Below are positions 1 to 64,000 of a stretch of DNA of 64,000 bases, in pieces (positions within the stretch are counted from its first letter, which is position 1; the number at the start of each line of letters is the position of its first letter). A model generated the notes under the pieces. That model saw nothing but the letters and a program-made list of their open reading frames with translations. It was not told the origin of the DNA and did no database searches. The translations under genes and the position numbers were made by a program. Source of the stretch: Marinactinospora thermotolerans DSM 45154 (GTDB taxonomy: Bacteria > Actinomycetota > Actinomycetes > Streptosporangiales > Streptosporangiaceae). The stretch covers positions 1 to 64,000 of the forward strand of contig NZ_FUWS01000014.1 in the NCBI RefSeq assembly GCF_900167435.1, written 5' to 3'.

Positions 1-739
1 CCCGGCCGTTGCTGGCGAGGACGCTGGTGATGCCCGCGTCGCGCCGGCCGGAGAGGTCGGTGAAGTCTCCCCCCGCCTCCTCGACCAGGACCTTCAGCGC
101 GGCGATGTCCCAGAAACCGACGATCGGCTCGGCCGCGAGGTCGACGACCCCCTCCGCCACCAGACAGTGCTGCCAGAAATCACCGAACGCCCGGTTCTCC
201 CAACAGGCGTCGACAAGCCGCAGATAGGCCGCGCGCGAGTGGAACCGGGTCCAGGTCCCCAGGCTCGTGGTGGAGAGGTAGGCGTCGGCCAGACGTGTCA
301 CCCCCGACACCCGGACGCGCCCCACCCGGCCCCGGTCGAGGGTCCAGGCGCCCCTCCCCCGGGCCGCCCACCAGCGACGTTGCAGCGCGGGAGCGCTCAC
401 CATCCCGAGGGTGGGGACACCGTCCTCGACGAGGGCGATCAACGTCGCCCACACCGGATTGCCCCGGAGGAAGTTCTTGGTCCCGTCGACGGGATCGATG
501 ACCCAGACCCGGCCCGGACGGTTCTCGCCCCCGTACTCCTCCCCGATGATCCCGTCAGCGGGACAGGCCCTGGCCAGCATCCTGCGCAGGGCCTCCTCGA
601 CGGCCGTGTCGACCTCGGTGACCGGGGAGCGGTCCGGTTTGTCACGGACCTGGAGGTCAGCGGCCCCGTAGCGTGCCATGGTCATCCGGTCCGCGGCGTC
701 GGCGAGGTCGATGACCGTGGCCAGATCGCTCTCACGCAT
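1..739 (-). CDS. HisN/inositol-monophosphatase-like phosphatase (Pur3/AtaP3-type), 3' end outside window
   Basis: The reading frame is open from ATG at 739 to the left edge, about 246 residues, with no stop, so the gene is partial. It carries the metal-binding signatures of the inositol monophosphatase family: GEEYG near residue 70, then the WVIDPVDGTKNF block near residue 85, and a C-terminal IVGFWDIAAL stretch where the family has its WD(I/V)A motif. Family members hydrolyse phosphate monoesters with Mg2+. It follows the FkbM gene by 18 nt in the same operon. In puromycin and A201A clusters a homologue (Pur3/AtaP3) is thought to dephosphorylate 3'-amino-3'-deoxy-AMP; with the puromycin-like cassette at 25-29 kb this is the likely role here. 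Histidinol phosphatase is the alternative from sequence alone. Confidence 0.85.
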   Translation of the reverse strand, partial: MRESDLATVIDLADAADRMTMARYGAADLQVRDKPDRSPVTEVDTAVEEALRRMLARACPADGIIGEEYGGENRPGRVWVIDPVDGTKNFLRGNPVWATLIALVEDGVPTLGMVSAPALQRRWWAARGRGAWTLDRGRVGRVRVSGVTRLADAYLSTTSLGTWTRFHSRAAYLRLVDACWENRAFGDFWQHCLVAEGVVDLAAEPIVGFWDIAALKVLVEEAGGDFTDLSGRRDAGITSVLASNGR

Positions 740-757
740 GCCGGCTCCTCCCCTCGC

Positions 758-1480
758 TCATCCCCGGGACGGGCGCGCGGCGCGCCGGCACAGGAGGTTG
801 ATGTAGTCGTCACCGTCGAGCCGCGGGATCTCCTCACGTTCCGACCCGTCATCCTGGATCGCCCGGTACTCCAGCCCGCTACGGCGCAACAGGTCCAGGT
901 AGGCGGCCCCGTCGCCGCCGCCCCAGCGGAGGTTGCGCGGATAGTACTCGGTCACGACCCTGATCCGGGGGGTGGCGTCGAGAAGCCTGCGCGCCCCGGT
1001 GACCACCTGCGCCTCGGCGCCCTCGACGTCGATCTTGACCAGACCGACCTCGGGACGGCCGATACGCTCCCAGTAATCGCTGAGGGTCGTCACGGGGACC
1101 TCGTGGACGCGCCCGCCCTCGCCGGTGAACTCCGTCTGGAACAGGCTGTGCCGCCCGGTGTTCCCGCTGAAGTGCAGCAGCCGGGGACGGTCGTCGTCGG
1201 CGACCGCGGTGTTGACGATGGTGACGTTGGACAACGCCCGGGTGTTGCGCTGGAGCACCTGGAAGTTCCCCGGATGCGGCTCGAAGGCGTGGACGTGCCC
1301 GTCCGCTCCCACGAGTTCCGCCAACAGGGTGGTGTAGTACCCGACGTGCGCGCCGACATCGAACACGACCATGCCGGGTTCGACCACGCGTTTCATCACC
1401 TTCACGGTGCCCGGCTCCCACCAGCCCCACGTGGGGGTGAGCCGGTCGGCCTGTTCGGGGCCCAGCCTGTGATCGGTCAT
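758..1480 (-). CDS. FkbM-family SAM-dependent O-methyltransferase
   Basis: This 240-residue protein has the FkbM methyltransferase pattern: the SAM-binding motif VVFDVGAHVGYYTTLL at about residues 38-53, an acidic residue ending strand 2 (AFEPHPGNF), and LVKIDVEGAE near residue 150. FkbM enzymes typically O-methylate sugars or polyketide hydroxyls. The gene lies 7 nt downstream of the GMC oxidoreductase gene and 18 nt upstream of the phosphatase gene, forming a three-gene minus-strand unit. A second FkbM gene lies at 4441-5250. A201A carries a 3,4-di-O-methyl-D-rhamnose, so one FkbM protein per O-methyl group is the natural inference. Which position it methylates cannot be told from the sequence. 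Confidence 0.88.
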   Translation of the reverse strand: MTDHRLGPEQADRLTPTWGWWEPGTVKVMKRVVEPGMVVFDVGAHVGYYTTLLAELVGADGHVHAFEPHPGNFQVLQRNTRALSNVTIVNTAVADDDRPRLLHFSGNTGRHSLFQTEFTGEGGRVHEVPVTTLSDYWERIGRPEVGLVKIDVEGAEAQVVTGARRLLDATPRIRVVTEYYPRNLRWGGGDGAAYLDLLRRSGLEYRAIQDDGSEREEIPRLDGDDYINLLCRRAARPSRG

Positions 1481-1487
1481 CTCGAAG

Positions 1488-2993
1488 TCACTCCCTGCCA
1501 GGACGAGACGGATGTGTCATGTGGTCGGCGACCGCCATGGTCACCAGGTTGGTGTTGGAGCGCGGCACCCGTGGGATCACCGAGGCGTCGGCCACCCGCA
1601 GGCCCGCCACCCCCTTCACCCGGCCCCGGGGATCGACCACCGTGGCCGGATCGGCCGGATCGCCCATCCGGCAGGACCCGACCAGGTGCCACGCCTCGTG
1701 GCAGCGGGCCGCCATCCAGGAGTCGAGTTCCTCCGGGCGGCGCGCGAGCCCGCGCAGGAGGTCGGCCCCCACCGGACTTCCCACCCGCTCGAAAGCGGGG
1801 TGGCGGGCCAGATCCGCCAATCGGGCGACCCCCGCGCGCATCCGGCGCAGGTCGCGTTCCGTGCCGAGCAGGCCGAGGTCGACGACGAGGTCGTCATCGA
1901 GGCCCGCCCCCGTGACCTCGACACGCCCCCGCGCCTCGGGACGGAAGAGGGCGAGGACCACCGCCCCCACCCCGGGGCCGACCTCGTTGAGGGCGTTGAG
2001 CATCAGCTCGTTGGCCTCGCCGTCAGACTCGCCGGAGGCGAAACGCAGGCAGCAGTTGGTGGGACGGGGCGGTGCGGCCCCTGGAGCCGCCAGCCGGATC
2101 GGGAGCGTGAGCGCGGGGTGGTCCTGGAGCCCCTGACCGACTCCGGGCAGGTCGGCGACCGGCGCGACGCCGACCCGTTCGAGTCGGTGCGCGGGGCCGA
2201 TACCGGAGCGGAGCAGCAGCGCCGGGGATCCCACCGCCCCCGCGGTGACCACCACCTCCCCCGCCTCGATCACCACCTCCCCGTCCGGTGTACGGCAGCA
2301 GACGCCGGTGACCCGACCCCCGCGGACGATGAGCCGCTCGGCCACGGTGCGCGCCAGGACCGTCAGGTTGGGGCGGTCGAGGATCGGGGCGAGGAAGGCG
2401 TCCGCGGCCGAGACCCGGCCACCGTCTCGGGCGCTGAACGCATAAGGGGACAGGCCGGTGCTGCCCGGCGCGTTGTGGTCCTCGGCGGCGGGGAACCCCC
2501 TGTCCCCGGCCCACTCGGCGAGGGCGAGGTCCAGCGACCCCCAGGTGGGACGTGGGGGGCGGCGTACCGGCATCGGGCCGGCACCGGCCTTGGAGTCCAG
2601 GTCACGGCTGATCCGGCTCAGCGAGGGGGACACGTCGCGATGGGTCCAACCGTCACATCCGAGAGCGGCCCATTCGTCGAAGTCCTCGGGCATCGGCCAC
2701 ATGGCGATCAGCCCGTTGATCGCCGAGGTGCCGCCCACCCCGCGTCCCTGGAGGAGGAGGCGCGGCCGCTGGGCGCTCCCCCGCCGGGCGCGCAGTCCGG
2801 GCCAGTGGCGGGACACGTCGCGGACCGCCGCCCGAAAGTCCAGCGAACGGAGCGCGGGCGGCAGGGGCGTGTCGTCCCCGGCCTCCAGCAGGAGCACACC
2901 TCGGGCCGGGTCGGCCGACAACCGGTTGGCGACCACGCACCCCGCCGACCCCGCTCCCACGACAACCGTGTCGGCGGCACTGGGCAGACTCAT
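1488..2993 (-). CDS. GMC-family FAD-dependent oxidoreductase; candidate sugar desaturase
   Basis: The protein is about 501 residues. It opens with the Rossmann FAD motif VVVGAGSAGCVVANRL and the strand-2 acidic end LLLEAGDD, and ends with the GMC active-site block AWHLVGSCRMG plus PRSNTNL, which supplies the usual His and Asn. The start at 2993 is chosen because AAGGAGGAAAGAGCG lies directly upstream and the FAD motif begins 10 residues in. A longer in-frame extension to 3185 overlaps the divergent MFS gene and has no family similarity. GMC enzymes oxidise alcohols. In an A201A-type pathway an oxidase or desaturase is needed for the unsaturated hexofuranose, and this is the only flavin oxidoreductase seen inside the cluster. 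That assignment is inference. Confidence 0.85.
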   Translation of the reverse strand: MSLPSAADTVVVGAGSAGCVVANRLSADPARGVLLLEAGDDTPLPPALRSLDFRAAVRDVSRHWPGLRARRGSAQRPRLLLQGRGVGGTSAINGLIAMWPMPEDFDEWAALGCDGWTHRDVSPSLSRISRDLDSKAGAGPMPVRRPPRPTWGSLDLALAEWAGDRGFPAAEDHNAPGSTGLSPYAFSARDGGRVSAADAFLAPILDRPNLTVLARTVAERLIVRGGRVTGVCCRTPDGEVVIEAGEVVVTAGAVGSPALLLRSGIGPAHRLERVGVAPVADLPGVGQGLQDHPALTLPIRLAAPGAAPPRPTNCCLRFASGESDGEANELMLNALNEVGPGVGAVVLALFRPEARGRVEVTGAGLDDDLVVDLGLLGTERDLRRMRAGVARLADLARHPAFERVGSPVGADLLRGLARRPEELDSWMAARCHEAWHLVGSCRMGDPADPATVVDPRGRVKGVAGLRVADASVIPRVPRSNTNLVTMAVADHMTHPSRPGRE

Positions 2994-3154
2994 CGCTCTT
3001 TCCTCCTTGGTTCCGCTCGGCGGCTTGCGATCGGAGGCGCTTTCCCTGATCGGGAGAATGAGATCTCGTCCGGCCATTCCTGCAATAGGCTGGGCGCGGG
3101 CAGGAAGAGGGAAACCGCTCCCCGGGACACGGGGCACTTCTCGCAGGGAGAAGA
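2994..3154. promoter_or_regulatory. Divergent promoter region between the GMC-oxidoreductase operon and the MFS gene
   Basis: These 161 nt separate two divergently transcribed genes and must hold both promoters. Good ribosome-binding sites flank each end: AAGGAGGAAAG for the minus gene and CAGGGAGAAGA for the plus gene. No clear operator palindrome was recognised. Confidence 0.5.
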
Positions 3155-4444
3155 ATGACGGAAAACGGAGAAGAAACCCCTTCATCTCATTCCGGAGGAG
3201 AAGCGGATAATACCCATTCCACCCCTGGATGGCGCGATTTCCGATTGCTGTGGACGGGAAGTACCGTCAGCCAGATCCTCGGGATGACCAGCCCCATCGC
3301 GTTCCCGCTGATCGCGGCGGACCTGCTCTCCGCCTCCGTTCCACAGATCGCGGCCATCACCGCCTTCAGCTACCTGCCGTGGCTGGTGCTCACCCTTCCG
3401 CTGGGCGTCTACCTGGGCAAAGTCCCCCCGCGCACCGTTCTGCTCACGGCGGATCTGGTGCGGGTCGTGGTGATCTCCTTCGTGCCCTTGGCCTACGTTC
3501 TCGGCGTACTCGCCCTCTGGCAGATCTATGTGGTGGTCGCCCTGGTGGGCGCCTGTACGGTCTGCTACGAGATCGCCTACCAGACCTTTCCCCCCGCCCT
3601 CCTCCCCCGCGAAGACCTGACCCGCGCCAACGCGCGGCTCCAGGGCGGTCGGGCGGTGGCCTACACCATGGGGCCCGCGCTCGGCGGTCTCCTGGTGACC
3701 GTGCTCGGCGCCCCCCTCACCCCGATCGCCAACGCCGCGGGGTTCCTCGTCTCGGCCTGCTGCGTCGCCGCGATGCGCACCCGCGCGGCCCCTCCCGGCC
3801 AGGAGGGGGGCGGCACGCTCCTGCGCAGGCTGGGCGAGGGCCTGCGGTTCGTCGTCACCCGCCCGTTGCTGCGGGCCAGCACGCTGGCCTCGGCCGCGGG
3901 CAACTGCTGGTTCGCCGGCTACGAGGCCCTGGTCGTCGTCTTCCTGTCGCGCGAGGTGGGTCTGCCCACAGGTCAGGTCGGTGTCCTCGTCGGCGTGGCC
4001 GGACTGGGCAGCCTGGTGGGGGCGGCGGTCGCCGGACGGATCACCCGGCGTCTGGGGACCGCGCGCGCGCTGTGGTTGCCGATCGCCCTGGTCTCCCCCT
4101 TCGGCCTGCTGCTGCCGGCCACCCAGCCCGGGGCCGGCGTGCTGCTGTTCGTCGCCGGCGCGCTCGTCTTCTGCGCGGGGTTCGCGATGTTCACCGTGGG
4201 CCACGCGACCCTGGTGCAGATCCACACCCCTCCGGCGCTCCTCTCCCGCACCGTGGCCTCCACCCGCTTCTTCACCAGGAGCATGCTCTTCGTCGGCGGA
4301 GTGCTGGGCGGACTGCTCGGGGGGATGCTGGGGACGCGTGGAGCCCTGCTGGTGATCATGGCCGGCTGGATGCTGACCCCTCTCCTCCTCGCGTTCTCGC
4401 CCATACGCCGGCTGCGCGACATCCCCGCCTACGACGAGCACTAG
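3155..4444 (+). CDS. MFS transporter, EntS-like exporter
   Basis: A 429-residue integral membrane protein of the major facilitator superfamily with about twelve hydrophobic segments. The first begins after a hydrophilic N-terminus of roughly 25 residues (FRLLWTGSTVSQILG), and a short charged loop follows helix 2 (LGKVPPRTVLL). The arrangement resembles the enterobactin-exporter-like MFS group (MFS_3). The start at 3155 has GGGAGAAG just upstream. The stop overlaps the 3' end of the convergent FkbM gene by 4 nt. It is the only plus-strand gene within the first 14.6 kb. Its place in the cluster suggests export of the finished antibiotic; an importer role is less likely. Confidence 0.85.
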   Translation: MTENGEETPSSHSGGEADNTHSTPGWRDFRLLWTGSTVSQILGMTSPIAFPLIAADLLSASVPQIAAITAFSYLPWLVLTLPLGVYLGKVPPRTVLLTADLVRVVVISFVPLAYVLGVLALWQIYVVVALVGACTVCYEIAYQTFPPALLPREDLTRANARLQGGRAVAYTMGPALGGLLVTVLGAPLTPIANAAGFLVSACCVAAMRTRAAPPGQEGGGTLLRRLGEGLRFVVTRPLLRASTLASAAGNCWFAGYEALVVVFLSREVGLPTGQVGVLVGVAGLGSLVGAAVAGRITRRLGTARALWLPIALVSPFGLLLPATQPGAGVLLFVAGALVFCAGFAMFTVGHATLVQIHTPPALLSRTVASTRFFTRSMLFVGGVLGGLLGGMLGTRGALLVIMAGWMLTPLLLAFSPIRRLRDIPAYDEH

Positions 4445-5250
4445 GTCCTCCTCCCGGCCGGACGCAGCCACAACGTGGCGAACCCGCCGCGCGCCTGCTC
4501 GGCCATGGCGACGTACCGGGCGTCGTCCTGTCCTCCGACGAGACAGGGGTGGTGCTCCGGACAGGCGTAGGCCTCCCTGAGGAGGACGGGGTCATAGCCC
4601 CAGGAACGGTAGAGGGACAAGACGTCGAAGGGGTCGGCTCCCGCGTCGCGGATGCCCCGCGGCCAGAACTCGCACAGCACGTGCGGCCGGTCACGTCCGA
4701 GCAGCTCCTGGAGGCCGCGCAGGGCGTGGTGGTCGCGCCCCTGCGCGTCGGTCTTGACCACCGCGATCCGTCGCTCGCGCAGTTCCTCCAGCCCGTCCAG
4801 GCGGATCCCCACCGCGTCGACCGCGCCGCCACGCGCGATACGGCTGTCCCCGCTGTTGCCCCCGGCGTCCAGGGCCAGCCGCAGGGGAACGTCGCAGTGC
4901 CACGCCGCCCCGGCGACCACGTGCAGGGCCGCGACGTCCCCGGAGGCGTTGGCCGCGACGTTACGTTCGAGCAGCAGCCGCATCACCGGCCACGGCTCGA
5001 CCGCGAACACCGCGCCGGCGCCGCCCACCCGGCGCAGGGCCCGGATCGTGTAGTACCCCACGTGCGCCCCGATGTCGACGAAGCAGTCCCCCGGCCTGAG
5101 CAGGGACTCGACCAGAGCCGACTCGTGGGGCTCCCACTCCCCGTACTTGCGGAACCAGGGCAGCATCATGGTGTCCCACCGCGGCAACTCCAAGGGGCCT
5201 ATGTCCGTGTCGACCACGGCCCCCGCGCCGGACCTCTCAGCGCCATTCAT
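4441..5250 (-). CDS. FkbM-family SAM-dependent O-methyltransferase (second copy)
   Basis: The protein is about 269 residues with the FkbM motifs CFVDIGAHVGYYTIRAL, FAVEPWPVMRLLLERNV and AVVKTDAQGRDHHAL. The last shows Asp-Ala-Gln where most relatives have D-V-E-G. It is clearly diverged from the copy at 758-1480, so this is not a recent duplication. ATG at 5250 is preferred over GTG at 5262 because AAGGTGG sits at good spacing before it. It follows the chorismate-lyase-like gene by 66 nt and is probably the last gene of the long minus-strand biosynthetic operon. Together with the other FkbM gene it likely installs the two O-methyl groups of the D-rhamnose. Confidence 0.87.
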   Translation of the reverse strand: MNGAERSGAGAVVDTDIGPLELPRWDTMMLPWFRKYGEWEPHESALVESLLRPGDCFVDIGAHVGYYTIRALRRVGGAGAVFAVEPWPVMRLLLERNVAANASGDVAALHVVAGAAWHCDVPLRLALDAGGNSGDSRIARGGAVDAVGIRLDGLEELRERRIAVVKTDAQGRDHHALRGLQELLGRDRPHVLCEFWPRGIRDAGADPFDVLSLYRSWGYDPVLLREAYACPEHHPCLVGGQDDARYVAMAEQARGGFATLWLRPAGRRT

Positions 5251-5316
5251 CGATACGACCACCTTGTCCGTCCCACCCCTCCAGCTCGGTCCTGTCTGCC
5301 TGCGCCGGGCGCCCCG

Positions 5317-5877
5317 TCATCCGGGCACCGCCGGAAACCACTCGGTGATGAGAATCGCCGGCTCCCCTTCGATGACGATCCGGTAGGTCCGCGTGGGGGT
5401 GCCGTCGGCCTCGCCCCCGTACCACAGCAGCTCCCTGCGGCTTTCCACCCCGCAGGCGTGGAGGGCGCTGCCGATCCCCGCCGCCTCCTCGGCGATCCCC
5501 CGCGCCAGCGGGGCGGGGATCCTCCCCGGCACCAGGAGCGACCGCGCCATCGCGTAACGGCGTCCGCTGCTGGCCCCGACGAGGTCGACCGACCGCGTGA
5601 CCACCGTGCTCCCCGGGGGCACGCGAAGCTGCGCGCAGTCGCCTCCCATGGACAAGGGGGCGCTGTACTGCGCCGTGGGCGAGGCCCGCACCCCTTCCAG
5701 CACGTGGGCCTCGATGAGCCTCGTCGTCGCCTCGCAGACCAGGAGGGCCCGGTGGTAGGGGCTCAACAGCTCGATCTCAAGATCGTCGAGGTGAGCGGGG
5801 CGCAGGGGCTGGGCGCGGAAGTGGCGGGATATGACGGTCCTCGCGCCGGAGTCGCGGCTGTCACCGGCCGCCCTCAC
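5317..5877 (-). CDS. Chorismate lyase-like (UbiC/DUF98) enzyme, 4-hydroxybenzoate supply
   Basis: A 186-residue protein starting at GTG 5877, whose GTGA overlaps the stop of the upstream methyltransferase gene. It contains features of the chorismate-pyruvate lyase fold: LLSPYHRALLVCEATTRL, then IEAHVLEGV, and later RRYAMARSLLVPGRIPAPL followed by IGSALHACGVESRRELLWYG. Chorismate lyases release pyruvate from chorismate to give 4-hydroxybenzoate. In hygromycin A and A201A pathways this acid primes the aryl polyketide (C7N-free coumarate-like) arm. The adjacent aryl-ACP ligase, KS, KR and ACP genes support that role. Sequence similarity to characterised UbiC is moderate, so a chorismatase giving 3-hydroxybenzoate remains possible. 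Confidence 0.75.
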   Translation of the reverse strand: MRAAGDSRDSGARTVISRHFRAQPLRPAHLDDLEIELLSPYHRALLVCEATTRLIEAHVLEGVRASPTAQYSAPLSMGGDCAQLRVPPGSTVVTRSVDLVGASSGRRYAMARSLLVPGRIPAPLARGIAEEAAGIGSALHACGVESRRELLWYGGEADGTPTRTYRIVIEGEPAILITEWFPAVPG

Positions 5878-6938
5878 GCCGGGCCCCGCTTGTCGTGCCG
5901 TGGGACGCCCGTCCCCTCGGGATTGCGGTAGACCTCGCGGAACGAGTCGGGCTGGCAGGCCTCGATGCGGGGCCGGAGCCCGGCCGGGCGCAGCGTCCGC
6001 CACCTCAGGGCGCGTTCCACGACCGCCTCCGCCCGCGTACCTCCCCCGAGCCATTCGACCAGTTCGCCCGCTGTGAACCCCTCGGGGTCCAGCGCCCGGG
6101 GCGGCAACACGTATCGCTGCGGCGCCGCCCCGGTCCCGTGGTGGTCGGCGAACAAGGGGGTGCCGTCGTCGCGCAGGTGGAGCGCCTCCGGGGAGATCCT
6201 GAGACGAAGGCCGCGGTCGTCCGCCCCGGCCAACGGCCGGTGGAGGACCAGCCCCAGGGAGGTCACCCGCAGCCCGGCGCCGATGTGCTCCGACCACCAC
6301 AGGTCGTCGTGGACCGCCCCCTCCTCGAAGCCCTCCGTCCCGGGGTGCGGGTCGATCCGGTCCGGGGCCAGGGGGTGGAGCCCGGAGGCACGGACCATCC
6401 GGGCCACATCGGGGTTTCCGTCGGGGAGCCAGGCGGCCATGCGGGGCTTTTGTTCGATGGCGGACCGCCATCTCGGCCAGTCGAGGAAGTAGTCGACGGT
6501 CAGCACGAGCCGCCCACCGGGGCGCAGACAGCGCGCAAGAGCGCGGACGGCCGCGAGCCGCGCGGAGGCGTCGAGGTGCTCCAGGACGCTGAGACAGAAG
6601 ATCAGGTCGAAGTGGCCGTCGGGGTAGGCCAGCTCCTCCAGGGGCCGGGTGTCGATCCTCGCGTGGGGAAGCTGGGCCGGGGTCTGGAAGGCGTAGGCCG
6701 GGTCGGCCGCGTGGTACTCGGCGTCCGGCACCGTCTCGGCCAGGTGCAGCAGGAAGGGCGAGTATCCGGCGCCGGCGTCCAACACGCGCATCCCCGGGCG
6801 CAGACCGGCGTGGGTGGCGGCCCAGGGGTACTCCCAGTAACGGTTGACGTTGTCGTTGCGGTCGACCAGCGCGTGCTCGTGGCAGTAGGCGGTGAAGGCG
6901 TCCGAACACGCCTCACTGCGGCGGGCCCAGCGGATCAT
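5874..6938 (-). CDS. Class I SAM-dependent methyltransferase with C-terminal extension
   Basis: The 354-residue protein has a Methyltransf_11/25-type domain at about residues 40-180: GMRVLDAGAGYSPFLLHLAE (motif I), AADPAY (motif II), FDLIFCLSVLEHLDA (motif IV) and LRPGGRLVLTVDYF (motif V). The remaining 170 residues resemble no domain I recognise. ATG at 6938 overlaps the stop of the upstream glycosyltransferase gene (ATGA). With the two FkbM genes and the N-methyltransferase at 25143, the cluster encodes four methyltransferases, the number published for A201A biosynthesis. Its substrate cannot be assigned from sequence; O-methylation of sugar or aglycone is possible. Confidence 0.82.
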   Translation of the reverse strand: MIRWARRSEACSDAFTAYCHEHALVDRNDNVNRYWEYPWAATHAGLRPGMRVLDAGAGYSPFLLHLAETVPDAEYHAADPAYAFQTPAQLPHARIDTRPLEELAYPDGHFDLIFCLSVLEHLDASARLAAVRALARCLRPGGRLVLTVDYFLDWPRWRSAIEQKPRMAAWLPDGNPDVARMVRASGLHPLAPDRIDPHPGTEGFEEGAVHDDLWWSEHIGAGLRVTSLGLVLHRPLAGADDRGLRLRISPEALHLRDDGTPLFADHHGTGAAPQRYVLPPRALDPEGFTAGELVEWLGGGTRAEAVVERALRWRTLRPAGLRPRIEACQPDSFREVYRNPEGTGVPRHDKRGPA

Positions 6939-8215
6939 CGCGTTCCTCCCAGGGCGACGGTCCCGTGGACCAGGCCCACCCGATCGACGGTCCTTCGCAG
7001 GGCGCTCAGCTCCGCCCCCACCCGGCGCGCCCGCGCCGCCATGCCCGGATCGCCGAGCGCCTCCTCGACGCCGGCCCGGATGTCCACCGAGGCGACGTGA
7101 GGGCGAGGGCTACGGCCCGAATACCTGTCGGTGAACTCCAACCGCCCGTCAGGGCGGGTGCGGCTGGTACGCAACAGCAGGCCGGCCCCGACACGTTCGA
7201 CGAGCCGGCGACCGTTCATCTCCTGCTCCGACATGAAGGGCAGGACCACGTTGGGCACGCCGTGTTCCAGTGCGGCGATGACGGTGCTGTAGCCGCCGTG
7301 GCTGACCACCACGTCCGCCCACCCGAGCGGGCGGCGCACCCCGGTGAACCCTCCCAGGACGACGTTGTCGGGAACGGAGAGCTCGCTGCGGAAGGCGAAC
7401 CCGGTCGAGACGAACACCGACCAGGGCATGCCGGCGCAGGCGTCGAGTACCGCCTGCATCGCATCGGCGCCCACCATCCCCCCGCTGCCGATCGACACAT
7501 AGACCCTGGCCCGTCCGTCCTCCTCGGGCAACACCACGTCCCCGCCCGCGCCGGGAGGATCCCAGTAGAGCGGTCCCACGTGGCGGACCGTCCCACGCTC
7601 GGCCGGCTCCAGCTCCGGTGTGCTGGGGATGAGGGTGACCTCCCCCTCCAAAAGATCCTCCGCCCGGGCCACCGGTCCCAGACCCAACCGGGCGGAGGCC
7701 GCGCTGATGACCGGGAGGCAGGGAGGGTGCGGAAGCAGGACGCGCGGCTCCACCGTGGACCAGGGCATCCAGGCGTTGGGACGGGTCGCGACGAAGTCGG
7801 CGTCGGCGAGGGAGACCACGGGGACCCCCACGGCGCGGGCGGCCAGCGCCGCCGTCGGGCTCATGTCGATCACCACGACGTCGGGGCGGTACCCGGCGAT
7901 CGCGGCCGCGTCCTCGTCGAGCTGCCGCCCGAAGCGTTCCGCCCGGTGGTATCCGGCGGCCACCGCGAACACGCGCTCCACGTCGGCGAACGGCAGGTAG
8001 GGAGGGACCCTGCGGCGCTCCAGGTCGCGCAGCGGCGCGGTGTCCTGCTCAAGGACGCGGAAACCCGCCTCGCGCACGAGCCTCGTCGCCCCACAGTCCG
8101 CGAAGGCGATCTCGTCACCGGCGGCCGCGAGCTCCTCGGCCAGTGCCAGACAGCGCGCGGTGTACCCCGCTGCGCCGCCCCACCCCCACGGGAAGAAGAG
8201 AACACGCCGTGCCAT
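6935..8215 (-). CDS. GT1-family (UGT/MGT-like) glycosyltransferase
   Basis: A 426-residue GT-B enzyme. The N-terminal domain begins RRVLFFPWGWGGAAGYTARC, as in macrolide- and zeaxanthin-type GT1 enzymes. The C-terminal donor-binding domain contains YVSIGSGGMVG, VVVSHGGYSTVIAALEHGVP and PFMSEQEMNGRR, the equivalents of the HGG...G, P and Q/N parts of the GT1 signature. The start at 8215 has AGGGAGG upstream; a longer open frame runs back through the ketoreductase gene without similarity. In the cluster it should attach one of the two GDP-derived sugars. Which one is not evident, since two more glycosyltransferase-like genes lie at 20.5-22.6 kb. Confidence 0.86.
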   Translation of the reverse strand: MARRVLFFPWGWGGAAGYTARCLALAEELAAAGDEIAFADCGATRLVREAGFRVLEQDTAPLRDLERRRVPPYLPFADVERVFAVAAGYHRAERFGRQLDEDAAAIAGYRPDVVVIDMSPTAALAARAVGVPVVSLADADFVATRPNAWMPWSTVEPRVLLPHPPCLPVISAASARLGLGPVARAEDLLEGEVTLIPSTPELEPAERGTVRHVGPLYWDPPGAGGDVVLPEEDGRARVYVSIGSGGMVGADAMQAVLDACAGMPWSVFVSTGFAFRSELSVPDNVVLGGFTGVRRPLGWADVVVSHGGYSTVIAALEHGVPNVVLPFMSEQEMNGRRLVERVGAGLLLRTSRTRPDGRLEFTDRYSGRSPRPHVASVDIRAGVEEALGDPGMAARARRVGAELSALRRTVDRVGLVHGTVALGGTR

Positions 8216-8229
8216 CGTCGCCTCCCTGG

Positions 8230-8979
8230 TCAGGCGGTCATACCGCCGTCGACTGCGAGAATCTGTCCGGTGATGTAAGCGGCCCCGGGGGAGCAGAGGA
8301 AGGCCACCGCCGCGGCGACCTCCTCGGGACGGCCGGCCCTTCGCGCGGCCGTGCGGTCGAGGATCCCCCGGCGCCGTTGCGGCGGCATCTCCGCGTGGGA
8401 GGGGGTGTCCTCGATCAGTCCGGGGGCCACGCAGTTGCACGTGATCCCGAAGCGTCCGTACTCATGGGCGATCGTGCGGGCCAGGCCGGTCAGGCCCGCC
8501 TTGGCCGCGGAGTAGGCGGCCTGGCCGGGAGAACCGGCCAGGCCCGCGACCGAGGAGACGAGGACGAGACGCCCGCCCCTCTGCTCGATCATCGAGGGCA
8601 GGGCCGCCCGCGCGCAGCGGTAGGCGCTGGTGAGGTTGGCGTCCAGGTGCGCGGCCCACTCCTCTTCGGCGAGCCGGAGGAGCAGACCGTCACGGTGCCA
8701 TCCCGCGTTGGCGACGAGGACGTCCAGGCGGCCGAACGTCGCCGTGACCCGCTCGACGGCCTGGAGGCACGTCCCCTCCTCGGCGAGGTCTCCGCGGAGG
8801 AGGAGCGCACGCCGGCCGCGCGCCCGGACCGCCTCGGCCGTCGTACGCGCGCCGGCGGAGTTGGCCCGGTGGTGGACTCCGACGTCGAAACCGGCGCGGG
8901 CCAGCTCCACCGCGATCGCGGCACCGATGCTTCCGGAGGCGCCGGTGACGAGCGCGGCCGGACGTGCCCCCGTCTCCAT
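8230..8979 (-). CDS. SDR-family beta-ketoacyl-ACP reductase
   Basis: A 249-residue short-chain dehydrogenase of the FabG type: cofactor motif [13 protein letters not shown] near residue 10, NAGW at about 88, catalytic Ser in SSVAGLAGS, and YSAAK with the catalytic Tyr and Lys near 155-159. The C-terminal block [14 protein letters not shown] is typical of FabG. The start ATG at 8979 shares one nucleotide with the stop of the upstream phosphotransferase gene. It most likely reduces the beta-keto group of the aryl polyketide on the ACP before dehydration to the acrylate. No dehydratase gene is visible in the window. Confidence 0.9.
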
Positions 8980-9563
8980 CACGTCGTGGTCGGCACGCGG
9001 CCCTTCCCACCGCCGATCCCGGTGATCCTGAGGATCTCGTCCACGGTCTGGTCGACGGTGAGCTCCGCGTTGTCGATCCATACTCCCTCGTCCGGGATCT
9101 GGCCGCGCATCGCCTCGTCCAGGAAGGACCAGTCCTCGACCAGCGTCTTGTCGCGCTCGCGGTTGCGGCGGGTGGTCACCTCCGGGGCGGGCGCGAGGAC
9201 GATCAGGGTCAGCGGTGTCCTGCTGACCGCCTTCCGGTAGAAGTCGAGGTGGGGACGGAGCACGACGACGTCGTCGATCACGGGGACCACACCCGCGTCG
9301 ACATAGCTGTCGGCGAGCAGCGCGGCGTTGCGCGCCCGGAGGAAGAGCTGGCGGTCGGCCTCCTCCTCGGGCTCCGGTCCGGGCCACCTGCCGCCCGAGA
9401 CGATGAACTCCTGGAGACGGTCCACCTCGATGTGCGCTCCCAATTCGAACCTCTGGGCGAGCGCACGCGCCACCGTGGATTTTCCGCTCCCGGGAATTCC
9501 GGTGATGAGGAACGTCGCCGGTGCGGGTTCGCGGTCAATGGGAACGATCGTGAATTCCTTCAC
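8979..9563 (-). CDS. P-loop antibiotic phosphotransferase, Ard2/Hyg21-like self-resistance candidate
   Basis: A 194-residue P-loop protein with Walker [10 protein letters not shown] at residues 22-30, an acidic DDVVV segment near residue 97, and a basic lid-like stretch RRNRERDK. Size and arrangement resemble chloramphenicol-phosphotransferase-like kinases. It is translated from GTG 9563, overlapping the preceding stop, and sits among the PKS genes. A201A and hygromycin A producers are known to carry a cluster-encoded O-phosphotransferase (Ard2, Hyg21) that inactivates the antibiotic. I infer this is the equivalent, from position and P-loop kinase nature rather than alignment. A precursor-sugar kinase is the alternative. 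Confidence 0.75.
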
Positions 9564-10579
9564 GGAATGGCCTCGCTCGGTGATGAGTAACAGATGTGGA
9601 CGATTTCTCGGAAACGGGTGTGGAGCGCCGCGTCCGCGGCATCCGCTCGTTCGACAGAGACGCGGGCGTCGCCACCCGCCCGTGACATTGCGTCAGCAAG
9701 GTTATCCAAAGCGTCGAGCATTCCAGGGGCGATGGTGAGAGCCCTGCGGTAATGCGGAGCCGGATCGACGTGGTCGTTGTGCCCCACGATGAGGGCCCGG
9801 CCGAACCAGCCCGCCTTGGTGGCCGCGCTCAGGGCGGCGCGGCGGACGTCGAGGAGACGCGCGTCCGCATCGGCGTCGATGGAGGATCCGAAGAGGAACA
9901 GGAGCGGTTGGAGGTGTCCCAGGACCAGCAGGTTGACGGCGCGGGCGGTGACGCCGTCCATCCCCGCGGCGGCGAAGGAGTCCAGCAGTCTGCGCAGGGC
10001 GCGGGCGTCGGCGGCCACGGTGGCGGTGTGCCGTTCGATCTGCTCCGCCGCGTAGTCCCGCGAGGGGCGGCGGTCGGCCTCGGCGGTGACCTCGACACGG
10101 GTGACCCGGGTGCAGGAGGCGACGAGTTGGGGGGTCTTCGGCAGTTCGCGCCGGTATCCCTCGTCGGGCGGTGCGAGCGTGTCGAGCACCGCCAACGTCT
10201 CGGAGCCGGGATCCCAGCCGACCGCCAGGACGGCGTGATCGTGGTAGTGGTACAGCCCTTCGTAGTAGCTGCCCGGGTAGTGGTAGAGGTCGGGCATGAT
10301 GATGACGGGCTCGCCGGCGCCGACGCGCTCGACCACGAAGGGCCAGTTCTGGGCGCCGTGGTCGGCGAACCTCCACCCGAGCCGGCATCCGGGGAACTCC
10401 AGCGCCATGTCGCGGCCCAAAAGGTCCAGCTCCCCGCCCAGACAACGGGCGACGTCGATCGGCCCGTACCCTCGGGAGCGCAGCACCGCCTCGACGCAGC
10501 GCAGCAGGCAGGTGATGCCGTCCAGGGGGCCGTCGCGCCACCCCAGTGAGCGCTCCGGGTCGAAGACCGGTGTGGTCAT
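9560..10579 (-). CDS. BtrH-like acyl-ACP:amine acyltransferase
   Basis: The 339-residue protein begins with a domain resembling the BtrH N-terminal family (a cysteine-protease-like fold). A Cys in GITCLLRCVEAV (C24, or C28) is followed by HYHDHAVLAVGWD (His115) and LAVLDTLAP (Asp133), a plausible Cys-His-Asp triad. The C-terminal half is helical and rich in Ala and Arg. In butirosin biosynthesis BtrH moves an acyl chain from an ACP to an amine. Here the gene overlaps the ACP gene by 4 nt (ATGA), so I infer that it transfers the aryl-acrylyl chain from ACP to the 3'-amino group of the aminonucleoside. No Pur6-type ligase was found in the window, which supports this. Confidence 0.7.
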   Translation of the reverse strand: MTTPVFDPERSLGWRDGPLDGITCLLRCVEAVLRSRGYGPIDVARCLGGELDLLGRDMALEFPGCRLGWRFADHGAQNWPFVVERVGAGEPVIIMPDLYHYPGSYYEGLYHYHDHAVLAVGWDPGSETLAVLDTLAPPDEGYRRELPKTPQLVASCTRVTRVEVTAEADRRPSRDYAAEQIERHTATVAADARALRRLLDSFAAAGMDGVTARAVNLLVLGHLQPLLFLFGSSIDADADARLLDVRRAALSAATKAGWFGRALIVGHNDHVDPAPHYRRALTIAPGMLDALDNLADAMSRAGGDARVSVERADAADAALHTRFREIVHICYSSPSEAIP

Positions 10580-10860
10580 CGGGTGAGTTCCTTGCCGTGC
10601 GCCCGGGCCTGGGCGAGAAGCCGGGCGGCCAGGTCGCCGACCGTGTCGAACATCGACGGGTCGATCTCGGCGTCCTCGAAGGGGATCCCCCAGCGTTTCT
10701 CGAAGTGGGAGAAGACCACGATGAGGTCGAGGGAGTCGATCCCCGCCGCGCCCAGTTCGGTCTCCGCGGCCAGCCCCTCCAGTTCGGCCACGTGGGGACG
10801 GTCGGCGAGGGCCTTTCGGATCAGGGTGACGATGTGGTCGAGCTGCGCACTGTCGCTCAT
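10576..10860 (-). CDS. Acyl carrier protein
   Basis: A 94-residue carrier protein with the phosphopantetheine site GIDSLDL (Ser near residue 42), preceded by an acidic helix and followed by a typical helix III region (DTVGDLAARLL). The start ATG at 10860 overlaps the stop of the ligase gene, and its own stop overlaps the start of the BtrH-like gene. The immediate neighbours suggest it is loaded by the aryl ligase and unloaded by the BtrH-like transferase. A second ACP is encoded at 14257-14631. Confidence 0.9.
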   Translation of the reverse strand: MSDSAQLDHIVTLIRKALADRPHVAELEGLAAETELGAAGIDSLDLIVVFSHFEKRWGIPFEDAEIDPSMFDTVGDLAARLLAQARAHGKELTR

Positions 10861-12311
10861 GGTTCCTCCTGGGGACGAGGGTCGGATGGTCGGGGTCCCG
10901 GTCCGGGCGCGCGTCCGCCCGTCGCCGCAGCGGCCTGCGGGGAGGCGCCCAGCAGCCATCTGCGGATCTTGCCCGTGCCGGTCCGCGGCAGTTCCTCCAC
11001 CACGCGGACCACGGTGGGCACCTTGGTCGGGCTCAGCCGGCCGCGCAGCCGCGCGCGCAGCGCCCGAGGGTCGAGGCTGGAGGGTTCGCTGCCCGGGGAG
11101 GGCTCGACGAAGGCCCACAGGCGGACCGCGCCGTCGACCTCACGTCCGACCACGGCGCAGTCGCGAACGCCTGGCAACCGCCTGATCTCGGCCTCGACCT
11201 CGGCCGGGTCGACCTTGTTGCCGGCGATGTTGAGGAGGCCGCCCTGACGGCCGGCGAGGTAGAGGCGTCCGAAGCCGTCGACCCGGCCCAGGTCCCCGAT
11301 GTCGACCCAGCCGTCGGAGTCGGCGATCGGTTCGGCGCCCTCCTCGGTCACGAGCAGCGGGGACAGACCCGCGCAACGGACCCTCACGGCGCCGGGGGCC
11401 CCGGCCGTCTGCGGGGCGCAGACGTCGATCCCCTCCAGCGGCCTTCCCACCGACCCCGCGGGGTCGGCCGGTCCCAGGGTGATCTGCCCGATCTCGGAGG
11501 CGCCGTAGTGGTTCCACAGCGGCGCGCCGCGGCGCGCCCACTCCTCGGCGATCTCCGGGGGCAGCAGGTCGCCCGCGCTGACGCAGCGTTTCCAGACCCG
11601 CATCTGCGGGATGCCCGACCCGGCGTACCAGCGGTACAGGGCGGGAACCGTCTGCAGCACCGTCACCGCGCCGCGGTGGACCAGCGCCGCCACTCCGGCG
11701 GGGGTGGCCGGCACCGAGGGGATCGCGTGTCCCGCGCCGGCGGAGAGCGCGGCGAGGATTCCGGCCTCGAGGGAGTAACTGTGGTTGAGCGGGCTGGTGG
11801 TGAGAACGCAGTCGATCGGTTCCAGGCCGAGGGCCTGGGCGTAGGCCCGGGAGTTGGCCATGGAGCCCGCCCAGGCGCGGCACACGATCCGGGGCCTGCC
11901 CAGGGTGCCGGAGGTGACCATGGCGATCGCCGGCCCCGGGGGAAGCCCTGGTGGATCGCCCGTGCGGGCGACCGCTACCACGTGGCCGTCCTCGACCACG
12001 TGTCCGGCGCCGAAGCCGCGGACCGCCGTGTCGCGTTCGGCCCGGGCCATCCTGTCGTGCAGCACGAGCACCGGAGCGCCGATGGCGTTGATCGCGGCGA
12101 AGGCGACGACGGAGGGGATGTCGTTACGGGCGACGAGGGCGATACGGCCCTGCTCGGTCACCCCTTCCCCACGAAACCGTCCCACCGCCTCCTCGACCGC
12201 CCGGAGGAGCCGGCGGTAGCTGACGTGGCCCGTCGTGTCGAGGAGCGCGACCCGTTCGCCTCCGCCGGCCCGGGTCCAGGCGCGGAGCAGCTCCAGCAGG
12301 GAGTCAGCCAC
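10857..12311 (-). CDS. AMP-forming aryl-acid:ACP/CoA ligase
   Basis: A 484-residue ANL-superfamily enzyme. Core motifs in order: VTSGTLGRPR (A3, near residue 140), the NHSYSLEAGI region (A4-like), NHYGASEIG (A5), GWVDIGDLGRVDGFGRLYLAGR split across A7/A8, and TGTGKIRR with the catalytic Lys (A10). It is shorter than most benzoate-CoA ligases. GTG 12311 overlaps the previous stop by 8 nt and its stop overlaps the ACP start by 4 nt. With the chorismate-lyase-like enzyme in the same operon, the likely reaction is adenylation of 4-hydroxybenzoate and transfer to an ACP thiol, as proposed for hygromycin A. Confidence 0.88.
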   Translation of the reverse strand: MADSLLELLRAWTRAGGGERVALLDTTGHVSYRRLLRAVEEAVGRFRGEGVTEQGRIALVARNDIPSVVAFAAINAIGAPVLVLHDRMARAERDTAVRGFGAGHVVEDGHVVAVARTGDPPGLPPGPAIAMVTSGTLGRPRIVCRAWAGSMANSRAYAQALGLEPIDCVLTTSPLNHSYSLEAGILAALSAGAGHAIPSVPATPAGVAALVHRGAVTVLQTVPALYRWYAGSGIPQMRVWKRCVSAGDLLPPEIAEEWARRGAPLWNHYGASEIGQITLGPADPAGSVGRPLEGIDVCAPQTAGAPGAVRVRCAGLSPLLVTEEGAEPIADSDGWVDIGDLGRVDGFGRLYLAGRQGGLLNIAGNKVDPAEVEAEIRRLPGVRDCAVVGREVDGAVRLWAFVEPSPGSEPSSLDPRALRARLRGRLSPTKVPTVVRVVEELPRTGTGKIRRWLLGASPQAAAATGGRAPGPGPRPSDPRPQEEP

Positions 12312-13110
12312 GGTTCCCCTCCGGTTCCCGCACCAGGCGGATCCGGTAGCGCGCCCTCGCGCCCGGCGCCTCGACGGTGAGTTCGCGCCCCTCGGAGCCG
12401 GGCTCGCGCAGCCGCTCGGCCAGAGTGGCCAGGACGCCTGAGGCCGCGGATCCGGGCGGAAGCGCGGCCGCGCCGGAGCACCACCCCGCCTCCTCCACGA
12501 TCTCGACGGACCGCAGCCCCGCCAGTCCGCCCACGTCGCGCCGTCGCGCCTCCTCCCGCGCCTCGACGAGGAGGAAGGCCGCCGTGCCCGTCGCGTGCTC
12601 CCCGTCGCCCACGCGGGCCGCGGCGGCGGGGCTCAGGAAGTCGAAGGCGCCGCACAGCACGCTCGGGTCGCCGCCGACCCGGATCCGCCGCACGGCCTGG
12701 GCGACCGTCTGGATCCCCGCCGCGGGGCCGAGCAGGGTGGCGGCGTAGCCGGCCAGTCCCAGGCGCATGCACAGTGACGCGGTCATCCCGTGCGGGGTGA
12801 AGTGGAGGAACGCCTCGGGGTCGAGCCAACGGGCCCCCTTCGCGTCCAGCCGTTGTCGGATGGACTCGGCGACGTGGCCCGTCCCGTAGAGGGAGCCGAG
12901 CAGAAGGGAGACCCGCGCGGGCTCGGCCCGTGACCGCTCCAGGGTCCCCCGCGCGAGGTCGACGAGCCGGTCGGAAAGGGCGGTGGTGAGCCGGGTGACA
13001 GCGGGCCAGCCGGGCTCGCCCTCCCCGTGGGCCCGCCACAGCTCCGTCAGGTCCACCCGGGCGGCCGTGACCGCGGTCACGACACAGCGCGGCGGCGTCG
13101 TCTGGGTCAT
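12304..13110 (-). CDS. Truncated KS/chain-length-factor-like protein without catalytic cysteine
   Basis: A 268-residue thiolase-fold protein corresponding roughly to the N-terminal half of a ketosynthase. The nucleophile region reads TLLGPAAGIQTVAQAV near residues 125-140, with Leu-Gly where KS enzymes have Ala-Cys, and it is followed by the usual VGGDPSVLCGAFDFLSP strand-turn. Most of the C-terminal half with the two active-site His motifs is missing. ATG 13110 has AGGAG upstream and lies two nt beyond the KS stop. It resembles a KSbeta/CLF partner for the KS encoded immediately upstream, so the two probably form a heterodimer. A function in starter decarboxylation or chain-length control is inference only. 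Confidence 0.75.
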   Translation of the reverse strand: MTQTTPPRCVVTAVTAARVDLTELWRAHGEGEPGWPAVTRLTTALSDRLVDLARGTLERSRAEPARVSLLLGSLYGTGHVAESIRQRLDAKGARWLDPEAFLHFTPHGMTASLCMRLGLAGYAATLLGPAAGIQTVAQAVRRIRVGGDPSVLCGAFDFLSPAAAARVGDGEHATGTAAFLLVEAREEARRRDVGGLAGLRSVEIVEEAGWCSGAAALPPGSAASGVLATLAERLREPGSEGRELTVEAPGARARYRIRLVREPEGNRG

Positions 13111-13111
13111 G

Positions 13112-14260
13112 TCAGGCACTCCTGAAGAGCAGGGCGACGTTGAGCCCGCCGAGACCGCAGGAGACGGACAGCGCGGCGCGCAACCGCGGCGCCGGCCGGG
13201 CCCCGTCGTGGTCCACCAGGTCGAGATCGGCGTAGGCGGGGTCGAGTGCGCCGGTGATCCGGGTCGGTGTGATGGCGTCCCGCTCCAGGCACAGCACGCA
13301 GATCAGCGCCTCGATCGCGCCCGCCGCCCCTTGGAGGTGCCACAGGACGGACTTGGAGCTCACGACGGGGATCTCGGCCGTGCGCGCGCCGAAGACCTCG
13401 CGCAGGGCCTCGATCTCCACCCGGTCCCCCTGCCGTGTTCCCGGGCCGTGGGCGTTGACCAGGTCGACCTCGTCGGGATCCATGCCCGCGTCGGCGAGGG
13501 CCCTCTCGACGGCGACGCGGACGCCCGTGGCGCGGGGGGTGGCGAGGTGGTCGGTCATGTTGGTGACGCCGGCCCCGGCGAGGACCGCGTGGACGCGGGC
13601 TCCCCGCGCCTCGGCCGAATCGCGGCGCTCCAGGTGGAGGAGTCCCGCCCCCTCGGACACGCCGATACCGCGCCGGTCGCGGGTGAAGGGGCGGCAGCCG
13701 TGGGGGGACAGCGTGCGCAGGGAGTTCAGGCCGAGGAAGGCGGTCTCGGTCACGGCGTCGGCCCCGCCCGCCAGGACGGTGTCGGCGTCGCCCGCCCGCA
13801 GCATGTCCCTGCCCATGGAGATTCCCAGGGCGCCCGAGGCGGAGGCCGAGGCGACGGTGACGGCCTCGCCCGTCACCGAGAGGGCCTCGGCGCAGCGCGA
13901 GGCGAGGAGGCCGGGGAACAGTCCCTGTGTCCCGCCGTCCGTGGTGGTGGGCTCGGTGCTGCCCAGGACGACCGCGGTCCGGTGGGACGGTGGCGGTGCC
14001 GCCTCCCGGACCGCCTGGCGGGCGGCCCTGACGGCGAGCTCCAGGGTGCGGCCGGGGGAATCGGGGCGCTCGTCGGGTCCGGGCACGAAGCCCGCCCGGT
14101 GGAGGGAGGCGGTCGAGGTGTCGAAGTGCTCGATGTCGCGTATGCACGCCCTCTTCTCGCAGAGCCCCCGCCACAGGGAGTGGACGTCGGGCCCCGCGGG
14201 GGAGCAGGCGCCCCGGCCGGTGACGACCGTTTCGGTCGGATCCGCCGACATCGATGTCAC
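13112..14260 (-). CDS. Ketosynthase homologue with Ser replacing the active-site Cys
   Basis: The 382-residue thiolase-fold protein spans a full KS. The nucleophile-elbow sequence is TVASASASGALGI, aligning Ser140 (codon TCC) with the Cys of TACSSG in ordinary KS enzymes. Both active-site histidines are retained: H271 in NAHGPGTRQGD and H308 in KSVLWHLQGAAG. The GGLN loop near the C-terminus is also present. GTG 14260 overlaps the ACP stop (GTGA). Ser-type KS proteins often decarboxylate rather than condense, or use atypical acyl transfer, so the chemistry here is open. In context it should act in the single extension of aryl-ACP by methylmalonate. Confidence 0.87.
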   Translation of the reverse strand: MTSMSADPTETVVTGRGACSPAGPDVHSLWRGLCEKRACIRDIEHFDTSTASLHRAGFVPGPDERPDSPGRTLELAVRAARQAVREAAPPPSHRTAVVLGSTEPTTTDGGTQGLFPGLLASRCAEALSVTGEAVTVASASASGALGISMGRDMLRAGDADTVLAGGADAVTETAFLGLNSLRTLSPHGCRPFTRDRRGIGVSEGAGLLHLERRDSAEARGARVHAVLAGAGVTNMTDHLATPRATGVRVAVERALADAGMDPDEVDLVNAHGPGTRQGDRVEIEALREVFGARTAEIPVVSSKSVLWHLQGAAGAIEALICVLCLERDAITPTRITGALDPAYADLDLVDHDGARPAPRLRAALSVSCGLGGLNVALLFRSA

Positions 14261-14631
14261 CGTCCTCTCCGGGCCAGGGCCGCCCTGCGGAGCGCGTCGA
14301 CGAGGGAGGCGAAGGTCGTCGCGGAGAACACCGAGTCGTCGGAGAGCGCGATGCCGTATCGGCGCTCCAGCCGGGACACCGCCCCGATCAGGACGACGGA
14401 GTCCACGCCGAGGTCGGCGAGCAGGTCGTCGTCGGATATGACGGGCGGTGGTTCGGACCCCATCTGGCGGGCGAGTGCCGCGCGGATCTCCTCGGACAGA
14501 CGTGCCCAGGACGGACCGGCCTGGGCCGCCGGCTGCGAACCGTCCACGTGTCCGTCCGGGGAGGCCCGCTCGAAGACGGCGGCCCCCACGGACGCCACGT
14601 CCACCTCGTCTGAATCGCCCGGAGCGGCCAC
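14257..14631 (-). CDS. Acyl carrier protein with N-terminal extension
   Basis: About 124 residues starting at GTG 14631, which has AAGGAGAG at good spacing; longer in-frame extensions lack any ribosome-binding site. The C-terminal 80 residues are a carrier domain with phosphopantetheine site LGVDSVVL and the helix III region FSATTFASLVDAL. The N-terminal 40 residues are acidic and Pro/Ser rich and resemble nothing I recognise. It is the first gene of the roughly twelve-gene minus-strand operon and is followed by the KS with a 4-nt overlap, so it may carry the extender unit for that KS. The second ACP (10576-10860) would then hold the aryl starter or product. Confidence 0.85.
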   Translation of the reverse strand: MAAPGDSDEVDVASVGAAVFERASPDGHVDGSQPAAQAGPSWARLSEEIRAALARQMGSEPPPVISDDDLLADLGVDSVVLIGAVSRLERRYGIALSDDSVFSATTFASLVDALRRAALARRGR

Positions 14632-15318
14632 CGTGACTCTCCTTCGATCGGAAATCGACGGATCAGGATGCGTGAATGAACCGAATAGGTCGCTGACGAA
14701 TCGTTTATTCAGCGACGGGCACCGGATGCCCCATCGGGGAAATCGTCTCCACGGAAGAACGTGACGTATATCGACGGAAATAAGCTGCCCGGGCCACAAC
14801 CAAGCTACGTGCCACATTCCCCTCCGTCAACACCCGATTACCATCCCCTTCCATATTTGAAACACAACATAAAACAGGAAAATGGACACTTTGCCACTTA
14901 TGCCAAGATGCACGATAAGAGAGACTGTCGTGTTAGAAGTCCTGCATCGTCCCCATTCACGAAGAAGGCAGCGCCGGGCCGTCCCCTGGACACCCACGGG
15001 AGACACCCCGCGAGAACGGCCACCCCGACCGCCGGCACGCGGGCCGGACGACCTCTCGGTCGAACATCACAACCTCAAAAATAATGGTTTCACCATATAA
15101 GAGCGCCGTACCGCACGAATCCATAAATAAGGGCATCGCGGAAGACGTACCGACCGTCCGGCGAAATTCCTCCATTGACCCGCCCGAACGACGGCCCATA
15201 CAATTCCCGTGCGCCTCGATCGACCGAGACATCTCGCCGCGGCACGCTTTCACCATCACGTTCGAGCCGGCTTCGCCCCCAAGACCATGAACGACCGATT
15301 TCTACTGGACGGGTCTTC
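14632..15318. promoter_or_regulatory. AT-richer divergent intergenic region, main cluster promoter region
   Basis: These 687 nt separate the first gene of the long minus operon from the first gene of the plus operon. Base composition is visibly lower in GC than all flanking genes, with runs such as ATTTGAAACACAACATAAAA near 14855. Only implausible short frames are present. It must contain the promoters of both halves of the cluster and is the most likely binding target of a pathway regulator, though I could not identify a convincing operator. Confidence 0.55.
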
Positions 15319-16347
15319 ATGTCAACAGGAATCAAACGCGCGCTGGTCACCGGCGCCGGCGGTTTCATCGGCCATCATCTCGTCGCCCACCTGCGACGCA
15401 ACGGATACTGGGTACGCGGCGTCGACCTCCACCTCCCCGAGTTCCGACCCACCGAAGCCGACGAGTTCCTCCTGCTCGACCTGCGGGAAAAGAGGAACGC
15501 CGAGAGAGCGACCTCCGACATCGACGAGGTGTACGCGCTGGCGGCGGACATGGGCGGGATGGGTTTCATCTCCGCCAACCACGCCACGATCATGTACAAC
15601 AACTCGCTCATCGACTTCAACACCCTGGAGGCGGCGCGGCGGAACGGAGCCTCCCGGTTCTTCTACGCCTCCTCCGCCTGCGTCTACCCGTCCCACCTCC
15701 AAAGCTCGGCGGACGTCACGGGACTGCGCGAGGAGGTCTCCCACCCCGCCGACCCCGAGGACGGGTACGGCTGGGAGAAACTCCACATCGAGCACGCCTG
15801 CGCCTACTACCGGGAGGAGTTCGGCCTGGAGACCCGGGTCGCCCGGCTGCACAACGTCTACGGCCCCTACTCGACCTACGCCGGCGGCCGGGAGAAGGCG
15901 CCCGCGGCACTGGCGCGCAAGGCGGCGCTGGCCGCGCCCGGTGGCGAGATGGAGATCTGGGGGGACGGCCGGCAGACCCGTTCCTTCTGCTACGTCGACG
16001 ACTGTGTCGAGGGGATCCGCCGGCTCACCGCGTCGGACTTCCCCGGTCCCGTCAACATCGGCACCGAGCACCTGATCGCCATCGACGACCTGGCCCGGAT
16101 GCTGTTGTCGATCGCCGGCAAGGAGGACGTCCGCCTGGTCCACCGGCCCGGCCCCCAAGGGGTCCGCGGCCGTAACTCCGACAACACCCTGCTGCGCGAG
16201 AAGCTGCGCTGGGAACCGGCGACCCCCCTCTGGGAGGGGATGAGCGCCATGTACCACTGGATCGAGCGGGACATCGCCCGACGCGGCCGCGACGTGGCCG
16301 TCTCCTCGATCGTCCCCCGAGCCGAGGAGCCGCATGTCCGGCCGTGA
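15319..16347 (+). CDS. GDP-mannose 3,5-epimerase (plant GME-like)
   Basis: A 342-residue extended SDR. It has VTGAGGFIGHHLV at the N-terminus, then hallmark GME sequences: YALAADMGGMGFI, MYNNSLIDFNTLEAARRNG, SSACVYPS, DGYGWEKLHIE with the Tyr/Lys pair, YGPYSTYAGGREKAPAA, and GDGRQTRSFCYVDDCVEGI. This pattern is characteristic of GDP-mannose 3,5-epimerase, which converts GDP-D-mannose to GDP-L-galactose in plant ascorbate synthesis. ATG 15319 is chosen because homology starts there. The 3' end overlaps the next gene by 14 nt. In the A201A pathway GDP-L-galactose is the precursor of the hexofuranose, so the role fits exactly. Confidence 0.92.
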   Translation: MSTGIKRALVTGAGGFIGHHLVAHLRRNGYWVRGVDLHLPEFRPTEADEFLLLDLREKRNAERATSDIDEVYALAADMGGMGFISANHATIMYNNSLIDFNTLEAARRNGASRFFYASSACVYPSHLQSSADVTGLREEVSHPADPEDGYGWEKLHIEHACAYYREEFGLETRVARLHNVYGPYSTYAGGREKAPAALARKAALAAPGGEMEIWGDGRQTRSFCYVDDCVEGIRRLTASDFPGPVNIGTEHLIAIDDLARMLLSIAGKEDVRLVHRPGPQGVRGRNSDNTLLREKLRWEPATPLWEGMSAMYHWIERDIARRGRDVAVSSIVPRAEEPHVRP

Positions 16348-17464
16348 CATCTCGACCGCCGTCGTCGTGACCACGATCTCCGACGGCGGTTTCCTCGACC
16401 GCCTGGCGCCCGCCCTGCGGGACGCCGGCGCGCGGCTGATCGTGATCCCCGACCGCAACACCGGTCCCGCTCTTTTCGCCGCCTGCGAGCGCCATCGCCG
16501 CCTCGGCCTCGACGTGGTCTGTCCTTCCGTGGCGGAACAGCAGGATCTCCTGGAGCGACTGGCGGTTCCCGACCTCATCCCCTACCACTCCGACAACCGG
16601 CGCAACGTCGGCTACCTCATGGCCTGGATGGAGGGATTCGACGTCATCGTCTCGATGGACGACGACAACCTCCCCACCACCGACGACTTCGTCGAACGCC
16701 ACCAGGTGGTGTGCCAGGGCCCGCGCACCCAACCGGTGACCGCCTCGTCGGACGGCTGGTTCAACAACTGCGCGTTGCTGGAGGTGGAGCCCACCGAGGT
16801 CTTCCCCCGTGGTTTCCCCTTCCACGCGCGTCCGGCCCACGCGCAGGCACGGACATCCGTCTGCGAGCGCCCCGCCGACGTGCGGATCAACGCGGGCCTG
16901 TGGCTCGGCGACCCCGACGTCGACGCGATCACCCGGCTCGCCGTGCGTCCCAACGCGCTCGCCCACTCCGGGGGCAGCGTGGTCCTGGCCGAGGGCACGT
17001 GGTGCCCGGTGAACTCGCAGAACACCGCCGTGCACCGAGACGCCCTGCCCGCCTATTACTTCCTGCGCATGGGCCAACCCGTGGACGGTGTGCCGATGGA
17101 GCGGTTCGGGGACATCTTCAGCGGCTACTTCGTCCAGGTGTGCGCCCAGCACCTCGGGCACGCGGTCCGCTTCGGCGACCCCGTCGTGGAGCATCCGCGC
17201 AACGAGCACGACCTCCTCGACGACCTGCACAAGGAGGTCCCCGCCGTCCGGCTCCTCGACGACATCCTCGACCACCTGCGCGACCACCCGCTGGAGGGGG
17301 GCGACTACCTCGAGACCTACGAGTCGCTCAGTTATGCCCTCCAGGAGATCGCCGAGCGGGTCAACGGTCGCGCGTGGTCGCCGGACGCGCGGGCCTTCCT
17401 TCACCGAAGCGCCCACCTGATGCGTTCCTGGACGGGGGCACTGCGCACGGTGGCGGGAACGTGA
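16334..17464 (+). CDS. mtdL: GDP-L-galactose mutase, MtdL-like (RGP/UAM superfamily)
   Basis: A 376-residue protein resembling plant reversibly glycosylated polypeptides (UDP-arabinopyranose mutases). It has a GT-A-like DDD triplet at residues 109-111 (VIVSMDDDNLP), a PRGFPFHAR segment near 158-166, INAGLWLGDPDVDA near 185-198, GTWCPVNSQNTAVHRDALPA, and the C-terminal FGDIFSGYFVQVCAQHLGHAV. The published A201A work identified MtdL as the enzyme that contracts GDP-L-galactopyranose to the furanose. Position directly after a GDP-mannose 3,5-epimerase gene makes the same role here very likely. It is not related to flavin-dependent UDP-galactopyranose mutase, and no FAD motif is present. Confidence 0.87.
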   Translation: MSGRDISTAVVVTTISDGGFLDRLAPALRDAGARLIVIPDRNTGPALFAACERHRRLGLDVVCPSVAEQQDLLERLAVPDLIPYHSDNRRNVGYLMAWMEGFDVIVSMDDDNLPTTDDFVERHQVVCQGPRTQPVTASSDGWFNNCALLEVEPTEVFPRGFPFHARPAHAQARTSVCERPADVRINAGLWLGDPDVDAITRLAVRPNALAHSGGSVVLAEGTWCPVNSQNTAVHRDALPAYYFLRMGQPVDGVPMERFGDIFSGYFVQVCAQHLGHAVRFGDPVVEHPRNEHDLLDDLHKEVPAVRLLDDILDHLRDHPLEGGDYLETYESLSYALQEIAERVNGRAWSPDARAFLHRSAHLMRSWTGALRTVAGT

Positions 17465-18819
17465 GGCGCGGACCGGCCCTCCACCCCGCACCGGCGGGCC
17501 CCTCTCCCGGGGAACGGCTGCGCTCACTCGGGCTCGCCGCATCGGCCGACCTGCACCACGGTCCCGGCCTCTACACGTCGCTGCGCGGCCACGTCACGGC
17601 CCTCGGCCCGCTCTCCGATGGGCCCTGCTGTCTCGGGATCGACGCGGGGGCCACGATGACCCGGGTCCAGTTGGGGACGTGCGCGCCGGACGGCCCCCGG
17701 CCCCTGCTGAAGATCCGTTACCTCACCGCCGACAGGCCGGAGGGGTTCTTGGAGCAGGTCGCGGAGATCACCACGGTCGTCCGCGCGTTGGACCTGGCGG
17801 AGCCCCGAGCGATACGCATAGGCATCGCGGGCCCCGTCTACGACTCCGGTCCCCTCCCCTCCGCGCAGATCACCAACCGGCCCGGCTGGTCGCTGACGGA
17901 CTTCGCCGCCCGGCTGCGCGAGCTCACCGGCTGCCACGACACAGCGGTGGCCAACGACATGACCGTGGGAATGCGCTGGCTCCCGGGAGGTCCCTGGGAA
18001 CGGCTGCTCCGTCCGTTGCTCAGGCCCCGCCCCGCCGCCTCTTCCCCGTCGAGCACCGGCAGGCTGGTGAAGTGCCAGGTCGGCACCGGACTCAACATCG
18101 CCATGCGCGCGGCCGAGGGCGGCGTGGAGGCCTTCGAGTACGGTCACCATCCCTTTCCCGCCACGGGCGAGGCCGACCGGAACCTGGTGCGGGCGCTCGC
18201 CGCGATCCACGGCCGGGAGATCGTCACCTTCGAAGACGTCCTCGGTGGCAGGGGGTTCGGGCCGCTCGTGCTCGCGCACGCGGCGTCGGCCACGCCCGAA
18301 AGCCGGTTCCTGTTGCCCGCGGACCTCCGTGATCTGCTGGACTCCGTCCCGCGCGCGCCCACCGCCGTGCCCCCCGTCCCCGGGATCACGCGCACCGTGC
18401 TCGCGCTCGACACCCGGATACGGGAACTGTCGTCCCGTTTCTCCCCCGACCCCACGCGCACGTCGCTCCTGGACGCCTACGCCGGTTTCGGCCTGTGGGC
18501 GCTCGGCGACTTCCTGCGTGGGGGCTTCTGGCCGGGGTTTCGCCCCATTCTGTCCGCCTATGGCCGCCACCTGGCGTTGTTCGTCCTGTCAGCGGCGCAG
18601 ATAACCGCTTGCGACGACCTCTATGTTGGGGGCAGGCTGGTCATGGATCCCACGGTGCGGCAGGGCTTTCTCACGGCCTATCCACGACTGGCCGGTCAGT
18701 TCCCGCACGGCCGACGGCTCGTGGACCGCGTGGCGGTCCACGCCTTCGACGAACCCGACTACGAACACTTCCTGTTCCTGACGGCCGCCGAGAGCGTGCC
18801 GGCCCAGGAGCGGGGATGA
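17461..18819 (+). CDS. Glucokinase-like sugar kinase
   Basis: The 452-residue protein starts at GTG 17461, overlapping the mutase stop (GTGA). It shows the glucokinase (Glk) pattern: CLGIDAGATMTRVQLG as the phosphate-1 loop, IGIAGPVYDSG, then a TNRPGWSL segment, the NDMTVGMRWL region with the catalytic Asp, KCQVGTGLNIAMRA as phosphate-2, and FEYGHHPFPATGEAD for the EGGH-equivalent. Insertions make it longer than bacterial Glk (about 320 residues). It may phosphorylate mannose or another hexose feeding GDP-mannose formation. A kinase that modifies the antibiotic or an intermediate is an alternative, and the EGGH to EYGH change suggests an unusual substrate. Confidence 0.75.
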   Translation: MRRGPALHPAPAGPSPGERLRSLGLAASADLHHGPGLYTSLRGHVTALGPLSDGPCCLGIDAGATMTRVQLGTCAPDGPRPLLKIRYLTADRPEGFLEQVAEITTVVRALDLAEPRAIRIGIAGPVYDSGPLPSAQITNRPGWSLTDFAARLRELTGCHDTAVANDMTVGMRWLPGGPWERLLRPLLRPRPAASSPSSTGRLVKCQVGTGLNIAMRAAEGGVEAFEYGHHPFPATGEADRNLVRALAAIHGREIVTFEDVLGGRGFGPLVLAHAASATPESRFLLPADLRDLLDSVPRAPTAVPPVPGITRTVLALDTRIRELSSRFSPDPTRTSLLDAYAGFGLWALGDFLRGGFWPGFRPILSAYGRHLALFVLSAAQITACDDLYVGGRLVMDPTVRQGFLTAYPRLAGQFPHGRRLVDRVAVHAFDEPDYEHFLFLTAAESVPAQERG

Positions 18820-20528
18820 ACGGTGGAGGACCCGTGCCCCTCAACGACGCCCGTCACAGCACCGTCGTCGTCGAAGGCGTGAGCAAGAGCTTCGGCCCAC
18901 GCACCGTGCTGAGCGGTGTCTCCTTCACGGCCGGGCCGGGGCAGCGGGTCGGGGTGGTGGGACGCAACGGGGTCGGCAAGACCACCCTGCTGCGCATCGT
19001 CGCCGGCCTGGAGACCCCGGACGAGGGGAGCGTGCGCCGCCACCCGCCCGAATCCAACGTCGGTTACCTGCCCCAGGAGATCACCCCGGTCCCCGGGGAG
19101 ACCCTGCGCGGTTACCTGACCCGCAGCACCGGGGTGGCCGGCGCCGAGCGGGAGCTTCAGCGTCTCGCCGCCGGCCTGGCCGACGATCCGGGCCTGGCCG
19201 ACGCCTACGCCACCCAGCTCGACCGCACGATGGCCCTGGGCGCCGGCGACTTCGACGCCCGCGCGGCAGCGACGGTCGAACGTGTCGGGCTGGGCGCCGA
19301 CGCCCTCGACCAGGAGATGAGCGGGATGAGCGGCGGTCAGCTGGCGCGGGCCGCCCTGACCGCGATCCTGCTGTCCCGTTTCGACCTGCTGCTACTGGAC
19401 GAGCCGACGAACAACCTCGACTTCGCCGGTCTGGAGCTGCTGGAGCGCTTCATCGAGGAGGTGCGCACGGGCATCATCGTGGTCTCCCACGACCGGGTCT
19501 TCCTGGAGCGCACCGTCACCCACGTCCTGGAGATCGACCACGGCTCACACGAGGCGGTGTTGTACAGCGGCGGGTGGGCCGCCTACCGGACCGAGCAGCA
19601 CGAGGCCCGACAGCGCCAATACGAGAAGCACGACCTGTACGTCTCGGAGCGCAAGCGCATCGAGGCCATGATCCACCGCAAGCGCGAGTGGGCCCGTAAG
19701 GGGGCCGCCCGCGCCAAGAGCCGCGCCCCCGACAACAACAAGGCGGCGCGGCGCGGCAGGCAGGAGGGCGCCGAGAACCTCGCGGGCGGCAACCGGGCCC
19801 TGGAACGACGGCTGGAGCGCCTGGAAGCGGTCGAGGAGCCCTACAAGGGCTGGGAGCTCCGCTTCGGTTTCGGCGAATCCGAACGCAGCGGAGAGGTCGT
19901 CGCGCAGATGCGCGGCGTCGTGGTCGAACGCGGCCGCTACCGGCTCGGACCGATCGACCTGGACCTGCGTTGGCGTGACCGGGTCGGGCTGGTCGGACCG
20001 AACGGGTCCGGCAAGTCGACCCTGGTCTCCCTCCTGCTGGGGTGGATCACGCCGACCGCGGGCGAGGTCACGCTCGGCTCCAACGTCCACATCGGGCGTT
20101 TGGACCAGCACCGCGCCCTGCTGGAGGGCAAGGAGCGGCTCTTCGACGGTGTCCAGAGCATCACCGGCCTCGACCAGGAACAGACCCGTTCCCTGCTGGC
20201 GAAGTTCGACCTGGGCGCGATGATGGCCGAACGCAGCTTCGGTTCCCTGTCACCGGGCGAACGGACCCGGGCCGAGCTGGCTCTGCTGATGCACGAGCAG
20301 GTGAACTTCCTGGTCCTCGACGAACCGACCAACCACTTGGACCTCGTCGCGATCGAGCAGCTGGAACAGGCGCTGCCGATGTTCGGCGGGACGCTCCTCC
20401 TCGTGACCCACGACCGCCGGTTGCTCGACCGGACCCGGCTCAACCGCTACCTCCTCCTTGAGGAGGAGAGGGAGGGTCCCCTGCGGCGCGCGCGGATACG
20501 CGAGTCCTTCACACACGCAGCGGATTGA
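18816..20528 (+). CDS. ABC-F ribosomal protection/resistance ATPase, Ard1-like
   Basis: A 570-residue protein with two ABC ATPase cassettes and no membrane segments. The first has Walker A GRNGVGKTT, signature MSGGQ and Walker B LLLLDEPTNN. The second has GPNGSGKST, SPGERTRAEL and FLVLDEPTNH. The linker between them is Arg/Lys-rich (RKREWARKGAARAKSRAP), as in ABC-F proteins. ATG 18816 overlaps the previous stop; GTG 18834 behind GGTGGAGGA is an alternative start. ABC-F proteins displace drugs from the ribosome. Ard1 of the A201A producer is a resistance protein of this general class, and A201A targets the peptidyl transferase centre, so self-protection is the expected role. Confidence 0.92.
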   Translation: MNGGGPVPLNDARHSTVVVEGVSKSFGPRTVLSGVSFTAGPGQRVGVVGRNGVGKTTLLRIVAGLETPDEGSVRRHPPESNVGYLPQEITPVPGETLRGYLTRSTGVAGAERELQRLAAGLADDPGLADAYATQLDRTMALGAGDFDARAAATVERVGLGADALDQEMSGMSGGQLARAALTAILLSRFDLLLLDEPTNNLDFAGLELLERFIEEVRTGIIVVSHDRVFLERTVTHVLEIDHGSHEAVLYSGGWAAYRTEQHEARQRQYEKHDLYVSERKRIEAMIHRKREWARKGAARAKSRAPDNNKAARRGRQEGAENLAGGNRALERRLERLEAVEEPYKGWELRFGFGESERSGEVVAQMRGVVVERGRYRLGPIDLDLRWRDRVGLVGPNGSGKSTLVSLLLGWITPTAGEVTLGSNVHIGRLDQHRALLEGKERLFDGVQSITGLDQEQTRSLLAKFDLGAMMAERSFGSLSPGERTRAELALLMHEQVNFLVLDEPTNHLDLVAIEQLEQALPMFGGTLLLVTHDRRLLDRTRLNRYLLLEEEREGPLRRARIRESFTHAAD

Positions 20529-20543
20529 ACGGGGCGGGCGCCG

Positions 20544-21479
20544 ATGGACCTGGTGTGGTTGGGTGACGACGTGTCCTCGGGCTCCCTCGCCGCGCCGGGG
20601 TGGGTGCTGGCACGGGGGCTCGCCGAGCGTGGGCACCGGGTGTCCTGGATCCTGCGCGACGATCGGTGCGCGCCCCGCAGCGTCGACGGGGTGCGGCTGT
20701 GTCCCTTCCCCTATGACGAGCGGGAGTGGCCGCCCGGCGAAGGGCTCTACTGGGGGCTGGTCCGCCTGCTCGGCCGTGAGGTGCCGGTCGACACGCTGAT
20801 CGTCGATGGCGGGCGGGGCCTTCGCGCCGTGGCCCGGCGGGCGGTGGCCGCCCGCGGTCTGGAGGTCCGGGTGCGCTCCGCCCGCTCGATGTGGGAGCGA
20901 GACGGACAAGACCCGCCCCCCTTCCCCGTTCCGCTCCCCCCTCACTCCCCCGCCCCCGCGGCCGGGGCGTGCGACGGGGAGGGACCGATCCGGGTCGTCG
21001 CCGGCGCGTTGGGCTCCCCGGCCGACCTCGTGGACCTCGCCCTCCCGGTCCTCCACGCGCTCGCCGAGGCGCGGACCCGCCCGGTGGAGCTGCGTTTCGC
21101 CGTGTTGAACGGGCGCGACGCGCTGTGGGAGGGGGCCGCCGCGCTGAGCGGGTCACCGGGCTTTCGCGGAACGGTCCCGCTGTGGGGGCGGGGGTTCGAC
21201 GAAGGGGGCCTGTGGCGGCTTCTCGCCGAAAGCGACCGCTACCTCTCGCTGACCCGTGGGTTCGACATGGCGGCCGGCGCCGCGGCGCTCCACGGGACCG
21301 CGGTGGTCGCTCCTCGGGACGCGCCTTGTCCCGCCGCAGCCCGCTTCGACGGCCCCCATGACCTGGCCCGGTCGCTCACCGAGCCGCTCCTGCCCTCCGA
21401 TCCGGCCGCCGTCGAGCGCCTTCGGACGAGACACGCGGGCGCCGCCGTCCTGGACGCCTGGGAGAAGGGGCTGTGGTGA
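20544..21479 (+). CDS. GT-B-like putative glycosyltransferase
   Basis: A 311-residue protein with a GT4-like start (DLVWLGDDVSSGSLAAPGWV, then LARGLAERGHRVSWIL) and a second Rossmann-like half beginning near residue 150 (IRVVAGALGSPADLVDLALP). Its C-terminal region FDMAAGAAALHGTAVV sits where GT4 enzymes have the E-x7-E motif, but that motif is absent. It starts 15 nt after the ABC-F gene and overlaps the following GT4 gene. It may be a degenerate partner or an unusual transferase. The cluster has two more convincing glycosyltransferases (6935-8215 and 21476-22600), matching the two reported for A201A, so this gene's job is uncertain. Confidence 0.65.
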   Translation: MDLVWLGDDVSSGSLAAPGWVLARGLAERGHRVSWILRDDRCAPRSVDGVRLCPFPYDEREWPPGEGLYWGLVRLLGREVPVDTLIVDGGRGLRAVARRAVAARGLEVRVRSARSMWERDGQDPPPFPVPLPPHSPAPAAGACDGEGPIRVVAGALGSPADLVDLALPVLHALAEARTRPVELRFAVLNGRDALWEGAAALSGSPGFRGTVPLWGRGFDEGGLWRLLAESDRYLSLTRGFDMAAGAAALHGTAVVAPRDAPCPAAARFDGPHDLARSLTEPLLPSDPAAVERLRTRHAGAAVLDAWEKGLW

Positions 21480-22600
21480 CCGGAATCAACCTGCGGGCCA
21501 ATCCCTATGGGCGCGGCAGCCTCGCCCACATCGCCCGGAAGACCGCCCAGGCCCTGGTCCGTATCGGAGCCGACGTCGCCCTGGAGAATCTGCGTCCGCA
21601 CGTTGACGCGGGTCCGCACGTCGACGCGGACACCGGCGAGGAACTCCGCCGGCTGGGCGCGTTGGCGCTGGATCCGGCCTCCTACTGCCATGTGCGGATC
21701 GCCGAACCGCAGGAGGAGGAGCGCCATCTGATCGGGCGTCTGTTCGACGCCGTCCCCTACGGCCGCAACGTCTGGTGGTGGCCGGTGGACAGTTCCGTGT
21801 TCGGGGGGATCGCACCGGATCTGCTTCTCGACCACCTCGACGCGCTGTGGACCTCCTCCGAGCACTCCCGCCGTTCCTTCGTCGCGGCCGGGCTGCCCGC
21901 CGACTTCGTCCGGGTCGTACCGCACGGGGTCGACGTGCGGGCCTTTCACCCGGACGGGCCCTCCGTCCTCCTGCCCACCCCCGCGACCTTCCGGTTCCTG
22001 ACGGTGGCCGACAGCGGGTTTTGGCACCGCAAGGCCCTGGACCTGCTGTTGACGGCCTACCACGCGGCGTTCAGCGCGGACGACGACGTCTGTCTGGTGC
22101 TGCACCTCCGGCGGCGGCCCGGCCCCAGCCGGGTCGAGGCCCTCCTCGCGGAGCTCGCCGACCGGCATCCGGCTCCTCCCCCGGTGCTGCTCGACTACGA
22201 GCCCCGGCTCGATCTGGCTCCGTTGTACCGGGCCTGCGACGTCTACCTGCAACCCAGCCGGGGCGAGGCGTTCGGACTGGGCATCTTGGAGGCGATGGCC
22301 TGTGGACTGCCCCCGGTGGTGACCGACTGGGGCGGCCAGCTCGACTTCGCCACCCCCGATACCGCGTGGCGGGTGGCCTACCGGCTGGTGCCGGCCATCC
22401 CGGTCACCCCCGACCGGGGCCTGTGGGCGGAGGCCGACCTGGCCGACCTCACCGCCGTCCTGCGCCGGGCACGCGAGGACGACGCCGAACGGGAGCGCAA
22501 GCGGATCGCCGGGGTGGCGATGGCGCGGCACTGGTCCTGGGAGCGTGCCGCGCGCATCGCGTTGGCGGAGGCGGGACGCCTCCAGGAGCGGGAACGGTGA
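21476..22600 (+). CDS. GT4-family glycosyltransferase
   Basis: About 374 residues starting at GTG 21476 (GTGA overlap with the previous gene) or GTG 21473. The N-terminal domain has NPYGRGSLAHIARKT. The C-terminal domain has VVPHGVDVRAFHP, FRFLTVADSGFWHRKALDLL and SRGEAFGLGILEAMACGLPP, which contains the E-x7-E retaining GT4 signature. It is a strong candidate for transfer of a GDP-activated sugar (D-rhamnose or L-galactofuranose) to the nucleoside scaffold. It converges on the acyltransferase gene with a single intervening nucleotide. Confidence 0.88.
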   Translation: MTGINLRANPYGRGSLAHIARKTAQALVRIGADVALENLRPHVDAGPHVDADTGEELRRLGALALDPASYCHVRIAEPQEEERHLIGRLFDAVPYGRNVWWWPVDSSVFGGIAPDLLLDHLDALWTSSEHSRRSFVAAGLPADFVRVVPHGVDVRAFHPDGPSVLLPTPATFRFLTVADSGFWHRKALDLLLTAYHAAFSADDDVCLVLHLRRRPGPSRVEALLAELADRHPAPPPVLLDYEPRLDLAPLYRACDVYLQPSRGEAFGLGILEAMACGLPPVVTDWGGQLDFATPDTAWRVAYRLVPAIPVTPDRGLWAEADLADLTAVLRRAREDDAERERKRIAGVAMARHWSWERAARIALAEAGRLQERER

Positions 22601-22601
22601 C

Positions 22602-23891
22602 TCACGTGGCCCCCGGCCCTGCGCGGAGGTCGAGCAGGACTCGGCGATCGGCGCCTGTGACGCCATGACAGTAGAGTTCGGCCACCGCGCGAAGCAGGGC
22701 GGACCGCTCCCCCATCCCCCGCCGTCCCGTCACCACCACTTTCGCGTGGTCGGTCCCTGCCGCGCGGATGTTGCCCTGTAGGGGGACCCGAAGCACCGGG
22801 TGGGGTCCGATCTCCACGAACATCCGGACCCCCTCGTCGAGGAGGGCGGCGACGACCGGGGCGAACCGGACGGGTTCACGAAGGTTACGAGCCCAGTAGC
22901 ACGGGTCGGCCCACGGCGCGACGGCCGGGTCCGGATCGACGGTGGAAACCCATCGCAGACGTGGGGCGCGCGGCCGGACGTCCCTGAGACATCCCCGCAG
23001 CTCATCGAGCACGCCCTCGACGGCGGGACTGTGCGAGGCCGCGTCGATCCGGACCCAGCGGCAGCGGAGCCCTTCGGGCTCCCAGCGCTCGACGAGCCGG
23101 CGCAGCGCGTCGGCGTCGCCGGTCAGTACCGACTCGCCCGGTGAGGAGAGGGCCGCGATGGACACCGCCCCGGCCGATTCGGCGCAGGCGCGCTCCGTGG
23201 TGGCGGTGTCGCCCCGGGCGACGAGCATCCGACCACCCGCGGGGGTCGCGGCGAGCAACCTGGAGCGGTGGTACATCACCCGGACCGCGTCGGACAGGGT
23301 GAGGGCGCCGGCCACGTGAGCCGCGGCGATCTCGCCCATGCTGTACCCGACCACCAGATCGGGCCGCAGCCCGTGCGTGAGAAGTGTCCGCGCGATGGCC
23401 ACCTGGACGGCGAAGATGAGCGGCTGGACGACGGCGAGGTCGTCCACCGGGCGTTCACGCGCCTCCCGCAACATCTGCACCAGGCCGAAACCGGATTCGG
23501 CGCGGAAGAGGGAGTCGATCCGGGCGAGCGTCTCCGCTCCGGCGGGGATGCTGTCGACGAGGTCGCTTCCCATGCCCGCCCATTGGCCGCCATGCCCGCC
23601 AAAGCACCAGGCGACCGGGGAGTCCGCGTAGGCCGCTCGCCCGCTGGCCCAGGACCGGTCGGGCACCCCTTCGAGGAAGAGGCGCAGCCCTTTGAGCATC
23701 CCCGGGGGATCTGATCCGAGGACCGCGAGCCGGTGCGCGAGCTCCTCCACGTCCCGTTGCCTCGCCTTCTCACCGGCAAAGGCCCGATCGCCTTCTTCCA
23801 GAAGTTCTCCGGCCATTGCCGTTATCTCTTCCCGGGTATCGGATGAGAGCAGAATAAGCCTCTCCGAGAAGGCGTGGACAGCTTTCGCCAT
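22602..23891 (-). CDS. Discrete acyltransferase (AT), methylmalonyl-CoA type
   Basis: A 429-residue stand-alone AT with a PKS-like N-terminal linker (residues 10-90) and the AT core. The nucleophile motif is GYSMGE with Ser184, and the fingerprint His lies in DAASHSPAV (AASH, residues 284-287). The xASH form of this motif is associated with methylmalonyl-CoA, while malonyl-specific ATs have HAFH. CWARNLREPVRF-like YWARNLREPV and FVEIGPHPVL are also present. It probably supplies methylmalonyl to an ACP for the single extension, which explains the alpha-methyl of an alpha-methyl-coumaroyl arm. It is transcribed away from the GDP-mannose 4,6-dehydratase gene, separate from the other PKS genes. 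Confidence 0.9.
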   Translation of the reverse strand: MAKAVHAFSERLILLSSDTREEITAMAGELLEEGDRAFAGEKARQRDVEELAHRLAVLGSDPPGMLKGLRLFLEGVPDRSWASGRAAYADSPVAWCFGGHGGQWAGMGSDLVDSIPAGAETLARIDSLFRAESGFGLVQMLREARERPVDDLAVVQPLIFAVQVAIARTLLTHGLRPDLVVGYSMGEIAAAHVAGALTLSDAVRVMYHRSRLLAATPAGGRMLVARGDTATTERACAESAGAVSIAALSSPGESVLTGDADALRRLVERWEPEGLRCRWVRIDAASHSPAVEGVLDELRGCLRDVRPRAPRLRWVSTVDPDPAVAPWADPCYWARNLREPVRFAPVVAALLDEGVRMFVEIGPHPVLRVPLQGNIRAAGTDHAKVVVTGRRGMGERSALLRAVAELYCHGVTGADRRVLLDLRAGPGAT

Positions 23892-24035
23892 TACTTCAGT
23901 CCCATCGTCGGTGAACGCCTGATCGAAATGTACCCGCCACCACCCCCTGCCATTCTCCGAAAGGAGGGGTTACACTGTCCGGGTACACCAGGATTTCCTA
24001 GGTTCACCGTGCATGACGCATTTAAGGGGGATCCC
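23892..24035. promoter_or_regulatory. Divergent promoter region, acyltransferase / GDP-mannose dehydratase
   Basis: The 144-nt gap between two divergently oriented genes is lower in GC than its flanks. It holds the ribosome-binding site AAGGGGGA of the dehydratase gene at its right end. No palindromic operator was recognised. Confidence 0.45.
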
Positions 24036-25073
24036 CTGAGTAAGCGCGCACTGATTACCGGAATTACCGGGCAGGACGGTTCATATCTGGCAGAGCACCT
24101 ACTGGGCGAGGGTTACCGGGTATGGGGTCTGGTCCGTGGGCAGGATTCGCCGAGGAAGCCGTGGATCCGCCCCCTGCTCAAGGACATCGGTCTGGTCCAG
24201 GGAGACCTTCTGGACCAGAAGAGCCTGACCACGGCCATCGACCAGGTACAACCCGACGAGGTCTACAACCTGGGGGCGATCTCCTACGTCCCCCTCTCCT
24301 GGAAGCAACCCCAGATCACCGCCGAGGTGACCGGCCTTGGCGTGCTACGGCTCCTTGAGGCCATGAGAACGGTTCTGGGTGCCACCGGAAACGGTCCCCG
24401 CCACCAGGATATGAGGTTCTACCAGGCGTCCTCATCGGAAATGTTTGGAAAAGTACGCGAAGAACCCCAGAACGAATTGACCGGGTTCCATCCGCGTAGC
24501 CCCTATGCCGTCGCGAAGACCTACGGACATTACATCACGCAGAATTATCGCGAGTCATTCGGCATGCATTGCGTGTCCGGAATCCTCTTCAACCACGAGT
24601 CTCCCAGACGCGGCCCCGAATTCGTCACCCGGAAGATCACTCTGGGGGTCGCCAGAATCAAATTGGGGCTGGACGACCACCTCCGTCTGGGAAACCTCGA
24701 AGCGCGGCGCGACTGGGGGTTCGCGGGAGACTACGTGCGCGCCATGCACCTCATGGTGCGCTCGGACACGCCCAAGGACTATGTCATCGGCACCGGGCGC
24801 ACCCATTCCGTGCGGGACGTCGTGGAGACCGCCTTCGCTGCGGCCGGACTCGATTGGCGCGCACACGTGCTGGTCGACCAGGACCTGATCCGGCCGGCCG
24901 AGGTCGACACGCTCCGCGCTGACTCGACGCTGGCCCGGCGGGAACTGGGCTGGCAGGCGCGGGTCGGTTTCGAAGAGCTGGTGCGGATGATGGTCGAGTC
25001 AGACCTCAGGTCGGTCGCCCAGGCCAAGTCGGGGTCGCCCGACGTCGAGGGGCTGTTCGGCGCCGTGTCATGA
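24036..25073 (+). CDS. gmd: GDP-mannose 4,6-dehydratase
   Basis: A 345-residue extended SDR that matches GDP-mannose 4,6-dehydratases: ALITGITGQDGSYLAEHLL at the N-terminus, YNLGAISYVPLSW, the catalytic YQASSSEMFG and YAVAK, LFNHESPRRG, and VIGTGRTHSVRDVVE. The product, GDP-4-keto-6-deoxy-D-mannose, is the precursor of GDP-D-rhamnose. The start is taken at CTG 24036: AAGGGGG lies 5 nt upstream and the protein then begins (M)SKRAL as in relatives. The alternative GTG 24009 has no ribosome-binding site. The reductase that would complete GDP-D-rhamnose is not in the window, unless this enzyme is bifunctional. Confidence 0.93.
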   Translation: MSKRALITGITGQDGSYLAEHLLGEGYRVWGLVRGQDSPRKPWIRPLLKDIGLVQGDLLDQKSLTTAIDQVQPDEVYNLGAISYVPLSWKQPQITAEVTGLGVLRLLEAMRTVLGATGNGPRHQDMRFYQASSSEMFGKVREEPQNELTGFHPRSPYAVAKTYGHYITQNYRESFGMHCVSGILFNHESPRRGPEFVTRKITLGVARIKLGLDDHLRLGNLEARRDWGFAGDYVRAMHLMVRSDTPKDYVIGTGRTHSVRDVVETAFAAAGLDWRAHVLVDQDLIRPAEVDTLRADSTLARRELGWQARVGFEELVRMMVESDLRSVAQAKSGSPDVEGLFGAVS

Positions 25074-25080
25074 CCCGTGG

Positions 25081-25122
25081 GCCGTACCGTCTCCTTCGGG
25101 GCCGCGGGCGAGACGGTACGGC
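25081..25122. terminator. Bidirectional hairpin between convergent genes
   Basis: A 13-bp perfect inverted repeat, GCCGTACCGTCTC at 25081-25093 and its complement at 25110-25122, encloses a 16-nt loop. It sits in the 69-nt gap between the stops of the convergent dehydratase and N-methyltransferase genes. No long T-run follows, as is common in high-GC actinobacteria. Confidence 0.7.
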
Positions 25123-25142
25123 TTCGGCGAGAGGCCATCGAT

Positions 25143-25832
25143 CTAGGCCTCTAGGAGTTCGAGCAACCAGTACTCCATGACGCGGTGGACTTCGATGCGC
25201 CGGATCCTGCGCAGCAGCCGAAGGCGGCGTCCCGCGTCCCCGGCCAGCCGTTCCAGCAGCGCGCCGTCGGCGAGGTCGGCCGTACCGATGAGGACCCTGC
25301 CCCCGGGGGCGAGGTGGTCGTGGGCCTCGGCGATGAAACGCGCCTGGGCCCGGTAACCGGGGTCGAACACCGCGCTGTGCAGCCGGGAGGACATGGAGAA
25401 GTCGTTGGGAACCCACGTCCACGGCACGTTCCAGAAGACGAGGTCGAAGCGTTCCCGGGGCGCCAACGCCGCGAACAGGTCGCTGTGCAGGCTGCGGACC
25501 CGGCTCTCGACACCGTGTAACCGGGCGTTGTCCTCGGTATTGGCGACCGCCTCGGTGTTGATGTCCAGCGCGGTCACCGAAGCGACGCCCCTCAACGCGG
25601 CCGTCACCGAGATGACCCCGCTCCCGGACCCCACTTCGAGGAACGATCCGCCGACAGGGTAGGGAAGGGCCGACGCCATGACCTCCGTGGCCGCGGTGAC
25701 GGTGCCGGGGAACACCCCCCGGCGCAGGGTCCACTCCCTTCCGAGCAGGGTGAAGGTATCGGGAAACCCCTCGGTGTTGATGGCGCGTTCGAGCGTCTCC
25801 TCGGCGAGGCGTAGAGGTTCCTTGGTGGCCAT
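25143..25832 (-). CDS. N-methyltransferase, Pur5/AtaP5-like (adenine N6)
   Basis: A 229-residue class I methyltransferase. The SAM motif is FLEVGSGSGVISVTAAL near residues 64-80, followed by TALDINTEAV and, at residues 135-138, NVPW. NVPW is a variant of the (N/D)PP(Y/F/W) motif of methyltransferases that act on exocyclic amines, including adenine N6. ATG 25832 is preferred, with AAAGGA upstream. It is the last gene of a four-gene minus operon whose other members match Pur7, Pur10 and Pur4. The order agrees with the ataP5-P4-P10-P7 block, so N6,N6-dimethylation of the 3'-amino-3'-deoxyadenosine unit is the likely reaction. Confidence 0.85.
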   Translation of the reverse strand: MATKEPLRLAEETLERAINTEGFPDTFTLLGREWTLRRGVFPGTVTAATEVMASALPYPVGGSFLEVGSGSGVISVTAALRGVASVTALDINTEAVANTEDNARLHGVESRVRSLHSDLFAALAPRERFDLVFWNVPWTWVPNDFSMSSRLHSAVFDPGYRAQARFIAEAHDHLAPGGRVLIGTADLADGALLERLAGDAGRRLRLLRRIRRIEVHRVMEYWLLELLEA

Positions 25833-25865
25833 GGTCGTCCTTTCCACATGTCCGGTTCGACACGT

Positions 25866-27155
25866 TCATCGTGATCGGGTGTCGTACTCGGCCAGTGCGA
25901 CGCGGTGCCGGTGGATCTTGTGGAACGCCTCGACGTAGTGGTCGATCAGTTCCTTGTCCTGCGGCCACCGGTAGAAGGTCGGGAGGGACAGGGCGTGCGC
26001 CTCGACGAACTCGGCGTTCGTGCCGGGGCGCACTCGGTTGGGGAGGTAGCGGGCCTCGGGGAACAGGGGGTTGGCCTCTGCGCAATAGAGGGGAAGGGTG
26101 GCCAGCCGGGGGCCGGAGGGCGCCCCGACCTCCATGCCCTCGGCCCGCAGAGCGGCGATCAGGGTGCCGCGGGAGATCCCCTCCAGGGCCTTGGGCCGGT
26201 ACAGCGGCTTGTAGCCGTACCAGGCCCCCATGTCCACCTCGTCGCAGACGTGGACCGGCTCGATGTAGTCCACATCGGCGAGGCGGTCGGTGAGGTAGCG
26301 CAGACAACGGTGTCGGGCCTCCTTCCGTTCGGGGAAGGCCGCCAGGGCGTGACTGGCGACGACCGCGTTGAAGGGGGACATGCGCAGCTTCAGCCCGAAC
26401 CCGCTCACCCAGTAGCGTCGGAGCGACTCGTCGTCGATCTCCTCGCGCGAGCGGTCGCGGTAGTGCCCCAGGAGGGTGGCGCGGTCGTGGACCGCGCGGT
26501 CGTCGGTGACGAGGATCCCGCCCTCGCCCGCGAAGACGGCCTTGTTGGCCTGGAGGGAGAAGACCGCGGCGTCGCCGAACGTACCGACCGGCCGCCCCTT
26601 GTAGCGACTGCCGTGCGCGTGCGAGCAGTCCTCGAGGACCCGTAGCCCGTTCTCCTCGGCGATGCGCAGGATCGCGTCCATGTCGCAGGGGTGCCCCCAC
26701 TGGTGGACCACGGTGATCACCCGCGTGTTCTCGGTGATGGCCGCCCGCACGGCCGCGGGCGAGATGCCGCGCGTCTGGACGTCCACGTCGGCCAGCACCA
26801 CGCTGCCGCGAAGGGCGTAGACCGGGCTGAGGGCCGCGTGGTAGGTCAGGGCCGGACCGACGACCTCGACCCCCTCGGTCACCCCCAGGGCGAAATAGGC
26901 GGCGAACAGCGCGCTGGTACCCGAGTTGAAGGTGACGGCGTGGCGGACCCGCCCTTCCAGGAACTCCAGGAACTCGGTCTCGAACCTGGCGATGGGGCCG
27001 CAACGCCCTTTGATCGAGATGTCGTCGTCGCGCTGCGCCGCCAGGGCCGCGAGTTCGGCGGGGTCCGCGGGGGGAGGCCACACCTCGTGCGGCCGTGGAA
27101 GCGTGATTACGGGCTCACCACCGAACAGTGCGAGTTCGTCGGATCGGTCCGCCAT
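25866..27155 (-). CDS. DegT/DnrJ/EryC1-family PLP aminotransferase (Pur4/AtaP4-like)
   Basis: A 429-residue fold-type I aminotransferase of the sugar aminotransferase family. Visible motifs: NSGTSALFAAYFAL (phosphate cradle), VLEDCSHAHGSRYKG with Asp176, and FSLQANKAVFAGEGG with the internal aldimine Lys205. ATG 27155 has CGGAGGA upstream; the frame overlaps the 3' end of the dehydrogenase gene by 49 nt. In the puromycin pathway the homologue transfers an amino group onto the 3'-keto nucleotide. Adjacent Gfo/Idh dehydrogenase and Nudix genes support the same step, giving 3'-amino-3'-deoxy-ATP. Confidence 0.92.
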   Translation of the reverse strand: MADRSDELALFGGEPVITLPRPHEVWPPPADPAELAALAAQRDDDISIKGRCGPIARFETEFLEFLEGRVRHAVTFNSGTSALFAAYFALGVTEGVEVVGPALTYHAALSPVYALRGSVVLADVDVQTRGISPAAVRAAITENTRVITVVHQWGHPCDMDAILRIAEENGLRVLEDCSHAHGSRYKGRPVGTFGDAAVFSLQANKAVFAGEGGILVTDDRAVHDRATLLGHYRDRSREEIDDESLRRYWVSGFGLKLRMSPFNAVVASHALAAFPERKEARHRCLRYLTDRLADVDYIEPVHVCDEVDMGAWYGYKPLYRPKALEGISRGTLIAALRAEGMEVGAPSGPRLATLPLYCAEANPLFPEARYLPNRVRPGTNAEFVEAHALSLPTFYRWPQDKELIDHYVEAFHKIHRHRVALAEYDTRSR

Positions 27156-28228
27156 CGTTCTGGTCCTCCGTTCGGGTCCGTGGACGGTTCGGCGCCGTCG
27201 TCGCCGGGTCGGGGGCCGACGGTCACGGCCGGGGGCGCCCCACACGCCGTCCGGCCGGCGCCACTGGCGTAGATGCCGTCGATCAGCCGCACGGTGCTCC
27301 GCTGCCGCGCGAGGTGGGCCGCGCGGTACTCGCGGTCGTCCAGGTGTCGCACGTAGTGCGAGAACATCGCCTCGACAACGGCTCCCTTGGGCGTCTGCGG
27401 CGACAGCCGGTCGATGTACTCGCCCCTGCGAGAGCGCAGTTCGGCACTGCCGGGCTCGACCCGGAAGGTCCCCTCGGCCCCGAGGACCGTCAGGCGCTCG
27501 GTCTTCTCGTGGTAATGGCGGGACACCGTGACGGTCCCGGCCATGGAACCCGACGGATAGTAGAGCTGCACGCTGGCCAGGTCCTCCAGGCGGCGCAGGC
27601 GCATCTCCTCGTAACAGTGCAGGAAGGTGCTCTGCACCGACGCGGGCATACCGAAATAGGCGTTGATCACGTCGATGACGTGATAGCCCATGTCGAGCAT
27701 GACCCCGCCGAGCGCGCGGGCGTAGTCGGCCCGCCAGCCACAGGTCGGTTCGGGAAGATCGAGGTGGTAGTCGTAGGCGAACCAGTAGGGGCGCCCGATC
27801 TGGGGAAGATGGCGCCGGGCGAAGTCGAAGGTCGCCACGAAACTACGCTGTACCAGGGTGTAGACGCTGCGGTCGTTGGCCACCGCGAGCCGGGTCAGCG
27901 ACTCGGCGTCGCGTTCGGTGATCGCGAAGGGTTTCTCCTTGATGACGTGTTTTCCGCTGCCCAGCAGGAGCTCGCACATGGCGTAATGGGCGCTGTGCGG
28001 GACGGTGATGAGCGCCAGGTCGAAATCGACGGCGCGCAGCGCGGATTCGACGCTGTCGAAGTGGGGGAGACCGAGCCTGCGGGCGGTCTCCTCGCCTTCG
28101 GCCGAGCTTTCGACGAGCCCGACCGGCCGGGAGTACTTCATGAGCAACGGTAGGTATTCGCGTCCTTGTTTTCCGGCGAATCCGACCGCTATCGAACGAG
28201 GGGGCTTTCTTCCACGGACAGCGGACAC
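27107..28228 (-). CDS. Gfo/Idh/MocA-family NAD(P)-dependent dehydrogenase (Pur10/AtaP10-like)
   Basis: About 373 residues. The N-terminal Rossmann domain begins IAVGFAGKQGREYLPLL, with the family signature HVIKEKPFAI near residue 95, and a C-terminal alpha/beta domain with MLDMGYHVIDVINAYFG. GTG 28228 is preferred because AGAAGGA precedes it; GTG 28261 is the longer alternative. The C-terminal 60 residues are low-complexity and overlap the aminotransferase start. In puromycin biosynthesis Pur10 is the proposed ATP 3'-dehydrogenase. Here it should create the 3'-keto group for the aminotransferase encoded just downstream. Confidence 0.9.
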   Translation of the reverse strand: MSAVRGRKPPRSIAVGFAGKQGREYLPLLMKYSRPVGLVESSAEGEETARRLGLPHFDSVESALRAVDFDLALITVPHSAHYAMCELLLGSGKHVIKEKPFAITERDAESLTRLAVANDRSVYTLVQRSFVATFDFARRHLPQIGRPYWFAYDYHLDLPEPTCGWRADYARALGGVMLDMGYHVIDVINAYFGMPASVQSTFLHCYEEMRLRRLEDLASVQLYYPSGSMAGTVTVSRHYHEKTERLTVLGAEGTFRVEPGSAELRSRRGEYIDRLSPQTPKGAVVEAMFSHYVRHLDDREYRAAHLARQRSTVRLIDGIYASGAGRTACGAPPAVTVGPRPGDDGAEPSTDPNGGPERWRTDPTNSHCSVVSP

Positions 28229-28322
28229 GGGTGTTCCTTCTGCGGCGTCGAGCGGGTTCACGCCTTCCGACCGGGGCTCGGGGGACGTATTTTCTCCGAA
28301 TGCGCCCCAGGTTCCCGGGACG

Positions 28323-28769
28323 TCACCCTGACGACGTTTCCCTTAGCCAACGATGCGCATCCGCGACGACGTTTCGGATGAAATCGCTTCCGGTGCGGCG
28401 CGCGTCCTCATCGAGGATCGCGATGTCACGGGGAGAGAGCCACGCAAAACAGGAATGCTTGTCCCGTTCGAGCCGTGGAGCGTCCAGGTCTCCGATGACG
28501 TCCACGACGAAGTCGACCTCGCTGTGGACCACACCTTCGGCCTCCCATTCACGGCGCCCGAGGCATGTGAGCGTCCGCCTCAGCCGCCATCCGGTCTCTT
28601 CGAGGATTTCTCTGCGCAGGGCCTCGATGAGTGTCTCGCCCGGTTCGACCGCGCCACCCACGATGTCCCAGCACCCGGGAAAGAGGGAGCGGGACTCGGA
28701 TCTGCGTTGGACGAACACCCGGTCGCGGCCGTCGCGAATGAGGGCGCCCACCACCACGGGTCCGCTCAT
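28323..28769 (-). CDS. Nudix hydrolase (Pur7/AtaP7-like)
   Basis: The protein has a complete Nudix box, GGAVEPGETLIEALRREILEETGW split across the GX5EX7REUXEEXGU pattern, with preceding VQRRSESRSLFPGCWDIV. ATG 28769 gives 148 residues and begins at the conserved first strand (MSGPVVVGALIRDG) with CGGAGA upstream. A longer frame to 28883 is possible. Pur7 of the puromycin cluster hydrolyses 3'-amino-3'-deoxy-ATP to the monophosphate and pyrophosphate, removing a toxic intermediate. This is the first gene of the puromycin-like minus operon and the rightmost cluster gene. Confidence 0.88.
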   Translation of the reverse strand: MSGPVVVGALIRDGRDRVFVQRRSESRSLFPGCWDIVGGAVEPGETLIEALRREILEETGWRLRRTLTCLGRREWEAEGVVHSEVDFVVDVIGDLDAPRLERDKHSCFAWLSPRDIAILDEDARRTGSDFIRNVVADAHRWLRETSSG

Positions 28770-29511
28770 TCGGTCTCCGAAGATTCCACGTCGCTCCCAG
28801 ACATCGACCGAAGACGCATTTTCCTGTATTCCCCCGCGCCGGAGAACAGCATTTTCCGATGCGGCGGGGAACGCCATATCCACCCTTCCCTCGCCATCTG
28901 AACGGGCGGACGATTCACGACACGACTCCCAGGCTAAGTCAGGCCATGAAGAGGGTCAATACCTCCACAGGGCGAAACCCCTCCGTCTCGCACGCGCCAT
29001 CCCACGACACGCACCCCGCAGACCTTCAGGGAATGCACACCACTCCCACCCCACCGGAAATCAGAAACTCCTTTTCCTCCCCTAAAAGGCATTTGGAGTA
29101 TTAACCACGACAAACCCTTTTTCTTCTTTCAGGAAGATACATGCATATAGCCCGACTTTCCGGCCTTCTTCACCGCGGTCGGCGGGACAAGGCGCGGGTC
29201 ACAGATCACAGGCCGCACCGGCCTCCGGACGGCAGACCCGGCCCTCCGCCCTCCCCCGGCGCCGCTGTGGTCATGAGCCCGCCCCCGGTTCCCGGCCGCG
29301 GGTGTCGGGGAGGCCGAGAACCGGGCCGTTCCCGGCCCGGGAGGGCGTCCGCGGTCACAGCGGTCCCGGGCCGGACCGTCAGCGGAAAGGCCCCTGTCCT
29401 ACACCCCGCGGGCGGCCCCTCCCCTGCCGCGAGGGACCACCCGCGGCGGGGTCCACTGGGGGGAGCGGGCTCTTCCCCGACGGCGTCCACCAGGCCGCGT
29501 GAACGGCACCG
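28770..29511. other. Non-coding boundary region right of the antibiotic cluster
   Basis: About 740 nt without a convincing gene. From 28,890 to 29,140 the DNA is clearly less GC-rich than the flanks and probably holds the promoter of the puromycin-like operon. From about 29,140 to 29,510 the DNA is very GC-rich and has only implausible frames. Position and composition suggest this is the right boundary of the cluster. Confidence 0.5.
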
Positions 29512-29944
29512 GGCGGCCTCTCTTCCAGGAGACGGGCCGTCTCCTGGCGGAGGATGCCGGTGAGCTTCGCCGCGATCTGCTCCTCGCCGAGCCGGTGGGC
29601 GGTTTCGATCAGCGCCCGCTAGGAGGCGATCTCGACCTGCTCGGGGGCGTAATCGGCCAGGGCGTCCTTGACCATCGCGTCCCGCGCCGGCCCATGCCCT
29701 GCATCGCGCCGAACACGTCGGCGAAGGCGCTCTTGACACCGGACACGCCGTCACCGAGGGTCTCGATGCGCCCGCGGACGATCTCGGCCTGCTCGCGGGT
29801 CTCCCCGATGTGGCGCTCGATGCGCGCCCGCGCCTCGGGCGGGCCTTCGGCGTCCTTGGCGTGACGCCGCAGGACCTCCTCCAGTGCCCGCTGCATGGCG
29901 TAGACGCCGTTGAGCCAGGAGATCAGGCGGTGGACCTCTTCCAT
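29512..29944 (-). pseudogene. Decayed DUF892/YciF-type ferritin-like gene
   Basis: From ATG 29944 the frame encodes a typical start of an actinobacterial DUF892 (ferritin-like) protein: HRLISWLNGVYAMQRALEEV, then HIGETREQAEIVRG and FADVFGAMQGMG. Near 29,690 the frame shifts: the continuation AMVKDALADYAPEQVEIAS is found one frame over. It then meets an in-frame TAG (29,620) where relatives have Tyr in EIASYRALI. After the stop the homology resumes as RALIETAHRLGEEQIAAKL and GILRQETARLLEE. One frameshift plus one nonsense codon make it a pseudogene. Confidence 0.8.
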
Positions 29945-30220
29945 GCCGTCGAACCGGGAGGTGCCGGCGTCGAGGCGACGCCTTCCCGAGCCCCCGCGAT
30001 CGTCCGCCGGAAAACGGTGGAAACCGCTGTACGGGCGCCGGCGGCCCCCTTCTCACCCGGCACGGCGACGGCGGAGAGCGGGCGGGCGAACCGGGAGACG
30101 CACCGAGCGGAGCGGGCCCCTCATACGACGACGTGGCGCGTCCCACGTCTCCCAGAGAACCGAAAAAGGAGTGAAACGGACAGTGCGGGTACGGCAAAGG
30201 CGACAGACAAGGAGGTCACC

Positions 30221-31507
30221 ATGGCCGAGAACATCTTCGTCCTGGGACTGGACGAGCACAACCGCGAGACCCTGGGGAGCCTTCCGCACCTGTCGCGCTA
30301 CCGTTTCCACGGGCTGCTGACGATCGAGGAACTCCAGCACGAGGACATCGACGTGCCCGCGCTCCTGGAACGCGCCCGCGCGCAGCTGGAGGCGTTCGAC
30401 GGCACGGTCGACGCCATCATGGGCTACTGGGACTTCCCGGTCAGCTCGATGGTCCCGATCCTGTGCGAGGAGTACGGGCTGCCTTCGGCGTCGCTGGAGT
30501 CCGTGGTCAAGTGCGAGCACAAGTACTGGAGCCGGCTGGAGCAGCGCGAGGTCATCGACGAACTGCCCGGCTTCGCTGAGGTCGCGCAGGACGCCACGGA
30601 GCCGCCGGCCGGCCTGTCCTACCCCATGTGGCTCAAACCGGTGAAGTCCTTCTCCTCCGAACTGGCCTTCCGGGTCACCGACGATGAGGAGTTCCGTTCC
30701 GCCCTGGCCGAGATCAACGAGGGCGCCGGCCGGATCGGCGAGCCGTTCGAGTACGTGCTGGGGCGGGTGAACCCGCCGGCCGCGATCGCCGAGGCCGGGG
30801 GGACGGCCTGCCTGGCCGAGGAGGAGGTCGGCGGGCGACAGGTCACCGTCGAGGGGTACGTCCACGAGGGCGAGGTCGTCGTCTACGGCGTCGTGGACTC
30901 GCTGCTCTACCCCGACAGTCCGAGTTTCCTGCGCTACCAGTACCCCTCACGGTTGCCCGGGCATGTCACCGAACGGCTCACCACCGTCTCCCGCCGGGTC
31001 GTCGAACGCCTCGGCCTGGACTCGGTCACCTTCAACATCGAGTTCTTCTGGGACCCCGAGACCGACCGGATCCGGCTGCTGGAGGTCAACCCGCGCCACT
31101 CCCAGTCCCACGCCAAGCTGTTCGAGTACGTCGACGGCACCCCCAACCACGAGTGCGCGCTGAGCCTGGCGCTGGGCCGCTCCCCCGAGCTCTCCCCGGG
31201 TGACGGCGAGTACGCGGTCGCCGCGAAGTGGTTCCTGCGCCGTTTCGAGGACGGCGTGGTGCGTCGCGCGCCCGGCCCCGAGGATGTGGCCCGTGTGGAG
31301 CGCGAGATCCCGGGCACGACCGTGAAGGTCGTGGCGCACGAGGGCGACCGGCTGTCACGGCTGCCCGGCCAGGACAGCTACAGCTACGAACTCGCCCAGG
31401 TCTTCGTCGGCGCGCGCGACGAGGAGGAGCTGAAGGACAAGTACGACCGGTGCGTCGCCGCGCTGCCCTTCGAGATCGACACCGTCGGCGACGCCGAAGA
31501 CCGATGA
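30221..31507 (+). CDS. ATP-grasp ligase
   Basis: A 428-residue ATP-grasp protein starting at ATG 30221 behind GGAGGT. The central ATP-grasp fold includes YPMWLKPVKSFSSELAFRV (ATP-binding Lys), EEEVGGRQVTVEGYV near residue 205, and FNIEFFWDPETDRIRLLEVNPR (metal-binding Glu/Asn). The N-terminal part resembles a preATP-grasp domain. Such enzymes ligate a carboxylate to an amine or thiol via acyl phosphate. It is followed after 19 nt by a CocE/NonD hydrolase gene and has no other biosynthetic partners, so the product is unknown. It shows no similarity to biotin carboxylase or D-Ala ligase beyond the fold. Confidence 0.85.
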   Translation: MAENIFVLGLDEHNRETLGSLPHLSRYRFHGLLTIEELQHEDIDVPALLERARAQLEAFDGTVDAIMGYWDFPVSSMVPILCEEYGLPSASLESVVKCEHKYWSRLEQREVIDELPGFAEVAQDATEPPAGLSYPMWLKPVKSFSSELAFRVTDDEEFRSALAEINEGAGRIGEPFEYVLGRVNPPAAIAEAGGTACLAEEEVGGRQVTVEGYVHEGEVVVYGVVDSLLYPDSPSFLRYQYPSRLPGHVTERLTTVSRRVVERLGLDSVTFNIEFFWDPETDRIRLLEVNPRHSQSHAKLFEYVDGTPNHECALSLALGRSPELSPGDGEYAVAAKWFLRRFEDGVVRRAPGPEDVARVEREIPGTTVKVVAHEGDRLSRLPGQDSYSYELAQVFVGARDEEELKDKYDRCVAALPFEIDTVGDAEDR

Positions 31508-31526
31508 GGGAGGAGGTCTGAGGAGG

Positions 31527-33554
31527 ATGCGAACGGTCACCTCCCTGCCGCACCCGGTGCGGGAGGACGAGCACGTCGAGATCCCGATGTCGGACGGAAC
31601 CCGGCTGGCCGCGCGGATCTGGCGGCCCGAGGACTCGAGGGAGCGTCCGGTGCCCGCCGTGCTGGAGTTCATCCCCTACCGCAAGCGCGATCTGACCGCG
31701 CAGCGCGACTCCATCCACCACCCCTACCTGGCCGGGCACGGCTATGCCTGCGTGCGGGTGGACCTGCGTGGCAGCGGCGACTCCGAGGGCGTGCTGACCG
31801 ACGAGTACCTGGAGCAGGAGCTGCGGGACGCCGAGGAGGTGCTGGCCTGGCTGGCCGCGCGGCCCTGGTGTGACGGCCGTACCGGGATGATGGGGATCTC
31901 CTGGGGCGGGTTCAACGCCCTCCAGGTCGCCGCGCGGCGCCCGCCCGGCCTGTCGGCGATCATCACGGTGTGCTCCACCGACGACCGTTACGCCGACGAC
32001 GTCCACTACATGGGGGGCTGTCTGCTCGGCGACAACCTCTCGTGGGCCTCGACCATGTTCGCCTACAACTCCTGTCCTCCCGACCCCGAGCTGGTCGGCG
32101 ACCGATGGAGGCGGATGTGGCGGGAGCGGTTGGAGGGCAGCGGCCTGTGGCTGGACACCTGGCTGCGCCACCAGCACCGGGACGCCTACTGGCGGCACGG
32201 GTCGGTGTGCGAGGACCTGTCGGCGATCCAGGTGCCGGTGCTCGCGGTGAGCGGCTGGGCCGACGGGTACTCCAACGCGGTCTTCCGTCTCATGGAGGGG
32301 CTGGAGGTGCCCCGGCTGGGACTGATCGGCCCCTGGTCGCACAAGTACCCGCACCTGGGTGAGCCGGGGCCGGCGATCGGCTTCCTCCAGCACGCGGTGC
32401 GCTGGTGGGACCGTTGGCTCAAGGACGAGGACAACGGCATCATGGACGGCCCCATGCTGCGCACCTGGATGCAGGAGAGCGTGCCCCCCTCCACCGCCTA
32501 CGAGGACCGGCCCGGCCGCTGGGTGGGAGAGCCGGCCTGGCCCTCCCCCCACATCGGCGAGGTCCGGTTGCCGCTGGAGCGCGGGGCTTTGGCGCCCCCC
32601 GGCACCGAGGTGGGCGAGCGCGACCTCACCGTGCAGTCACCGCTGTCCGTGGGCCAGTTCGCCGGCAAGTGGTGTTCCTACAACGCGCCGCCCGACCTGC
32701 CCTACGACCAGCGCGAGGAGGACGGCGGTTCGCTGGTGTTCGACGGCGCCGTGCTCACCGAGCGGCTGGAGATCCACGGTGCCCCGCGACTGGACCTGGA
32801 GTTCTCGGTGAACCGGCCGGTCGCCATGGTCGCGGTGCGGTTGTCCGACGTCGCCCCCGACGGCAAGGCGACGCGGGTCACCTACGGCCTGCTCAACCTG
32901 ACCCACGCGCAGGGCCATGAGCGGCCCCGGCCGTTGGAGCCGGGACGGCGCTACCGCGTCTCGGTCGCGCTCAACGGGGTGGCCCAGGCGTTCCCGCCGG
33001 GGCACCGGCTGCGCCTGTCGCTGTCCACGTCGTACTGGCCGCTGGCCTGGCCGCCGCCCGAACCCGCGCTGCTGACCGTGCACCTGGGCGGCCACACGGC
33101 GCTGGCGCTGCCGGTCCGGCGCGCCGACGCCGACGACGAGGTCGATCCGGCGCCGTTCGAGGCCCCCGAGGGGACCCCGCCGATCCGCAGCAGTGTGGTG
33201 GAGCCGGGAGAGCAGCGCTGGAACGTCAGCCGTGACCTGGTCACCTACCGTTCGGCGCTGGAGGTGGTCAAGGATCTGGGCACGGTCCGTTTCGACGACA
33301 TCGGTCTGGACGTGACCCGCCGTTCCCGGGAGGAGTACTCCTGGACCGGAGACGACTTCACCTCGGTGCGGGGCGAGACCGAGTGGACGATGGGGTTCGA
33401 ACGCGGCGACTGGTCGGTCACGACGGTCACCCGCACCGTCGTGACCTCCACGCCCGACGACTTCCACCTGTACGCCCAGCTCGACGCCTATGAGGGCGGT
33501 GAACGGGTCTTCTCCCGCGAGTGGGACAGCGTCATCCCACGCGAGCTCGTCTAG
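31527..33554 (+). CDS. CocE/NonD-family alpha/beta hydrolase
   Basis: A 675-residue protein of the X-Pro dipeptidyl-peptidase S15/CocE family. The N-terminal hydrolase domain has SDGTRLAARIWRP, CVRVDLRGSGDSEG and the nucleophile elbow GISWGGFNAL with Ser near residue 124. A lid region follows, and then the C-terminal jelly-roll domain (LTVQSPLSVGQFAG onward, LEFSVNRPVAMVAVRLSDVAP). Members hydrolyse acyl esters or amides (cocaine esterase, glutaryl acylase, NonD). The pairing with an ATP-grasp ligase in one transcription unit suggests opposing or sequential amide chemistry on the same small molecule. A terminator lies just after the stop. Confidence 0.88.
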   Translation: MRTVTSLPHPVREDEHVEIPMSDGTRLAARIWRPEDSRERPVPAVLEFIPYRKRDLTAQRDSIHHPYLAGHGYACVRVDLRGSGDSEGVLTDEYLEQELRDAEEVLAWLAARPWCDGRTGMMGISWGGFNALQVAARRPPGLSAIITVCSTDDRYADDVHYMGGCLLGDNLSWASTMFAYNSCPPDPELVGDRWRRMWRERLEGSGLWLDTWLRHQHRDAYWRHGSVCEDLSAIQVPVLAVSGWADGYSNAVFRLMEGLEVPRLGLIGPWSHKYPHLGEPGPAIGFLQHAVRWWDRWLKDEDNGIMDGPMLRTWMQESVPPSTAYEDRPGRWVGEPAWPSPHIGEVRLPLERGALAPPGTEVGERDLTVQSPLSVGQFAGKWCSYNAPPDLPYDQREEDGGSLVFDGAVLTERLEIHGAPRLDLEFSVNRPVAMVAVRLSDVAPDGKATRVTYGLLNLTHAQGHERPRPLEPGRRYRVSVALNGVAQAFPPGHRLRLSLSTSYWPLAWPPPEPALLTVHLGGHTALALPVRRADADDEVDPAPFEAPEGTPPIRSSVVEPGEQRWNVSRDLVTYRSALEVVKDLGTVRFDDIGLDVTRRSREEYSWTGDDFTSVRGETEWTMGFERGDWSVTTVTRTVVTSTPDDFHLYAQLDAYEGGERVFSREWDSVIPRELV

Positions 33555-33567
33555 GGGCGGGCGCCGC

Positions 33568-33607
33568 GCGGGCCGGGAGGGGGTTCCTCCCGGCCCGCCG
33601 CCTTTTT
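33568..33607 (+). terminator. Rho-independent terminator after the CocE/NonD gene
   Basis: A 13-bp GC-rich stem (GCGGGCCGGGAGG at 33568-33580 and its complement at 33586-33598) has a 5-nt loop and is followed by CGCCTTTTTC. The T-run on the plus strand marks the end of the ATP-grasp/hydrolase operon. Confidence 0.85.
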
Positions 33608-33630
33608 CGCTGGAGGTGTCCGTCGGCTCC

Positions 33631-34365
33631 TCAGGCGAAGTCGTCGAGGTGGGCGCACAGCCAGTTCTCGACCTCCAGGACGTGCATGGTGGCCGCGGCC
33701 CGGGCGGCGTCGGGGTCCCTGGCGAGAAGGGCCCGGTAGATGCGTTCGTGGTCCTCGCGTAGCCGGGCGACGACTCCCGCCTCGTGGTGGCCGTGCCAGA
33801 CCCGGGCCTTGAAGGTGCGGGAGGACAGGCCGCCGTTGATCGCGGCGAGGGTGGTGTTTCCCGTCATCTCGACGATGGCCTGGTGGAAGGAGAGGTCCGC
33901 CGCGACGGTGTCGCCGATGCCCTCGTCCCGGCCGATGCGTTCCAGCACGGTGCCGAGCCGGCGCAGTTGGTCGTCGTCGGCGCGCGCCGCGGCCAGCGCG
34001 GTGGCGGCGGGTTCCAGGATCCGGCGCACCTGGAGGACCTCGACCAGGGTCTCGCCGCGCGCCACCTCGGCCAGGACGGAGAAGGTCTCCAGCAGGTCGG
34101 CGGGGCGCAGGGCGGTGACGTACACCCCGGCCCCGTGGCGGGCCTCCAACACGCCCAGGGTGGTCAGGGCCCGGATCGCCTCGCGCATGGAGCTGCGTGA
34201 CAGCCCCAGTTCCGCCGCCAGTTCGCGTTCGGTGGGCAGTCGTTGCCCCGGGCGCAGGGTCCCGTCGGCGATCATCGCCTTGATCTGCTCGATCGCGCGC
34301 TGGGTGACCGGTACGCGGTCGGCCTCGGCGGCCGGGTCGGCGGGCGGGACGTCGGGGCTGCTCAC
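33631..34365 (-). CDS. GntR-family (FadR/FCD) transcriptional regulator, LutR/LldR-like
   Basis: A 244-residue regulator starting at GTG 34365 with CGAGGAG upstream. The N-terminal winged helix contains LRPGQRLPTERELAAELGLS and SMREAIRALTTLGVLEARHG. The C-terminal FCD domain has VRRILEPAATALAAARA, DLSFHQAIVEMTGN and ARAAATMHVLEVENWL, with the His and Asp residues of metal-dependent effector binding. Two copies of a palindromic operator lie in the divergent region (34454 and 34537). A decayed hydrolase gene and lutABC lie beyond, so it most likely represses L-lactate utilisation genes and itself. Confidence 0.9.
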   Translation of the reverse strand: MSSPDVPPADPAAEADRVPVTQRAIEQIKAMIADGTLRPGQRLPTERELAAELGLSRSSMREAIRALTTLGVLEARHGAGVYVTALRPADLLETFSVLAEVARGETLVEVLQVRRILEPAATALAAARADDDQLRRLGTVLERIGRDEGIGDTVAADLSFHQAIVEMTGNTTLAAINGGLSSRTFKARVWHGHHEAGVVARLREDHERIYRALLARDPDAARAAATMHVLEVENWLCAHLDDFA

Positions 34366-34453
34366 TGTGGCTCCTCGGGTGGTTCACGGGTCTGGCCGCG
34401 GCGCGGCGGGGCCGTCCACCATCTTGACACCTTCCGGTCTCCGCGAGTAGAAG

Positions 34454-34464
34454 TGGTCAGACCA
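34454..34464. promoter_or_regulatory. GntR-family operator, site 1
   Basis: The perfect palindrome TGGTCAGACCA, preceded by AAG and followed by ATT, matches the TGGTC-N-GACCA form recognised by FadR-subfamily regulators. It lies 89 nt from the start codon of the GntR gene. Confidence 0.75.
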
Positions 34465-34536
34465 ATTTTTCCATCACGCGGCATATGCGACCGAGAAACT
34501 CGCTATAAGCCGTCTCTGGCTCAAGACACCGCGAAG

Positions 34537-34547
34537 TGATCAGACCA
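34537..34547. promoter_or_regulatory. GntR-family operator, site 2
   Basis: TGATCAGACCA differs from site 1 by one base and shares the longer context AAGTGRTCAGACCAAT. It lies 41 nt before the start of the decayed hydrolase gene. The 83-nt spacing to site 1 (about eight helical turns) would permit cooperative binding. Confidence 0.68.
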
Positions 34548-34588
34548 ATGATCATTCCGGGCCGTGGAACCCCTGACCGGGAGGCGAC

Positions 34589-35033
34589 GTGAAGATCCTC
34601 CGCTTCGGAGCATCGAGGGCCGAACGACCTGCCGCGCGGACCGGGAAGAACGTGTGCGCCGGGTCGGACCACGCCGACCACCCGGCCGAGAGCGGAGCCG
34701 GCCCCCCGCGGTGTTCCTCAAGGCCGGCCAGACCGTGGGGCATCGCCGACGCCTTCGAGCGGGTCCCGGCCACGCCACGGCGGTGGCCGGTGGGACACCG
34801 ACGAGCCGCGCGAGACGTGCAGGCCCTGGCCGGCGGCTCCAACGCGCTGGGCGCCCCAGGTTCCGGATTCGCGGTCGCGGGTCACCGGGAAACCGGTCCA
34901 CGACGGCCCCGCCGAACATGCTCTTCGGCGTGTATCACCTGCTGTGGCCCCTGAGGACCGGCCGGAACGGCCCTCCCCGCGTCCCGGGGACGTGATGGAG
35001 CCGGAGGAGGTCGCGGGGCCGGGGCGGCAGCGC
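34589..35033 (+). pseudogene. Decayed fumarylacetoacetate-hydrolase (FAH) family gene
   Basis: Fragments of an FAH-family enzyme occur in the right order but in different frames. Frame 1 at 34589 gives VKILRFGASRAERPA, then TGKNVCAGSDHADHPAESGA. A second frame gives PPAVFLKAGQTVG. A third gives APPNMLFGVYHLLWPL near 34,920, and the last RPGDVMEPEEVAGPGRQR at about 34,983-35,033. These match the start, the GKIVCIGLNY-DHAAE block, the VVFLK block, the (D)M(L/V)F-HHL block and the RPGDVVEVEI block of the family. Large internal parts are missing. It is a pseudogene with deletions and frameshifts, downstream of the GntR operators. Confidence 0.78.
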
Positions 35034-35194
35034 CCACGGCCCGTCCCGGACCCGGGCGCGGGGAACGGTCCCCGCCACCGGCGACCACCACCGCGGCGAC
35101 ACACGCCGCGGCAGAGGAGATCAGCGGCACCGCGCCGGCCACGGCGTACGGTCGTGGCATCGGCGCGGTGCCGGCCAACGGAATGAGGGAGCCC

Positions 35195-35932
35195 ATGCGG
35201 ATCGCCCTGTTCATCACCTGTGTCAACGACACCCTCTTCCCACGGACGGGACGGGCGGTCCTACGGCTGCTCGAACGCCTGGGCCACGAGGTGGAGTTTC
35301 CCCAGGCACAGACATGTTGCGGGCAGATGCACTACAACACGGGGTACCGGCGCGACGCCCAGAAGCTGGCGGTGCGGTTCGTGGAGACCTTCGCCGACTA
35401 CGACGCCGTCCTGGTCCCCTCCGGCTCGTGCGCCGGCATGGTCCGTGACAACTATCCGCGCCTGGGCGAGCCGGGGAGCCGGCTGCGGCGCGAGGTCGAA
35501 CGGGTGGCCCCGAAGGTCCTGGACCTCAGCGAGCTGCTCGTCGACGTGCTGGGGGTGACCGACGTCGGCGCCTACTTCCCGCACCGGGTCACCTACCACC
35601 CCACCTGCCACGGCCTGCGGCTATTGCGCCTGGGGGACCGGCCCGAGCGCCTGTTGCGGGCGGTGCGCGGCCTGGAGCTGGTCGAACTCGACGGGGCGAC
35701 CGAATGCTGCGGCTTCGGCGGCACGTTCGCGGTGAAGAACGCGGCGGTCTCCGCGGCGATGGGATCGGACAAGGCCCGGCACGCCGCCGACACCGGCGCC
35801 GAGGTGCTGTGCGCCGTCGACAACTCCTGTCTGATGCACATCGGCGGCACGCTCAGCCGGCAGCGGACCGGCGTGCGCGTGCTGCACCTGGCCGAGATCC
35901 TGGCCTCGACCGAGGAGGAGCCCGCCCTATGA
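35195..35932 (+). CDS. lutA: L-lactate utilisation Fe-S protein LutA
   Basis: A 245-residue protein of two cysteine-rich CCG domains: CCGQMHYNTGY near residue 42 with TCVND at the N-terminus, and ECCGFGGTFAVKN near 180 preceded by YHPTCHGLR. This is LutA (YkgE/LldE). ATG 35195 is chosen for the GAGGGAG ribosome-binding site; an in-frame start at 35168 exists. LutABC oxidise L-lactate to pyruvate. The stop overlaps the lutB start by 4 nt. Confidence 0.93.
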   Translation: MRIALFITCVNDTLFPRTGRAVLRLLERLGHEVEFPQAQTCCGQMHYNTGYRRDAQKLAVRFVETFADYDAVLVPSGSCAGMVRDNYPRLGEPGSRLRREVERVAPKVLDLSELLVDVLGVTDVGAYFPHRVTYHPTCHGLRLLRLGDRPERLLRAVRGLELVELDGATECCGFGGTFAVKNAAVSAAMGSDKARHAADTGAEVLCAVDNSCLMHIGGTLSRQRTGVRVLHLAEILASTEEEPAL

Positions 35933-37359
35933 GCACGACCTTCGTCGGCATGCCGGCGTTTCCCGACGCCGCCCGAGCCGCCACCGGCAACGCCCAGTTG
36001 CGTCACAACCTCCGCAAGGCCACCCACACCATCCGCGACAAGCGCGCGGCGGTCGTCGACGAGCTCGACGACTGGGCCCGGTTGCGCGCCGCCGGCGCGG
36101 CGATCAAGGACCGGGTGCTCCGTCACCTCGACGTCTACCTGGAGCGTTTGGAGGCGTCGGTCACCGCGGCCGGCGGCACCGTGCACTGGGCGGCCGACGC
36201 GGCCGAGGCCAACCGGATCGTCACCGACCTGGTGCGCGCCACCGGCCACGACGAGGTGGTCAAGGTCAAATCCATGGCGACCCAGGAGATCGGGCTCAAC
36301 GAGGCGCTGGGCGAAGCCGGGATCACCGCCTACGAGACCGACCTGGCCGAGCTGATCGTCCAGCTCGGCGACGACACCCCCTCGCACATCCTCGTCCCGG
36401 CCATCCACCGCAACCGGTCGGAGATCCGCGAGATCTTCCGGACCAGGATGGCCGAGTGGGGCGTCCCCGCACCCGAGGGCCTGACCGACGACCCGCGGGC
36501 GCTGGCCGAGGCCGCGCGGGTCCACCTGCGGGAGAAGTTCCTCAGCACGAAGGTCGCGATCTCGGGGGCGAACTTCGCGGTGGCCGACACCGGCACACTG
36601 GTGGTACTGGAGTCGGAGGGCAACGGGCGGATGTGCCTGACCCTGCCCGACACCCTCATCTCCGTGGTGGGGATCGAGAAGGTCGTGCCGACCTGGAGCG
36701 ACCTGGAGGTGTTCCTCCAGTTGCTGCCGCGCTCCTCCACCGGGGAGCGCATGAACCCCTACACCTCCACCTGGACCGGCGTCACACCGGGTGACGGCCC
36801 TCGGGAGTTCCACCTGGTGCTGCTGGACAACGGGCGCAGCGCCACCCTCGCCGACACCGTCGGCCGCCAGGCGCTGCGCTGCATCCGCTGCTCGGCCTGC
36901 CTCAACATCTGCCCGGTCTACGAACGCGCGGGCGGCCACGCCTACGGTTCGGTCTATCCCGGTCCGATCGGCGCGATCCTGACCCCCCAGCTCCGTGGCG
37001 TCACCTCGGAACTGGACGCGTCGCTGCCCTACGCCTCCTCCCTGTGCGGGGCGTGTTACGAGGTCTGCCCGGTGGCGATCGACATCCCCGAGGTGCTGGT
37101 GCACCTGCGCGAACGGGTGGTCGAGGGCAAGGGGCACCGCGCCGAGAAGGCCGCCATGGCCGCGGCCGGGTGGGTGTTCGGCGACGACCGCAGGCTCGCC
37201 CTGGCCCAGCGCGCGGCCGGGGCGGCGCGCGGCCTGGTCCCCCGGCACCTGCCCGGTCCCGGGGCGGCCTGGACCGACACGCGCGACATCCCCGACATCC
37301 CGCCCGAGTCGTTCCGTGACTGGTGGCGCAAGCGGCACACGAAGGAGGGTGAACAGTGA
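35929..37359 (+). CDS. lutB: L-lactate utilisation Fe-S protein LutB
   Basis: A 476-residue protein with the LutB layout: an N-terminal LUD domain (residues about 60-300, with NFAVADTGTLVVLESEGN) and two [4Fe-4S] motifs, CIRCSACLNICPVY near residue 320 and CGACYEVCPV near 375. It acts with LutA and LutC to oxidise L-lactate. The start overlaps the lutA stop (ATGA), and the stop overlaps lutC. Confidence 0.95.
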   Translation: MSTTFVGMPAFPDAARAATGNAQLRHNLRKATHTIRDKRAAVVDELDDWARLRAAGAAIKDRVLRHLDVYLERLEASVTAAGGTVHWAADAAEANRIVTDLVRATGHDEVVKVKSMATQEIGLNEALGEAGITAYETDLAELIVQLGDDTPSHILVPAIHRNRSEIREIFRTRMAEWGVPAPEGLTDDPRALAEAARVHLREKFLSTKVAISGANFAVADTGTLVVLESEGNGRMCLTLPDTLISVVGIEKVVPTWSDLEVFLQLLPRSSTGERMNPYTSTWTGVTPGDGPREFHLVLLDNGRSATLADTVGRQALRCIRCSACLNICPVYERAGGHAYGSVYPGPIGAILTPQLRGVTSELDASLPYASSLCGACYEVCPVAIDIPEVLVHLRERVVEGKGHRAEKAAMAAAGWVFGDDRRLALAQRAAGAARGLVPRHLPGPGAAWTDTRDIPDIPPESFRDWWRKRHTKEGEQ

Positions 37360-37994
37360 CCGGATCACGCGAACGCGTCCTGGCCCGGGTGCGGGCGGCG
37401 CTGGCCGACGTGCCCCGCGAGGAGGCCCCCGAGGACGCCCCGGTCCCCCGCGGCTACGCGCGCGAGCACGGTCTGGGGGATCCGGTGGCGCTATTGGCCG
37501 ACCGGCTGGTCGACTACCGCGCGGTCGTGCACCGGGTGCGTCCGGCCGGCCTGGCCCGAACCGTCGGAGCCGCGCTCCAGCGCCGTGGACCGGGTCCGTT
37601 CGTCGTCCCACCCGGCCTTCCCGAGGCGTGGCTGCAGCGAGCCGGGGTGGAGGTGGTCCACGACGACGGCCTGGGGGTGGCGGAGCTGGACGCCGCCGCG
37701 GGCGTGGTCACCGGGTGCGCGGTGGCGATCGCCGAGACCGGAACGATCGTGCTCGACGCCGGGGCCGACCAGGGCCGTCGGGCCATCACCCTGGTGCCCG
37801 ACTACCACCTGTGCGTCGTCCCGGCGGAACGGATCGTGGCGAGCGTCCCCCAGGCGCTCCCCCATCTGGATCCGCTCCGGCCGCTGACCTGGATCAGCGG
37901 CCCTTCGGCCACCAGCGACATCGAACTCGACCGGGTCGAGGGCGTGCACGGCCCGCGCACCCTGGAAGTGGTCATCGTCGAGGACGCCGGCTGA
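37356..37994 (+). CDS. lutC: L-lactate utilisation protein LutC
   Basis: A 212-residue LUD-domain protein with GCAVAIAETGTIVLDAG, then YHLCVVPAERIV and ISGPSATSDIELDRVEGVHG, all typical of LutC (YkgG). It starts at GTG 37356, overlapping the lutB stop. It completes a canonical lutABC operon under likely control of the GntR protein at 33631. Confidence 0.94.
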   Translation: MTGSRERVLARVRAALADVPREEAPEDAPVPRGYAREHGLGDPVALLADRLVDYRAVVHRVRPAGLARTVGAALQRRGPGPFVVPPGLPEAWLQRAGVEVVHDDGLGVAELDAAAGVVTGCAVAIAETGTIVLDAGADQGRRAITLVPDYHLCVVPAERIVASVPQALPHLDPLRPLTWISGPSATSDIELDRVEGVHGPRTLEVVIVEDAG

Positions 37995-38333
37995 GACACC
38001 GCCGACGTCACGCGCGGTGGCGGCGGCACATGGGGGGAAGGAGCGGCGGCACGCGCTCGGCCACCGGGCGTCCGCACCTATTGCCGGAAGCCTGACCACG
38101 GCCGCCGCCCTCCCTGTGCCGCCGGACGGGGAGCGACGAAACAGCCCCTGAACGGCACATCAAGATCATAAAAGTTCTACGGAACGTGACCGACCACGCG
38201 ACAATAACGCCTCACAGTCACTATCCGGTTGCGCAGTGACGTTCCCCCTACGCATTCTCACCACTACTTTGGGTCACGCGGGCGGGCGATATCAACCGTG
38301 GGAAACCGCGGCGCGATGCCAGATGATCGGGGC
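37995..38333. other. Intergenic region after lutC
   Basis: About 340 nt with no gene. The middle part (38,160-38,300) is less GC-rich than the neighbours and probably holds the promoter of the phosphotransferase-like gene. No terminator or operator was recognised with confidence. Confidence 0.4.
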
Positions 38334-39110
38334 ATGACCTTCGACGAGGAACCCCTCTCGGGAGGGAATGTCAGTGCGGGGGTGGTGCGGGTCGGCGACA
38401 CCGTACGCCGCCCTGCGGGTCCCTGGACACCGGCCGTCCACGCCCTGCTGGACCACCTGCACTCCGTCGGCTTCCACGCCGCCCCACGCGCGCTGGGCCT
38501 GGACGAGCGGGGACGCGAGGTGCTGTCCTACTGCCCGGGGGTCCCCACGTGGCCCGAGCGCTTCGACCTCATGGAGCCTCGCTCGGCGCTGACCCGGGTG
38601 GGACACATCATCCGGGACTTCCACGACGCGGTGGCGGGGTTCACGCCTCCCCCGGGCGCCCGGTGGCGGGTCCTGTACCCGCAGGCCGGTGACGAGATCA
38701 TCGCCCACCACGACCTCGCGCCGTGGAACCTCATCGCCGGCACCGACTCCTGGGCGTTCATCGACTGGGACACCGCGGCCCCGGGAACCCGGCTGTGGGA
38801 TCTCGCCTACGCGGTGGTCTCCTTCGTCCCCTTGTCCGCCGAGCCGGCCCTGCGCCGCGGCGACCCCGTGGAGCGGATGCGCGCGCTGGTCGAGGGCTAC
38901 GGGCTGGAGGACGAGGACGACCGCAGACGGCTGATCGGTCTGACGGCCGAGCGCGCCCGCGCCATGCACGACCTCCTCGCCGAACAGGCGGCCCGGGGCA
39001 ATGCCCCGTGGGAACGGTTGTGGCGCGAGGGACACGGCCGCATCTGGCGGGCCAACGCCGACCACATCCTGGACAACCGGCAGCGCTGGGAGGACGGCCT
39101 GCTGGGTTGA
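38334..39110 (+). CDS. APH-family phosphotransferase
   Basis: A 258-residue aminoglycoside/choline-kinase-like protein. The catalytic loop is IIAHHDLAPWNLI (His-Asp-x5-Asn, Asp near residue 125), with the metal-binding FIDWDTAAPGTRLWDLAY following. The N-terminal lobe is short. ATG 38334 begins just before the first recognisable strand; ATG 38316 is possible. Many such actinobacterial proteins are orphan kinases that do not confer resistance. No associated regulator or substrate gene lies adjacent. Confidence 0.85.
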   Translation: MTFDEEPLSGGNVSAGVVRVGDTVRRPAGPWTPAVHALLDHLHSVGFHAAPRALGLDERGREVLSYCPGVPTWPERFDLMEPRSALTRVGHIIRDFHDAVAGFTPPPGARWRVLYPQAGDEIIAHHDLAPWNLIAGTDSWAFIDWDTAAPGTRLWDLAYAVVSFVPLSAEPALRRGDPVERMRALVEGYGLEDEDDRRRLIGLTAERARAMHDLLAEQAARGNAPWERLWREGHGRIWRANADHILDNRQRWEDGLLG

Positions 39111-39152
39111 GCGGCCCCTGGCGCGGACGGCGCCGCGGGGCGGTCCGCCGCC

Positions 39153-40178
39153 CTAGCGGGACAGCCGCATGTGAAGGCGCACCGTGGTGGCGCCGTCCGC
39201 GGAGTGGATCTCGACCAGGTCGCACAGCTGGCGCACCAGCCACAGTCCCCGTCCACGGCCGCTGTGGGGGTCGGGCGGGGCTCCGGCCATCGGCGCCAGC
39301 GGCCGCCACGACGTGGCGGCGGGGCCGCGCACGGTGTCATCGACGACCTCGCACAGCACCTCGTCGGCCTCGGTCCACAGGCGCACGGAACCGCGGCCGC
39401 TCCCATGCTCGGCCGTGTTGGAGGCCAGCTCGTTGACCGCGAGCACCAGGTCGGCGGCTGCGCGCGCCGGGACGCCGGCCCGGGCCGCGTAGGCCGCCAC
39501 CCACGCGCGCACGCTCGCGAAGTCGGCGTAGCCGAACCTGCGTTCGGCCCGCCGGGGCGGTGCCGGGCGTAACGTGCGTGGTCCTCCTCCCGGAGCGAAC
39601 GCGCTGGGATCGACGTAGTCGGGACTGGGAACCGCGTGGCGCCCCTGGACCATCTCCGGGTGGGTGCGTACGGCGTCGGCGAGGATCGGCGCCGGCACCG
39701 ATCGCGCGTCGTAGGGGCAGATCATCCAGATCCCGGTGGCCGCGAACAGCGCGTTGAGAGCGGACTCCATGCGCGTCCAGGCGTCGATCTCGCTGGGCGA
39801 ACGCCCCGTCCACACCGGTTCGGCGAGGATGCGCACCCGGGCGGCGGTAGCGGCGTGCCGTCGCCAGTAGCGGTCGAAGACGGTGATCCGCTCGGGGGGC
39901 CGGGCACCGAACCGCACCGACTCCACCCCTTCGATCCCTCCCCCTTGATCTCCCAGGGCCTCGCGCAGCAGGCACAGGTTGCGCGGCGTCGTCGCGGCGA
40001 TCGCCGGCTCTCCCGCCTCGACGGCGCCCCTGAGGAAGGGGAGGGCCATGTCGAGGAACTCCGCGTCGCCGGAGTAGATGCACCCCTGGTGTGTCATGCC
40101 GCCGGGGCGGGGCAGACCCGTCAGATCCTCCCCCCGGTTCGGGTTGGGGCTGTCGAGTGCCTTGGAGGAGTCGGGCAT
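39153..40178 (-). CDS. MEDS-domain anti-sigma-type histidine-kinase-like regulator
   Basis: A 341-residue protein. Its N-terminal half resembles the MEDS (DcmR-sensory) domain: GCIYSGDAEFLDMALPFL, then GEPAIAATTPRNLCLL. The C-terminal half is a HATPase_c_2 (RsbW-like) domain with VLAVNELASNTAEHGSGRG (N box) and GRGRGLWLVRQLCDLVEI (G box). This combination is common in actinobacterial anti-sigma or kinase regulators. No sigma or anti-anti-sigma gene is adjacent, so its partner is unknown. Confidence 0.87.
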   Translation of the reverse strand: MPDSSKALDSPNPNRGEDLTGLPRPGGMTHQGCIYSGDAEFLDMALPFLRGAVEAGEPAIAATTPRNLCLLREALGDQGGGIEGVESVRFGARPPERITVFDRYWRRHAATAARVRILAEPVWTGRSPSEIDAWTRMESALNALFAATGIWMICPYDARSVPAPILADAVRTHPEMVQGRHAVPSPDYVDPSAFAPGGGPRTLRPAPPRRAERRFGYADFASVRAWVAAYAARAGVPARAAADLVLAVNELASNTAEHGSGRGSVRLWTEADEVLCEVVDDTVRGPAATSWRPLAPMAGAPPDPHSGRGRGLWLVRQLCDLVEIHSADGATTVRLHMRLSR

Positions 40179-41287
40179 CAGCGGATCCTTACCAGAGCGT
40201 TGGGTCCGGGAACCTGGTCCCGGCCGGGGAGCCACGGTGTCCTGTCGGTGGGAGGGCGGGTTCCCTGCGGGAAGGGGACGGCGGCCATCGGCCACTCCGG
40301 TGGCGGCGTCCACGGGGCCGCCGCCACAGTCCCGCGTGGCGTCGGCGGGCCGGGTGGCGTTGCGGTCGGGGGCGTCCACGCTACCCCCGGGGCGGGCCGT
40401 TACGGCGCGCGGGTGGGACGTGGGGCCCCGCCGCCGCGGGTCCGGGCCGGCCGTACCGGCGGATCGTGGTGGCGGCCTCAACGCGCGGGGCGGCGACCGC
40501 GCGGGGTGGGGCGAAGCCTGTGGCGGCCGATGGCGGACCGGTCCCGTTGGTGCCGCGCTCCGGCCGGGGCGGTCCCGTCCCCACGGGGGCGGGGCGGGGT
40601 GGGCTCGGGATCTCCTCCCCCTGCCCGGGGCTCCGCGGACAGGAGGGCCACGGTGGTCTCGTCACGTCCGTCCTCGGTCGCGGGGGACGGGCGCTCATGG
40701 CCGATGGGGGCCGCCTCCTCGACGGGCCGCGGCCTCGGGGGTGCGTTCATCCGGGCCGCCTTCCCGTCGGGCTCGTCGGTCCACTGTCTGGACGGGGCCT
40801 GGATCGAGGCCCGTCTCCCTGTCCCTGCCTTGTCTCCGGGCACGGCGGAAGGCCGGACGGAGCCCGCGCCGTCCCGGTAGGCGATGCTAGCGTCCGGGAC
40901 ACGGTACCGGGAGGCGAACAGCGCAGCCCGGCGCAGGACGCCGCCCTCCCCGGCCCGTCGGATCGGGAGGGCGGCGAGGGCGACGGATCGGAGACGGCGA
41001 GCGGGGACCGGATGGCCCTGGCCTCCGCGGTCCCGCCCTCAGCGGGGTCGCCGCTCCTGGGAGCGCGCCCTGGACGGCTTGGGACGAGGACGCGCGCCAC
41101 CGTGACCGGGCCTCGTCGAAGCGGTTCGTCGATCAGCGCCCGCCCGGATCGGCGCTCCGTCACGCCCCTGGGCCATCCCTGTTCGAGCGGGCCGGGGGCC
41201 GAAGCACCTCCGTTCGGTTTCGTTCCCGTGTTGGCCGCTCGGCCGGCCCGGCGCGCCCACCGGCGCTCTCCCGGAGAGGCGGCGGAG
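40179..41287. other. Long GC-rich stretch without a supported gene
   Basis: About 1.1 kb, extremely GC-rich. Open frames exist on both strands only because stops are rare at this composition. Their products are Arg/Pro/Gly-rich with no recognisable motif or ribosome-binding site. It probably includes the promoter of the MEDS regulator at its left end. Confidence 0.5.
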
Positions 41288-41845
41288 CTAGGACCGCTTC
41301 TCCAGCAACGGCCCCAGGGCCGCGCAGGCGGCGTTGAGCGCCGCCGAGCGCAGCTCCTCCGGCGGCATGCCGATGAAGACGAGCGTGCAGTCGGCCAGTC
41401 CTCCGATGGCGACCACCGCGCGGGCACGGTCCTCCAGGGAGGGATCGGGGCCGGCGAGCAGGGCGATCAGCCGGAGACGCCAGTCGGCGACCCGGGCGGC
41501 GAAGTCGAGGTAGCCCAAGACGTCGGGCTCGCGGGCCACCAGCGCGGTGATCCGGCGATGGCGCAGGTAGAGGTCGTAGTAGCCGGCCAGCAGGGTCCGC
41601 GGGTCCACGTCCTCCTCGGCCTCGACCCGGGCGAGGAAGGACTCGACGTCGTCGACGAGCGGTTGGATGAGGCTGCGCACGAGCTCTTCGCGCGAGGAGA
41701 AGTGGTAGTAGAGGGCCGGCTTGGTCAGCCCGAGCCGTTCGGCGATCTGACGCAGGCTGGTGCGCTGGACCCCCTGTTCGGCGAACAGCTCCAGGGCCAC
41801 GGCCCGGATCCGGTCCTTGGTATCGCTCGTTCGCGGTCGGACCAC
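41288..41845 (-). CDS. TetR-family transcriptional regulator
   Basis: A 185-residue regulator starting at GTG 41845 behind AAGGAGG. The HTH is TSLRQIAERLGLTKPALYYHF at about residues 27-47 (shown in part), preceded by IRAVALELFAEQG. The ligand-binding domain is helical with no recognisable effector signature. A 30-bp palindrome overlaps the divergent promoter of the FAD-monooxygenase gene, so autoregulation and repression of that gene are likely. Confidence 0.92.
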   Translation of the reverse strand: MVRPRTSDTKDRIRAVALELFAEQGVQRTSLRQIAERLGLTKPALYYHFSSREELVRSLIQPLVDDVESFLARVEAEEDVDPRTLLAGYYDLYLRHRRITALVAREPDVLGYLDFAARVADWRLRLIALLAGPDPSLEDRARAVVAIGGLADCTLVFIGMPPEELRSAALNAACAALGPLLEKRS

Positions 41846-41905
41846 GTGCGTGTCCTCCTTTCTCGACCGCCCGAGCCTAGTCGATCGCGATTCACCTTCC
41901 CGGGG

Positions 41906-41934
41906 TTGACGCTCACCCCTCATTCATTTACCTT
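41906..41934 (+). promoter_or_regulatory. Putative sigma-70 promoter of the FAD-monooxygenase gene
   Basis: TTGACG at 41906-41911 and TACCTT at 41929-41934 are separated by 17 nt. The -10 element lies inside the TetR-type palindrome, which would allow repression by occlusion. Confidence 0.55.
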
Positions 41935-41951
41935 CCGGTAAGTAAATGAAT
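41922..41951. promoter_or_regulatory. TetR-type operator palindrome
   Basis: The arms ATTCATTTAC (41922-41931) and GTAAATGAAT (41942-41951) are perfect complements around a 10-nt spacer. A second, nested inverted repeat TTACC-TTCC-GGTAA lies inside. It is between the divergent tetR and monooxygenase genes and overlaps the predicted -10. Confidence 0.8.
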
Positions 41952-41963
41952 AGGAGAGGCCCT

Positions 41964-43166
41964 ATGGAACCTCGCAGCACCACCGTTCTCATCTCTGGAG
42001 CGGGCATCGCCGGCCCTCTCCTGGCCTACTGGCTGCACAGGTACGGCTTCACCCCCGTCGTGGTCGAACACGCCCCCGCCCTGCGCGCCGGCGGCCACCC
42101 CGTCGACCTGTTCGAACCCGCCATGGACATCGCCGACCAGATGGGGATCGCCCCCTGGATCCGCGAGGCGGACACCACGACCCGGACGCTGCGCCTGGAA
42201 CGCACCGGCCGGCGTCCGATCGAACTGGACCTGGACCGCCTGTCCACCGGTGCGACCGAACGACACGTCGAGGTCATGCGCGGCGACCTCTCGGCCCTCC
42301 TCCACGAACGGACCCGCCACGACGTCGAATACGTCTTCGGCGACTCCGTGCGGTCCCTGCGCGAAGACCCCGGCGGGGTGGACGTCGAATTCGACCACGG
42401 CCCCTCCCGCCGCTTCGACCTGGTCGTCGGCGCCGATGGCACGCGCTCGGTCGTGCGCCGCCTGGCCTTCGGTCCCGACGACCGCTTCCACCACTACGTG
42501 GGCGGGCACGTCGCCGTCTTCGCTCCCCCAGGTCTGCGGGTACCGGCGGGACGTATGACCGTCCACCTGGGGGTGGGGCGATTGGCGGCGGTCTATGGGA
42601 CACCGGATGACGGCGAGGGCCGGGCGGTGTTGCTGTTCCGGCGCGCCGAGGAGATCCCGGCCGAGGAGCGCCGCGACCGGGACCGGAGCCGCGCCCTGCT
42701 GCGCGCGGCCTTCGCCGGCGAGGGAGGGCGGGTCCCCGAACTGCTCGCCGGGCTGGACGCGGCCGAGGACCTCTACTTCGACGCGATCGGACAGGTCCGA
42801 TCGGACCCCTGGCACCGGGGCCGGATCGTCCTGGCCGGGGACGCCGGATACGCCCCCGGAGCGGCCGTGGGAGGCGGCACCACCGTGGCCTTCGTCGGCG
42901 CCCACTCCCTCGCCCGCTGGCTGGCGCGTACCGGCGGCGACCACGCCGCCGCCTTCGCCGGCCACCGGGAGGAACTGCGCGACTACATCGGACGCGCCCA
43001 CGGGATCGCGCCCACGGCCATGCGGACGCTCCTGCCCACATCCGCAGCGCGGGTGGCGCTGAGCGCCGCGGTGCTCCGGGCGGTTCCCCTGCTGCCGGCC
43101 CGGCTATGGCGCGCCCTGCTCTCGACGGAGCGACGCGCCACCAGGGTGCTGTCGAAGGCCCCCTGA
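41964..43166 (+). CDS. FAD-dependent monooxygenase (PHBH fold)
   Basis: A 400-residue class A flavin monooxygenase. It has the FAD motif VLISGAGIAGPLLAYWLHRYG near the N-terminus, the DG motif VVGADGTRSVVRRLAFG near residue 165, and the GD motif GRIVLAGDAGYAPGAAVGGG near 290. These proteins hydroxylate aromatic or polyketide substrates, or inactivate drugs such as tetracyclines and rifamycins. ATG 41964 has GGAGAGG upstream. Its control by the adjacent divergent TetR protein suggests an inducible detoxification role; this is inference. Confidence 0.9.
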   Translation: MEPRSTTVLISGAGIAGPLLAYWLHRYGFTPVVVEHAPALRAGGHPVDLFEPAMDIADQMGIAPWIREADTTTRTLRLERTGRRPIELDLDRLSTGATERHVEVMRGDLSALLHERTRHDVEYVFGDSVRSLREDPGGVDVEFDHGPSRRFDLVVGADGTRSVVRRLAFGPDDRFHHYVGGHVAVFAPPGLRVPAGRMTVHLGVGRLAAVYGTPDDGEGRAVLLFRRAEEIPAEERRDRDRSRALLRAAFAGEGGRVPELLAGLDAAEDLYFDAIGQVRSDPWHRGRIVLAGDAGYAPGAAVGGGTTVAFVGAHSLARWLARTGGDHAAAFAGHREELRDYIGRAHGIAPTAMRTLLPTSAARVALSAAVLRAVPLLPARLWRALLSTERRATRVLSKAP

Positions 43167-43215
43167 CAGAACCGGGTTCTCGTGGTCGTTGCAGCACCCC
43201 ACGTGAAGGGGTGGG

Positions 43216-43410
43216 ATGGGCGACTTCGAGGTCCGGGACCGCCGGGAGCCCCACGGCCCGAGGAGGCCGGCCCGCGAGCGGGAGGCATACTTGCGCCTCC
43301 TGGACCAGGAAGTCTCCTACGCCGAGGCGTGCCGCATCGGCGGCATCACCACCTGGACCGGCAAGCGGTGGCGCAACGGCCGCAACGCCTCGGGCCGGGA
43401 CTCGTCCGGA
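43216..43410 (+). pseudogene. Remnant of an IS30-family transposase (N-terminal HTH)
   Basis: The start of this frame reads RPAREREAYLRLLDQEVSYA, then EACRIGGI and TGKRWRNGRNASGR, which resembles the N-terminal HTH of actinobacterial IS30 transposases. Similarity stops after about residue 62 and no DDE catalytic part exists nearby. Upstream, GTGGTCGTTGCAGCACC at about 43,183 may be a remnant of the element's end. It is an old, inactive fragment. Confidence 0.65.
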
Positions 43411-43561
43411 CGCCCCCGAAACGATCACCAGATCCGGCGGGTGGTGAGCACCGCCGGTTCCGCGGGCGTGGACCTGGCGACGCCCGCCCGCGCGGCCCCG
43501 CCCCGAGTAGACGAAGGTGAGCGGACCGGACATCCGCCCCGTCGTGGACCGCTCGGCTCCC

Positions 43562-44107
43562 TCAGCCGCTCTCGGGGGACAGGAAGACCACGATCTCCTC
43601 CCCGGGCTCGTCCGGTTCGGTCGCCTCCTGCCAGCCGCGACCACGGTAGAAACCGACCGCCTGCGGGGACCGGGCCGAGGTGACCAGCCAGGCCCGCCCC
43701 CGCGGAGCGCGCCCGCGCATCGTGTCGAGCAGGCGCGTGCCCAGGCCGGCGCCACGCCCCTCGGGAACGACGGCGAGCTCGTCGACCTCCAGGGCGTCGA
43801 CGAGCCGGACACGCACCCGCTCCGCGCCGAGACGGCGGGTGACGTCGGGGTAGCGGCGGTCCGTGGGAAACGGCGCCTGGGTCAGCCAGGCCGTGGCGAA
43901 CCCCAAGGGGTGCGCCTGGTCACCCGCCAGCGCCGCCACGAACCCGGGGCGCAGGACGTCGGTCCGCAGCCGGCGGGCGAACAGCCCGACCCCTTCCTCC
44001 GGTTCGTTCCACGGCGGCGCGCCGAAGACCCTGCGGTACATCTCCACGAGCGCCGGTGCGACCTCCAACGCCTCCGCGCCCTCATACACCCGGATCCGCA
44101 CGCCCAC
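43562..44107 (-). CDS. GNAT-family N-acetyltransferase
   Basis: A 181-residue GNAT protein. The acetyl-CoA-binding block is VDELAVVPEGRGAGLGTRLL (motif A with R/Q-x-x-G-x-G/A), followed by AWLVTSARSPQAVGFYRGRGW. GTG 44107 or 44101 is the start, with AGGGGG upstream. The substrate is unknown. It stands alone between an IS remnant and a membrane protein gene. Confidence 0.85.
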   Translation of the reverse strand: MGVRIRVYEGAEALEVAPALVEMYRRVFGAPPWNEPEEGVGLFARRLRTDVLRPGFVAALAGDQAHPLGFATAWLTQAPFPTDRRYPDVTRRLGAERVRVRLVDALEVDELAVVPEGRGAGLGTRLLDTMRGRAPRGRAWLVTSARSPQAVGFYRGRGWQEATEPDEPGEEIVVFLSPESG

Positions 44108-44431
44108 GCCCCCTCCACGACTTCCTGCCGTCCCACGACTTCCCCCTGTGTCGCCCGTCACTCTCGCAGGCGCCACGCGGTGCGGCAAGCACACGCGGCC
44201 CTCTCCGCGTTCCCGGGGAAGGGGCCGGGTACCCGGCCGGGGCCCGGGGCGGGACGGTGTCGCCTCGGCGTCCACCGCGCCACGGGACGCCGCCAGGCGG
44301 GACCGGCTTCCCCGCGCTCAGCCTCCCCCGCCGCGCTCCCCTCCGGGGTGTTTGTCCCCTCACCGCGCGGGCAGCCGCCCTGCGGGCGGCGAAGCCGCCG
44401 CCCTGTCCCGACGCAGGAGGACGGAGGCAAG
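44108..44431. other. Intergenic region, no gene seen
   Basis: About 320 nt between divergently transcribed genes. It is GC-rich with no supported frame. It should contain the promoters of the GNAT gene and of the small membrane protein gene. Confidence 0.4.
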
Positions 44432-44965
44432 ATGAACGGCGTTTTCTCGCGCGGCGCGCTCTACGGACTGCTGGCCGGCGCCGCCGGCACCCTGGTGATG
44501 ACGCTCGGCGAACGGCTGGAGCAGCGGTTCACCGGCCGGCCCGACTCTCAGGTGCCGGCGCGGACCCTGGAGCGCCTCACCGGCCGGCCCGAGCCCTCCC
44601 GCGGCACCGGCCCGGCCATGCACGTCGGCCAAGGGGTGCTTCTGGGCGCCGTACGCGGGGTCATGTCCTGCGCGGGCCTGCGCGGCCCGTGGGCGTCGGC
44701 GATGTTCGGCGTGGTCCGCCTGACCTCCGACCAGATCCTGGAGAACGCGACCGGGGTCGGCGCTCCCCCCTGGACCTGGCCGCGCCGGGAACTCGCCGTC
44801 GACCTCGCCCACAAGGCGGTCTACGCCTTCGCCACCGGCCTGGTCAGCGACCTGCTGGCCGCACGCCACGGTCCCGGCCCCGGTCTGCGGCACGCCGAAC
44901 TGCTCCCCGGGCGGCACGAGGACGTCGGGCCGCTCCCCCGGCCCCGGCGGGCTCCGGGAGGCTGA
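44432..44965 (+). CDS. Small predicted membrane protein, unknown function
   Basis: A 177-residue protein starting at ATG 44432 with GGAGGCAAG upstream. Hydrophobic segments occur at about residues 8-27 (LYGLLAGAAGTLVMTLG), 66-84 (VGQGVLLGAVRGVMSCAGL), 86-98 and 130-145 (VYAFATGLVSDLLAA). Conserved-looking polar residues lie in LGERLEQRFTGRPDSQVPAR. I do not recognise the family; it resembles DUF-type proteins common in actinobacteria. It precedes the CDGSH gene by 43 nt in the same direction. Confidence 0.7.
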   Translation: MNGVFSRGALYGLLAGAAGTLVMTLGERLEQRFTGRPDSQVPARTLERLTGRPEPSRGTGPAMHVGQGVLLGAVRGVMSCAGLRGPWASAMFGVVRLTSDQILENATGVGAPPWTWPRRELAVDLAHKAVYAFATGLVSDLLAARHGPGPGLRHAELLPGRHEDVGPLPRPRRAPGG

Positions 44966-45008
44966 CCCCTCCCCGGTTACCCCGGCCACCGTCGGGTAGC
45001 CGGGGAGC

Positions 45009-45272
45009 GTGGAGACGTCCGAAGGCACAGACGCGGTGACGGTGACCCCGTGCGAGAACGGCCCCCTGCTCCTTAGAGGCGCGTTCCGGCTGACCACCCA
45101 CGAGGGCGAGGAGATCGACCCCGGCCGGCGCACGGTCGCACTGTGCCGGTGCGGCGCCTCAGCCGTGAAACCGTTCTGCGACGGCTCCCACAAGGCGATC
45201 GGCTTCGTCGCGCCCAGCGGTGCCGAGGTCGCGCCACGCGAGGATCCTCCCCCGGACGGCGCGCCGACGTAG
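45009..45272 (+). CDS. CDGSH iron-sulfur domain protein
   Basis: An 87-residue protein from GTG 45009 (GGGGAGC upstream). The [2Fe-2S] motif is complete: CRCGASAVKPFCDGSHKAIGF, i.e. C-x-C-x(8)-C-D-G-S-H, at about residues 46-66 (written in part). CDGSH proteins handle [2Fe-2S] clusters in redox or iron homeostasis. The last 114 nt overlap, antisense, the 3' end of the glycosyltransferase gene. The neighbouring diiron heme-oxygenase-like gene suggests an electron-transfer or cluster-supply partnership. Confidence 0.9.
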   Translation: METSEGTDAVTVTPCENGPLLLRGAFRLTTHEGEEIDPGRRTVALCRCGASAVKPFCDGSHKAIGFVAPSGAEVAPREDPPPDGAPT

Positions 45273-46217
45273 CGCCCTGGAGGGGTGCGCGGCCACCCGC
45301 AGGCGTCCTCCCGCGTAGGCCACCCCCCTGCCGCTGACCGCGGCGGCCAGCGCCCCCCAGCTGCACACCCCGCGCTCGAGCACCCACACCGGGGCCAGCA
45401 GGCTGGCCCGGAGCGGGAACACCCGGGTCCCCTCCCCCCTGCGCCTGCCCCACTCGGCCAGCGCGACCAGCGCGCCGGCCCCCGCGGCCAGCGCCCGGTA
45501 ATGACGTCCCCGCAGCGCGACGCCCACGGCCGGCAGCACCGCCAGGAACAGCGCCATGCGCAACGGCTGTGCGGTGTCGTCGTAGGCCTGGCGAAGCCGC
45601 TGGTCCCAAAAGCGCCTCGTGGTGGGGGGCCGCCGTCGGACGTGCAGATGGGCCGGCCGGACCTCCACCCCGCCGTGCGCCCGTACGGTACGGATCAACT
45701 CCAGGTTCTCGAACAGGACATCACCGTCGTATCCCCCCATGCGCAGGAAGGTCGACCGGCGCACCCCGAAGGTGCCCGGATAGTCGTGGCCCACGCCACG
45801 GTTGAGAAGGGTGCGCGCGGTGTCCCAGAGGGCGTGCCAGGGGAGCGGGTCGAAGTAGTTCTGCGGTCGCACGAGGTCGGCGTGTTCCAGCAGGGCGGCG
45901 ACATCCGCCAGTGCGCGCGCGTCGTAGCGGACGTCGTCGTCGGCGACGATCACCCGCTCCGCCCCGGCGTGCCGCATCCCCGTGAGCACGCCCCACACCT
46001 TCCCGTTGGCGCACCGCAGGTCCGGGTCGGGGCGGAGATGGGTGACCAGTCCCGCCCAGGCGCGGGCGTGGGCGGCGAAGACCTCCGGCGGGGACCCGTC
46101 CACGACGAGCACCTCGGCCCGGGCGGCGATGCGGCGCAGGTAGCCGGTCAGCTCGGCCAGTCCCTCGTCCCCCTCCCACCGGAGGGGGAGCACGTAGGAC
46201 AGCGCGGGGGCGTTCAC
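45159..46217 (-). CDS. GT2-family glycosyltransferase
   Basis: A 352-residue GT-A enzyme from GTG 46217 (overlaps the previous stop, GTGA). The N-terminus is LSYVLPLRWEGDEGLAELTG, and the DxD-type motif is RVIVADDDVRYDARALADV near residue 92. Further parts are YPGTFGVRRSTFLRMGGYDG and FENLELIRTVRAHGG. C-terminal hydrophobic segments (ALFLAVLPAVGVAL) suggest membrane association. The final about 38 residues are encoded antisense to the CDGSH gene. The acceptor is unknown. It is the third gene of a diiron-protein operon. Confidence 0.85.
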   Translation of the reverse strand: MNAPALSYVLPLRWEGDEGLAELTGYLRRIAARAEVLVVDGSPPEVFAAHARAWAGLVTHLRPDPDLRCANGKVWGVLTGMRHAGAERVIVADDDVRYDARALADVAALLEHADLVRPQNYFDPLPWHALWDTARTLLNRGVGHDYPGTFGVRRSTFLRMGGYDGDVLFENLELIRTVRAHGGVEVRPAHLHVRRRPPTTRRFWDQRLRQAYDDTAQPLRMALFLAVLPAVGVALRGRHYRALAAGAGALVALAEWGRRRGEGTRVFPLRASLLAPVWVLERGVCSWGALAAAVSGRGVAYAGGRLRVAAHPSRALRRRAVRGRILAWRDLGTAGRDEADRLVGAVAERFHG

Positions 46218-47233
46218 GCCGGCACCCCCCGGCCGATCGGATCCTCGGCGCGCAGCGAGGACGCGCCCCGCTCCCAGCAGGCCATCAGGTGCGTGGCGAA
46301 CAGGCGGTCCAGTTCCAGGCAGACCCCGGCTCCGAACAGCACCTCCCCGGCGAGGTCGGGGTGCTCCCCGGCGAAGCGGCCGCACATGTCGTGCGCGGCG
46401 ACCTGCTCGTGGACCGCGTCGGCCTGGACGTGCTCGTCGTAGAAGAGGCGCGTCGCCGCGTCGGCCCCCAACCGGCGCAGCCCCGCCGAATAGGCGCGGT
46501 TGGGCAGGGAGGAGGTCATCTCGAAGGCCGCGAGGTGTCCCAGCAGCGCGGCCCGCCGGGACCGGTGCAGGCCAAGGAGTGACATGGCGTTGTCCACGGC
46601 GAGGGTGATCGCGGGAGCCCGTTCGACGTGGGCTCCGTAGGAGTCGTCCAGGCCCAGGCCGCGCATGGTCGCGCGGAACAGCTCGGCGTGCATGCGTTCG
46701 GGCCGGCCGCCCCCGTACTCGTCGGCCTGGATCTCCACCAGGGCGGCCTTGGCCGCCCCCCTCAACCGGGGGATCGCCCAGGTGTGCGGATCGGCCTCCT
46801 TCAGGTGGTAGACCGAGCGGTGGACGACGAACTCGCGGAACTGCTCGATGTCCGCGCGACGTTGCAGGAACGCCGACAGCGACGGTCCCGTCTCCCGCGC
46901 GGTCATCCGCGCCAACGCGCGTGGGACCTCGGCGGCGTCGACGCGGGGCAGCGGCGGCACCACCGCGCGCAGCGCCTGTTCGAAGCGCCGCTCCAGCCCG
47001 CGGCGGACCCGCAACAGCGAGGGCTCCCACTCCCAGTCGGCGGCGACCTCGTCGTAGCCGTTGTAGTGCAGCTCGTAGCAGACGTGGAGGGCGAGCTGGA
47101 GATCCTCGTCGTGGAGCGCGGTGTCGGCCGGTCCCCGCGCGGGCGCCGGCAGGGGCGCCAGCTCGCCGACAGGGCCGGTCAGCTCGGCGAACAGCGCTTC
47201 GGTGAGCGGTCCGCGGGGCGTGGGCAGCGGCAT
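46214..47233 (-). CDS. Iron-containing redox enzyme family (heme-oxygenase-like diiron) protein
   Basis: A 339-residue helical protein of the heme-oxygenase-like diiron oxidase/oxygenase (HDO) type. Candidate metal ligands are E134 and H143 (FREFVVHRSVYH), E167 (ALVEIQADEYGGG), H182 (MHAELF), E238 (AFEMTSS), H268 (YDEHVQADAVHE), D272 and H275. The spacing E...D-EYG-G...MH is typical for the family. Known HDO members perform N-oxygenation, C-C cleavage or desaturation. ATG 47233 follows AGGAGA. The operon with a methyltransferase and GT2 suggests a small-molecule or lipid modification; the substrate is unknown. Confidence 0.87.
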   Translation of the reverse strand: MPLPTPRGPLTEALFAELTGPVGELAPLPAPARGPADTALHDEDLQLALHVCYELHYNGYDEVAADWEWEPSLLRVRRGLERRFEQALRAVVPPLPRVDAAEVPRALARMTARETGPSLSAFLQRRADIEQFREFVVHRSVYHLKEADPHTWAIPRLRGAAKAALVEIQADEYGGGRPERMHAELFRATMRGLGLDDSYGAHVERAPAITLAVDNAMSLLGLHRSRRAALLGHLAAFEMTSSLPNRAYSAGLRRLGADAATRLFYDEHVQADAVHEQVAAHDMCGRFAGEHPDLAGEVLFGAGVCLELDRLFATHLMACWERGASSLRAEDPIGRGVPA

Positions 47234-47262
47234 ACGGTTCTCCTCTCCAATAGCACGTGGGG

Positions 47263-48000
47263 TCAGCAGGGGCGGCGGTAGACCGTGACGTGCTCGCGGC
47301 TGGTGTCGGCGAAGGGGGTACCGTGCCAGTCGGACCAGCGATGTTCCAGCTCCAGCCCGGCCAGCCGGGCCATCAGGTCCAGCTCCGCCGGCCAGGCGTA
47401 ACGGTGGTTGGCGGGCAGCAGCCGCACCCCGCGCGAGGTGACGCGCACCTTGGTGGTGCGCATGTACTGGTCGGCGGGGAAGATCTGCGCCGCCTCCAGC
47501 ACGACCTCGTCCTCGGCCACCGACAGCAGCCGTACGGCCTTGCCGTCCCGGAAGGCCGCCGAATCCGGCGTCCACGCCTCGACGACGAAACGGCCGCCCT
47601 CGCGCAGGTGGGCCGCCGCGTTGGCGAAACAGCGGACCTGCGCCTCCTGGGAGGGCAGGGCGAAGACGGTGTTCAGGGCGAGCAGCACCAGGGCGAACTC
47701 GCCCTCCACCCGGGTCTGGGAGAAGTCGCCCATGTGGACGGGGATGTCGCGGCCCCCGGGTTTGGCCCGCAGCTGGGCGGCCATGTCGGGCGAGCCCTCG
47801 ATACCGGCCACGGGGATGCCTCGCTGTACCAGGGGCAGGGCCAGGCGTCCGGTGCCGACCCCGAACTCCAGGACGGGTCCGCCCTCGCTCAGCTTGGCCA
47901 GACAGGCCACGGCCGCCTCGGTCGGCAGCCCCTTGACGGTCGCGTCGTAGATGTCGGCGATACGGCTTCCGTAGTCGGACGGATCGAAGTCCGGCTCCAT
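47263..48000 (-). CDS. Class I SAM-dependent methyltransferase
   Basis: A 245-residue methyltransferase with motif I VLEFGVGTGRLALPL, motif II VAGIEGSPDMAAQL, a GEFALVLLALNTVFAL motif IV and LREGGRFVVEAWTP. ATG 48000 has GGGGAG upstream; GTG 48015 is possible. It is the first gene of the minus-strand unit that continues with the diiron protein and GT2. The substrate is unknown. Confidence 0.88.
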   Translation of the reverse strand: MEPDFDPSDYGSRIADIYDATVKGLPTEAAVACLAKLSEGGPVLEFGVGTGRLALPLVQRGIPVAGIEGSPDMAAQLRAKPGGRDIPVHMGDFSQTRVEGEFALVLLALNTVFALPSQEAQVRCFANAAAHLREGGRFVVEAWTPDSAAFRDGKAVRLLSVAEDEVVLEAAQIFPADQYMRTTKVRVTSRGVRLLPANHRYAWPAELDLMARLAGLELEHRWSDWHGTPFADTSREHVTVYRRPC

Positions 48001-48147
48001 GGCGGCTCCCCACACTCGGCTCGGCCGCCAGCTACCCCCCGCCCCTTGCGCGAAACGACGGTCCGTTCTCGCGGGAGTCCGCCCGCGCCCCCGCGCCGCA
48101 CCCTGTTCGGGAGGAGCCCGCCCGCGCCTCCCGTCGTGGGGCTCGGG

Positions 48148-51120
48148 TCACGTCTCCTCGCGCGTCCCGCCGGAGGGGGCGCCCGGTCCGCGGTCCCCTC
48201 CGGCGCGCAGTGCCGCGTGCAGGACCTCGGCGAGGTGCCGGGCGCGCCGGTCGGTGCCCTGGGCGATCTGGGTGCGGCAGGAGAAGCCGTCGGCGAGGAC
48301 CAGGTCCTCGCGGGCCGCGGCCCGGACCTTGGGATAGAGCTCGCGCTCGGCGCAGGCCTGGGAGACCTCCCAGTGGCCGCGTTCGAACCCGAAGTTGCCG
48401 GCGAGGCCGCAGCAGCCCGAACCGATCCTGTCGGACCGGACGCGCAGACGCCCCAGCACCCTCAGGTCGGCGTCGAAGGACCCCTTCGCCTCCTGGTGGC
48501 AGTGGATCTGGGTGACGGCGTCGATGTCGAGGTCGCCGAAGGGCCAGGGACCGTCGTGGGCGTCGACGAGCTCGGCCAGCGTGGTGACCAGCCGGGCCAG
48601 ACGGTGCGCGCGCGGATCGTCCGGCAGCAGCTCGCGCGCCTCCTCCCGCAGCATCACGGCGCAGGAGGGCTCCAGCACCAGCACCGGCCTGTCCGCGGCG
48701 AGCGCCTCCTCCAGGGCGCGCAACGCCCCGCGCAGGGCGCGGCGGGCCGGGCCGAGCTGGCCGGTGGAGTGCCAGGTGAGTCCACAGCACACGGGGCCGC
48801 GCGGTAGTTCGACGCGGTATCCCAGCGTCTCCAGTACCTCGACCGCGGCTCGGCCGGGTCCGGGATCGTGGAAGTTGGTGAAGGTGTCGGGCCACAGCAC
48901 GACGGTTCGGGGACTCAGGGATGTCGCTTCTTGTGCCGCTGCCTTTACATTGTAGATTTTCTGGGGTGAGGGGCGCCTCCCCATCCACCGGCGCAGCGTC
49001 GGCGCGGCGAAGCCGATCATCTCTCGCCTCGGCTCGATCCCCGCGATCCGCTTGACCAGGGCGGCCACCCCCGGGCGGGCCGTCAGCGCGTTGACCGCCC
49101 GCGCGACCGGAGCCGCCACGGTCACCAGACGGGACCACACCGGAAGCCACCCCATCGACAGGTGGGCCAACGGACGGGGTCGCCAGGCGTAGTGGCGGTG
49201 CAGGAACTCCGCCTTGTAGGTGGCCATGTCCACGTTGACCGGACACGCGGTGGCGCAGGCCTTGCACGACAGGCACAGGTCCAGCGCGTCACGCACCTCG
49301 GTGGAGCGCCACCCACGCGGCAGGGTCTGTCCCCTGAGCATCTCGGCCAGCACCCGGGCCCTGCCTCGCGTGGAGTGGACCTCGTCCCGGGTCGCCTTGA
49401 AGGAGGGGCACATCGATCCGGCGTGCAGCGTGCGACACGACCCCACCCCCACGCAACGGCCGACCGCGCGGGCGAAGGACCCGCCGTCGCCGCTCAGCGC
49501 GTGCACGGGAACGAGGTCCAGGCGATCGTGCCCCGGCCCGGGGCGGACCTCGGCGTCCAGCGGGGCCGGATCGACCAGCACCCCGGGATTGAGCAGCCGC
49601 TCCGGGTCGAACACCTCCTTGAAGGCGGCGAAGGCCGCCAGCGTCTGCGGACCGTACATGCGCGGCAGCAGCTCGGAGCGGGCCCGGCCGTCACCGTGCT
49701 CTCCGGACACCGAACCGCCGTGCGCGGCGACGAGATCGGCGGCGTCGGCCATGAACGCCCGGTAGGCGGCGAGCCCGTGTTCGGTGTGCAGATCGTAGTC
49801 ACAGCGCAGGTGCAGGCACCCCTCGCCGAAATGGCCGTAGGGGATACCGCGCAGCCCGTGGGAGTCCATCAACCGGTAGAGGTCGCGCAGGTAGTCGGCG
49901 AGCGCGCCCACCGGTACGGCGGAGTCCTCCCAGCCCGCCCACGCCTCGCCGCCGTCGGCCATCCGCGCGGCGATGCCCGCCCCGGCCTCGCGGATGGCCC
50001 AGAGGGCACGCGCCTGGGCCGGGTCGGTCACCACCCGCGCGCTCGCCGCGGGGAAACGCTCGGCGACCAACGCCGTGACGGCTCGCGCGGCCGCCATGGC
50101 CTGTTCGGTGTCGGCGCCACCCACCTCGCAGTACAGCCATCCGTCACCGGGGGGAAGTTCGCCACCCGCCTGTTCGCGGCCGGGCCGGGTCCGCAACGCG
50201 TCGATGAGGTCGCGGGCCATGCCCTCCACGGTCAAGACGTCACAGCGCGCCACATCGGCGGCCGCGGTCGCCGCCTCGAAGACGTCGGGGAACCCGAAGA
50301 CCACCAGGAGGCGCACCGGAGGGGAGGGGACGAGCCGGACGGTGGCCTCGGTGACCACCGCGCACGTGCTCTCGCTGCCGACCAGGGCCTTGGCGACGTC
50401 GAAACCGTTCTCGGGCAGCAGGTGGTGCAGGCCGTAACCGGAGACCTGGCGGCTGAAGCGCCCCAGTTCGGTGCGTAGGGGGACGAGGTGACGGTCGCGC
50501 AGGCGGCGCAGCCGGTCGTCGATGTCGGGGTCTCCGCTGCTCCCCCGCCCGGCGTCGATGGCGCGGCCGTCGGCGAGCAGTCCCCGCAGCCCGATCACGT
50601 TGTCGGCGGTGGTCCCCCAGCGCACCGAGTGCGGACCGCAGGCGTTGTTGCCGATCATCCCGCCGATCGTGCAGCGGGAGTGGGTGGAGGGGTCGGGGCC
50701 GAAGGTCAGCCCGTGCGCCGCCGCCGCGGCGCGCAGGTCGTCCAGCACGACACCGGGCTGCACGACGGCCGTGCGCGTCCCGGGGTCGATGGAGACGATG
50801 CGGTCCATGTGCCGGGAGAAGTCCAGCACGATGCCCTCGCCGATCGCGTTGCCGGCGATGGAGGTGCCACCCCCGCGCGCGGTGACCGGGGTGCGGCTCT
50901 CCCGCGCGACCTCCAGCACCCGGGCGACGTCGTCAGCGTCTCGGGGCAGCACGACGGCCGACGGCGGGATCCGAAAGACCGAGCCGTCGGAGACGTAGGC
51001 GGCCCGGGTCGTCGCGTCGCCGCGCACGACCTCGGCCGGGAGGACCCGCCGCAGGCGTTCGATCACCTCCCGCGCGTTGTCTCCCGCCGCCGCACGCGCC
51101 TGTTCCCGCCTGACCACCAC
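48148..51120 (-). CDS. Fused FAD-linked oxidase / Fe-S D-2-hydroxyacid dehydrogenase
   Basis: A 990-residue protein with four parts: an FAD_binding_4 domain (residues about 35-200; VTARGGGTSIAGNAIGEGIV), an FAD-oxidase C domain (to about 530, ending PYGHFGEGCLHLRCDYD and SGEHGDGRARS), a 4Fe-4S domain (CVGVGSCR and CLSCKACATACPVN), and two CCG domains (VCCGLTWH, GCCGLAGNFGFE). This is the YdiJ-like architecture linked to D-lactate or D-2-hydroxyglutarate oxidation. GTG 51120 is the selected start, since upstream sequence is low-complexity. It stands alone and would complement lutABC if its substrate is D-lactate. Confidence 0.9.
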   Translation of the reverse strand: MVVRREQARAAAGDNAREVIERLRRVLPAEVVRGDATTRAAYVSDGSVFRIPPSAVVLPRDADDVARVLEVARESRTPVTARGGGTSIAGNAIGEGIVLDFSRHMDRIVSIDPGTRTAVVQPGVVLDDLRAAAAAHGLTFGPDPSTHSRCTIGGMIGNNACGPHSVRWGTTADNVIGLRGLLADGRAIDAGRGSSGDPDIDDRLRRLRDRHLVPLRTELGRFSRQVSGYGLHHLLPENGFDVAKALVGSESTCAVVTEATVRLVPSPPVRLLVVFGFPDVFEAATAAADVARCDVLTVEGMARDLIDALRTRPGREQAGGELPPGDGWLYCEVGGADTEQAMAAARAVTALVAERFPAASARVVTDPAQARALWAIREAGAGIAARMADGGEAWAGWEDSAVPVGALADYLRDLYRLMDSHGLRGIPYGHFGEGCLHLRCDYDLHTEHGLAAYRAFMADAADLVAAHGGSVSGEHGDGRARSELLPRMYGPQTLAAFAAFKEVFDPERLLNPGVLVDPAPLDAEVRPGPGHDRLDLVPVHALSGDGGSFARAVGRCVGVGSCRTLHAGSMCPSFKATRDEVHSTRGRARVLAEMLRGQTLPRGWRSTEVRDALDLCLSCKACATACPVNVDMATYKAEFLHRHYAWRPRPLAHLSMGWLPVWSRLVTVAAPVARAVNALTARPGVAALVKRIAGIEPRREMIGFAAPTLRRWMGRRPSPQKIYNVKAAAQEATSLSPRTVVLWPDTFTNFHDPGPGRAAVEVLETLGYRVELPRGPVCCGLTWHSTGQLGPARRALRGALRALEEALAADRPVLVLEPSCAVMLREEARELLPDDPRAHRLARLVTTLAELVDAHDGPWPFGDLDIDAVTQIHCHQEAKGSFDADLRVLGRLRVRSDRIGSGCCGLAGNFGFERGHWEVSQACAERELYPKVRAAAREDLVLADGFSCRTQIAQGTDRRARHLAEVLHAALRAGGDRGPGAPSGGTREET

Positions 51121-51383
51121 GTGATCAGTCCTATCAGTCCGCGCCGGTCCGGCGCGAGGGTCCCGGCGGCGCCCGCCGGGACCGCCCCCTCGGCGCGGCC
51201 GGGGCCTGCGTCGCGGCGCCCCGCCCGGCGCCCGCGCGGGCGGCGAAGGGCCGCGGCGGGCTCCGGCGGCCCGGAGAGCGCGTCCTTCCGCCCGCCCCGT
51301 CCCTCCCCGGCGGGTCCTCCTCCGGCCGCCGTTTCCCCCTCGTCCACTCGCGTGGGCGGGCATGGCGGTCATAGGCTCGGGCC

Positions 51384-51827
51384 ATGGGACATCGACACCC
51401 GAGCAAGCTGGAGAACGCCGAGATCGCCCACGCTCGCGCGCGCTGGCTGCTCCGTGCCGAACTGGCCTACTGCAAGGAGTGCATGCTGGAGGGCGAGAAG
51501 GAGGCCCTCTCCGACCTCACCCCGGGGGGGCTGTTCGACTCGCTGTGGCGGGGGTGGGTCCTGCAACAGGTGGCACGCTGGCGGAACCCCCGCCACAAGG
51601 CCACCTTTCCGGCCATGGCCTATGACCTCGCCCCCCCGCAGGAACTCGCCCTGTTGCACGTGTTGACCCGCGACTGCCTGCGCGTGTGCTCGGTGCACGG
51701 CGCGCGTGGCACCCGCGTGGACTCCTCTGCGGTCCTGGAGGGACTGGGCCAGATGTCGCGTAACGACAGGTCCCTGGTGCTCGACGACGTCCTGGACGGA
51801 CTGGCCGAAGGGAACGCGGTTGCCTAA
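51384..51827 (+). CDS. Conserved-looking hypothetical protein
   Basis: A 147-residue protein beginning MGHRHPSKLENAEIAHARAR. It is mostly helical, with the distinctive stretches AYCKECMLEGEKEALSDLTP and LDDVLDGLAEGNAVA. Cys residues occur at CKEC and CLRVC. I do not recognise a family. Its stop overlaps the start of a tiny zinc-ribbon gene, so the two are probably translated together. Codon usage is normal for this genome. Confidence 0.7.
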   Translation: MGHRHPSKLENAEIAHARARWLLRAELAYCKECMLEGEKEALSDLTPGGLFDSLWRGWVLQQVARWRNPRHKATFPAMAYDLAPPQELALLHVLTRDCLRVCSVHGARGTRVDSSAVLEGLGQMSRNDRSLVLDDVLDGLAEGNAVA

Positions 51828-51924
51828 GCACGACAAACCGGTGACAAGCTCCTGCTCCGCGTGCGGGGAGGTGCTCAACGCCGGAGTGAAGACCTGTCCC
51901 AACTGCGGCCACCGCAACACCTGA
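51820..51924 (+). CDS. Small zinc-ribbon protein (34 residues)
   Basis: From TTG 51820, preceded by GAAGGGA, the frame encodes KHDKPVTSSCSACGEVLNAG, then VKTCPNCGHRNT. The CxxC...CxxC arrangement (C11, C14, C25, C28) is a zinc ribbon. It overlaps the previous stop by 8 nt. Short length makes it easy to miss, but the pairing of the CxxC motifs and the overlap argue that it is real. Confidence 0.6.
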   Translation: MPKHDKPVTSSCSACGEVLNAGVKTCPNCGHRNT

Positions 51925-51962
51925 GCCCCGCGCGGTCGCGGGAACCGCCCCCGCGGCCGCGA

Positions 51963-52475
51963 TCACCCCCGGGGGATCGGACCATAGCCGAGCACAGGCC
52001 CCAGGTATCCGAGGAGGACCCCCTTCAGCTCGGCCAGCAGCCGTTTCCGCTGCTCCGGCTCTGCCGCCATGACCAGGGGGAACAGGCCCCGGGTCGTGGC
52101 GATGCAGACCCGGGCGAGCATGTCGAGGCGTTCCCGGGCCAGATCCGGGGCCCTGACCCGAAACAGCTCGCACAGTCCCTCGGCGATCCCCTCATGGACC
52201 TGTGCGGCCACCTCGGCCAGGCGGGCCGAGGTGGCCGAGCCGTGGAAGAGGACCCAAAAGGCCGGGCGTTCGGCCTTGAACGCGGCCATCGCGCCGATCA
52301 CCCGGTCCAGCAGCTCGTCGAGCGGCAGCCGCGCCACCTCCTCGTTGAGCTGGGCGCCCCAGAAGGCGGCGGAGCGCTCCGTGTAGCGGGGGACCAGCGC
52401 CGTCAGGATCTCGTCCTTGTTGCGGAAGAACTGGTAGAGCGAGCCGGGGGAGACGCCGGCGCGGAACGCTTCGCC
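51963..52475 (-). pseudogene. TetR regulator lacking its DNA-binding N-terminus
   Basis: The frame encodes the end of a TetR HTH and the full ligand domain: FRAGVSPGSLYQFFRNKDEI, then RVIGAMAAFKAERPAFWVLF and RVCIATTRGLFPLVMAAEPE. Immediately upstream, at about 52,470, similarity stops and the opposite strand is MMPL transporter coding sequence. The first helices of the HTH and the start codon are missing, so the protein cannot be a functional repressor as it stands. It is interpreted as half of a deletion junction. Confidence 0.75.
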
Positions 52476-53210
52476 GGGCGGGAGCGCACCTGGCTGTCGG
52501 TGGTCCCGGGGGTGGAGCGGCTTGAGGAGGACCCGTTCGGTCTGGGGGAGGAGGTCCGTGCCGCCCCGGCGCCCGCCGAGGTCATGGCCGGCGGCCACCC
52601 CGCCGAGCTGCTGGACTACCGCGACGTGGTGATCGAGCGCGTTCCGCTCATGCTCGGGCTGATGTCCGTCACCACGCTGGTGCTGCTGTTCCTGCTCACC
52701 GGCAGCGTCCTGTCGCCGGTGAAGGCGACGGTGCTCAACCTGCCGAGCCTGCCGGTGATGTTCGGCGCGCTGGTGTGGGGGTTCCAGGAGGGCGACCTCT
52801 CCGGTCTGCTCCCCTTCACCCCGAGCGGGACGCTGGAGACGGGCATCCCCCTGTCGATGTTCTGCATCGCCTACGGGCTGTCCATGGACTACGGGGTGTT
52901 CATGTCGGCCCGGATCAAGGAGGAGTACGAGCGCAGCGGGACACCACCGCCGCGGTCGCCGCGGGCTTACGGCGCAGCGGACCGCTGGTCTCGGCGGCCG
53001 GCGCGATCCCGGCGCCATCCTTCGCCGCCTACGCGACCTCGGGCCTGGTGTTCCTCCAGATGCCGGGGGTGGGGTCGGCCCTGGCGATCCTGGTCGACGC
53101 GACCCTCATCCGGGCGGTCCCGGTCCCGCGCTGATGCGGTCGGCCGGCGGGGCGAACTGGTGGGCGCCCGGGCCGCTGCGCCGACTGCACGCCCGGATCG
53201 GACCGGGCGA
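52466..53210 (+). pseudogene. Remnant of an MMPL-family transporter
   Basis: Without a start codon, the frame encodes the C-terminal part of an RND/MMPL transporter: LSVVPGVERLEEDPFGLGEE, AELLDYRDVVIERVPLML, several membrane segments, and SMFCIAYGLSMDYGVFMSAR. Near 52,945 it shifts frame to DTTAAVAAGLRRSGPLVSAA and FLQMPGVGSALAILVDATLI. Near 53,125 it shifts again to ALMRSAGGANWWAPGPLRRL. Two frameshifts plus loss of about the first two thirds make it a pseudogene. Confidence 0.8.
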
Positions 53211-53230
53211 GTCGGGTGCGGCCGGGCCGC

Positions 53231-55006
53231 TCACGTCTCCAGCACCGCGAACGCCCGCCCCGGCACCCGTGCCTCCGCCCCGTTGAGGCCGGGGTGGGCC
53301 GAGGCCAGCAGGACGCGGCCGGCCGGCCGGTCCAAGACGACCGTGGCCGGCCGCGTCCCCAGGTTGCACACCACCCGCAGGTCGCCGCGGTGCAGCACGA
53401 GTGTGCGGGCAGCAGGGTCGGCCCGCACGGTGAAGCGGTCCAGGCGCGGATCGGCGAGTTCGGGCCGGCTCCGGCGCAGCGCGATGAGGTCGCGGTACAA
53501 CCGCAGCATCCACCGATGCGGTTCCGCGTCGCGTTCCTCCCAGCGCAGCACGGAGGCCGACCGCGTCGCCGGATCGATGGGATCGGGCACCTGCGCCTCT
53601 CCCCAGCCGTGCGCGGCGAACTCCCGGCGCCGTCCCCTGCGCACGGCGTCGGCGAGCTCGGGGTCGGGGAAGGACGCGAAGAAGCGCCAGGGGGTGGAGG
53701 CCGCCCACTCCTCCCCCATGAACAGCATCGGCGTGTAGGGCGAGCACAGCAGGATCGCCGCGCCGCAGGCCAGCAGGCCCGGATCGGTGCCCGGGGAGAG
53801 ACGGTCGCCCGCGGCCCGGTTGCCGACCTGGTCGTGATTTTGCAGGTAGGCGACGAAACGGCTGGCCGGCGTGCGACGGGTGTCCACGGGGGCGCCGTGG
53901 CTGCGGCCGCGAAACGACGACCAGGTCCCCGCGTGGAAGAACGCCTGACGCAGCGTGGTGGCCAGGACCCCCGGTGCGGCGAAGTCGGCGTAGTAGCCCT
54001 GTTCCTCGCCGGTAAGGGCGGCGTGCAGGGCGTGGTGGAGGTCGTCGCACCATTGCGCGGTCATGCCGATCCCCCCGGCCTCGCGCGGTGTGACCATGGC
54101 GGGATCGTTGAGGTCGGACTCGGCGATGAGGCTCAGGGGACGGCGCAGGCCCACCGCCAGCGCGTCGACCTCGGCCGTCAGTTCGGTGAGCAGGTCGGCG
54201 GCGCGGCGGTCGACGAGCGCGTGCACCGCGTCCAGGCGCAGCCCGTCCAGGTGGAAGTCGCGCAGCCACCCCAGCGCGTTGTCGATGACGTAGCGGCGTA
54301 CCTCGTCGGAGCCGGGACCGTCGAGGTTGAGGGAGGGGCCCCAGGCGTTCTCACCGCTGAAGTAGGGGCCGTAACGGGGAAGGTAGGCGCCCGAGGGGCC
54401 GAGGTGGTTGTAGACGACGTCGAGGATGACCCCCAGGCCGCGGGCGTGGCAGGCGTCGACGAACCGTTTGAGGCCGTCGGGGCCGCCGTAGGGTTCGTGC
54501 ACGGCTCCCCACAGCACACCGTCGTAGCCCCAGCCGTAGGGACCGTCGAAGGCGTTGACCGGCATGACCTCGACCAGGTCCACGCCCAGGCCGACGAGGT
54601 GGTCCAGGTGGGCCGACGCCGCGTCGAAGGTCCCCTCGGCCGTGAAGGTGCCGACGTGCAGCTCGTAGATGATCGAGCCGGGCAGCGCCCGCCCGGTCCA
54701 GCCGGCGTCGCTCCAGGGGAAGGCCGAGTGGTCGTAGCGCCGCGAGAGCCCGTGGACGCCGTGGGGTTGCCGCAGTGACCGGGGATCGGGCAACGGCTCG
54801 GTGTCGTCGTCGAGCAGGAACCCGTAGTCGGCCTGCGGAGGCGCCCCGGGCACCCGGACGTGCCACCATCCGCGTTCGTCGCGGGCCATCGGGTGGTCCT
54901 CGCCGTCGAGCCGCAACCGCACCCGGTCGCGCTCGGGCGCCCACACCGAGAAGGTGTCGCCATGGCCGGTCCGCTGGTCGGGGGGTCGGGGCAGGGTCGC
55001 GCTCAC
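53231..55006 (-). CDS. treZ: Malto-oligosyltrehalose trehalohydrolase TreZ
   Basis: A 591-residue GH13 enzyme with an N-terminal E-set domain (FSVWAPERDRVRLRL). Catalytic motifs are LRLDAVHALVD (nucleophile Asp near 260), LIAESDLNDPAM (general acid Glu) and YLQNHDQVGNRA (transition-state Asp). It releases trehalose from maltooligosyl trehalose. The usual partners treY and treX are not adjacent in this window. GTG 55006 is the start. Confidence 0.95.
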   Translation of the reverse strand: MSATLPRPPDQRTGHGDTFSVWAPERDRVRLRLDGEDHPMARDERGWWHVRVPGAPPQADYGFLLDDDTEPLPDPRSLRQPHGVHGLSRRYDHSAFPWSDAGWTGRALPGSIIYELHVGTFTAEGTFDAASAHLDHLVGLGVDLVEVMPVNAFDGPYGWGYDGVLWGAVHEPYGGPDGLKRFVDACHARGLGVILDVVYNHLGPSGAYLPRYGPYFSGENAWGPSLNLDGPGSDEVRRYVIDNALGWLRDFHLDGLRLDAVHALVDRRAADLLTELTAEVDALAVGLRRPLSLIAESDLNDPAMVTPREAGGIGMTAQWCDDLHHALHAALTGEEQGYYADFAAPGVLATTLRQAFFHAGTWSSFRGRSHGAPVDTRRTPASRFVAYLQNHDQVGNRAAGDRLSPGTDPGLLACGAAILLCSPYTPMLFMGEEWAASTPWRFFASFPDPELADAVRRGRRREFAAHGWGEAQVPDPIDPATRSASVLRWEERDAEPHRWMLRLYRDLIALRRSRPELADPRLDRFTVRADPAARTLVLHRGDLRVVCNLGTRPATVVLDRPAGRVLLASAHPGLNGAEARVPGRAFAVLET

Positions 55007-55132
55007 GGGCCTGTCCTTACCCAGGCCCGCGCGGGCCTACTCCGCCGACCCTCCGCCCTGCCGTTTCGCGGCCTTTACCCTCCCATGGCCCGCGGGCACG
55101 TTGCGCCCCGGCCGGGCGGGCAGTAGGCGGGC

Positions 55133-55612
55133 ATGGAGGTCACCGAGGTGCTGCTCCCCGGCGTGGGGATCCGCTACGAGTTCGTCACCGCCGAGGGGGA
55201 ACGGGTCGGCGTCGTGGCCCACCGCGACGGCGGGGCGGAACTGGTCGTCTACGCCCCGTCCGACCCCGACGAACCCCGTTCCCTGGTGCGCCTGGACCGC
55301 GAGGAGTGCGAGGCCGTCGCCGAGATCCTCGGAGCGCCCCGGGTGGCCGAGCGCTTCGCCGACCTGGCCCGTGAGATCCCCGGGCTGCGAACCGGTCAGA
55401 CGGTGGTGTCCGCGGCCTCGCCGTTCGCGGGCCGCCCCCTGGGACAGACCCGGGCCCGCACCCTCACGGGCGCCTCCGTGGTGGCGATCGTGCGCGGAAC
55501 GCAGGTGATCGCCTCGCCAGGCCCCGAGCAGGTGCTGCGCGCCGGTGACCGGCTCGTCGTCATCGGCACCGACACGGGCATCGCCGGCGTCGAGGCCCTT
55601 CTGGGCGGTTGA
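55133..55612 (+). CDS. TrkA-C/KhtT-like regulatory subunit of a K+/H+ antiporter
   Basis: A 159-residue soluble protein. The N-terminal half has LLPGVGIRYEFVTAEGERVGV and the C-terminal part is a RCK/TrkA-C domain (residues about 85-155: VVAIVRGTQVIASPGPEQVL, RAGDRLVVIGTDTGIAGVEA). KhtT proteins sense nucleotides and gate the antiporter KhtU. The gene is followed after 3 nt by the antiporter gene, which starts at GTG 55616. Confidence 0.88.
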   Translation: MEVTEVLLPGVGIRYEFVTAEGERVGVVAHRDGGAELVVYAPSDPDEPRSLVRLDREECEAVAEILGAPRVAERFADLAREIPGLRTGQTVVSAASPFAGRPLGQTRARTLTGASVVAIVRGTQVIASPGPEQVLRAGDRLVVIGTDTGIAGVEALLGG

Positions 55613-55615
55613 GCC

Positions 55616-56761
55616 GTGCCCGAATCGGCCGCCCTGCTCATCGAGTTCGGAGCGGTGCTGGTGGCCGTGAGCGGGTTGGCGGCGCTGGCGCGCCGCTGGG
55701 CCTTTCCCGCCGTCCCGTTGTACCTGCTGGCCGGGTTGGCGCTGGGCGAGGGCGGGGTGCTGCCGGTTCCCGCGGTCGGCGAGTTCGCCGGGCTCGTGGC
55801 GTCGATCGGGGTGGTCCTGCTGCTGCTCCTGCTGGGGTTGGAGTTCTCGGCGGCGGAGTTCACCGACAGCCTGCGCCGGCACCTGCCCTCGGCGTTCGCC
55901 GACGCGCTGCTCAACGCCGTTCCCGGCGCGCTGGCGGGGGCCGTGCTCGGGTTGGGGTGGCAGGGGTGCCTGGCGCTGGCCGGGATCACCTGGGTGTCCT
56001 CCTCGGGGATCGTCGCCCGGGTGCTGGGCGACCTGCGGCGCCTGGCCAACCGGGAGACCCCGGCGGTGCTGTCGGTCCTGGTGTTGGAGGACATCTCGAT
56101 GGCGGTCTACCTGCCGCTGCTGGGTGCCGCCGTGGCCGGCGCGAGCTGGGGCGGGGCCTCGCTTGCGTTGGGGACGGCGTTGTCGGCGGTCGCGTTGGCG
56201 CTGTTCGCCTCGCACCGGCTGCGCTGGCTGCTGGGACGGCTGTTGGACACCGGGGGCTCCGAACAGTTCCTGCTGCGCGTGCTGGGGTTGACGCTGCTGG
56301 TGGCCGGGGTGTGCGAGCTCGCCCACGCCTCGGCGGCCGTGGGCGCGTTCCTGGTCGGTCTGGCACTCAGCGGCAACGTCGCCGATCGCACGCGCAGGCT
56401 GGTCGAGCCGCTGCGGGACCTGTTCGCCTTCGTGTTCTTCCTGGCGATCGGCCTGTCGATCGATCCGCGCGATTTGCTCCCGGTGTTGCCGGCGGCCTTG
56501 GCGCTGGCGGCGGCGACGGCCCTGACCAAGGTCGCGACCGGTTGGTATGCGGCGCGGCGGGACGGGGTGGGCGCGCGCGGGCGGTGGCGCGCCGGGACGG
56601 CGCTGATCGTCCGCGGGGAGTTCTCGGTCGTGGTGGCGGGGCTGGCCGCGAGCGTGGAACCCCTGCTGGTGCCGTTGTCGGCGGCCTACGTGATCATCCT
56701 GGGCGTCGTGGGGCCGGCGGCCAGCTACCTGGCCGGCCGGCCCTCTCTCCACCGGGGCTGA
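55616..56761 (+). CDS. CPA2-type cation:proton antiporter (KhtU-like)
   Basis: A 381-residue membrane protein with about 12 hydrophobic segments. Conserved CPA2 parts include YLLAGLALGEGG, LLLLLLGLEFSAAEF and SVLVLEDISMAVYLPLLGA with the conserved Asp, plus FFLAIGLSIDPRDLLP. It lacks the C-terminal RCK domain of KefC, consistent with the separate KhtT-like subunit just upstream. Potassium/proton exchange at the plasma membrane is expected. Confidence 0.92.
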   Translation: MPESAALLIEFGAVLVAVSGLAALARRWAFPAVPLYLLAGLALGEGGVLPVPAVGEFAGLVASIGVVLLLLLLGLEFSAAEFTDSLRRHLPSAFADALLNAVPGALAGAVLGLGWQGCLALAGITWVSSSGIVARVLGDLRRLANRETPAVLSVLVLEDISMAVYLPLLGAAVAGASWGGASLALGTALSAVALALFASHRLRWLLGRLLDTGGSEQFLLRVLGLTLLVAGVCELAHASAAVGAFLVGLALSGNVADRTRRLVEPLRDLFAFVFFLAIGLSIDPRDLLPVLPAALALAAATALTKVATGWYAARRDGVGARGRWRAGTALIVRGEFSVVVAGLAASVEPLLVPLSAAYVIILGVVGPAASYLAGRPSLHRG

Positions 56762-56791
56762 CCCCGTCCCTCCCGGCCGGGAGGGACGGGG
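56762..56791. terminator. Perfect 30-bp palindrome between convergent genes
   Basis: CCCCGTCCCTCCCGG is followed immediately by its exact complement, giving a 15-bp stem with no spacer. It starts one base after the antiporter stop and lies 11 nt from the dehydrogenase stop on the other strand. It is a probable bidirectional terminator without a T-run. Confidence 0.7.
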
Positions 56792-56802
56792 CGGCGCCGG
56801 GG

Positions 56803-57978
56803 TCACCCGCCGGGGCGCAGGACCGCGCGAACGCACCCGTCGGTCTTGTCCTTGAACATCGCGTAGCCGCGTGGCCCCTCGTCCAACGGCAGCAGGTGGG
56901 TGAGCAGGTGGGCGGTGCGGATCTCTCCCCGGTCCATCCGCTCCAGCAGGTCGGGGATGTAGCGCTGCCCGTGCTGCTGGCCGGTGCGCAGGGTGAGCCC
57001 CTTGTTCATGACCGCCCCGATCGGGAACTTGTCCGCCAGCCCGCCGAACACGCCCAGGACCGAGACCGTCCCGCCCTTGCGGCAGGCGTGGATCGCCTCA
57101 CGCAGCGCGGAGATCCGGTCGGAGGCCAGCCGTACCTGCTGCTTGGCCCGGTCGTAGTGGTACTGCACGCCCTCGCCGTGCGCCTCCATGCCCACCGCCT
57201 CGATGCACACGTCGGGACCGCGCCCGCCCGTGCGCTCGATCAGCTCGCCCAAGACGTCCTGGGTGGAGTAGTCGATGGTCTCGGCGCCGATGTGGCGCCG
57301 GGTCATCTCCAACCGTTCGGGGAGACGGTCGATGGCGATGACGCGTTCGGCGCCGAGCAGCATCGCCGCCCGGGCGGCCATCTGTCCCACTCCCCCACAT
57401 CCCCACACCGCGACGACGTCGCCGGGGCGCACGCCGGCCAGGTCGGCGCCCATCCACCCTGTTGGAACGGCGTCGGAGGCGAAGACGGCGGCCTCGTCGC
57501 TGAGCCCCTCGGGGACGGAGAAGGCCCCCTGGTCGGCGAAGGGCACCCGGACGTACTCCGCGTGGCTGCCGGCGTAGCCGCCCATGGCGTGGGAGTAGCC
57601 GAAGATGCCGGCCGGGTTGGACCCATACACCAGATCGGGCACCCCGGGTGTGGTGTTGCTGTTGTCGCACAGCGACCACAGGCCCTGCTCGCAGTACCAG
57701 CAGCGTCCGCACCCGATGATCGAGCAGACGACGACACGGTCGCCGACGCGGTGTCGGCGCACGTCGGGGCCGGTCTCCACGACCGTGCCGAGGAACTCGT
57801 GGCCGATGATGTCGCCCGCGCTCATCGCCGGGATGTACCCGCCGAGCAGGTGGAGGTCGGATCCGCAGGTGGAGCTGAGCGTGACCTCCACGATGATGTC
57901 GTGACGGTTGAGGATGCGCGGGTCGGGGACCCGCTCCACGGTGAGCTCGTTGACTCCCGTCCAGCACAGCGCCCTCAT
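56803..57978 (-). CDS. Zinc-dependent alcohol dehydrogenase (glutathione-independent formaldehyde dehydrogenase-like)
   Basis: A 391-residue MDR enzyme. Catalytic zinc ligands are visible in SSTCGSDLH and GHEFLGTVVE. Structural zinc cysteines occur in CGRCWYCEQGLWSLC, and the cofactor motif is VAVWGCGGVGQMAARAAMLL. The layout matches formaldehyde dehydrogenase-like proteins (FDH_GSH-independent group). The start at 57978 overlaps the stop of the upstream small gene by 4 nt, so the two are co-translated. The physiological substrate is not known. Confidence 0.9.
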   Translation of the reverse strand: MRALCWTGVNELTVERVPDPRILNRHDIIVEVTLSSTCGSDLHLLGGYIPAMSAGDIIGHEFLGTVVETGPDVRRHRVGDRVVVCSIIGCGRCWYCEQGLWSLCDNSNTTPGVPDLVYGSNPAGIFGYSHAMGGYAGSHAEYVRVPFADQGAFSVPEGLSDEAAVFASDAVPTGWMGADLAGVRPGDVVAVWGCGGVGQMAARAAMLLGAERVIAIDRLPERLEMTRRHIGAETIDYSTQDVLGELIERTGGRGPDVCIEAVGMEAHGEGVQYHYDRAKQQVRLASDRISALREAIHACRKGGTVSVLGVFGGLADKFPIGAVMNKGLTLRTGQQHGQRYIPDLLERMDRGEIRTAHLLTHLLPLDEGPRGYAMFKDKTDGCVRAVLRPGG

Positions 57979-58439
57979 CGCGGCAGCCTCCCCCGGGAGC
58001 GGTGCGCGGCCGAGCGCAGCAGGGTCCCGGTCGCGGTGCGGCGGCCCGCGGGCTGCCCCTCGACCGTGGTGACCTCGCCGACCTCCAGGAGCTGCTTGGC
58101 CTCGCGCAGGGCCGTGGCGACGGTCTGTTCGGGGTGGCGTCCCATGGTCCGGGCGAGCCGTGCCCGGCCGCGCGTGCCGTCACCGGGCCGGGCCGCCAGT
58201 TCGGTTCCGCGGCCTCCCGGTGCGGGGCGCACCCGGGTGCGCACGGCGTCGCCGAGTGCGGCCAGCGGTTCGGGCGGCCGTCCCGCGGGGGCCACCTCCT
58301 CCACCGGCCGGTTGACGGTCACCACCTGCCAACGCGGCCGGCGGCCGTCCGTGCCGCGGTCGCGCGACCGGCCGCTCAGGAGTACGGCGACCCCTGCGGC
58401 CCCGAACGCCGCCAGGACCAGCTTGGCGCTCTTCTCCAT
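57975..58439 (-). CDS. Small membrane-anchored SRPBCC-like protein
   Basis: A 154-residue protein with an N-terminal hydrophobic anchor (KLVLAAFGAAGVAVLLSG). It is followed by a sequence with SRPBCC-family character, WQVVTVNRPVEEVAPAGRPP, then EPLAALGDAVRTRVRPAPGG and RGTELAARPGDGTR. Full-length SRPBCC domains are about 140 residues, so this one is shortened. ATG 58439 has GAGGTG upstream. It is coupled to the alcohol dehydrogenase gene. Confidence 0.7.
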   Translation of the reverse strand: MEKSAKLVLAAFGAAGVAVLLSGRSRDRGTDGRRPRWQVVTVNRPVEEVAPAGRPPEPLAALGDAVRTRVRPAPGGRGTELAARPGDGTRGRARLARTMGRHPEQTVATALREAKQLLEVGEVTTVEGQPAGRRTATGTLLRSAAHRSRGRLPR

Positions 58440-58542
58440 GTGTGCATCACCTCGCGGGCGGATCTCCAGCCGGGTGGAACTCACGCGACTGGGCGTCCCC
58501 TGCGGGACGCGGTCCGTCCCCCGCTACCCCGGTGCGGGCGCT

Positions 58543-59445
58543 TCACCCCGCCTGTGGCGCGGGCCGGTACAGCGAGATCCGGAACGAGGCGGTGGTGGTC
58601 ACCGGCTCGGGCAGGGCCGCGACACGGCGTCGCAGTTCGCCGGGGGGCAGATGGCGGGCGCTGGGGCCCATCTCGACCAGGGTGGTGGCGGCCTCGTGGG
58701 ACAGCTCCAGTGTGGTGTCGAGTTCGTCCCGCTCCATTGGGAGGAACGAGCCCGCCAGCGCGCCCTCCAGGCGTTCCTCCTTACGGGCGTCGACCGTGAC
58801 CAGGCCGAGTGCGCCGACCACTTCGGCCAGGTGACGCGCCGTGGGGGTGACCACGACGAGCCGGCCGTCGGGGCGCAGGACCCTGCGGAACTCGGCGCCG
58901 TCGCGGGGGGCGAACACGTTGAGCAGCAGCGACGCCGAGCCGGACCGGACCGGCAGGCCGCGCCAGGCGTCACAGCCGGCGGCGCCGGCGCGCGGGTGGC
59001 TCTTGGCTGCGCGGCGCAGGGCGAACTTGGACACGTCCAGCGCGAGCCCGACGGCGCGGGGGCGGCGCTCCAGGACGGCGGCGAGGTAGTACCCGGTGCC
59101 GGCGCCGATGTCGACGACGACCCCCTCGTCCCCGCCCGCCCCGGACGCGATCGCGGCGATGCGGTCGGCGAGGGGGGCGTAGTGTCCGGCCTGCTGGAAC
59201 TCCACCCGGGCCCGCACCATCTCGGCGGTGTCGCCGGTGCCCGCGGACCGGTGGCCGGTGAGCAGGTTGACGTAGCCCTCACGGGCCACGTCGAAGGAGT
59301 GGGCCGAGACGCACCGCAGGGCACCGCCCTCGGGGGCCAGGCCCGCGCCACAGTGGGGGCAGGCCAGCGCGTCCAGGACGGGGGCGGGCATGCGCAGCCG
59401 GTCGAGCACGGCCGGGCGTCGATGGTCTTCGCTGCTGGTAGGCAT
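58543..59445 (-). CDS. RlmA-type 23S rRNA (guanine-N1)-methyltransferase
   Basis: A 300-residue protein with an N-terminal zinc site (ACPHCGAGLAPEGGALRC, then SAHSFDVAREGYVNLL) and a SAM domain (VVDIGAGTGYYLAAVLE, ALDVSKFALRRAAK, LNVFAPRDGAEFRRVLRPDG). This is the layout of RlmA(I)/RlmA(II) enzymes, which methylate G745 or G748. In actinomycetes the RlmA(II) type (TlrB) can add tylosin resistance. It is likely housekeeping here; which guanosine is modified cannot be told. Confidence 0.88.
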   Translation of the reverse strand: MPTSSEDHRRPAVLDRLRMPAPVLDALACPHCGAGLAPEGGALRCVSAHSFDVAREGYVNLLTGHRSAGTGDTAEMVRARVEFQQAGHYAPLADRIAAIASGAGGDEGVVVDIGAGTGYYLAAVLERRPRAVGLALDVSKFALRRAAKSHPRAGAAGCDAWRGLPVRSGSASLLLNVFAPRDGAEFRRVLRPDGRLVVVTPTARHLAEVVGALGLVTVDARKEERLEGALAGSFLPMERDELDTTLELSHEAATTLVEMGPSARHLPPGELRRRVAALPEPVTTTASFRISLYRPAPQAG

Positions 59446-59540
59446 GATCGCCGTTCACCCTATCCGGCCCGCGGCGGCGCCCGGTCCGGACGGCAGGCGG
59501 CGAGGACGCGGGGCGGGCCCGCTCGGGCGGGCCCGCCCCC

Positions 59541-60620
59541 TCAGCCCTGTTCGCCGCGTTGCGCGGGCACCCCGGTGCGGGCGTCGCCGGCGCCGTCCGC
59601 CGTCCCGGCGTCCCGGGCGTCGGCCCGGGCACGTTGCGGAACCACCGTGTACCTGGGATCGCGGGCCGAGGCGACGCCGGCCTGGAACACCCCGAGGCGG
59701 GTGCACAGCGATCCGGCGAGCAGCGCGACCCCCGCGGTGGCGGCCGCGGCGCGGCTGCGCCGTCCCAGCACCGTCCCCGCCGCTGCTCCGGCCAGGGTCA
59801 GGGCGGAGGCGGCGCGCATGAGGACGCCGGCGCTCCCGCGCCCGTAGGGTTCGGCCACCATGCCCATGCGGCGCCGCATCACCTGGGCCGCCCCGACCTC
59901 GAGGGCCGCCCCGAACAGGGCCGCGCGCCGCGCCGGGCCGGCCTGTTCGACCGGGGCGGCGAGCATGCCGAGCCCGCCCGCTGCAGCGGCGCCCGAGCCC
60001 ACGAAGACGAACGGCATCTCGCGGTGGCCCTCGTGCCAGGCCGGTACCGCGGTGTCGCAGATCAACGGCGCGGTGTAGGCGGCCACGGCGGGTCCGAAGG
60101 CGGCGGCCCCCACCGCGGCGGCCCGCCCCAGGCGGGGGAGGAGACCGGTGACGTCGGTGACCGCCGCCGCGCCGGCCAGCGGCCCGTAGCAGGCCAGCAG
60201 CCAGGAGCCCACGCTCATCGGGGAGCTCGGCTTGAACACCCGCAGCATGTTGACGAACCGGGCCGGCCGGCCCAGGTCGTGGACGAGCGCGACGACCGAC
60301 CCGGAGATGGCGCCCAGCGCGCCGATCTTCATCGCCCGGGCCAGGACCGGACGGCCGCTCAGTTCCGCGCCCGCGGCGAGGACCGAGGAGGCTCCCGCGA
60401 GCCCGCCCAGGAAGAGGTACCCCCCGATGTCGTAGGGGGCCCACACGATCTGGTTGAGGACCGGCTTGCCGTAGTAGGAGCGGAACTCCGCCTTCGGCAC
60501 CATCAGGCGTTCGCCGCGTCCCCCGCGCCGGGGGCGCCGCCGACCGGCCGAGCCGGGGATGGCGTCGTGGTCGGGGCGGGCCCCACGGATGCCCTCCCGG
60601 GTCACCTCCGATGTGTTCAC
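59541..60620 (-). CDS. NrfD/PsrC-type membrane subunit of formate dehydrogenase
   Basis: A 359-residue integral membrane protein with about nine hydrophobic segments after a hydrophilic N-terminus of about 65 residues (GGYLFLGGLAGASSVLAAGA, VALVHDLGRPARFVNMLRVF, FKPSSPMSVGSWLLACYGPL). It resembles NrfD/PsrC quinone-reactive subunits. GTG 60620 overlaps the stop of the Fe-S subunit gene. It replaces the FdnI-type cytochrome b as membrane anchor of the complex. Confidence 0.88.
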   Translation of the reverse strand: MNTSEVTREGIRGARPDHDAIPGSAGRRRPRRGGRGERLMVPKAEFRSYYGKPVLNQIVWAPYDIGGYLFLGGLAGASSVLAAGAELSGRPVLARAMKIGALGAISGSVVALVHDLGRPARFVNMLRVFKPSSPMSVGSWLLACYGPLAGAAAVTDVTGLLPRLGRAAAVGAAAFGPAVAAYTAPLICDTAVPAWHEGHREMPFVFVGSGAAAAGGLGMLAAPVEQAGPARRAALFGAALEVGAAQVMRRRMGMVAEPYGRGSAGVLMRAASALTLAGAAAGTVLGRRSRAAAATAGVALLAGSLCTRLGVFQAGVASARDPRYTVVPQRARADARDAGTADGAGDARTGVPAQRGEQG

Positions 60621-61552
60621 GTGCGCCTCCTCAGGAACGTCAGGGAAAGGCCGGCCAGCAGGGTCAGCGCGGCGACGCCGGCGTGCCGCCACATCGACGG
60701 CAGGTCGCGGGTGGTCACCACCGGGTCGGGGGGCAGGCCATAGACCTCGGGTTCGTCCAGGAGCAGGAAGAACGCGCCCGCGCCGCCGACCCCGTCGTCG
60801 GGGTCCTCGCCGTAGAGCCGGGCCGAGGCGACCCCCGCCTCGTGCATCGCCGCCACCCGGCGTTGGGCGCGCTCGCGCAGCTCGTCCAGTTCGCCGAACT
60901 GGATGGAGTCGGTCGGGCAGGCCTTCGCGCAGGCGGGTTCCAGTCCGGCGCCGAGCCGGTCGTAGCACAGCGTGCACTTCCAGACCCGGCCGTCGTCCTC
61001 GCGCTTGTCGATCACGCCGTAGGGACAGGCCGGAACGCAGTAGCCGCACCCGTTGCAGATGTCCTCCTGCACCACGACCGTGCCGAACTCGGTGCGAAAC
61101 AGCGCTCCGGTGGGACAGACGTCCAGACAGGCGGCGTGGGTGCAGTGCTTGCACACGTCGGAGGCCATGAGCCAACGGAAGTCACCGCGCTCCTCGGCCC
61201 CGGTGGTGTCCCCCGGGCGGGTGAAGGAGGGCATGCCCAGGTCCGTCACCGTACCGCCGCGGCCCACCCCGCTCTCCTGGTGGCCCAGCGGGGCGCGCTG
61301 CTCGATGAAGGCGACGTGGCGCCAGGTGTCCGCGCCGAGCCCCTCGCTGTTGTCGAAGGACATGCCCGTGAAGTTCAGGCCGTCCTCGGGGACGGCGTTC
61401 CACTCCTTGCACGCCACCTCGCACGCCTTGCAGCCGATGCACACGCTGGTGTCGGTGAAGAAGCCCATGCGGGGCGGGTGCTCGTCGTAGCCGGAGCTCG
61501 CGGCCGGGTCCACGCCCCGCGCCCCGGTCCTACCCTGGCGTTCCATCACCAT
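60617..61552 (-). CDS. Formate dehydrogenase Fe-S subunit (FdnH/FdhB-like)
   Basis: A 311-residue protein with four [4Fe-4S] motifs: CIGCKACEVACKEWN, CKHCTHAACLDVCPTG, CNGCGYCVPACPYG and CTLCYDRLGAGLEPACAKACP. A C-terminal hydrophobic segment (VAALTLLAGLSLTFL) anchors it. It shuttles electrons from the catalytic subunit to the membrane subunit. ATG 61552 has GGAGGTG upstream, within the end of the preceding gene. Confidence 0.93.
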   Translation of the reverse strand: MVMERQGRTGARGVDPAASSGYDEHPPRMGFFTDTSVCIGCKACEVACKEWNAVPEDGLNFTGMSFDNSEGLGADTWRHVAFIEQRAPLGHQESGVGRGGTVTDLGMPSFTRPGDTTGAEERGDFRWLMASDVCKHCTHAACLDVCPTGALFRTEFGTVVVQEDICNGCGYCVPACPYGVIDKREDDGRVWKCTLCYDRLGAGLEPACAKACPTDSIQFGELDELRERAQRRVAAMHEAGVASARLYGEDPDDGVGGAGAFFLLLDEPEVYGLPPDPVVTTRDLPSMWRHAGVAALTLLAGLSLTFLRRRT

Positions 61553-61556
61553 GGCC

Positions 61557-64000
61557 TCACACCTCCGTTCCGGTCAGGTCGGTGACGCCCGCGCGCCGCT
61601 GGTACCGGCGGACCAGGTCGATCCGCTCGGGACCGCGTGGCCGCCGGCCGGGCCTGATGTCGGCGGTGATCGCCTTCACCTCCTGTATGTGGGCGTTGGG
61701 GTCCAACACGATGGGGAACAGCTCGTTCGCGGCGTCGCCGGTGGTGTAGCCGTTGGGCCCCCAGTGGTAGGGCATGCCGATCTGGTGGACGACGCGCCCG
61801 TCCGCCCTCAGCGGGACCATCCGGTCGGTGACCAGGACACGCGCCTCGATGGCGTTGCGGGCGGTGATCACCGTCGCCCAACCACCGTGTTCCAGGCCGC
61901 GCTCGGCCGCGAGTTCCGGTGAGACCTCGCAGAAGAACTCCGGTTGCAGCTCGGCCAGGTAGGGCGTCCAGCGGCTCATCCCTCCGGCGGTGAAGTGCTC
62001 GGTGAGCCGGTAGGTGGTGATCACGTAGGGGTAGACCGCGGCGCCGGGCGTGCCGGCGTCGGGGTGGTAGCGGTTGTGGTCGTGCGGGTAGACCAGCCGG
62101 GTCGGACTGCGCTGCTGGCCGTAGAGCGGGTTGGCGAAGGGCGAGTCCTGCGGTTCGTAGTGGGTGGGCAGCGGCCCGTCCACGAGTCCGGCCGGCGCGT
62201 ACAGCCACCCCTTGCCGTCCGCCTGCATGATGAAGGCGTCGGTGCCGGTGAGGGCCTCGGGGCCGCGGGCCCCCTGGGGCGGCCGGTAGTCCGGGGTCTT
62301 CGTCGCGTCGCCGTCGAAGTTGTCGTGGCCGGTCCACCGCCGCCGTTCGGGATCCCACCAGACCAGGGCCTTGCGGGGGCTCCACGGGGTCCCCTCGGCG
62401 TCGGCGGAGGCCCTGTTGTACAGGATCCTGCGGTTGGCGGGCCACGACCACGCCCACTCCGGGGCGATCCAGCTCTGCTCGGCGGCGGGCTTGCGGCGGG
62501 CGGCCTGGTTCACACCGTCGGCGCGGATGCCGCAGTAGATCCAGCAGCCGCAGCTCGTGGAACCGTCGTCGCGCAACTGGTCGTACCCGCTCAGCGGACG
62601 GCCGTCGGGGCCGTGGCCGTTGATCTCGGCGAGGACCGCCTCGGCGTCGGGCTCGCCGTACTGTCCGCCCTCCCCCTCCTCGTAGGGGTAGTCCCAGGTC
62701 AGGTCGAGGAGCGGACGGTCCATCGGGTCGGTGGACCCGGCCAGCCGTTCCCGGACGAGCCGCCCCAGGTGGAAGGTGAACCACAGGTCGCTGCGCGCGT
62801 CGCCGTTGGGCGGCACGGCGCGCGTGTGCCACTGGACCATCCGGTTGGTGTTGGTGAAACTGCCGGACTTCTCGATGTGGGCGGCGGCCGGGAAGAAGAA
62901 CACCTCGGTCGCGATGTCCTCGGTGCGCATCTCCCCGGACTCGATCTCCGGCCCGTCGCGCCACCAGGTGGCGCTCTCGATCAGCGAGAAGTCGCGCACG
63001 ACCAGCCAGTCGAGCTTGGCCATGCCCATGCGCTGGGCTTTGGAGTTGGCGGATCCGACCGCGGGGTTCTCCCCCATGAGGAAGTAGCCCTTGCAGGTGC
63101 CCTCGAGTTGGGCCAGCACGGTGTCGTAGGTGCTGTGCGAACCGGTCAGGCGCGGCAGGTAGTCGAAGCAGAAGTCGTTGTCGGCCGTCGCCGCGTCTCC
63201 CCACCACGCCTTGAGCAGGCTGACCATGTAGGCCTTCATGTCGGCCCAGTACCCCTTGTCCGGGGCGTCGTTGGCGATGGCGTCGTCCAACCCCTGCTGG
63301 TGGTGGGCGTGCGGCATCGGCAGGTAGCCGGGCAGCAGGTTGAACAGGGTCGGGATGTCGCTGGAGCCCTGGATGCTGGCGTGCCCGCGCAGCGCCATGA
63401 TGCCCCCACCGGGGCGGCCGATGTTGCCGAGCAGCAGCTGCAGGATCGAGGCGGCGCGGATGTACTGGGACCCCACGGTGTGCTGGGTCCAGCCCACCGC
63501 GTAGCAGAACGCGCTGGTCCGGTCCCGGCCGGAGTTGCGGGTGAGGTGGTCGCAGACCTGCAAGAAGGTCTCGCGGGGAATCCCGCAGACCTTCTCGACC
63601 ATCTCGGGCGTGTAGCGGGAGAAGTGCCGTTTGAGGATCTGGAAGACGCAACGAGGGTCGGTCAGCGTCTCGTCGGTGCGGATCTCCCCCCGGATCGCGG
63701 CGCCACCCGCTCCGTGCTGCTCGGCGCGGCCCGCCCCCTTGATCGCGTGGTCCTGTTCCGGCTCGCCGGCCTGCCCGGACGGGCGCCGGCCGCGCTCGCC
63801 CGAGGCCGCGGCGACGTTCGCCCCCTCGTACTGCCAGGTGTCGACGTCGTAGTCGCGGTTCTCCCACGAGAATCCGGAGAACAGCCCGTCGAGGTCCTCG
63901 GTGTCACGGAAATCCTCGGAGACGATCGTGGCGGCGTTGGTGAACGCCAGCAGGTACTCGCGGAAGTACTTCTCGTTCTCGATGACGTGGTTGATGATCG
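61557..64000 (-). CDS. Formate dehydrogenase large (molybdopterin) subunit, N-terminus outside window
   Basis: The frame is open to the right edge, so the 5' end is missing; at least 813 residues are present. At the edge it reads INHVIENEKYFREYLLAFTN. Later blocks typical of FdnG/FdoG are CVFQILKRHFSRYTPEMVEK, RTSAFCYAVGWTQHTVGSQY, LLLGNIGRPGGGIMALRGHA, FLMGENPAVGSANSK, and the C-terminal MopB-binding region (TARNAIEARVLVTDRM, MPYHWGPNGYTTGDAANE). The active-site Cys or selenocysteine lies in the missing N-terminal part. It forms an operon with the Fe-S and NrfD-type subunits. Confidence 0.93.
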   Translation of the reverse strand, partial: IINHVIENEKYFREYLLAFTNAATIVSEDFRDTEDLDGLFSGFSWENRDYDVDTWQYEGANVAAASGERGRRPSGQAGEPEQDHAIKGAGRAEQHGAGGAAIRGEIRTDETLTDPRCVFQILKRHFSRYTPEMVEKVCGIPRETFLQVCDHLTRNSGRDRTSAFCYAVGWTQHTVGSQYIRAASILQLLLGNIGRPGGGIMALRGHASIQGSSDIPTLFNLLPGYLPMPHAHHQQGLDDAIANDAPDKGYWADMKAYMVSLLKAWWGDAATADNDFCFDYLPRLTGSHSTYDTVLAQLEGTCKGYFLMGENPAVGSANSKAQRMGMAKLDWLVVRDFSLIESATWWRDGPEIESGEMRTEDIATEVFFFPAAAHIEKSGSFTNTNRMVQWHTRAVPPNGDARSDLWFTFHLGRLVRERLAGSTDPMDRPLLDLTWDYPYEEGEGGQYGEPDAEAVLAEINGHGPDGRPLSGYDQLRDDGSTSCGCWIYCGIRADGVNQAARRKPAAEQSWIAPEWAWSWPANRRILYNRASADAEGTPWSPRKALVWWDPERRRWTGHDNFDGDATKTPDYRPPQGARGPEALTGTDAFIMQADGKGWLYAPAGLVDGPLPTHYEPQDSPFANPLYGQQRSPTRLVYPHDHNRYHPDAGTPGAAVYPYVITTYRLTEHFTAGGMSRWTPYLAELQPEFFCEVSPELAAERGLEHGGWATVITARNAIEARVLVTDRMVPLRADGRVVHQIGMPYHWGPNGYTTGDAANELFPIVLDPNAHIQEVKAITADIRPGRRPRGPERIDLVRRYQRRAGVTDLTGTEV

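Follow-up and report, generated by a model that had tools for sequence, protein, structure and literature searches.

In fatty acid and polyketide synthesis, elongating ketosynthases (KS) are considered to require their nucleophilic Cys. How, then, is an aryl polyketide extended by a gene cluster whose KS carries Ser at this position? No second full KS was found in the window (the whole 64-kb stretch of DNA analysed here); the sole full KS is of the Ser type. Judging from its sequence, this enzyme is most likely a member of a distinct KAS I/II-like elongating lineage that uses a Ser nucleophile and forms a heterodimer with a half-length partner. The KS gene and its key positions are as follows.

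13112-14260 (-): elongating-type (FabF/KAS II) KS with Ser140 at the nucleophile site (PF00109/PF02801, AF2, Foldseek)
13841-13843 (-): codon 140, TCC for Ser, at the canonical Cys position (alignment)
13448-13450 (-): His271, equivalent to FabF His303 (alignment)
13352-13354 (-): Lys303, equivalent to FabF Lys335 (alignment)
13337-13339 (-): His308, equivalent to FabF His340 (alignment)
13151-13159 (-): gating loop Cys368-Gly-Leu370, equivalent to FabF Phe398-Gly-Phe400 (alignment; loop function after PMC7138838 and PMC10054515)

Translation of the reading frame gives a KS of 382 aa, which matches both PF00109 (89.6 bits) and PF02801 (99.2 bits) above the Pfam cut-offs of 20.8. The nucleophile elbow reads V-A-S-A-S140-A-S-G, and alignment to the solved FabF structure puts Ser140 in the place of Cys, in agreement with the earlier note on this DNA, which had read Ser at the catalytic Cys position and had stated that both catalytic His residues remain; His271 and His308 align with the FabF pair. 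Asp279 and Glu282 are also retained. Trp307 directly precedes His308, where the canonical KS has Gly. The enzyme has the two catalytic His residues and the Lys of KAS I/II proteins with Ser140 instead of the Cys nucleophile, and it does not display the loss of catalytic His that characterizes pseudo-KS and CLF proteins. An AF2 model built on an alignment of 23 sequences reached a pLDDT of 90.4 and a pTM of 0.93, while an alignment of 7 close sequences gave a pLDDT of only 44. The best Foldseek match of the model is FabF (TM 0.89-0.91), and the predicted fold of the KS is FabF-like.

The Ser-type KS set comprises 19 rows, 18 of them distinct. Ser140, His271, His308, Lys303, Asp279 and Glu282 are invariant across the 19 aligned rows. 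The comparison sample outside this lineage contains 89 KSs that keep both His residues and Cys, and 13 non-Cys KS-like proteins. Cys occupies the nucleophile position in 89/89 of the catalytic-looking KSs, versus Ser in 19/19 relatives. At least one His is lost in 12 of the 13 non-Cys proteins, as in CLF subunits. The exception is a Mycobacterium protein (L083:9419-10699) that keeps both His residues and has a TSGDASG elbow, with Asp at the aligned Cys position. Ser140 is encoded by TCC (nine rows), TCG (four), AGT (two), AGC (two), TCT (one) and TCA (one), so that all six Ser codons and thus both codon boxes are used. Most Ser codons lie a single base away from Cys, yet Ser140 is kept. The uniform Ser in both codon boxes, set against the uniform Cys of the 89 KSs and the His deficiency of 12 of the 13 non-Cys proteins, suggests that the residue is retained beyond chance.

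In a quick tree, the Ser rows form a single clade (SH-aLRT 100) on a long branch (1.28). Ser140 either persisted while its codon changed from one box to the other or has two separate origins from Cys (TGC to TCC and TGC to AGC). One subclade (L046, L122-L124) uses AGY codons and the others use TCN, and the change from Cys to Ser may have occurred twice. Ser140 could be an inherited passenger on this one long branch, but the codon evidence speaks against it. Only nine of the residues that are invariant in the lineage are rare (<10%) in Cys-type KSs, namely L29, S140, L178, T183, G188, S202, Q310, C368 and L370.

The following genes surround the KS gene.

5317-5832 (-): chorismate-lyase-like protein, candidate for MtdV (PMC8706298), with a weak PF01947 match (E 0.048)
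8230-8976 (-): beta-ketoacyl-ACP reductase (KR; SDR)
8979-9563 (-): P-loop kinase, Ard2-like, a self-resistance candidate
9560-10579 (-): BtrH-N-like protein, putative transferase of acyl groups from ACP to an amine, with a weak Pfam match (homologues in relatives)
10576-10860 (-): ACP 2, DSL motif
10857-12311 (-): AMP-forming acyl ligase (aryl acid activation)
12304-13119 (-): half-length KS-like (CLF-like) partner with no elbow Cys and no catalytic His (alignment, profile)
14257-14634 (-): ACP 1, DSV motif, overlapping the KS start; the GTG start was picked by eye
16334-17464 (+): MtdL, GDP-pyranose mutase (GT75; identity to PDB 7yua/7xpr)
18495-20528 (+): ABC-F protein, Ard1-like, start uncertain
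22602-23891 (-): acyltransferase (AT) for the extender unit

The genes for ACP 1, the KS and the partner overlap one another, by 8 bp in the case of the KS and the partner. The partner (271 aa) lacks the elbow Cys, as had been noted earlier: its residue there is Ala at the aligned position, and its relatives have Gly or Ser. The C-terminal part that bears the His residues in a KS is missing. The partner family profile matches ketosynthases in the PDB and the actinorhodin CLF over approximately the first 150-200 residues. Assignments of the partner as AmcG or as a full CLF were discarded, because the matches are generic KS-like ones that fall mostly in the N-terminal half. His110 and Cys117 (P0002 numbering) are invariant in 13/13 partner homologues.

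The protein encoded at 16334-17464 is identical (376/376) to the crystallised MtdL (chains of PDB 7yua/7xpr), which acts as GDP-L-galactose mutase when Marinactinospora thermotolerans makes A201A (PMC9937993). The window therefore holds the known A201A (mtd) cluster of this organism, which substantiates the link to A201A and hygromycin A drawn previously; hygromycin-type relatives share the Ser-type KS and the gene order. FkbM methyltransferases are also encoded in the cluster. According to a review, MtdV provides 4-hydroxybenzoate via a chorismate lyase activity (PMC8706298). The alpha-methyl-coumaroyl unit needs a dehydratase, and none was recognised among the annotated A201A cluster genes at 5317-28901; this enzyme may act in trans or may be the unannotated protein at 20544-21479 or 28353-28901. 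The window starts at the very end of its contig, so that the leftmost part of the cluster falls outside the sequence, as would the second canonical KS left of the window that the earlier note had named as a way to overturn its reading.

A single-protein scan of genome contigs for KS relatives gave no match, and a plasmid collection yielded only generic KSs and no relative of the partner. One sampled genome (G414) yielded a KS with 54% identity, and the surrounding cluster is hygromycin A-like, with a myo-inositol-phosphate synthase and a mutase. A two-sequence alignment search recovered eight more Ser-type KSs, seven from Streptomyces (including S. hygroscopicus) and one from Nocardia bovistercoris, and searching 393 genomes from the genus of G606 (probably Streptomyces) with a profile added further orthologues and more divergent members. 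The core common to the clusters consists of an ACP, the Ser-type KS, the half-length partner, the ligase, the AT, the KR and the BtrH-like acyltransferase, and this set recurs in distant clusters. Some divergent Ser-type KSs adjoin a gene resembling that of 4-amino-4-deoxychorismate synthase. This gene is part of a second cluster type (L127-L129, L131 and L132; G743, G850, G770 and G606), which has the Ser-type KS, half-length partner, ligase, AT, KR and an Ard2-like kinase, with a BtrH-like gene in most; its product is probably an aminoaryl amide. Another locus (L130, genome G816) is a divergent hygromycin-like cluster with a mutase, a glycosyltransferase, an AT and a Ser-type KS that is 45.6% identical to the window KS (tblastn).

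What the analysis shows directly is how the sequences look and how invariant their features are, which genes the cluster holds, the modelled fold and the cluster identity; condensation by the KS/partner pair, an acyl-serine and an order of steps are inferred. The chances are about even that the pair performs one condensation, between an aroyl starter and methylmalonyl-ACP, via an acyl-serine. The ligase would load 4-hydroxybenzoate from the chorismate lyase onto one ACP, and the AT would load methylmalonyl onto an ACP. The pair would decarboxylate the extender with His271, His308 and Lys303 and join it to the aroyl group, which would most likely be bound to Ser140 as an ester. Space for the aromatic ring would be created by the Phe to Leu (Leu178 and Leu370) and Phe to Cys (Cys368) replacements. 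The KR would reduce the condensation product, dehydration would follow, and the BtrH-like protein would pass the alpha-methyl-coumaroyl group to an amine.

The overlapping genes for ACP 1, KS and partner, the recurring core set, the FabF-like fold and an aryl unit started from 4-hydroxybenzoate all point to the Ser-type KS as the A201A aryl extender. Condensation through Ser is suggested by the catalytic residues that are invariant in all 19 relatives, whereas the CLF-type pseudo-ketosynthases in the sample have lost His, and by the retention of Ser across six codons within one clade (SH-aLRT 100). An oxyester of the aroyl group should give up its acyl moiety less readily than a thioester would, and an acyl-serine would therefore be chemically demanding; this counts against the reading, as does the presence of Cys368 as an alternative nucleophile. 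A precedent is provided by DpsC, a KASIII-like priming enzyme with a thiolase fold that self-acylates on Ser (PMC12664062).

It is possible that a KS acts in trans, as the earlier note had allowed. The Ser-type KS would then be an acyltransferase, a starter loader or a decarboxylase, and the condensation would fall to another KS of the cell, either FabF or the second of the type II KSs. We consider this unlikely. Thiolase-fold enzymes with altered triads can serve as acyltransferases (DpsC, PMC12664062; ChlB3, PMC9573744), the Marinactinospora thermotolerans genome carries FabF and other KS genes, and the cluster is truncated on its left where the contig stops. Against this, the Ser-type KS retains all condensation residues, the ligase and the AT for loading are already in the cluster, and no Cys-type KS accompanies the cluster in several genera. 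The regions of approximately 19 kb on each side of the gene in five relatives contain no KS besides the Ser type, and the same was observed for a sixth with a shorter region on one side (contig end). The Ser type is also the sole full KS on the G414 contig and at the Nocardia locus. KASIII and type III PKS gave no match inside the examined clusters; their genes lie elsewhere in those genomes. Within the regions covered, another KS near the cluster and a KASIII or type III PKS within it were thus discarded as candidates, and the Ser-type KS is favoured as the condenser of the cluster.

Somewhat unlikely as a whole is the proposal that the Ser lineage gave up the canonical Cys thioester in another manner, with either no acyl-enzyme and a direct enolate attack or the acyl group on a relocated Cys368. 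In the former case, which appears decidedly unlikely, the KS would decarboxylate (methyl)malonyl-ACP, and the enolate would attack aroyl-ACP directly in a ternary complex. The residues for decarboxylation are retained and the window encodes two ACPs; a second ACP-like gene of weak similarity is found in 4/5 divergent Ser-type KS clusters. However, two ACPs equally fit separate loading and release, and a ternary complex requires both to dock at one active site. A chemically idle Ser would also let Ala or Gly appear among the 19 relatives.

The latter case, which is more doubtful again, places an aroyl thioester on Cys368, with Ser140 only assisting, for example in the oxyanion hole. The gating loop S-Cys368-G-Leu370-G-G is present in 19/19 Ser-type KSs, in which Cys-Gly-Leu replaces Phe/Tyr-Gly-Phe. 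Among the 89 Cys-type KSs, position 368 is Phe, Tyr, Leu or Ser and is never Cys (0/89). Cys368 and Cys189 are the only two Cys residues invariant in the Ser lineage. The linked changes of Phe to Cys368 and Phe to Leu370 are absent from the earlier note. In FabF, the loop at 399-402 (GFGG) is a gate, and Phe400 supplies an amide of the oxyanion hole (PMC7138838). The FabB counterpart of Cys368 in the alignment, Phe390, forms part of the lining of one thiolactomycin-holding pocket, and the carbonyl of thiolactomycin is bound by both catalytic His residues (PMC10054515); by homology with the literature, the position equivalent to 368 borders the extender pocket. The role of the FabF gate and the position of FabB Phe390 suggest that Cys368 is probably in or adjacent to the active site. 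Cys368, like Leu370 and Leu178, may serve to give an aryl group more room in the pocket; alternatively, it may act chemically. A loop that is mobile in catalysis (PMC7138838) is a strange place for a nucleophile, and the Phe to Cys change may merely enlarge the pocket. Because the two changes share one branch, the association of Ser140 with Cys368 does not count as statistically independent evidence that they are coupled; their retention does. Given this second invariant Cys, the earlier suggestion that the aryl polyketide is extended without a Cys thioester may or may not hold, and Ser140 is preferred as the acyl carrier. That codon 140 is truly a Cys codon misread by a single base (TGC for TCC), which had been named as a way to overturn the Ser reading, or that the KS gene is dead has a negligible probability, since 19 relatives from separate genome projects carry Ser in six different codons and the frame is intact.

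The A201A and hygromycin A clusters are already known antibiotic clusters. Our literature search, beyond which the original cluster papers lie, returned no account of the invariant Ser or the linked Cys368; the Ser is possibly mentioned in those papers. On sequence grounds, the exchange of Cys for Ser is real and is retained in every related cluster found, and it would be a variation in polyketide building. A natural lineage with an invariant Ser, the other catalytic residues kept and a changed gating loop makes the need for a thioester acyl-enzyme directly testable. ASA[SA]G together with SCGLGG provides a sequence handle for clusters that make single-extension aryl amides and also reaches the little-explored 4-amino-4-deoxychorismate synthase type. 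The Ser-type KS may also prove useful for loading aromatic starters.

The window KS shares its fold, two His, Lys, Asp and Glu with FabF/KAS II and with the ishigamide HR type II PKS ketosynthase (PDB 6kxd), and differs in that Ser replaces Cys, the Phe residues of the gating loop give way to Cys and Leu, and the partner is of half length. The AmcF-AmcG (KS-CYF) pair of cispentacin biosynthesis is similar in that a type II-like KS works with a KS-like partner of reduced size, an AMP-ligase charges an ACP with an unusual starter, and a single extension follows, but AmcF has Cys146 where the window KS has Ser (PMC10698177). Membership in AmcF (NCBIfam NF058662) was discarded: the window KS scored 214.4 bits and a hygromycin-type KS 170, below the cut-off of 325 and at or below the level of unrelated actinobacterial KSs (about 240 bits). 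DpsC-type priming KSs also have a Ser nucleophile on a thiolase fold, but DpsC is KASIII-like with Ser-His-Asp, whereas Pfam and Foldseek place the window KS in KAS I/II with a His-His pair and not among the DpsC-like enzymes. The nucleophile Cys is likewise replaced in KSQ and CLF subunits; in contrast to KSQ, the window KS has no Gln, and in contrast to the CLF subunits of the sample, it keeps both His residues. The closest counterpart is the KS of the hygromycin A cluster, which we take to be Hyg10. The two enzymes are 51-56% identical and have the Ser, the Trp-His pair and SCGLGG in common, and the clusters share the order ACP-KS-partner-ligase-ACP-BtrH-KR-GT, with nothing essential differing. 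By sequence, the window KS and the hygromycin A KS are orthologues, and orthology together with synteny places the window KS in the A201A/hygromycin A type.

Follow-up and report, generated by a model that had tools for sequence, protein, structure and literature searches.

Heme-oxygenase-like diiron oxygenases and their candidate partners

The closest described relatives of the system considered here are the heme-oxygenase-like diiron oxygenases (HDOs) of the SznF/RohS/HrmI branch, which are N-oxygenases; FlcD, also a member of the long-chain branch, performs carbon excision and not N-oxygenation. To our knowledge, NEET proteins, which carry the CDGSH motif, have no known role as dedicated one-electron donors. 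The 3H/4C set of metal ligands is reported to have been first observed in SznF, and the words reductant, ferredoxin and electron donor are absent from the main text of an HDO review (PMC13108848). In mangotoxin biosynthesis, MboA is described as an HDO needing a dedicated Fe2S2 redox partner, MboB, and the two as possibly the first characterized pair of an HDO and its own redox partner (PMC13185094). Exchange of an HDO for a YqcI/YcgG-type protein has been published for SznF and ChmN (PMC10849742).

Organization of the locus

The locus lies within a 64,000-nucleotide stretch of Marinactinospora thermotolerans DSM 45154, the whole of which is referred to as the window. A sequence-only reading had placed a CDGSH protein, a diiron enzyme, a methyltransferase and a GT2 glycosyltransferase together here, and all four genes were confirmed, by Pfam and, for the GT2, by fold:

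45009..45272, plus strand: CDGSH [2Fe-2S] protein P0004, 87 aa (PF09360, E 1.3e-18)
45159..46217, minus strand: membrane-associated GT2-type glycosyltransferase P0002, 352 aa (PF13506, E 5.7e-5)
46214..47233, minus strand: heme-oxygenase-like diiron oxygenase (HDO) P0001, 339 aa (PF14518, E 5.7e-58)
47263..48000, minus strand: CcbJ-like class I SAM-dependent methyltransferase P0003, 245 aa (PF13649, E 1.4e-10)

The tight coupling of GT2 and HDO that had been proposed was also borne out, the HDO stop and GT2 start sharing 4 nt (GTGA), with GTG as the GT2 start codon. A 29-nt gap containing the ribosome-binding site GGAGAGGAG separates the methyltransferase stop from the HDO start, and methyltransferase, HDO and GT2 form a single tight operon. 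The CDGSH gene is convergent with the GT2 gene, the antisense overlap being the final 114 nt of the GT2 frame; as it is on the opposite strand, it lies outside this operon. A scan of 44300-48300 yielded neither a promoter nor a terminator consensus, and a scan of the 64-kb window no tRNA.

Three neighbouring genes were excluded from the set. The gene at 44432-44965 (plus strand), first in the interval marked out by the sequence-only reading, gave no match in Pfam and NCBIfam searches and has tblastn relatives in 0/80 related loci; the others are a GNAT gene (43562-44275) and an FAD/4Fe-4S oxidase gene (48148-51372), the latter common to locus L002 only.

Predicted fold and metal ligands of the HDO

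The AlphaFold2 model of the HDO (pLDDT 94.5, pTM 0.92) adopts the heme-oxygenase-like fold, and its top structural match is HrmI (TM 0.74, Z 34.0), followed by SznF (Z 30.1; 313 residues aligned, 3.2 Å, 18% identity), RohS (28.7), FlcD (26.3-25.3), CADD (20.6), BesC (17.7), UndA (17.4) and PolF (17.0). Solved HDOs share only 13-19% sequence identity with it, and a profile search returned SznF (E 1.9e-16), RohS (3.2e-15) and HrmI (8.4e-14), with no others at E ≤0.01. A reading of the protein as an UndA-like fatty-acid decarboxylase was rejected, UndA ranking far below the N-oxygenases in the fold comparison.

Seven SznF-type metal ligands are predicted. E172, H182, E238, H268, D272 and H275 make up a His/carboxylate set on the core helices, and E146 is a seventh, auxiliary-helix glutamate (3H/4C) aligned with glutamate 189 of SznF. 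All seven positions, E146 included, are identical in 123/123 sequences. Two alignments were made: A1 comprises 20/22 loci (L011 and L019 were excluded for an in-frame stop), and A2 comprises the window together with 55 of the 78 loci free of stops. As a member of the SznF/RohS/HrmI branch, the HDO would be a dinuclear-metal, O2-activating enzyme.

Conservation of the HDO-CDGSH pair

The CDGSH protein resembles 3tbm (E 5.5e-14) and carries the 3Cys-1His cluster motif (CRCGASAVKPFCDGSH), which, as CXCX2(S/T)X3PXCDG(S/T)H, is intact in 80/80 related loci. Among these named loci, the best 80 of at least 517 relatives, the CDGSH gene begins no more than 4 kb from the HDO gene in 80/80; it adjoins the HDO in 22/22 full-length HDO loci from 60 genomes, the window's own counted, and in 23/24 loci of the window's class in a phylum-wide sample (60 rows representing 58 HDO loci, two genomes with split genes being counted once each). 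Conservation of the neighbourhood across actinomycetes, on which the sequence-only reading had staked its proposal, is thus found. In the other classes of that sample, 15/34 HDO loci have a CDGSH gene, 17/34 have none within ~4 kb and 2/34 were unscored, so CDGSH is not obligatory everywhere. Elsewhere than at HDO loci, the 60 genomes hold just nine tandem pairs and one single CDGSH match. With 1-4 CDGSH matches per several-megabase genome, fewer than one CDGSH-HDO pair would be expected by chance, a figure that is our own estimate and not computed by a tool.

The combined locus table retained 127/129 loci after removal of two HDO fragments; for the HDO tree, L031-L033 and L084, four duplicates, were also left out, and the label of L002 was assigned manually. 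On this tree the HDO-CDGSH arrangement changes at least 13 times, against three changes of presence, and CDGSH is found upstream and downstream of HDO, on the same and on the opposite strand. HDO and CDGSH distances correlate across 104 loci with an r of 0.78, uncontrolled for the species tree. No frame in the 80 loci and the window carries both motifs, so that no HDO-CDGSH fusion was recovered.

The constant core of the neighbourhood is HDO and CDGSH, with the GT2 optional (28/80) and the methyltransferase rarer (8/80) among the best 80 of at least 517 relatives. Neighbours were clustered in the 80 loci with a crude frame caller that may miss short genes. Other recurring HDO neighbours are seemingly lineage-bound: SDR, ABC, alcohol dehydrogenase and GCS2 genes and, where loci are Geodermatophilaceae-like, those for glutamine synthetase and GlnE. 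A literature search of openly licensed PMC papers found no CDGSH-HDO pair, absence from print being unproven by it.

Glycosyltransferase, methyltransferase and exchange of the HDO

Pfam support for the GT2 is weak, PF13506 being its only match. Its model (pLDDT 90.7) confidently shows a membrane-associated GT-A fold with C-terminal helices, and the DXD-type motif D93-D94-D95 is unchanged across 28 sequences; the final ~37 residues are not conserved. Processive membrane GT2 members have a (Q/R)XXRW motif, and in place of this canonical form the window GT2 reads QRLRQ, with Q206 and R207 invariant and no W. An arsenosugar glycosyltransferase reading (TIGR04283) was rejected at 23.7 bits, below the cut-off of 182.

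The GT2 is present in 11/60 genomes and adjoins the HDO in 11/11; it lies near the HDO in 28 of the 80 named loci. In the phylum sample it adjoins the HDO in 13/19 GT2 genomes, and among the remaining six, four copies lie beside a GntA-like gene and DUF1989, one is broken at a contig end, and that of genome G239 is away from both the HDO and a GntA-like gene. The GT2 therefore occurs almost only beside an HDO or a GntA-like N-oxygenase. The HDO tree implies no fewer than 19 gains or losses of the GT2, so its link to the HDO is looser.

The four GntA-associated copies belong to one deep-branching genus, in which the position next to this GT2 is taken not by the HDO but by a GntA-like heme guanidine N-oxygenase; the exchange is thus seen in four complete loci of a single genus. 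Of 346 genomes, only 8 have GntA-like matches, and the protein is absent from the window's genome. DUF1989 proteins are known as carboxyguanidine deiminases. That a heme enzyme oxygenating guanidine nitrogen can replace the HDO next to this GT2 narrows the search for a substrate to guanidines and amines.

Among solved structures, the methyltransferase is closest to CcbJ (4hgy, residues 23-272, E 1.7e-41), a characterized N-methyltransferase matched over the full length; a daptide methyltransferase reading (NCBIfam) was rejected at 76 bits, below the cut-off of 175. Relatives of at least 68% identity lie beside the HDO in 4/60 genomes, the window's counted. The methyltransferase adjoins the HDO in 8 of the 80 named loci, all eight with GT2, and in the 127-row table it is confined to GT2-bearing loci (13/13). 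Its place beside the HDO is taken in other lineages by a methyltransferase of HemK2 type (15 loci).

Proposed pathway and alternatives

The explanation we prefer, and to which we give an even chance, is that the HDO is a guanidine or amine N-oxygenase, CDGSH its dedicated redox partner, and the GT2 and methyltransferase tailoring enzymes. The HDO, as a diiron enzyme of the SznF/RohS/HrmI branch, would oxygenate a small substrate at a nitrogen that probably belongs to a guanidine or an amine, and CDGSH would take single electrons from a reductant, a flavin or a thiol, and pass them to the diferric HDO cofactor, allowing repeated turnover. Either before or after this step, the CcbJ-like methyltransferase would N-methylate the same molecule, to which the membrane-bound GT2 would add a sugar. 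The gene set and its conservation, the ligand set, the fold and the HDO/GntA-like exchange are computed results, whereas N-oxygenation, the substrate class, electron transfer through CDGSH, the sequence of steps and the product are inferred. That this represents a widespread, undescribed actinobacterial pathway, in which a CDGSH-driven HDO leads to a methylated, glycosylated, N-oxygenated metabolite with GntA-like replacement in one lineage, is a more tentative proposal that we regard as possible and somewhat doubtful. Of the two alternatives offered by the sequence-only reading, biosynthesis or repair, a small biosynthetic pathway is the better fit, because no repair gene pattern was found and the HDO groups with natural-product N-oxygenases; nor did the searched literature contain a described product, as that reading had supposed.

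The HDO may instead be a same-branch diiron enzyme of other chemistry, such as desaturation or C-C or C-N cleavage, for which an amine or guanidine substrate is not required. Function is reported to diverge among HDOs with a similar ligand set (PMC13108848), FlcD stands directly below the N-oxygenases in the fold ranking, and identity to solved HDOs is low. Two points count against N-oxygenation itself: FlcD of the long-chain branch excises carbon, and the best fold match, HrmI, has a 3H/3C set (PMC13108848) whereas the window HDO is 3H/4C. We consider other chemistry unlikely, since N-oxygenases make up all of the top three structural groups, SznF is the enzyme in which 3H/4C was originally found (PMC13108848) and a GntA-like guanidine N-oxygenase occupies the place of the HDO beside the GT2. 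For CDGSH, a role in supplying iron to the labile diiron site, or in protecting or repairing it, rather than in feeding electrons, would fit the genomic pairing just as well and is in line with the cluster lability reported for many HDOs (PMC13108848). MitoNEET is better known for cluster transfer, and its midpoint near 0 mV (PMC9737848) is high for a donor. NEET proteins, however, hand over [2Fe-2S] clusters and not two single irons, and the sole worked-out HDO partner, MboB, is a flavin and Fe2S2 reductase (PMC13185094), so we hold metal supply to be improbable.

A further view, to which we assign a similarly low probability, treats HDO and CDGSH as a general unit, for example in stress or detoxification, with GT2 and methyltransferase forming a separate pathway that is often adjacent. 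It draws on the 52/80 named HDO-CDGSH loci (best 80 of at least 517) that have no nearby GT2, on the repeated GT2 changes across the tree and on the HemK2-type neighbours of other lineages, and is opposed by the near confinement of the GT2 to HDO or GntA-like surroundings, the overlap of the HDO and GT2 frames and the restriction of the methyltransferase to loci with GT2. Adjacency of the four genes by shared ancestry or chance, without joint function, is very improbable. The window CDGSH gene, on the opposite strand, has no transcript in common with the rest, and the promoter and terminator scan is compatible with such a reading, but the HDO-CDGSH pair survives its many rearrangements and gene orders vary widely (CDGSH-HDO-methyltransferase-GT2 on one strand in L066; GT2-methyltransferase-HDO in L089 and L092); the 80-locus survey and the tree already make this unlikely.

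Comparison with known systems

The methyltransferase matches CcbJ of celesticetin biosynthesis over its full length, but the gene surroundings differ. ChmN, GntA and AglA, YqcI/YcgG heme guanidine N-oxygenases, are proteins unrelated to the HDO, and the GntA-like replacement in four loci parallels that of the SznF HDO domain by ChmN. With the HDO domain of SznF the window HDO shares its fold and the same seven aligned metal ligands, whereas it has no C-terminal cupin domain and does not lie beside arginine-pathway genes; we know of no CDGSH neighbour of SznF. HrmI and RohS, in the top group of structural matches, are likewise stand-alone proteins of similar length (17% identity), and relative to the 3H/3C set of HrmI (PMC13108848) the window HDO carries an extra carboxylate.

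With mitoNEET and bacterial CDGSH proteins, P0004 has PF09360 and the intact motif in common, and it differs in having no visible membrane anchor and in being an HDO partner by gene neighbourhood. If the preferred explanation is correct, bacterial NEET proteins would gain a concrete catalytic partner. MboA and the window HDO both have an Fe2S2-type partner encoded alongside, the CDGSH cluster being predicted, and the CDGSH gene is conserved beside the HDO in the window's class. MboB combines flavin and Fe2S2 and takes NADH, whereas P0004, a single CDGSH domain of 87 residues, has no flavin domain and does not combine NAD(P)H/flavin and Fe2S2 sites; it is therefore not an MboB-type reductase, and an additional reductase must come from elsewhere. 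Given such a reductase, CDGSH could act like MboB, and because it adjoins the HDO in the majority of loci across an entire class, it is a second, far more widespread redox-partner candidate.

Gene Arrangement

The neighbourhood comprises three consecutive minus-strand genes and a CDGSH gene that converges on them:

48000-47263, minus: CcbJ-like methyltransferase, PF13649 above cut-off
47233-46214, minus: heme-oxygenase-like diiron oxygenase (HDO), PF14518 above cut-off
46217-45159, minus: GT2 glycosyltransferase, PF13506 barely over cut-off (23.1 against 21.7 bits)
45009-45272, plus: 87-aa CDGSH protein, PF09360 above cut-off

The sequence-only reading had described the GT2 and diiron genes as tightly coupled, and indeed a GTGA is common to the HDO stop and the GT2 start; 29 nt separate the methyltransferase from the HDO. 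In antisense, the frames of GT2 and CDGSH share 114 nt (45159-45272); the GT2 tail there lacks conservation among relatives, its conserved part stopping short of the overlap. In L036 and L040 the matched stretches overlap to a smaller extent. A GC-rich inverted repeat, seen by eye and unreported by the terminator scan, lies at 44965-45008 between the CDGSH gene and gene 44432-44965, to which neither Pfam nor NCBIfam assigned a family. The methyltransferase strand also carries, further upstream, an FAD-linked oxidase with 4Fe-4S domains (48148-51372) that only the nearest relative, L002, has as well.

Conservation of the HDO-CDGSH Pair

In a set of 60 related genomes, including that of the window, the HDO query matched 27 and gave 22 full-length loci, all 22 of which are adjoined by a CDGSH gene. 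Of the 41 CDGSH matches listed, 22 are these genes, one stands alone, and the rest form nine tandem pairs at other sites. GT2 matched in 11 of the 60 genomes and methyltransferase relatives of at least 68% identity occur in four, in each case with the HDO adjoining; weaker methyltransferase matches are ubiquitous and uninformative. A search of 84,980 species genomes found a relative encoded in at least 517 of 597 candidate stretches, and the best 80 of these, chosen by similarity and hence biased to close relatives, cover many actinobacterial orders, among them Solirubrobacterales. Throughout these best 80 of at least 517, the HDO and CDGSH starts lie less than 4 kb apart (80/80) and the CDGSH cluster motif is intact (80/80), while GT2 is near the HDO in 28 loci (a 29th match is a fragment more than 10 kb off), the methyltransferase is present in eight, all with GT2, and gene 44432-44965 has relatives in none. 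Within the neighbourhood, conservation of which had been left to a survey, it is the HDO-CDGSH pair that is conserved at 22/22 and 80/80 HDO loci in these two sets; this pair is the core, to which GT2 and the methyltransferase are add-ons.

In a FastTree phylogeny built from 123 HDO loci, counting the fewest changes, CDGSH presence requires three and its arrangement among carriers at least 13, compared with six for methyltransferase presence and at least 19 for GT2 presence. CDGSH, HDO, methyltransferase and GT2 follow one another on a single strand in L066, L070 and L071, GT2, methyltransferase and HDO face an opposite-strand CDGSH gene in L089 and L092, and L035 has a third order, so that the pair is kept while its order shifts. 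Distances among HDOs correlate with those among the CDGSH proteins (r 0.78, 104 loci; 0/999 permutations that high), and with those of GT2 (r 0.76, 40 loci), though common descent alone could explain this. Two HDO genes share one 4-kb stretch, L117, with GT2 and a methyltransferase but without CDGSH.

In a phylum sample of 346 genomes drawn evenly, 58 HDO loci occur in 54 genomes. Of these loci, 38 have CDGSH alongside and 18 lack it over roughly 4 kb; the other two are interrupted by contig ends or split genes and count neither way. Nearly every locus in the class of the window is paired (23/24), and pairing is about half as common in other classes (15/34, with 17 lacking it, plus both interrupted loci); this result speaks more than any other here against an obligatory partnership with CDGSH.

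Possible Role of the CDGSH Protein

The CDGSH protein would pass electrons to the HDO. The HDO MboA needs MboB, which contains flavin and Fe2S2, for its second oxidation step, the two being perhaps the first such pair according to the authors (PMC13185094), and CDGSH proteins such as mitoNEET carry a redox-active [2Fe-2S] cluster (PMC9490426). MitoNEET is also described as a cluster-transfer protein whose midpoint is close to 0 mV (PMC9737848). Electron transfer is thus the likelier role, with supply of metal to the HDO as the main rival. In two loci of some of the same genomes (L144:1651-4929 and L145:287-4303), a single frame joins a ferritin-like PF12902 domain, a divergent 4Fe-4S Fer4_19 domain and two tandem CDGSH domains, a further case in which CDGSH occurs together with what may be a di-metal fold.

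Identity of the HDO and Tailoring Enzymes

A profile of 20 HDO relatives matched only the N-oxygenases SznF, RohS and HrmI in the PDB at E ≤0.01. The AlphaFold2 model (pLDDT 94.5) likewise has HrmI, SznF and RohS as its top Foldseek matches (TM 0.67-0.74), and VIA-align ranks HrmI (Z 34.0), SznF (30.1) and RohS (28.7) before FlcD (26.3-25.3), CADD (20.6), BesC (17.7), UndA (17.4) and PolF (17.0). Residues aligned with the seven SznF ligands are identical in 56 sequences and in 123/123; the SznF ligand numbering agrees by counting with the HDO-SznF profile alignment. A GCS2/YbdK-type carboxylate-amine ligase adjoins or lies near the HDO in three loci (L076:3261-4259, L087:8839-9777 and L118:2366-3355). 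According to a review, SznF is of the 3H/4C type, as are an estimated quarter or so of HDOs (PMC13108848).

The GT2 model (pLDDT 90.7) has a GT-A fold with C-terminal helices, and its nearest structures are membrane enzymes, for example hyaluronan synthase (Z 18.7), PcManGT (18.2) and cellulose synthase (17.6); its acceptor may lie at or near the membrane. The methyltransferase best matches CcbJ, followed by peptide N-terminal and amino-sugar N-methyltransferases, matches that fit nitrogen as its target. In some lineages a HemK2/MTQ2-type methyltransferase gives strong matches near the HDO (15 loci), mostly where the CcbJ-like enzyme is missing (L014, L016, L017, L019-L021, L076, L089, L092, L118, L124, L125, L127, L130 and L133).

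Exchange of the HDO for a Heme Enzyme

GT2 occurs in 19 of the 346 genomes, with the HDO beside it on the same contig in 13 and on a different contig in one (G239). The remaining five belong to a single genus, g166, and have no HDO match. Four of these share the order methyltransferase, GT2, GntA-like protein and DUF1989 (GT2 being broken into pieces in one, G293), and in the fifth a methyltransferase is followed by a contig end inside GT2. With NF041366, a model of heme-dependent N-hydroxylases with a cut-off of 145 bits, the GntA-like protein encoded in L140 reaches 275 bits; the model matches just eight of the 346 genomes, seven over the cut-off. The GntA-like heme N-oxygenase and DUF1989 adjoin GT2 in the g166 loci L138, L139, L140 and L142, a cyclase-family gene being next in the row in L140; both also occur in L153, a 3.6-kb stretch from which GT2 is absent.

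Of all the results, this exchange most strongly suggests that the HDO oxygenates nitrogen, perhaps that of a guanidine. Individually, N-oxygenating HDOs, NEET proteins and GT2 enzymes are already known; what is new is their combination. Members of the YqcI/YcgG family are reported to hydroxylate guanidine N-H (PMC12866846), and in the chalkophomycin pathway a heme guanidine N-oxygenase of this family is described in place of the HDO domain of SznF (PMC10849742); the GntA-like protein of the g166 loci belongs to the same family as that replacement.
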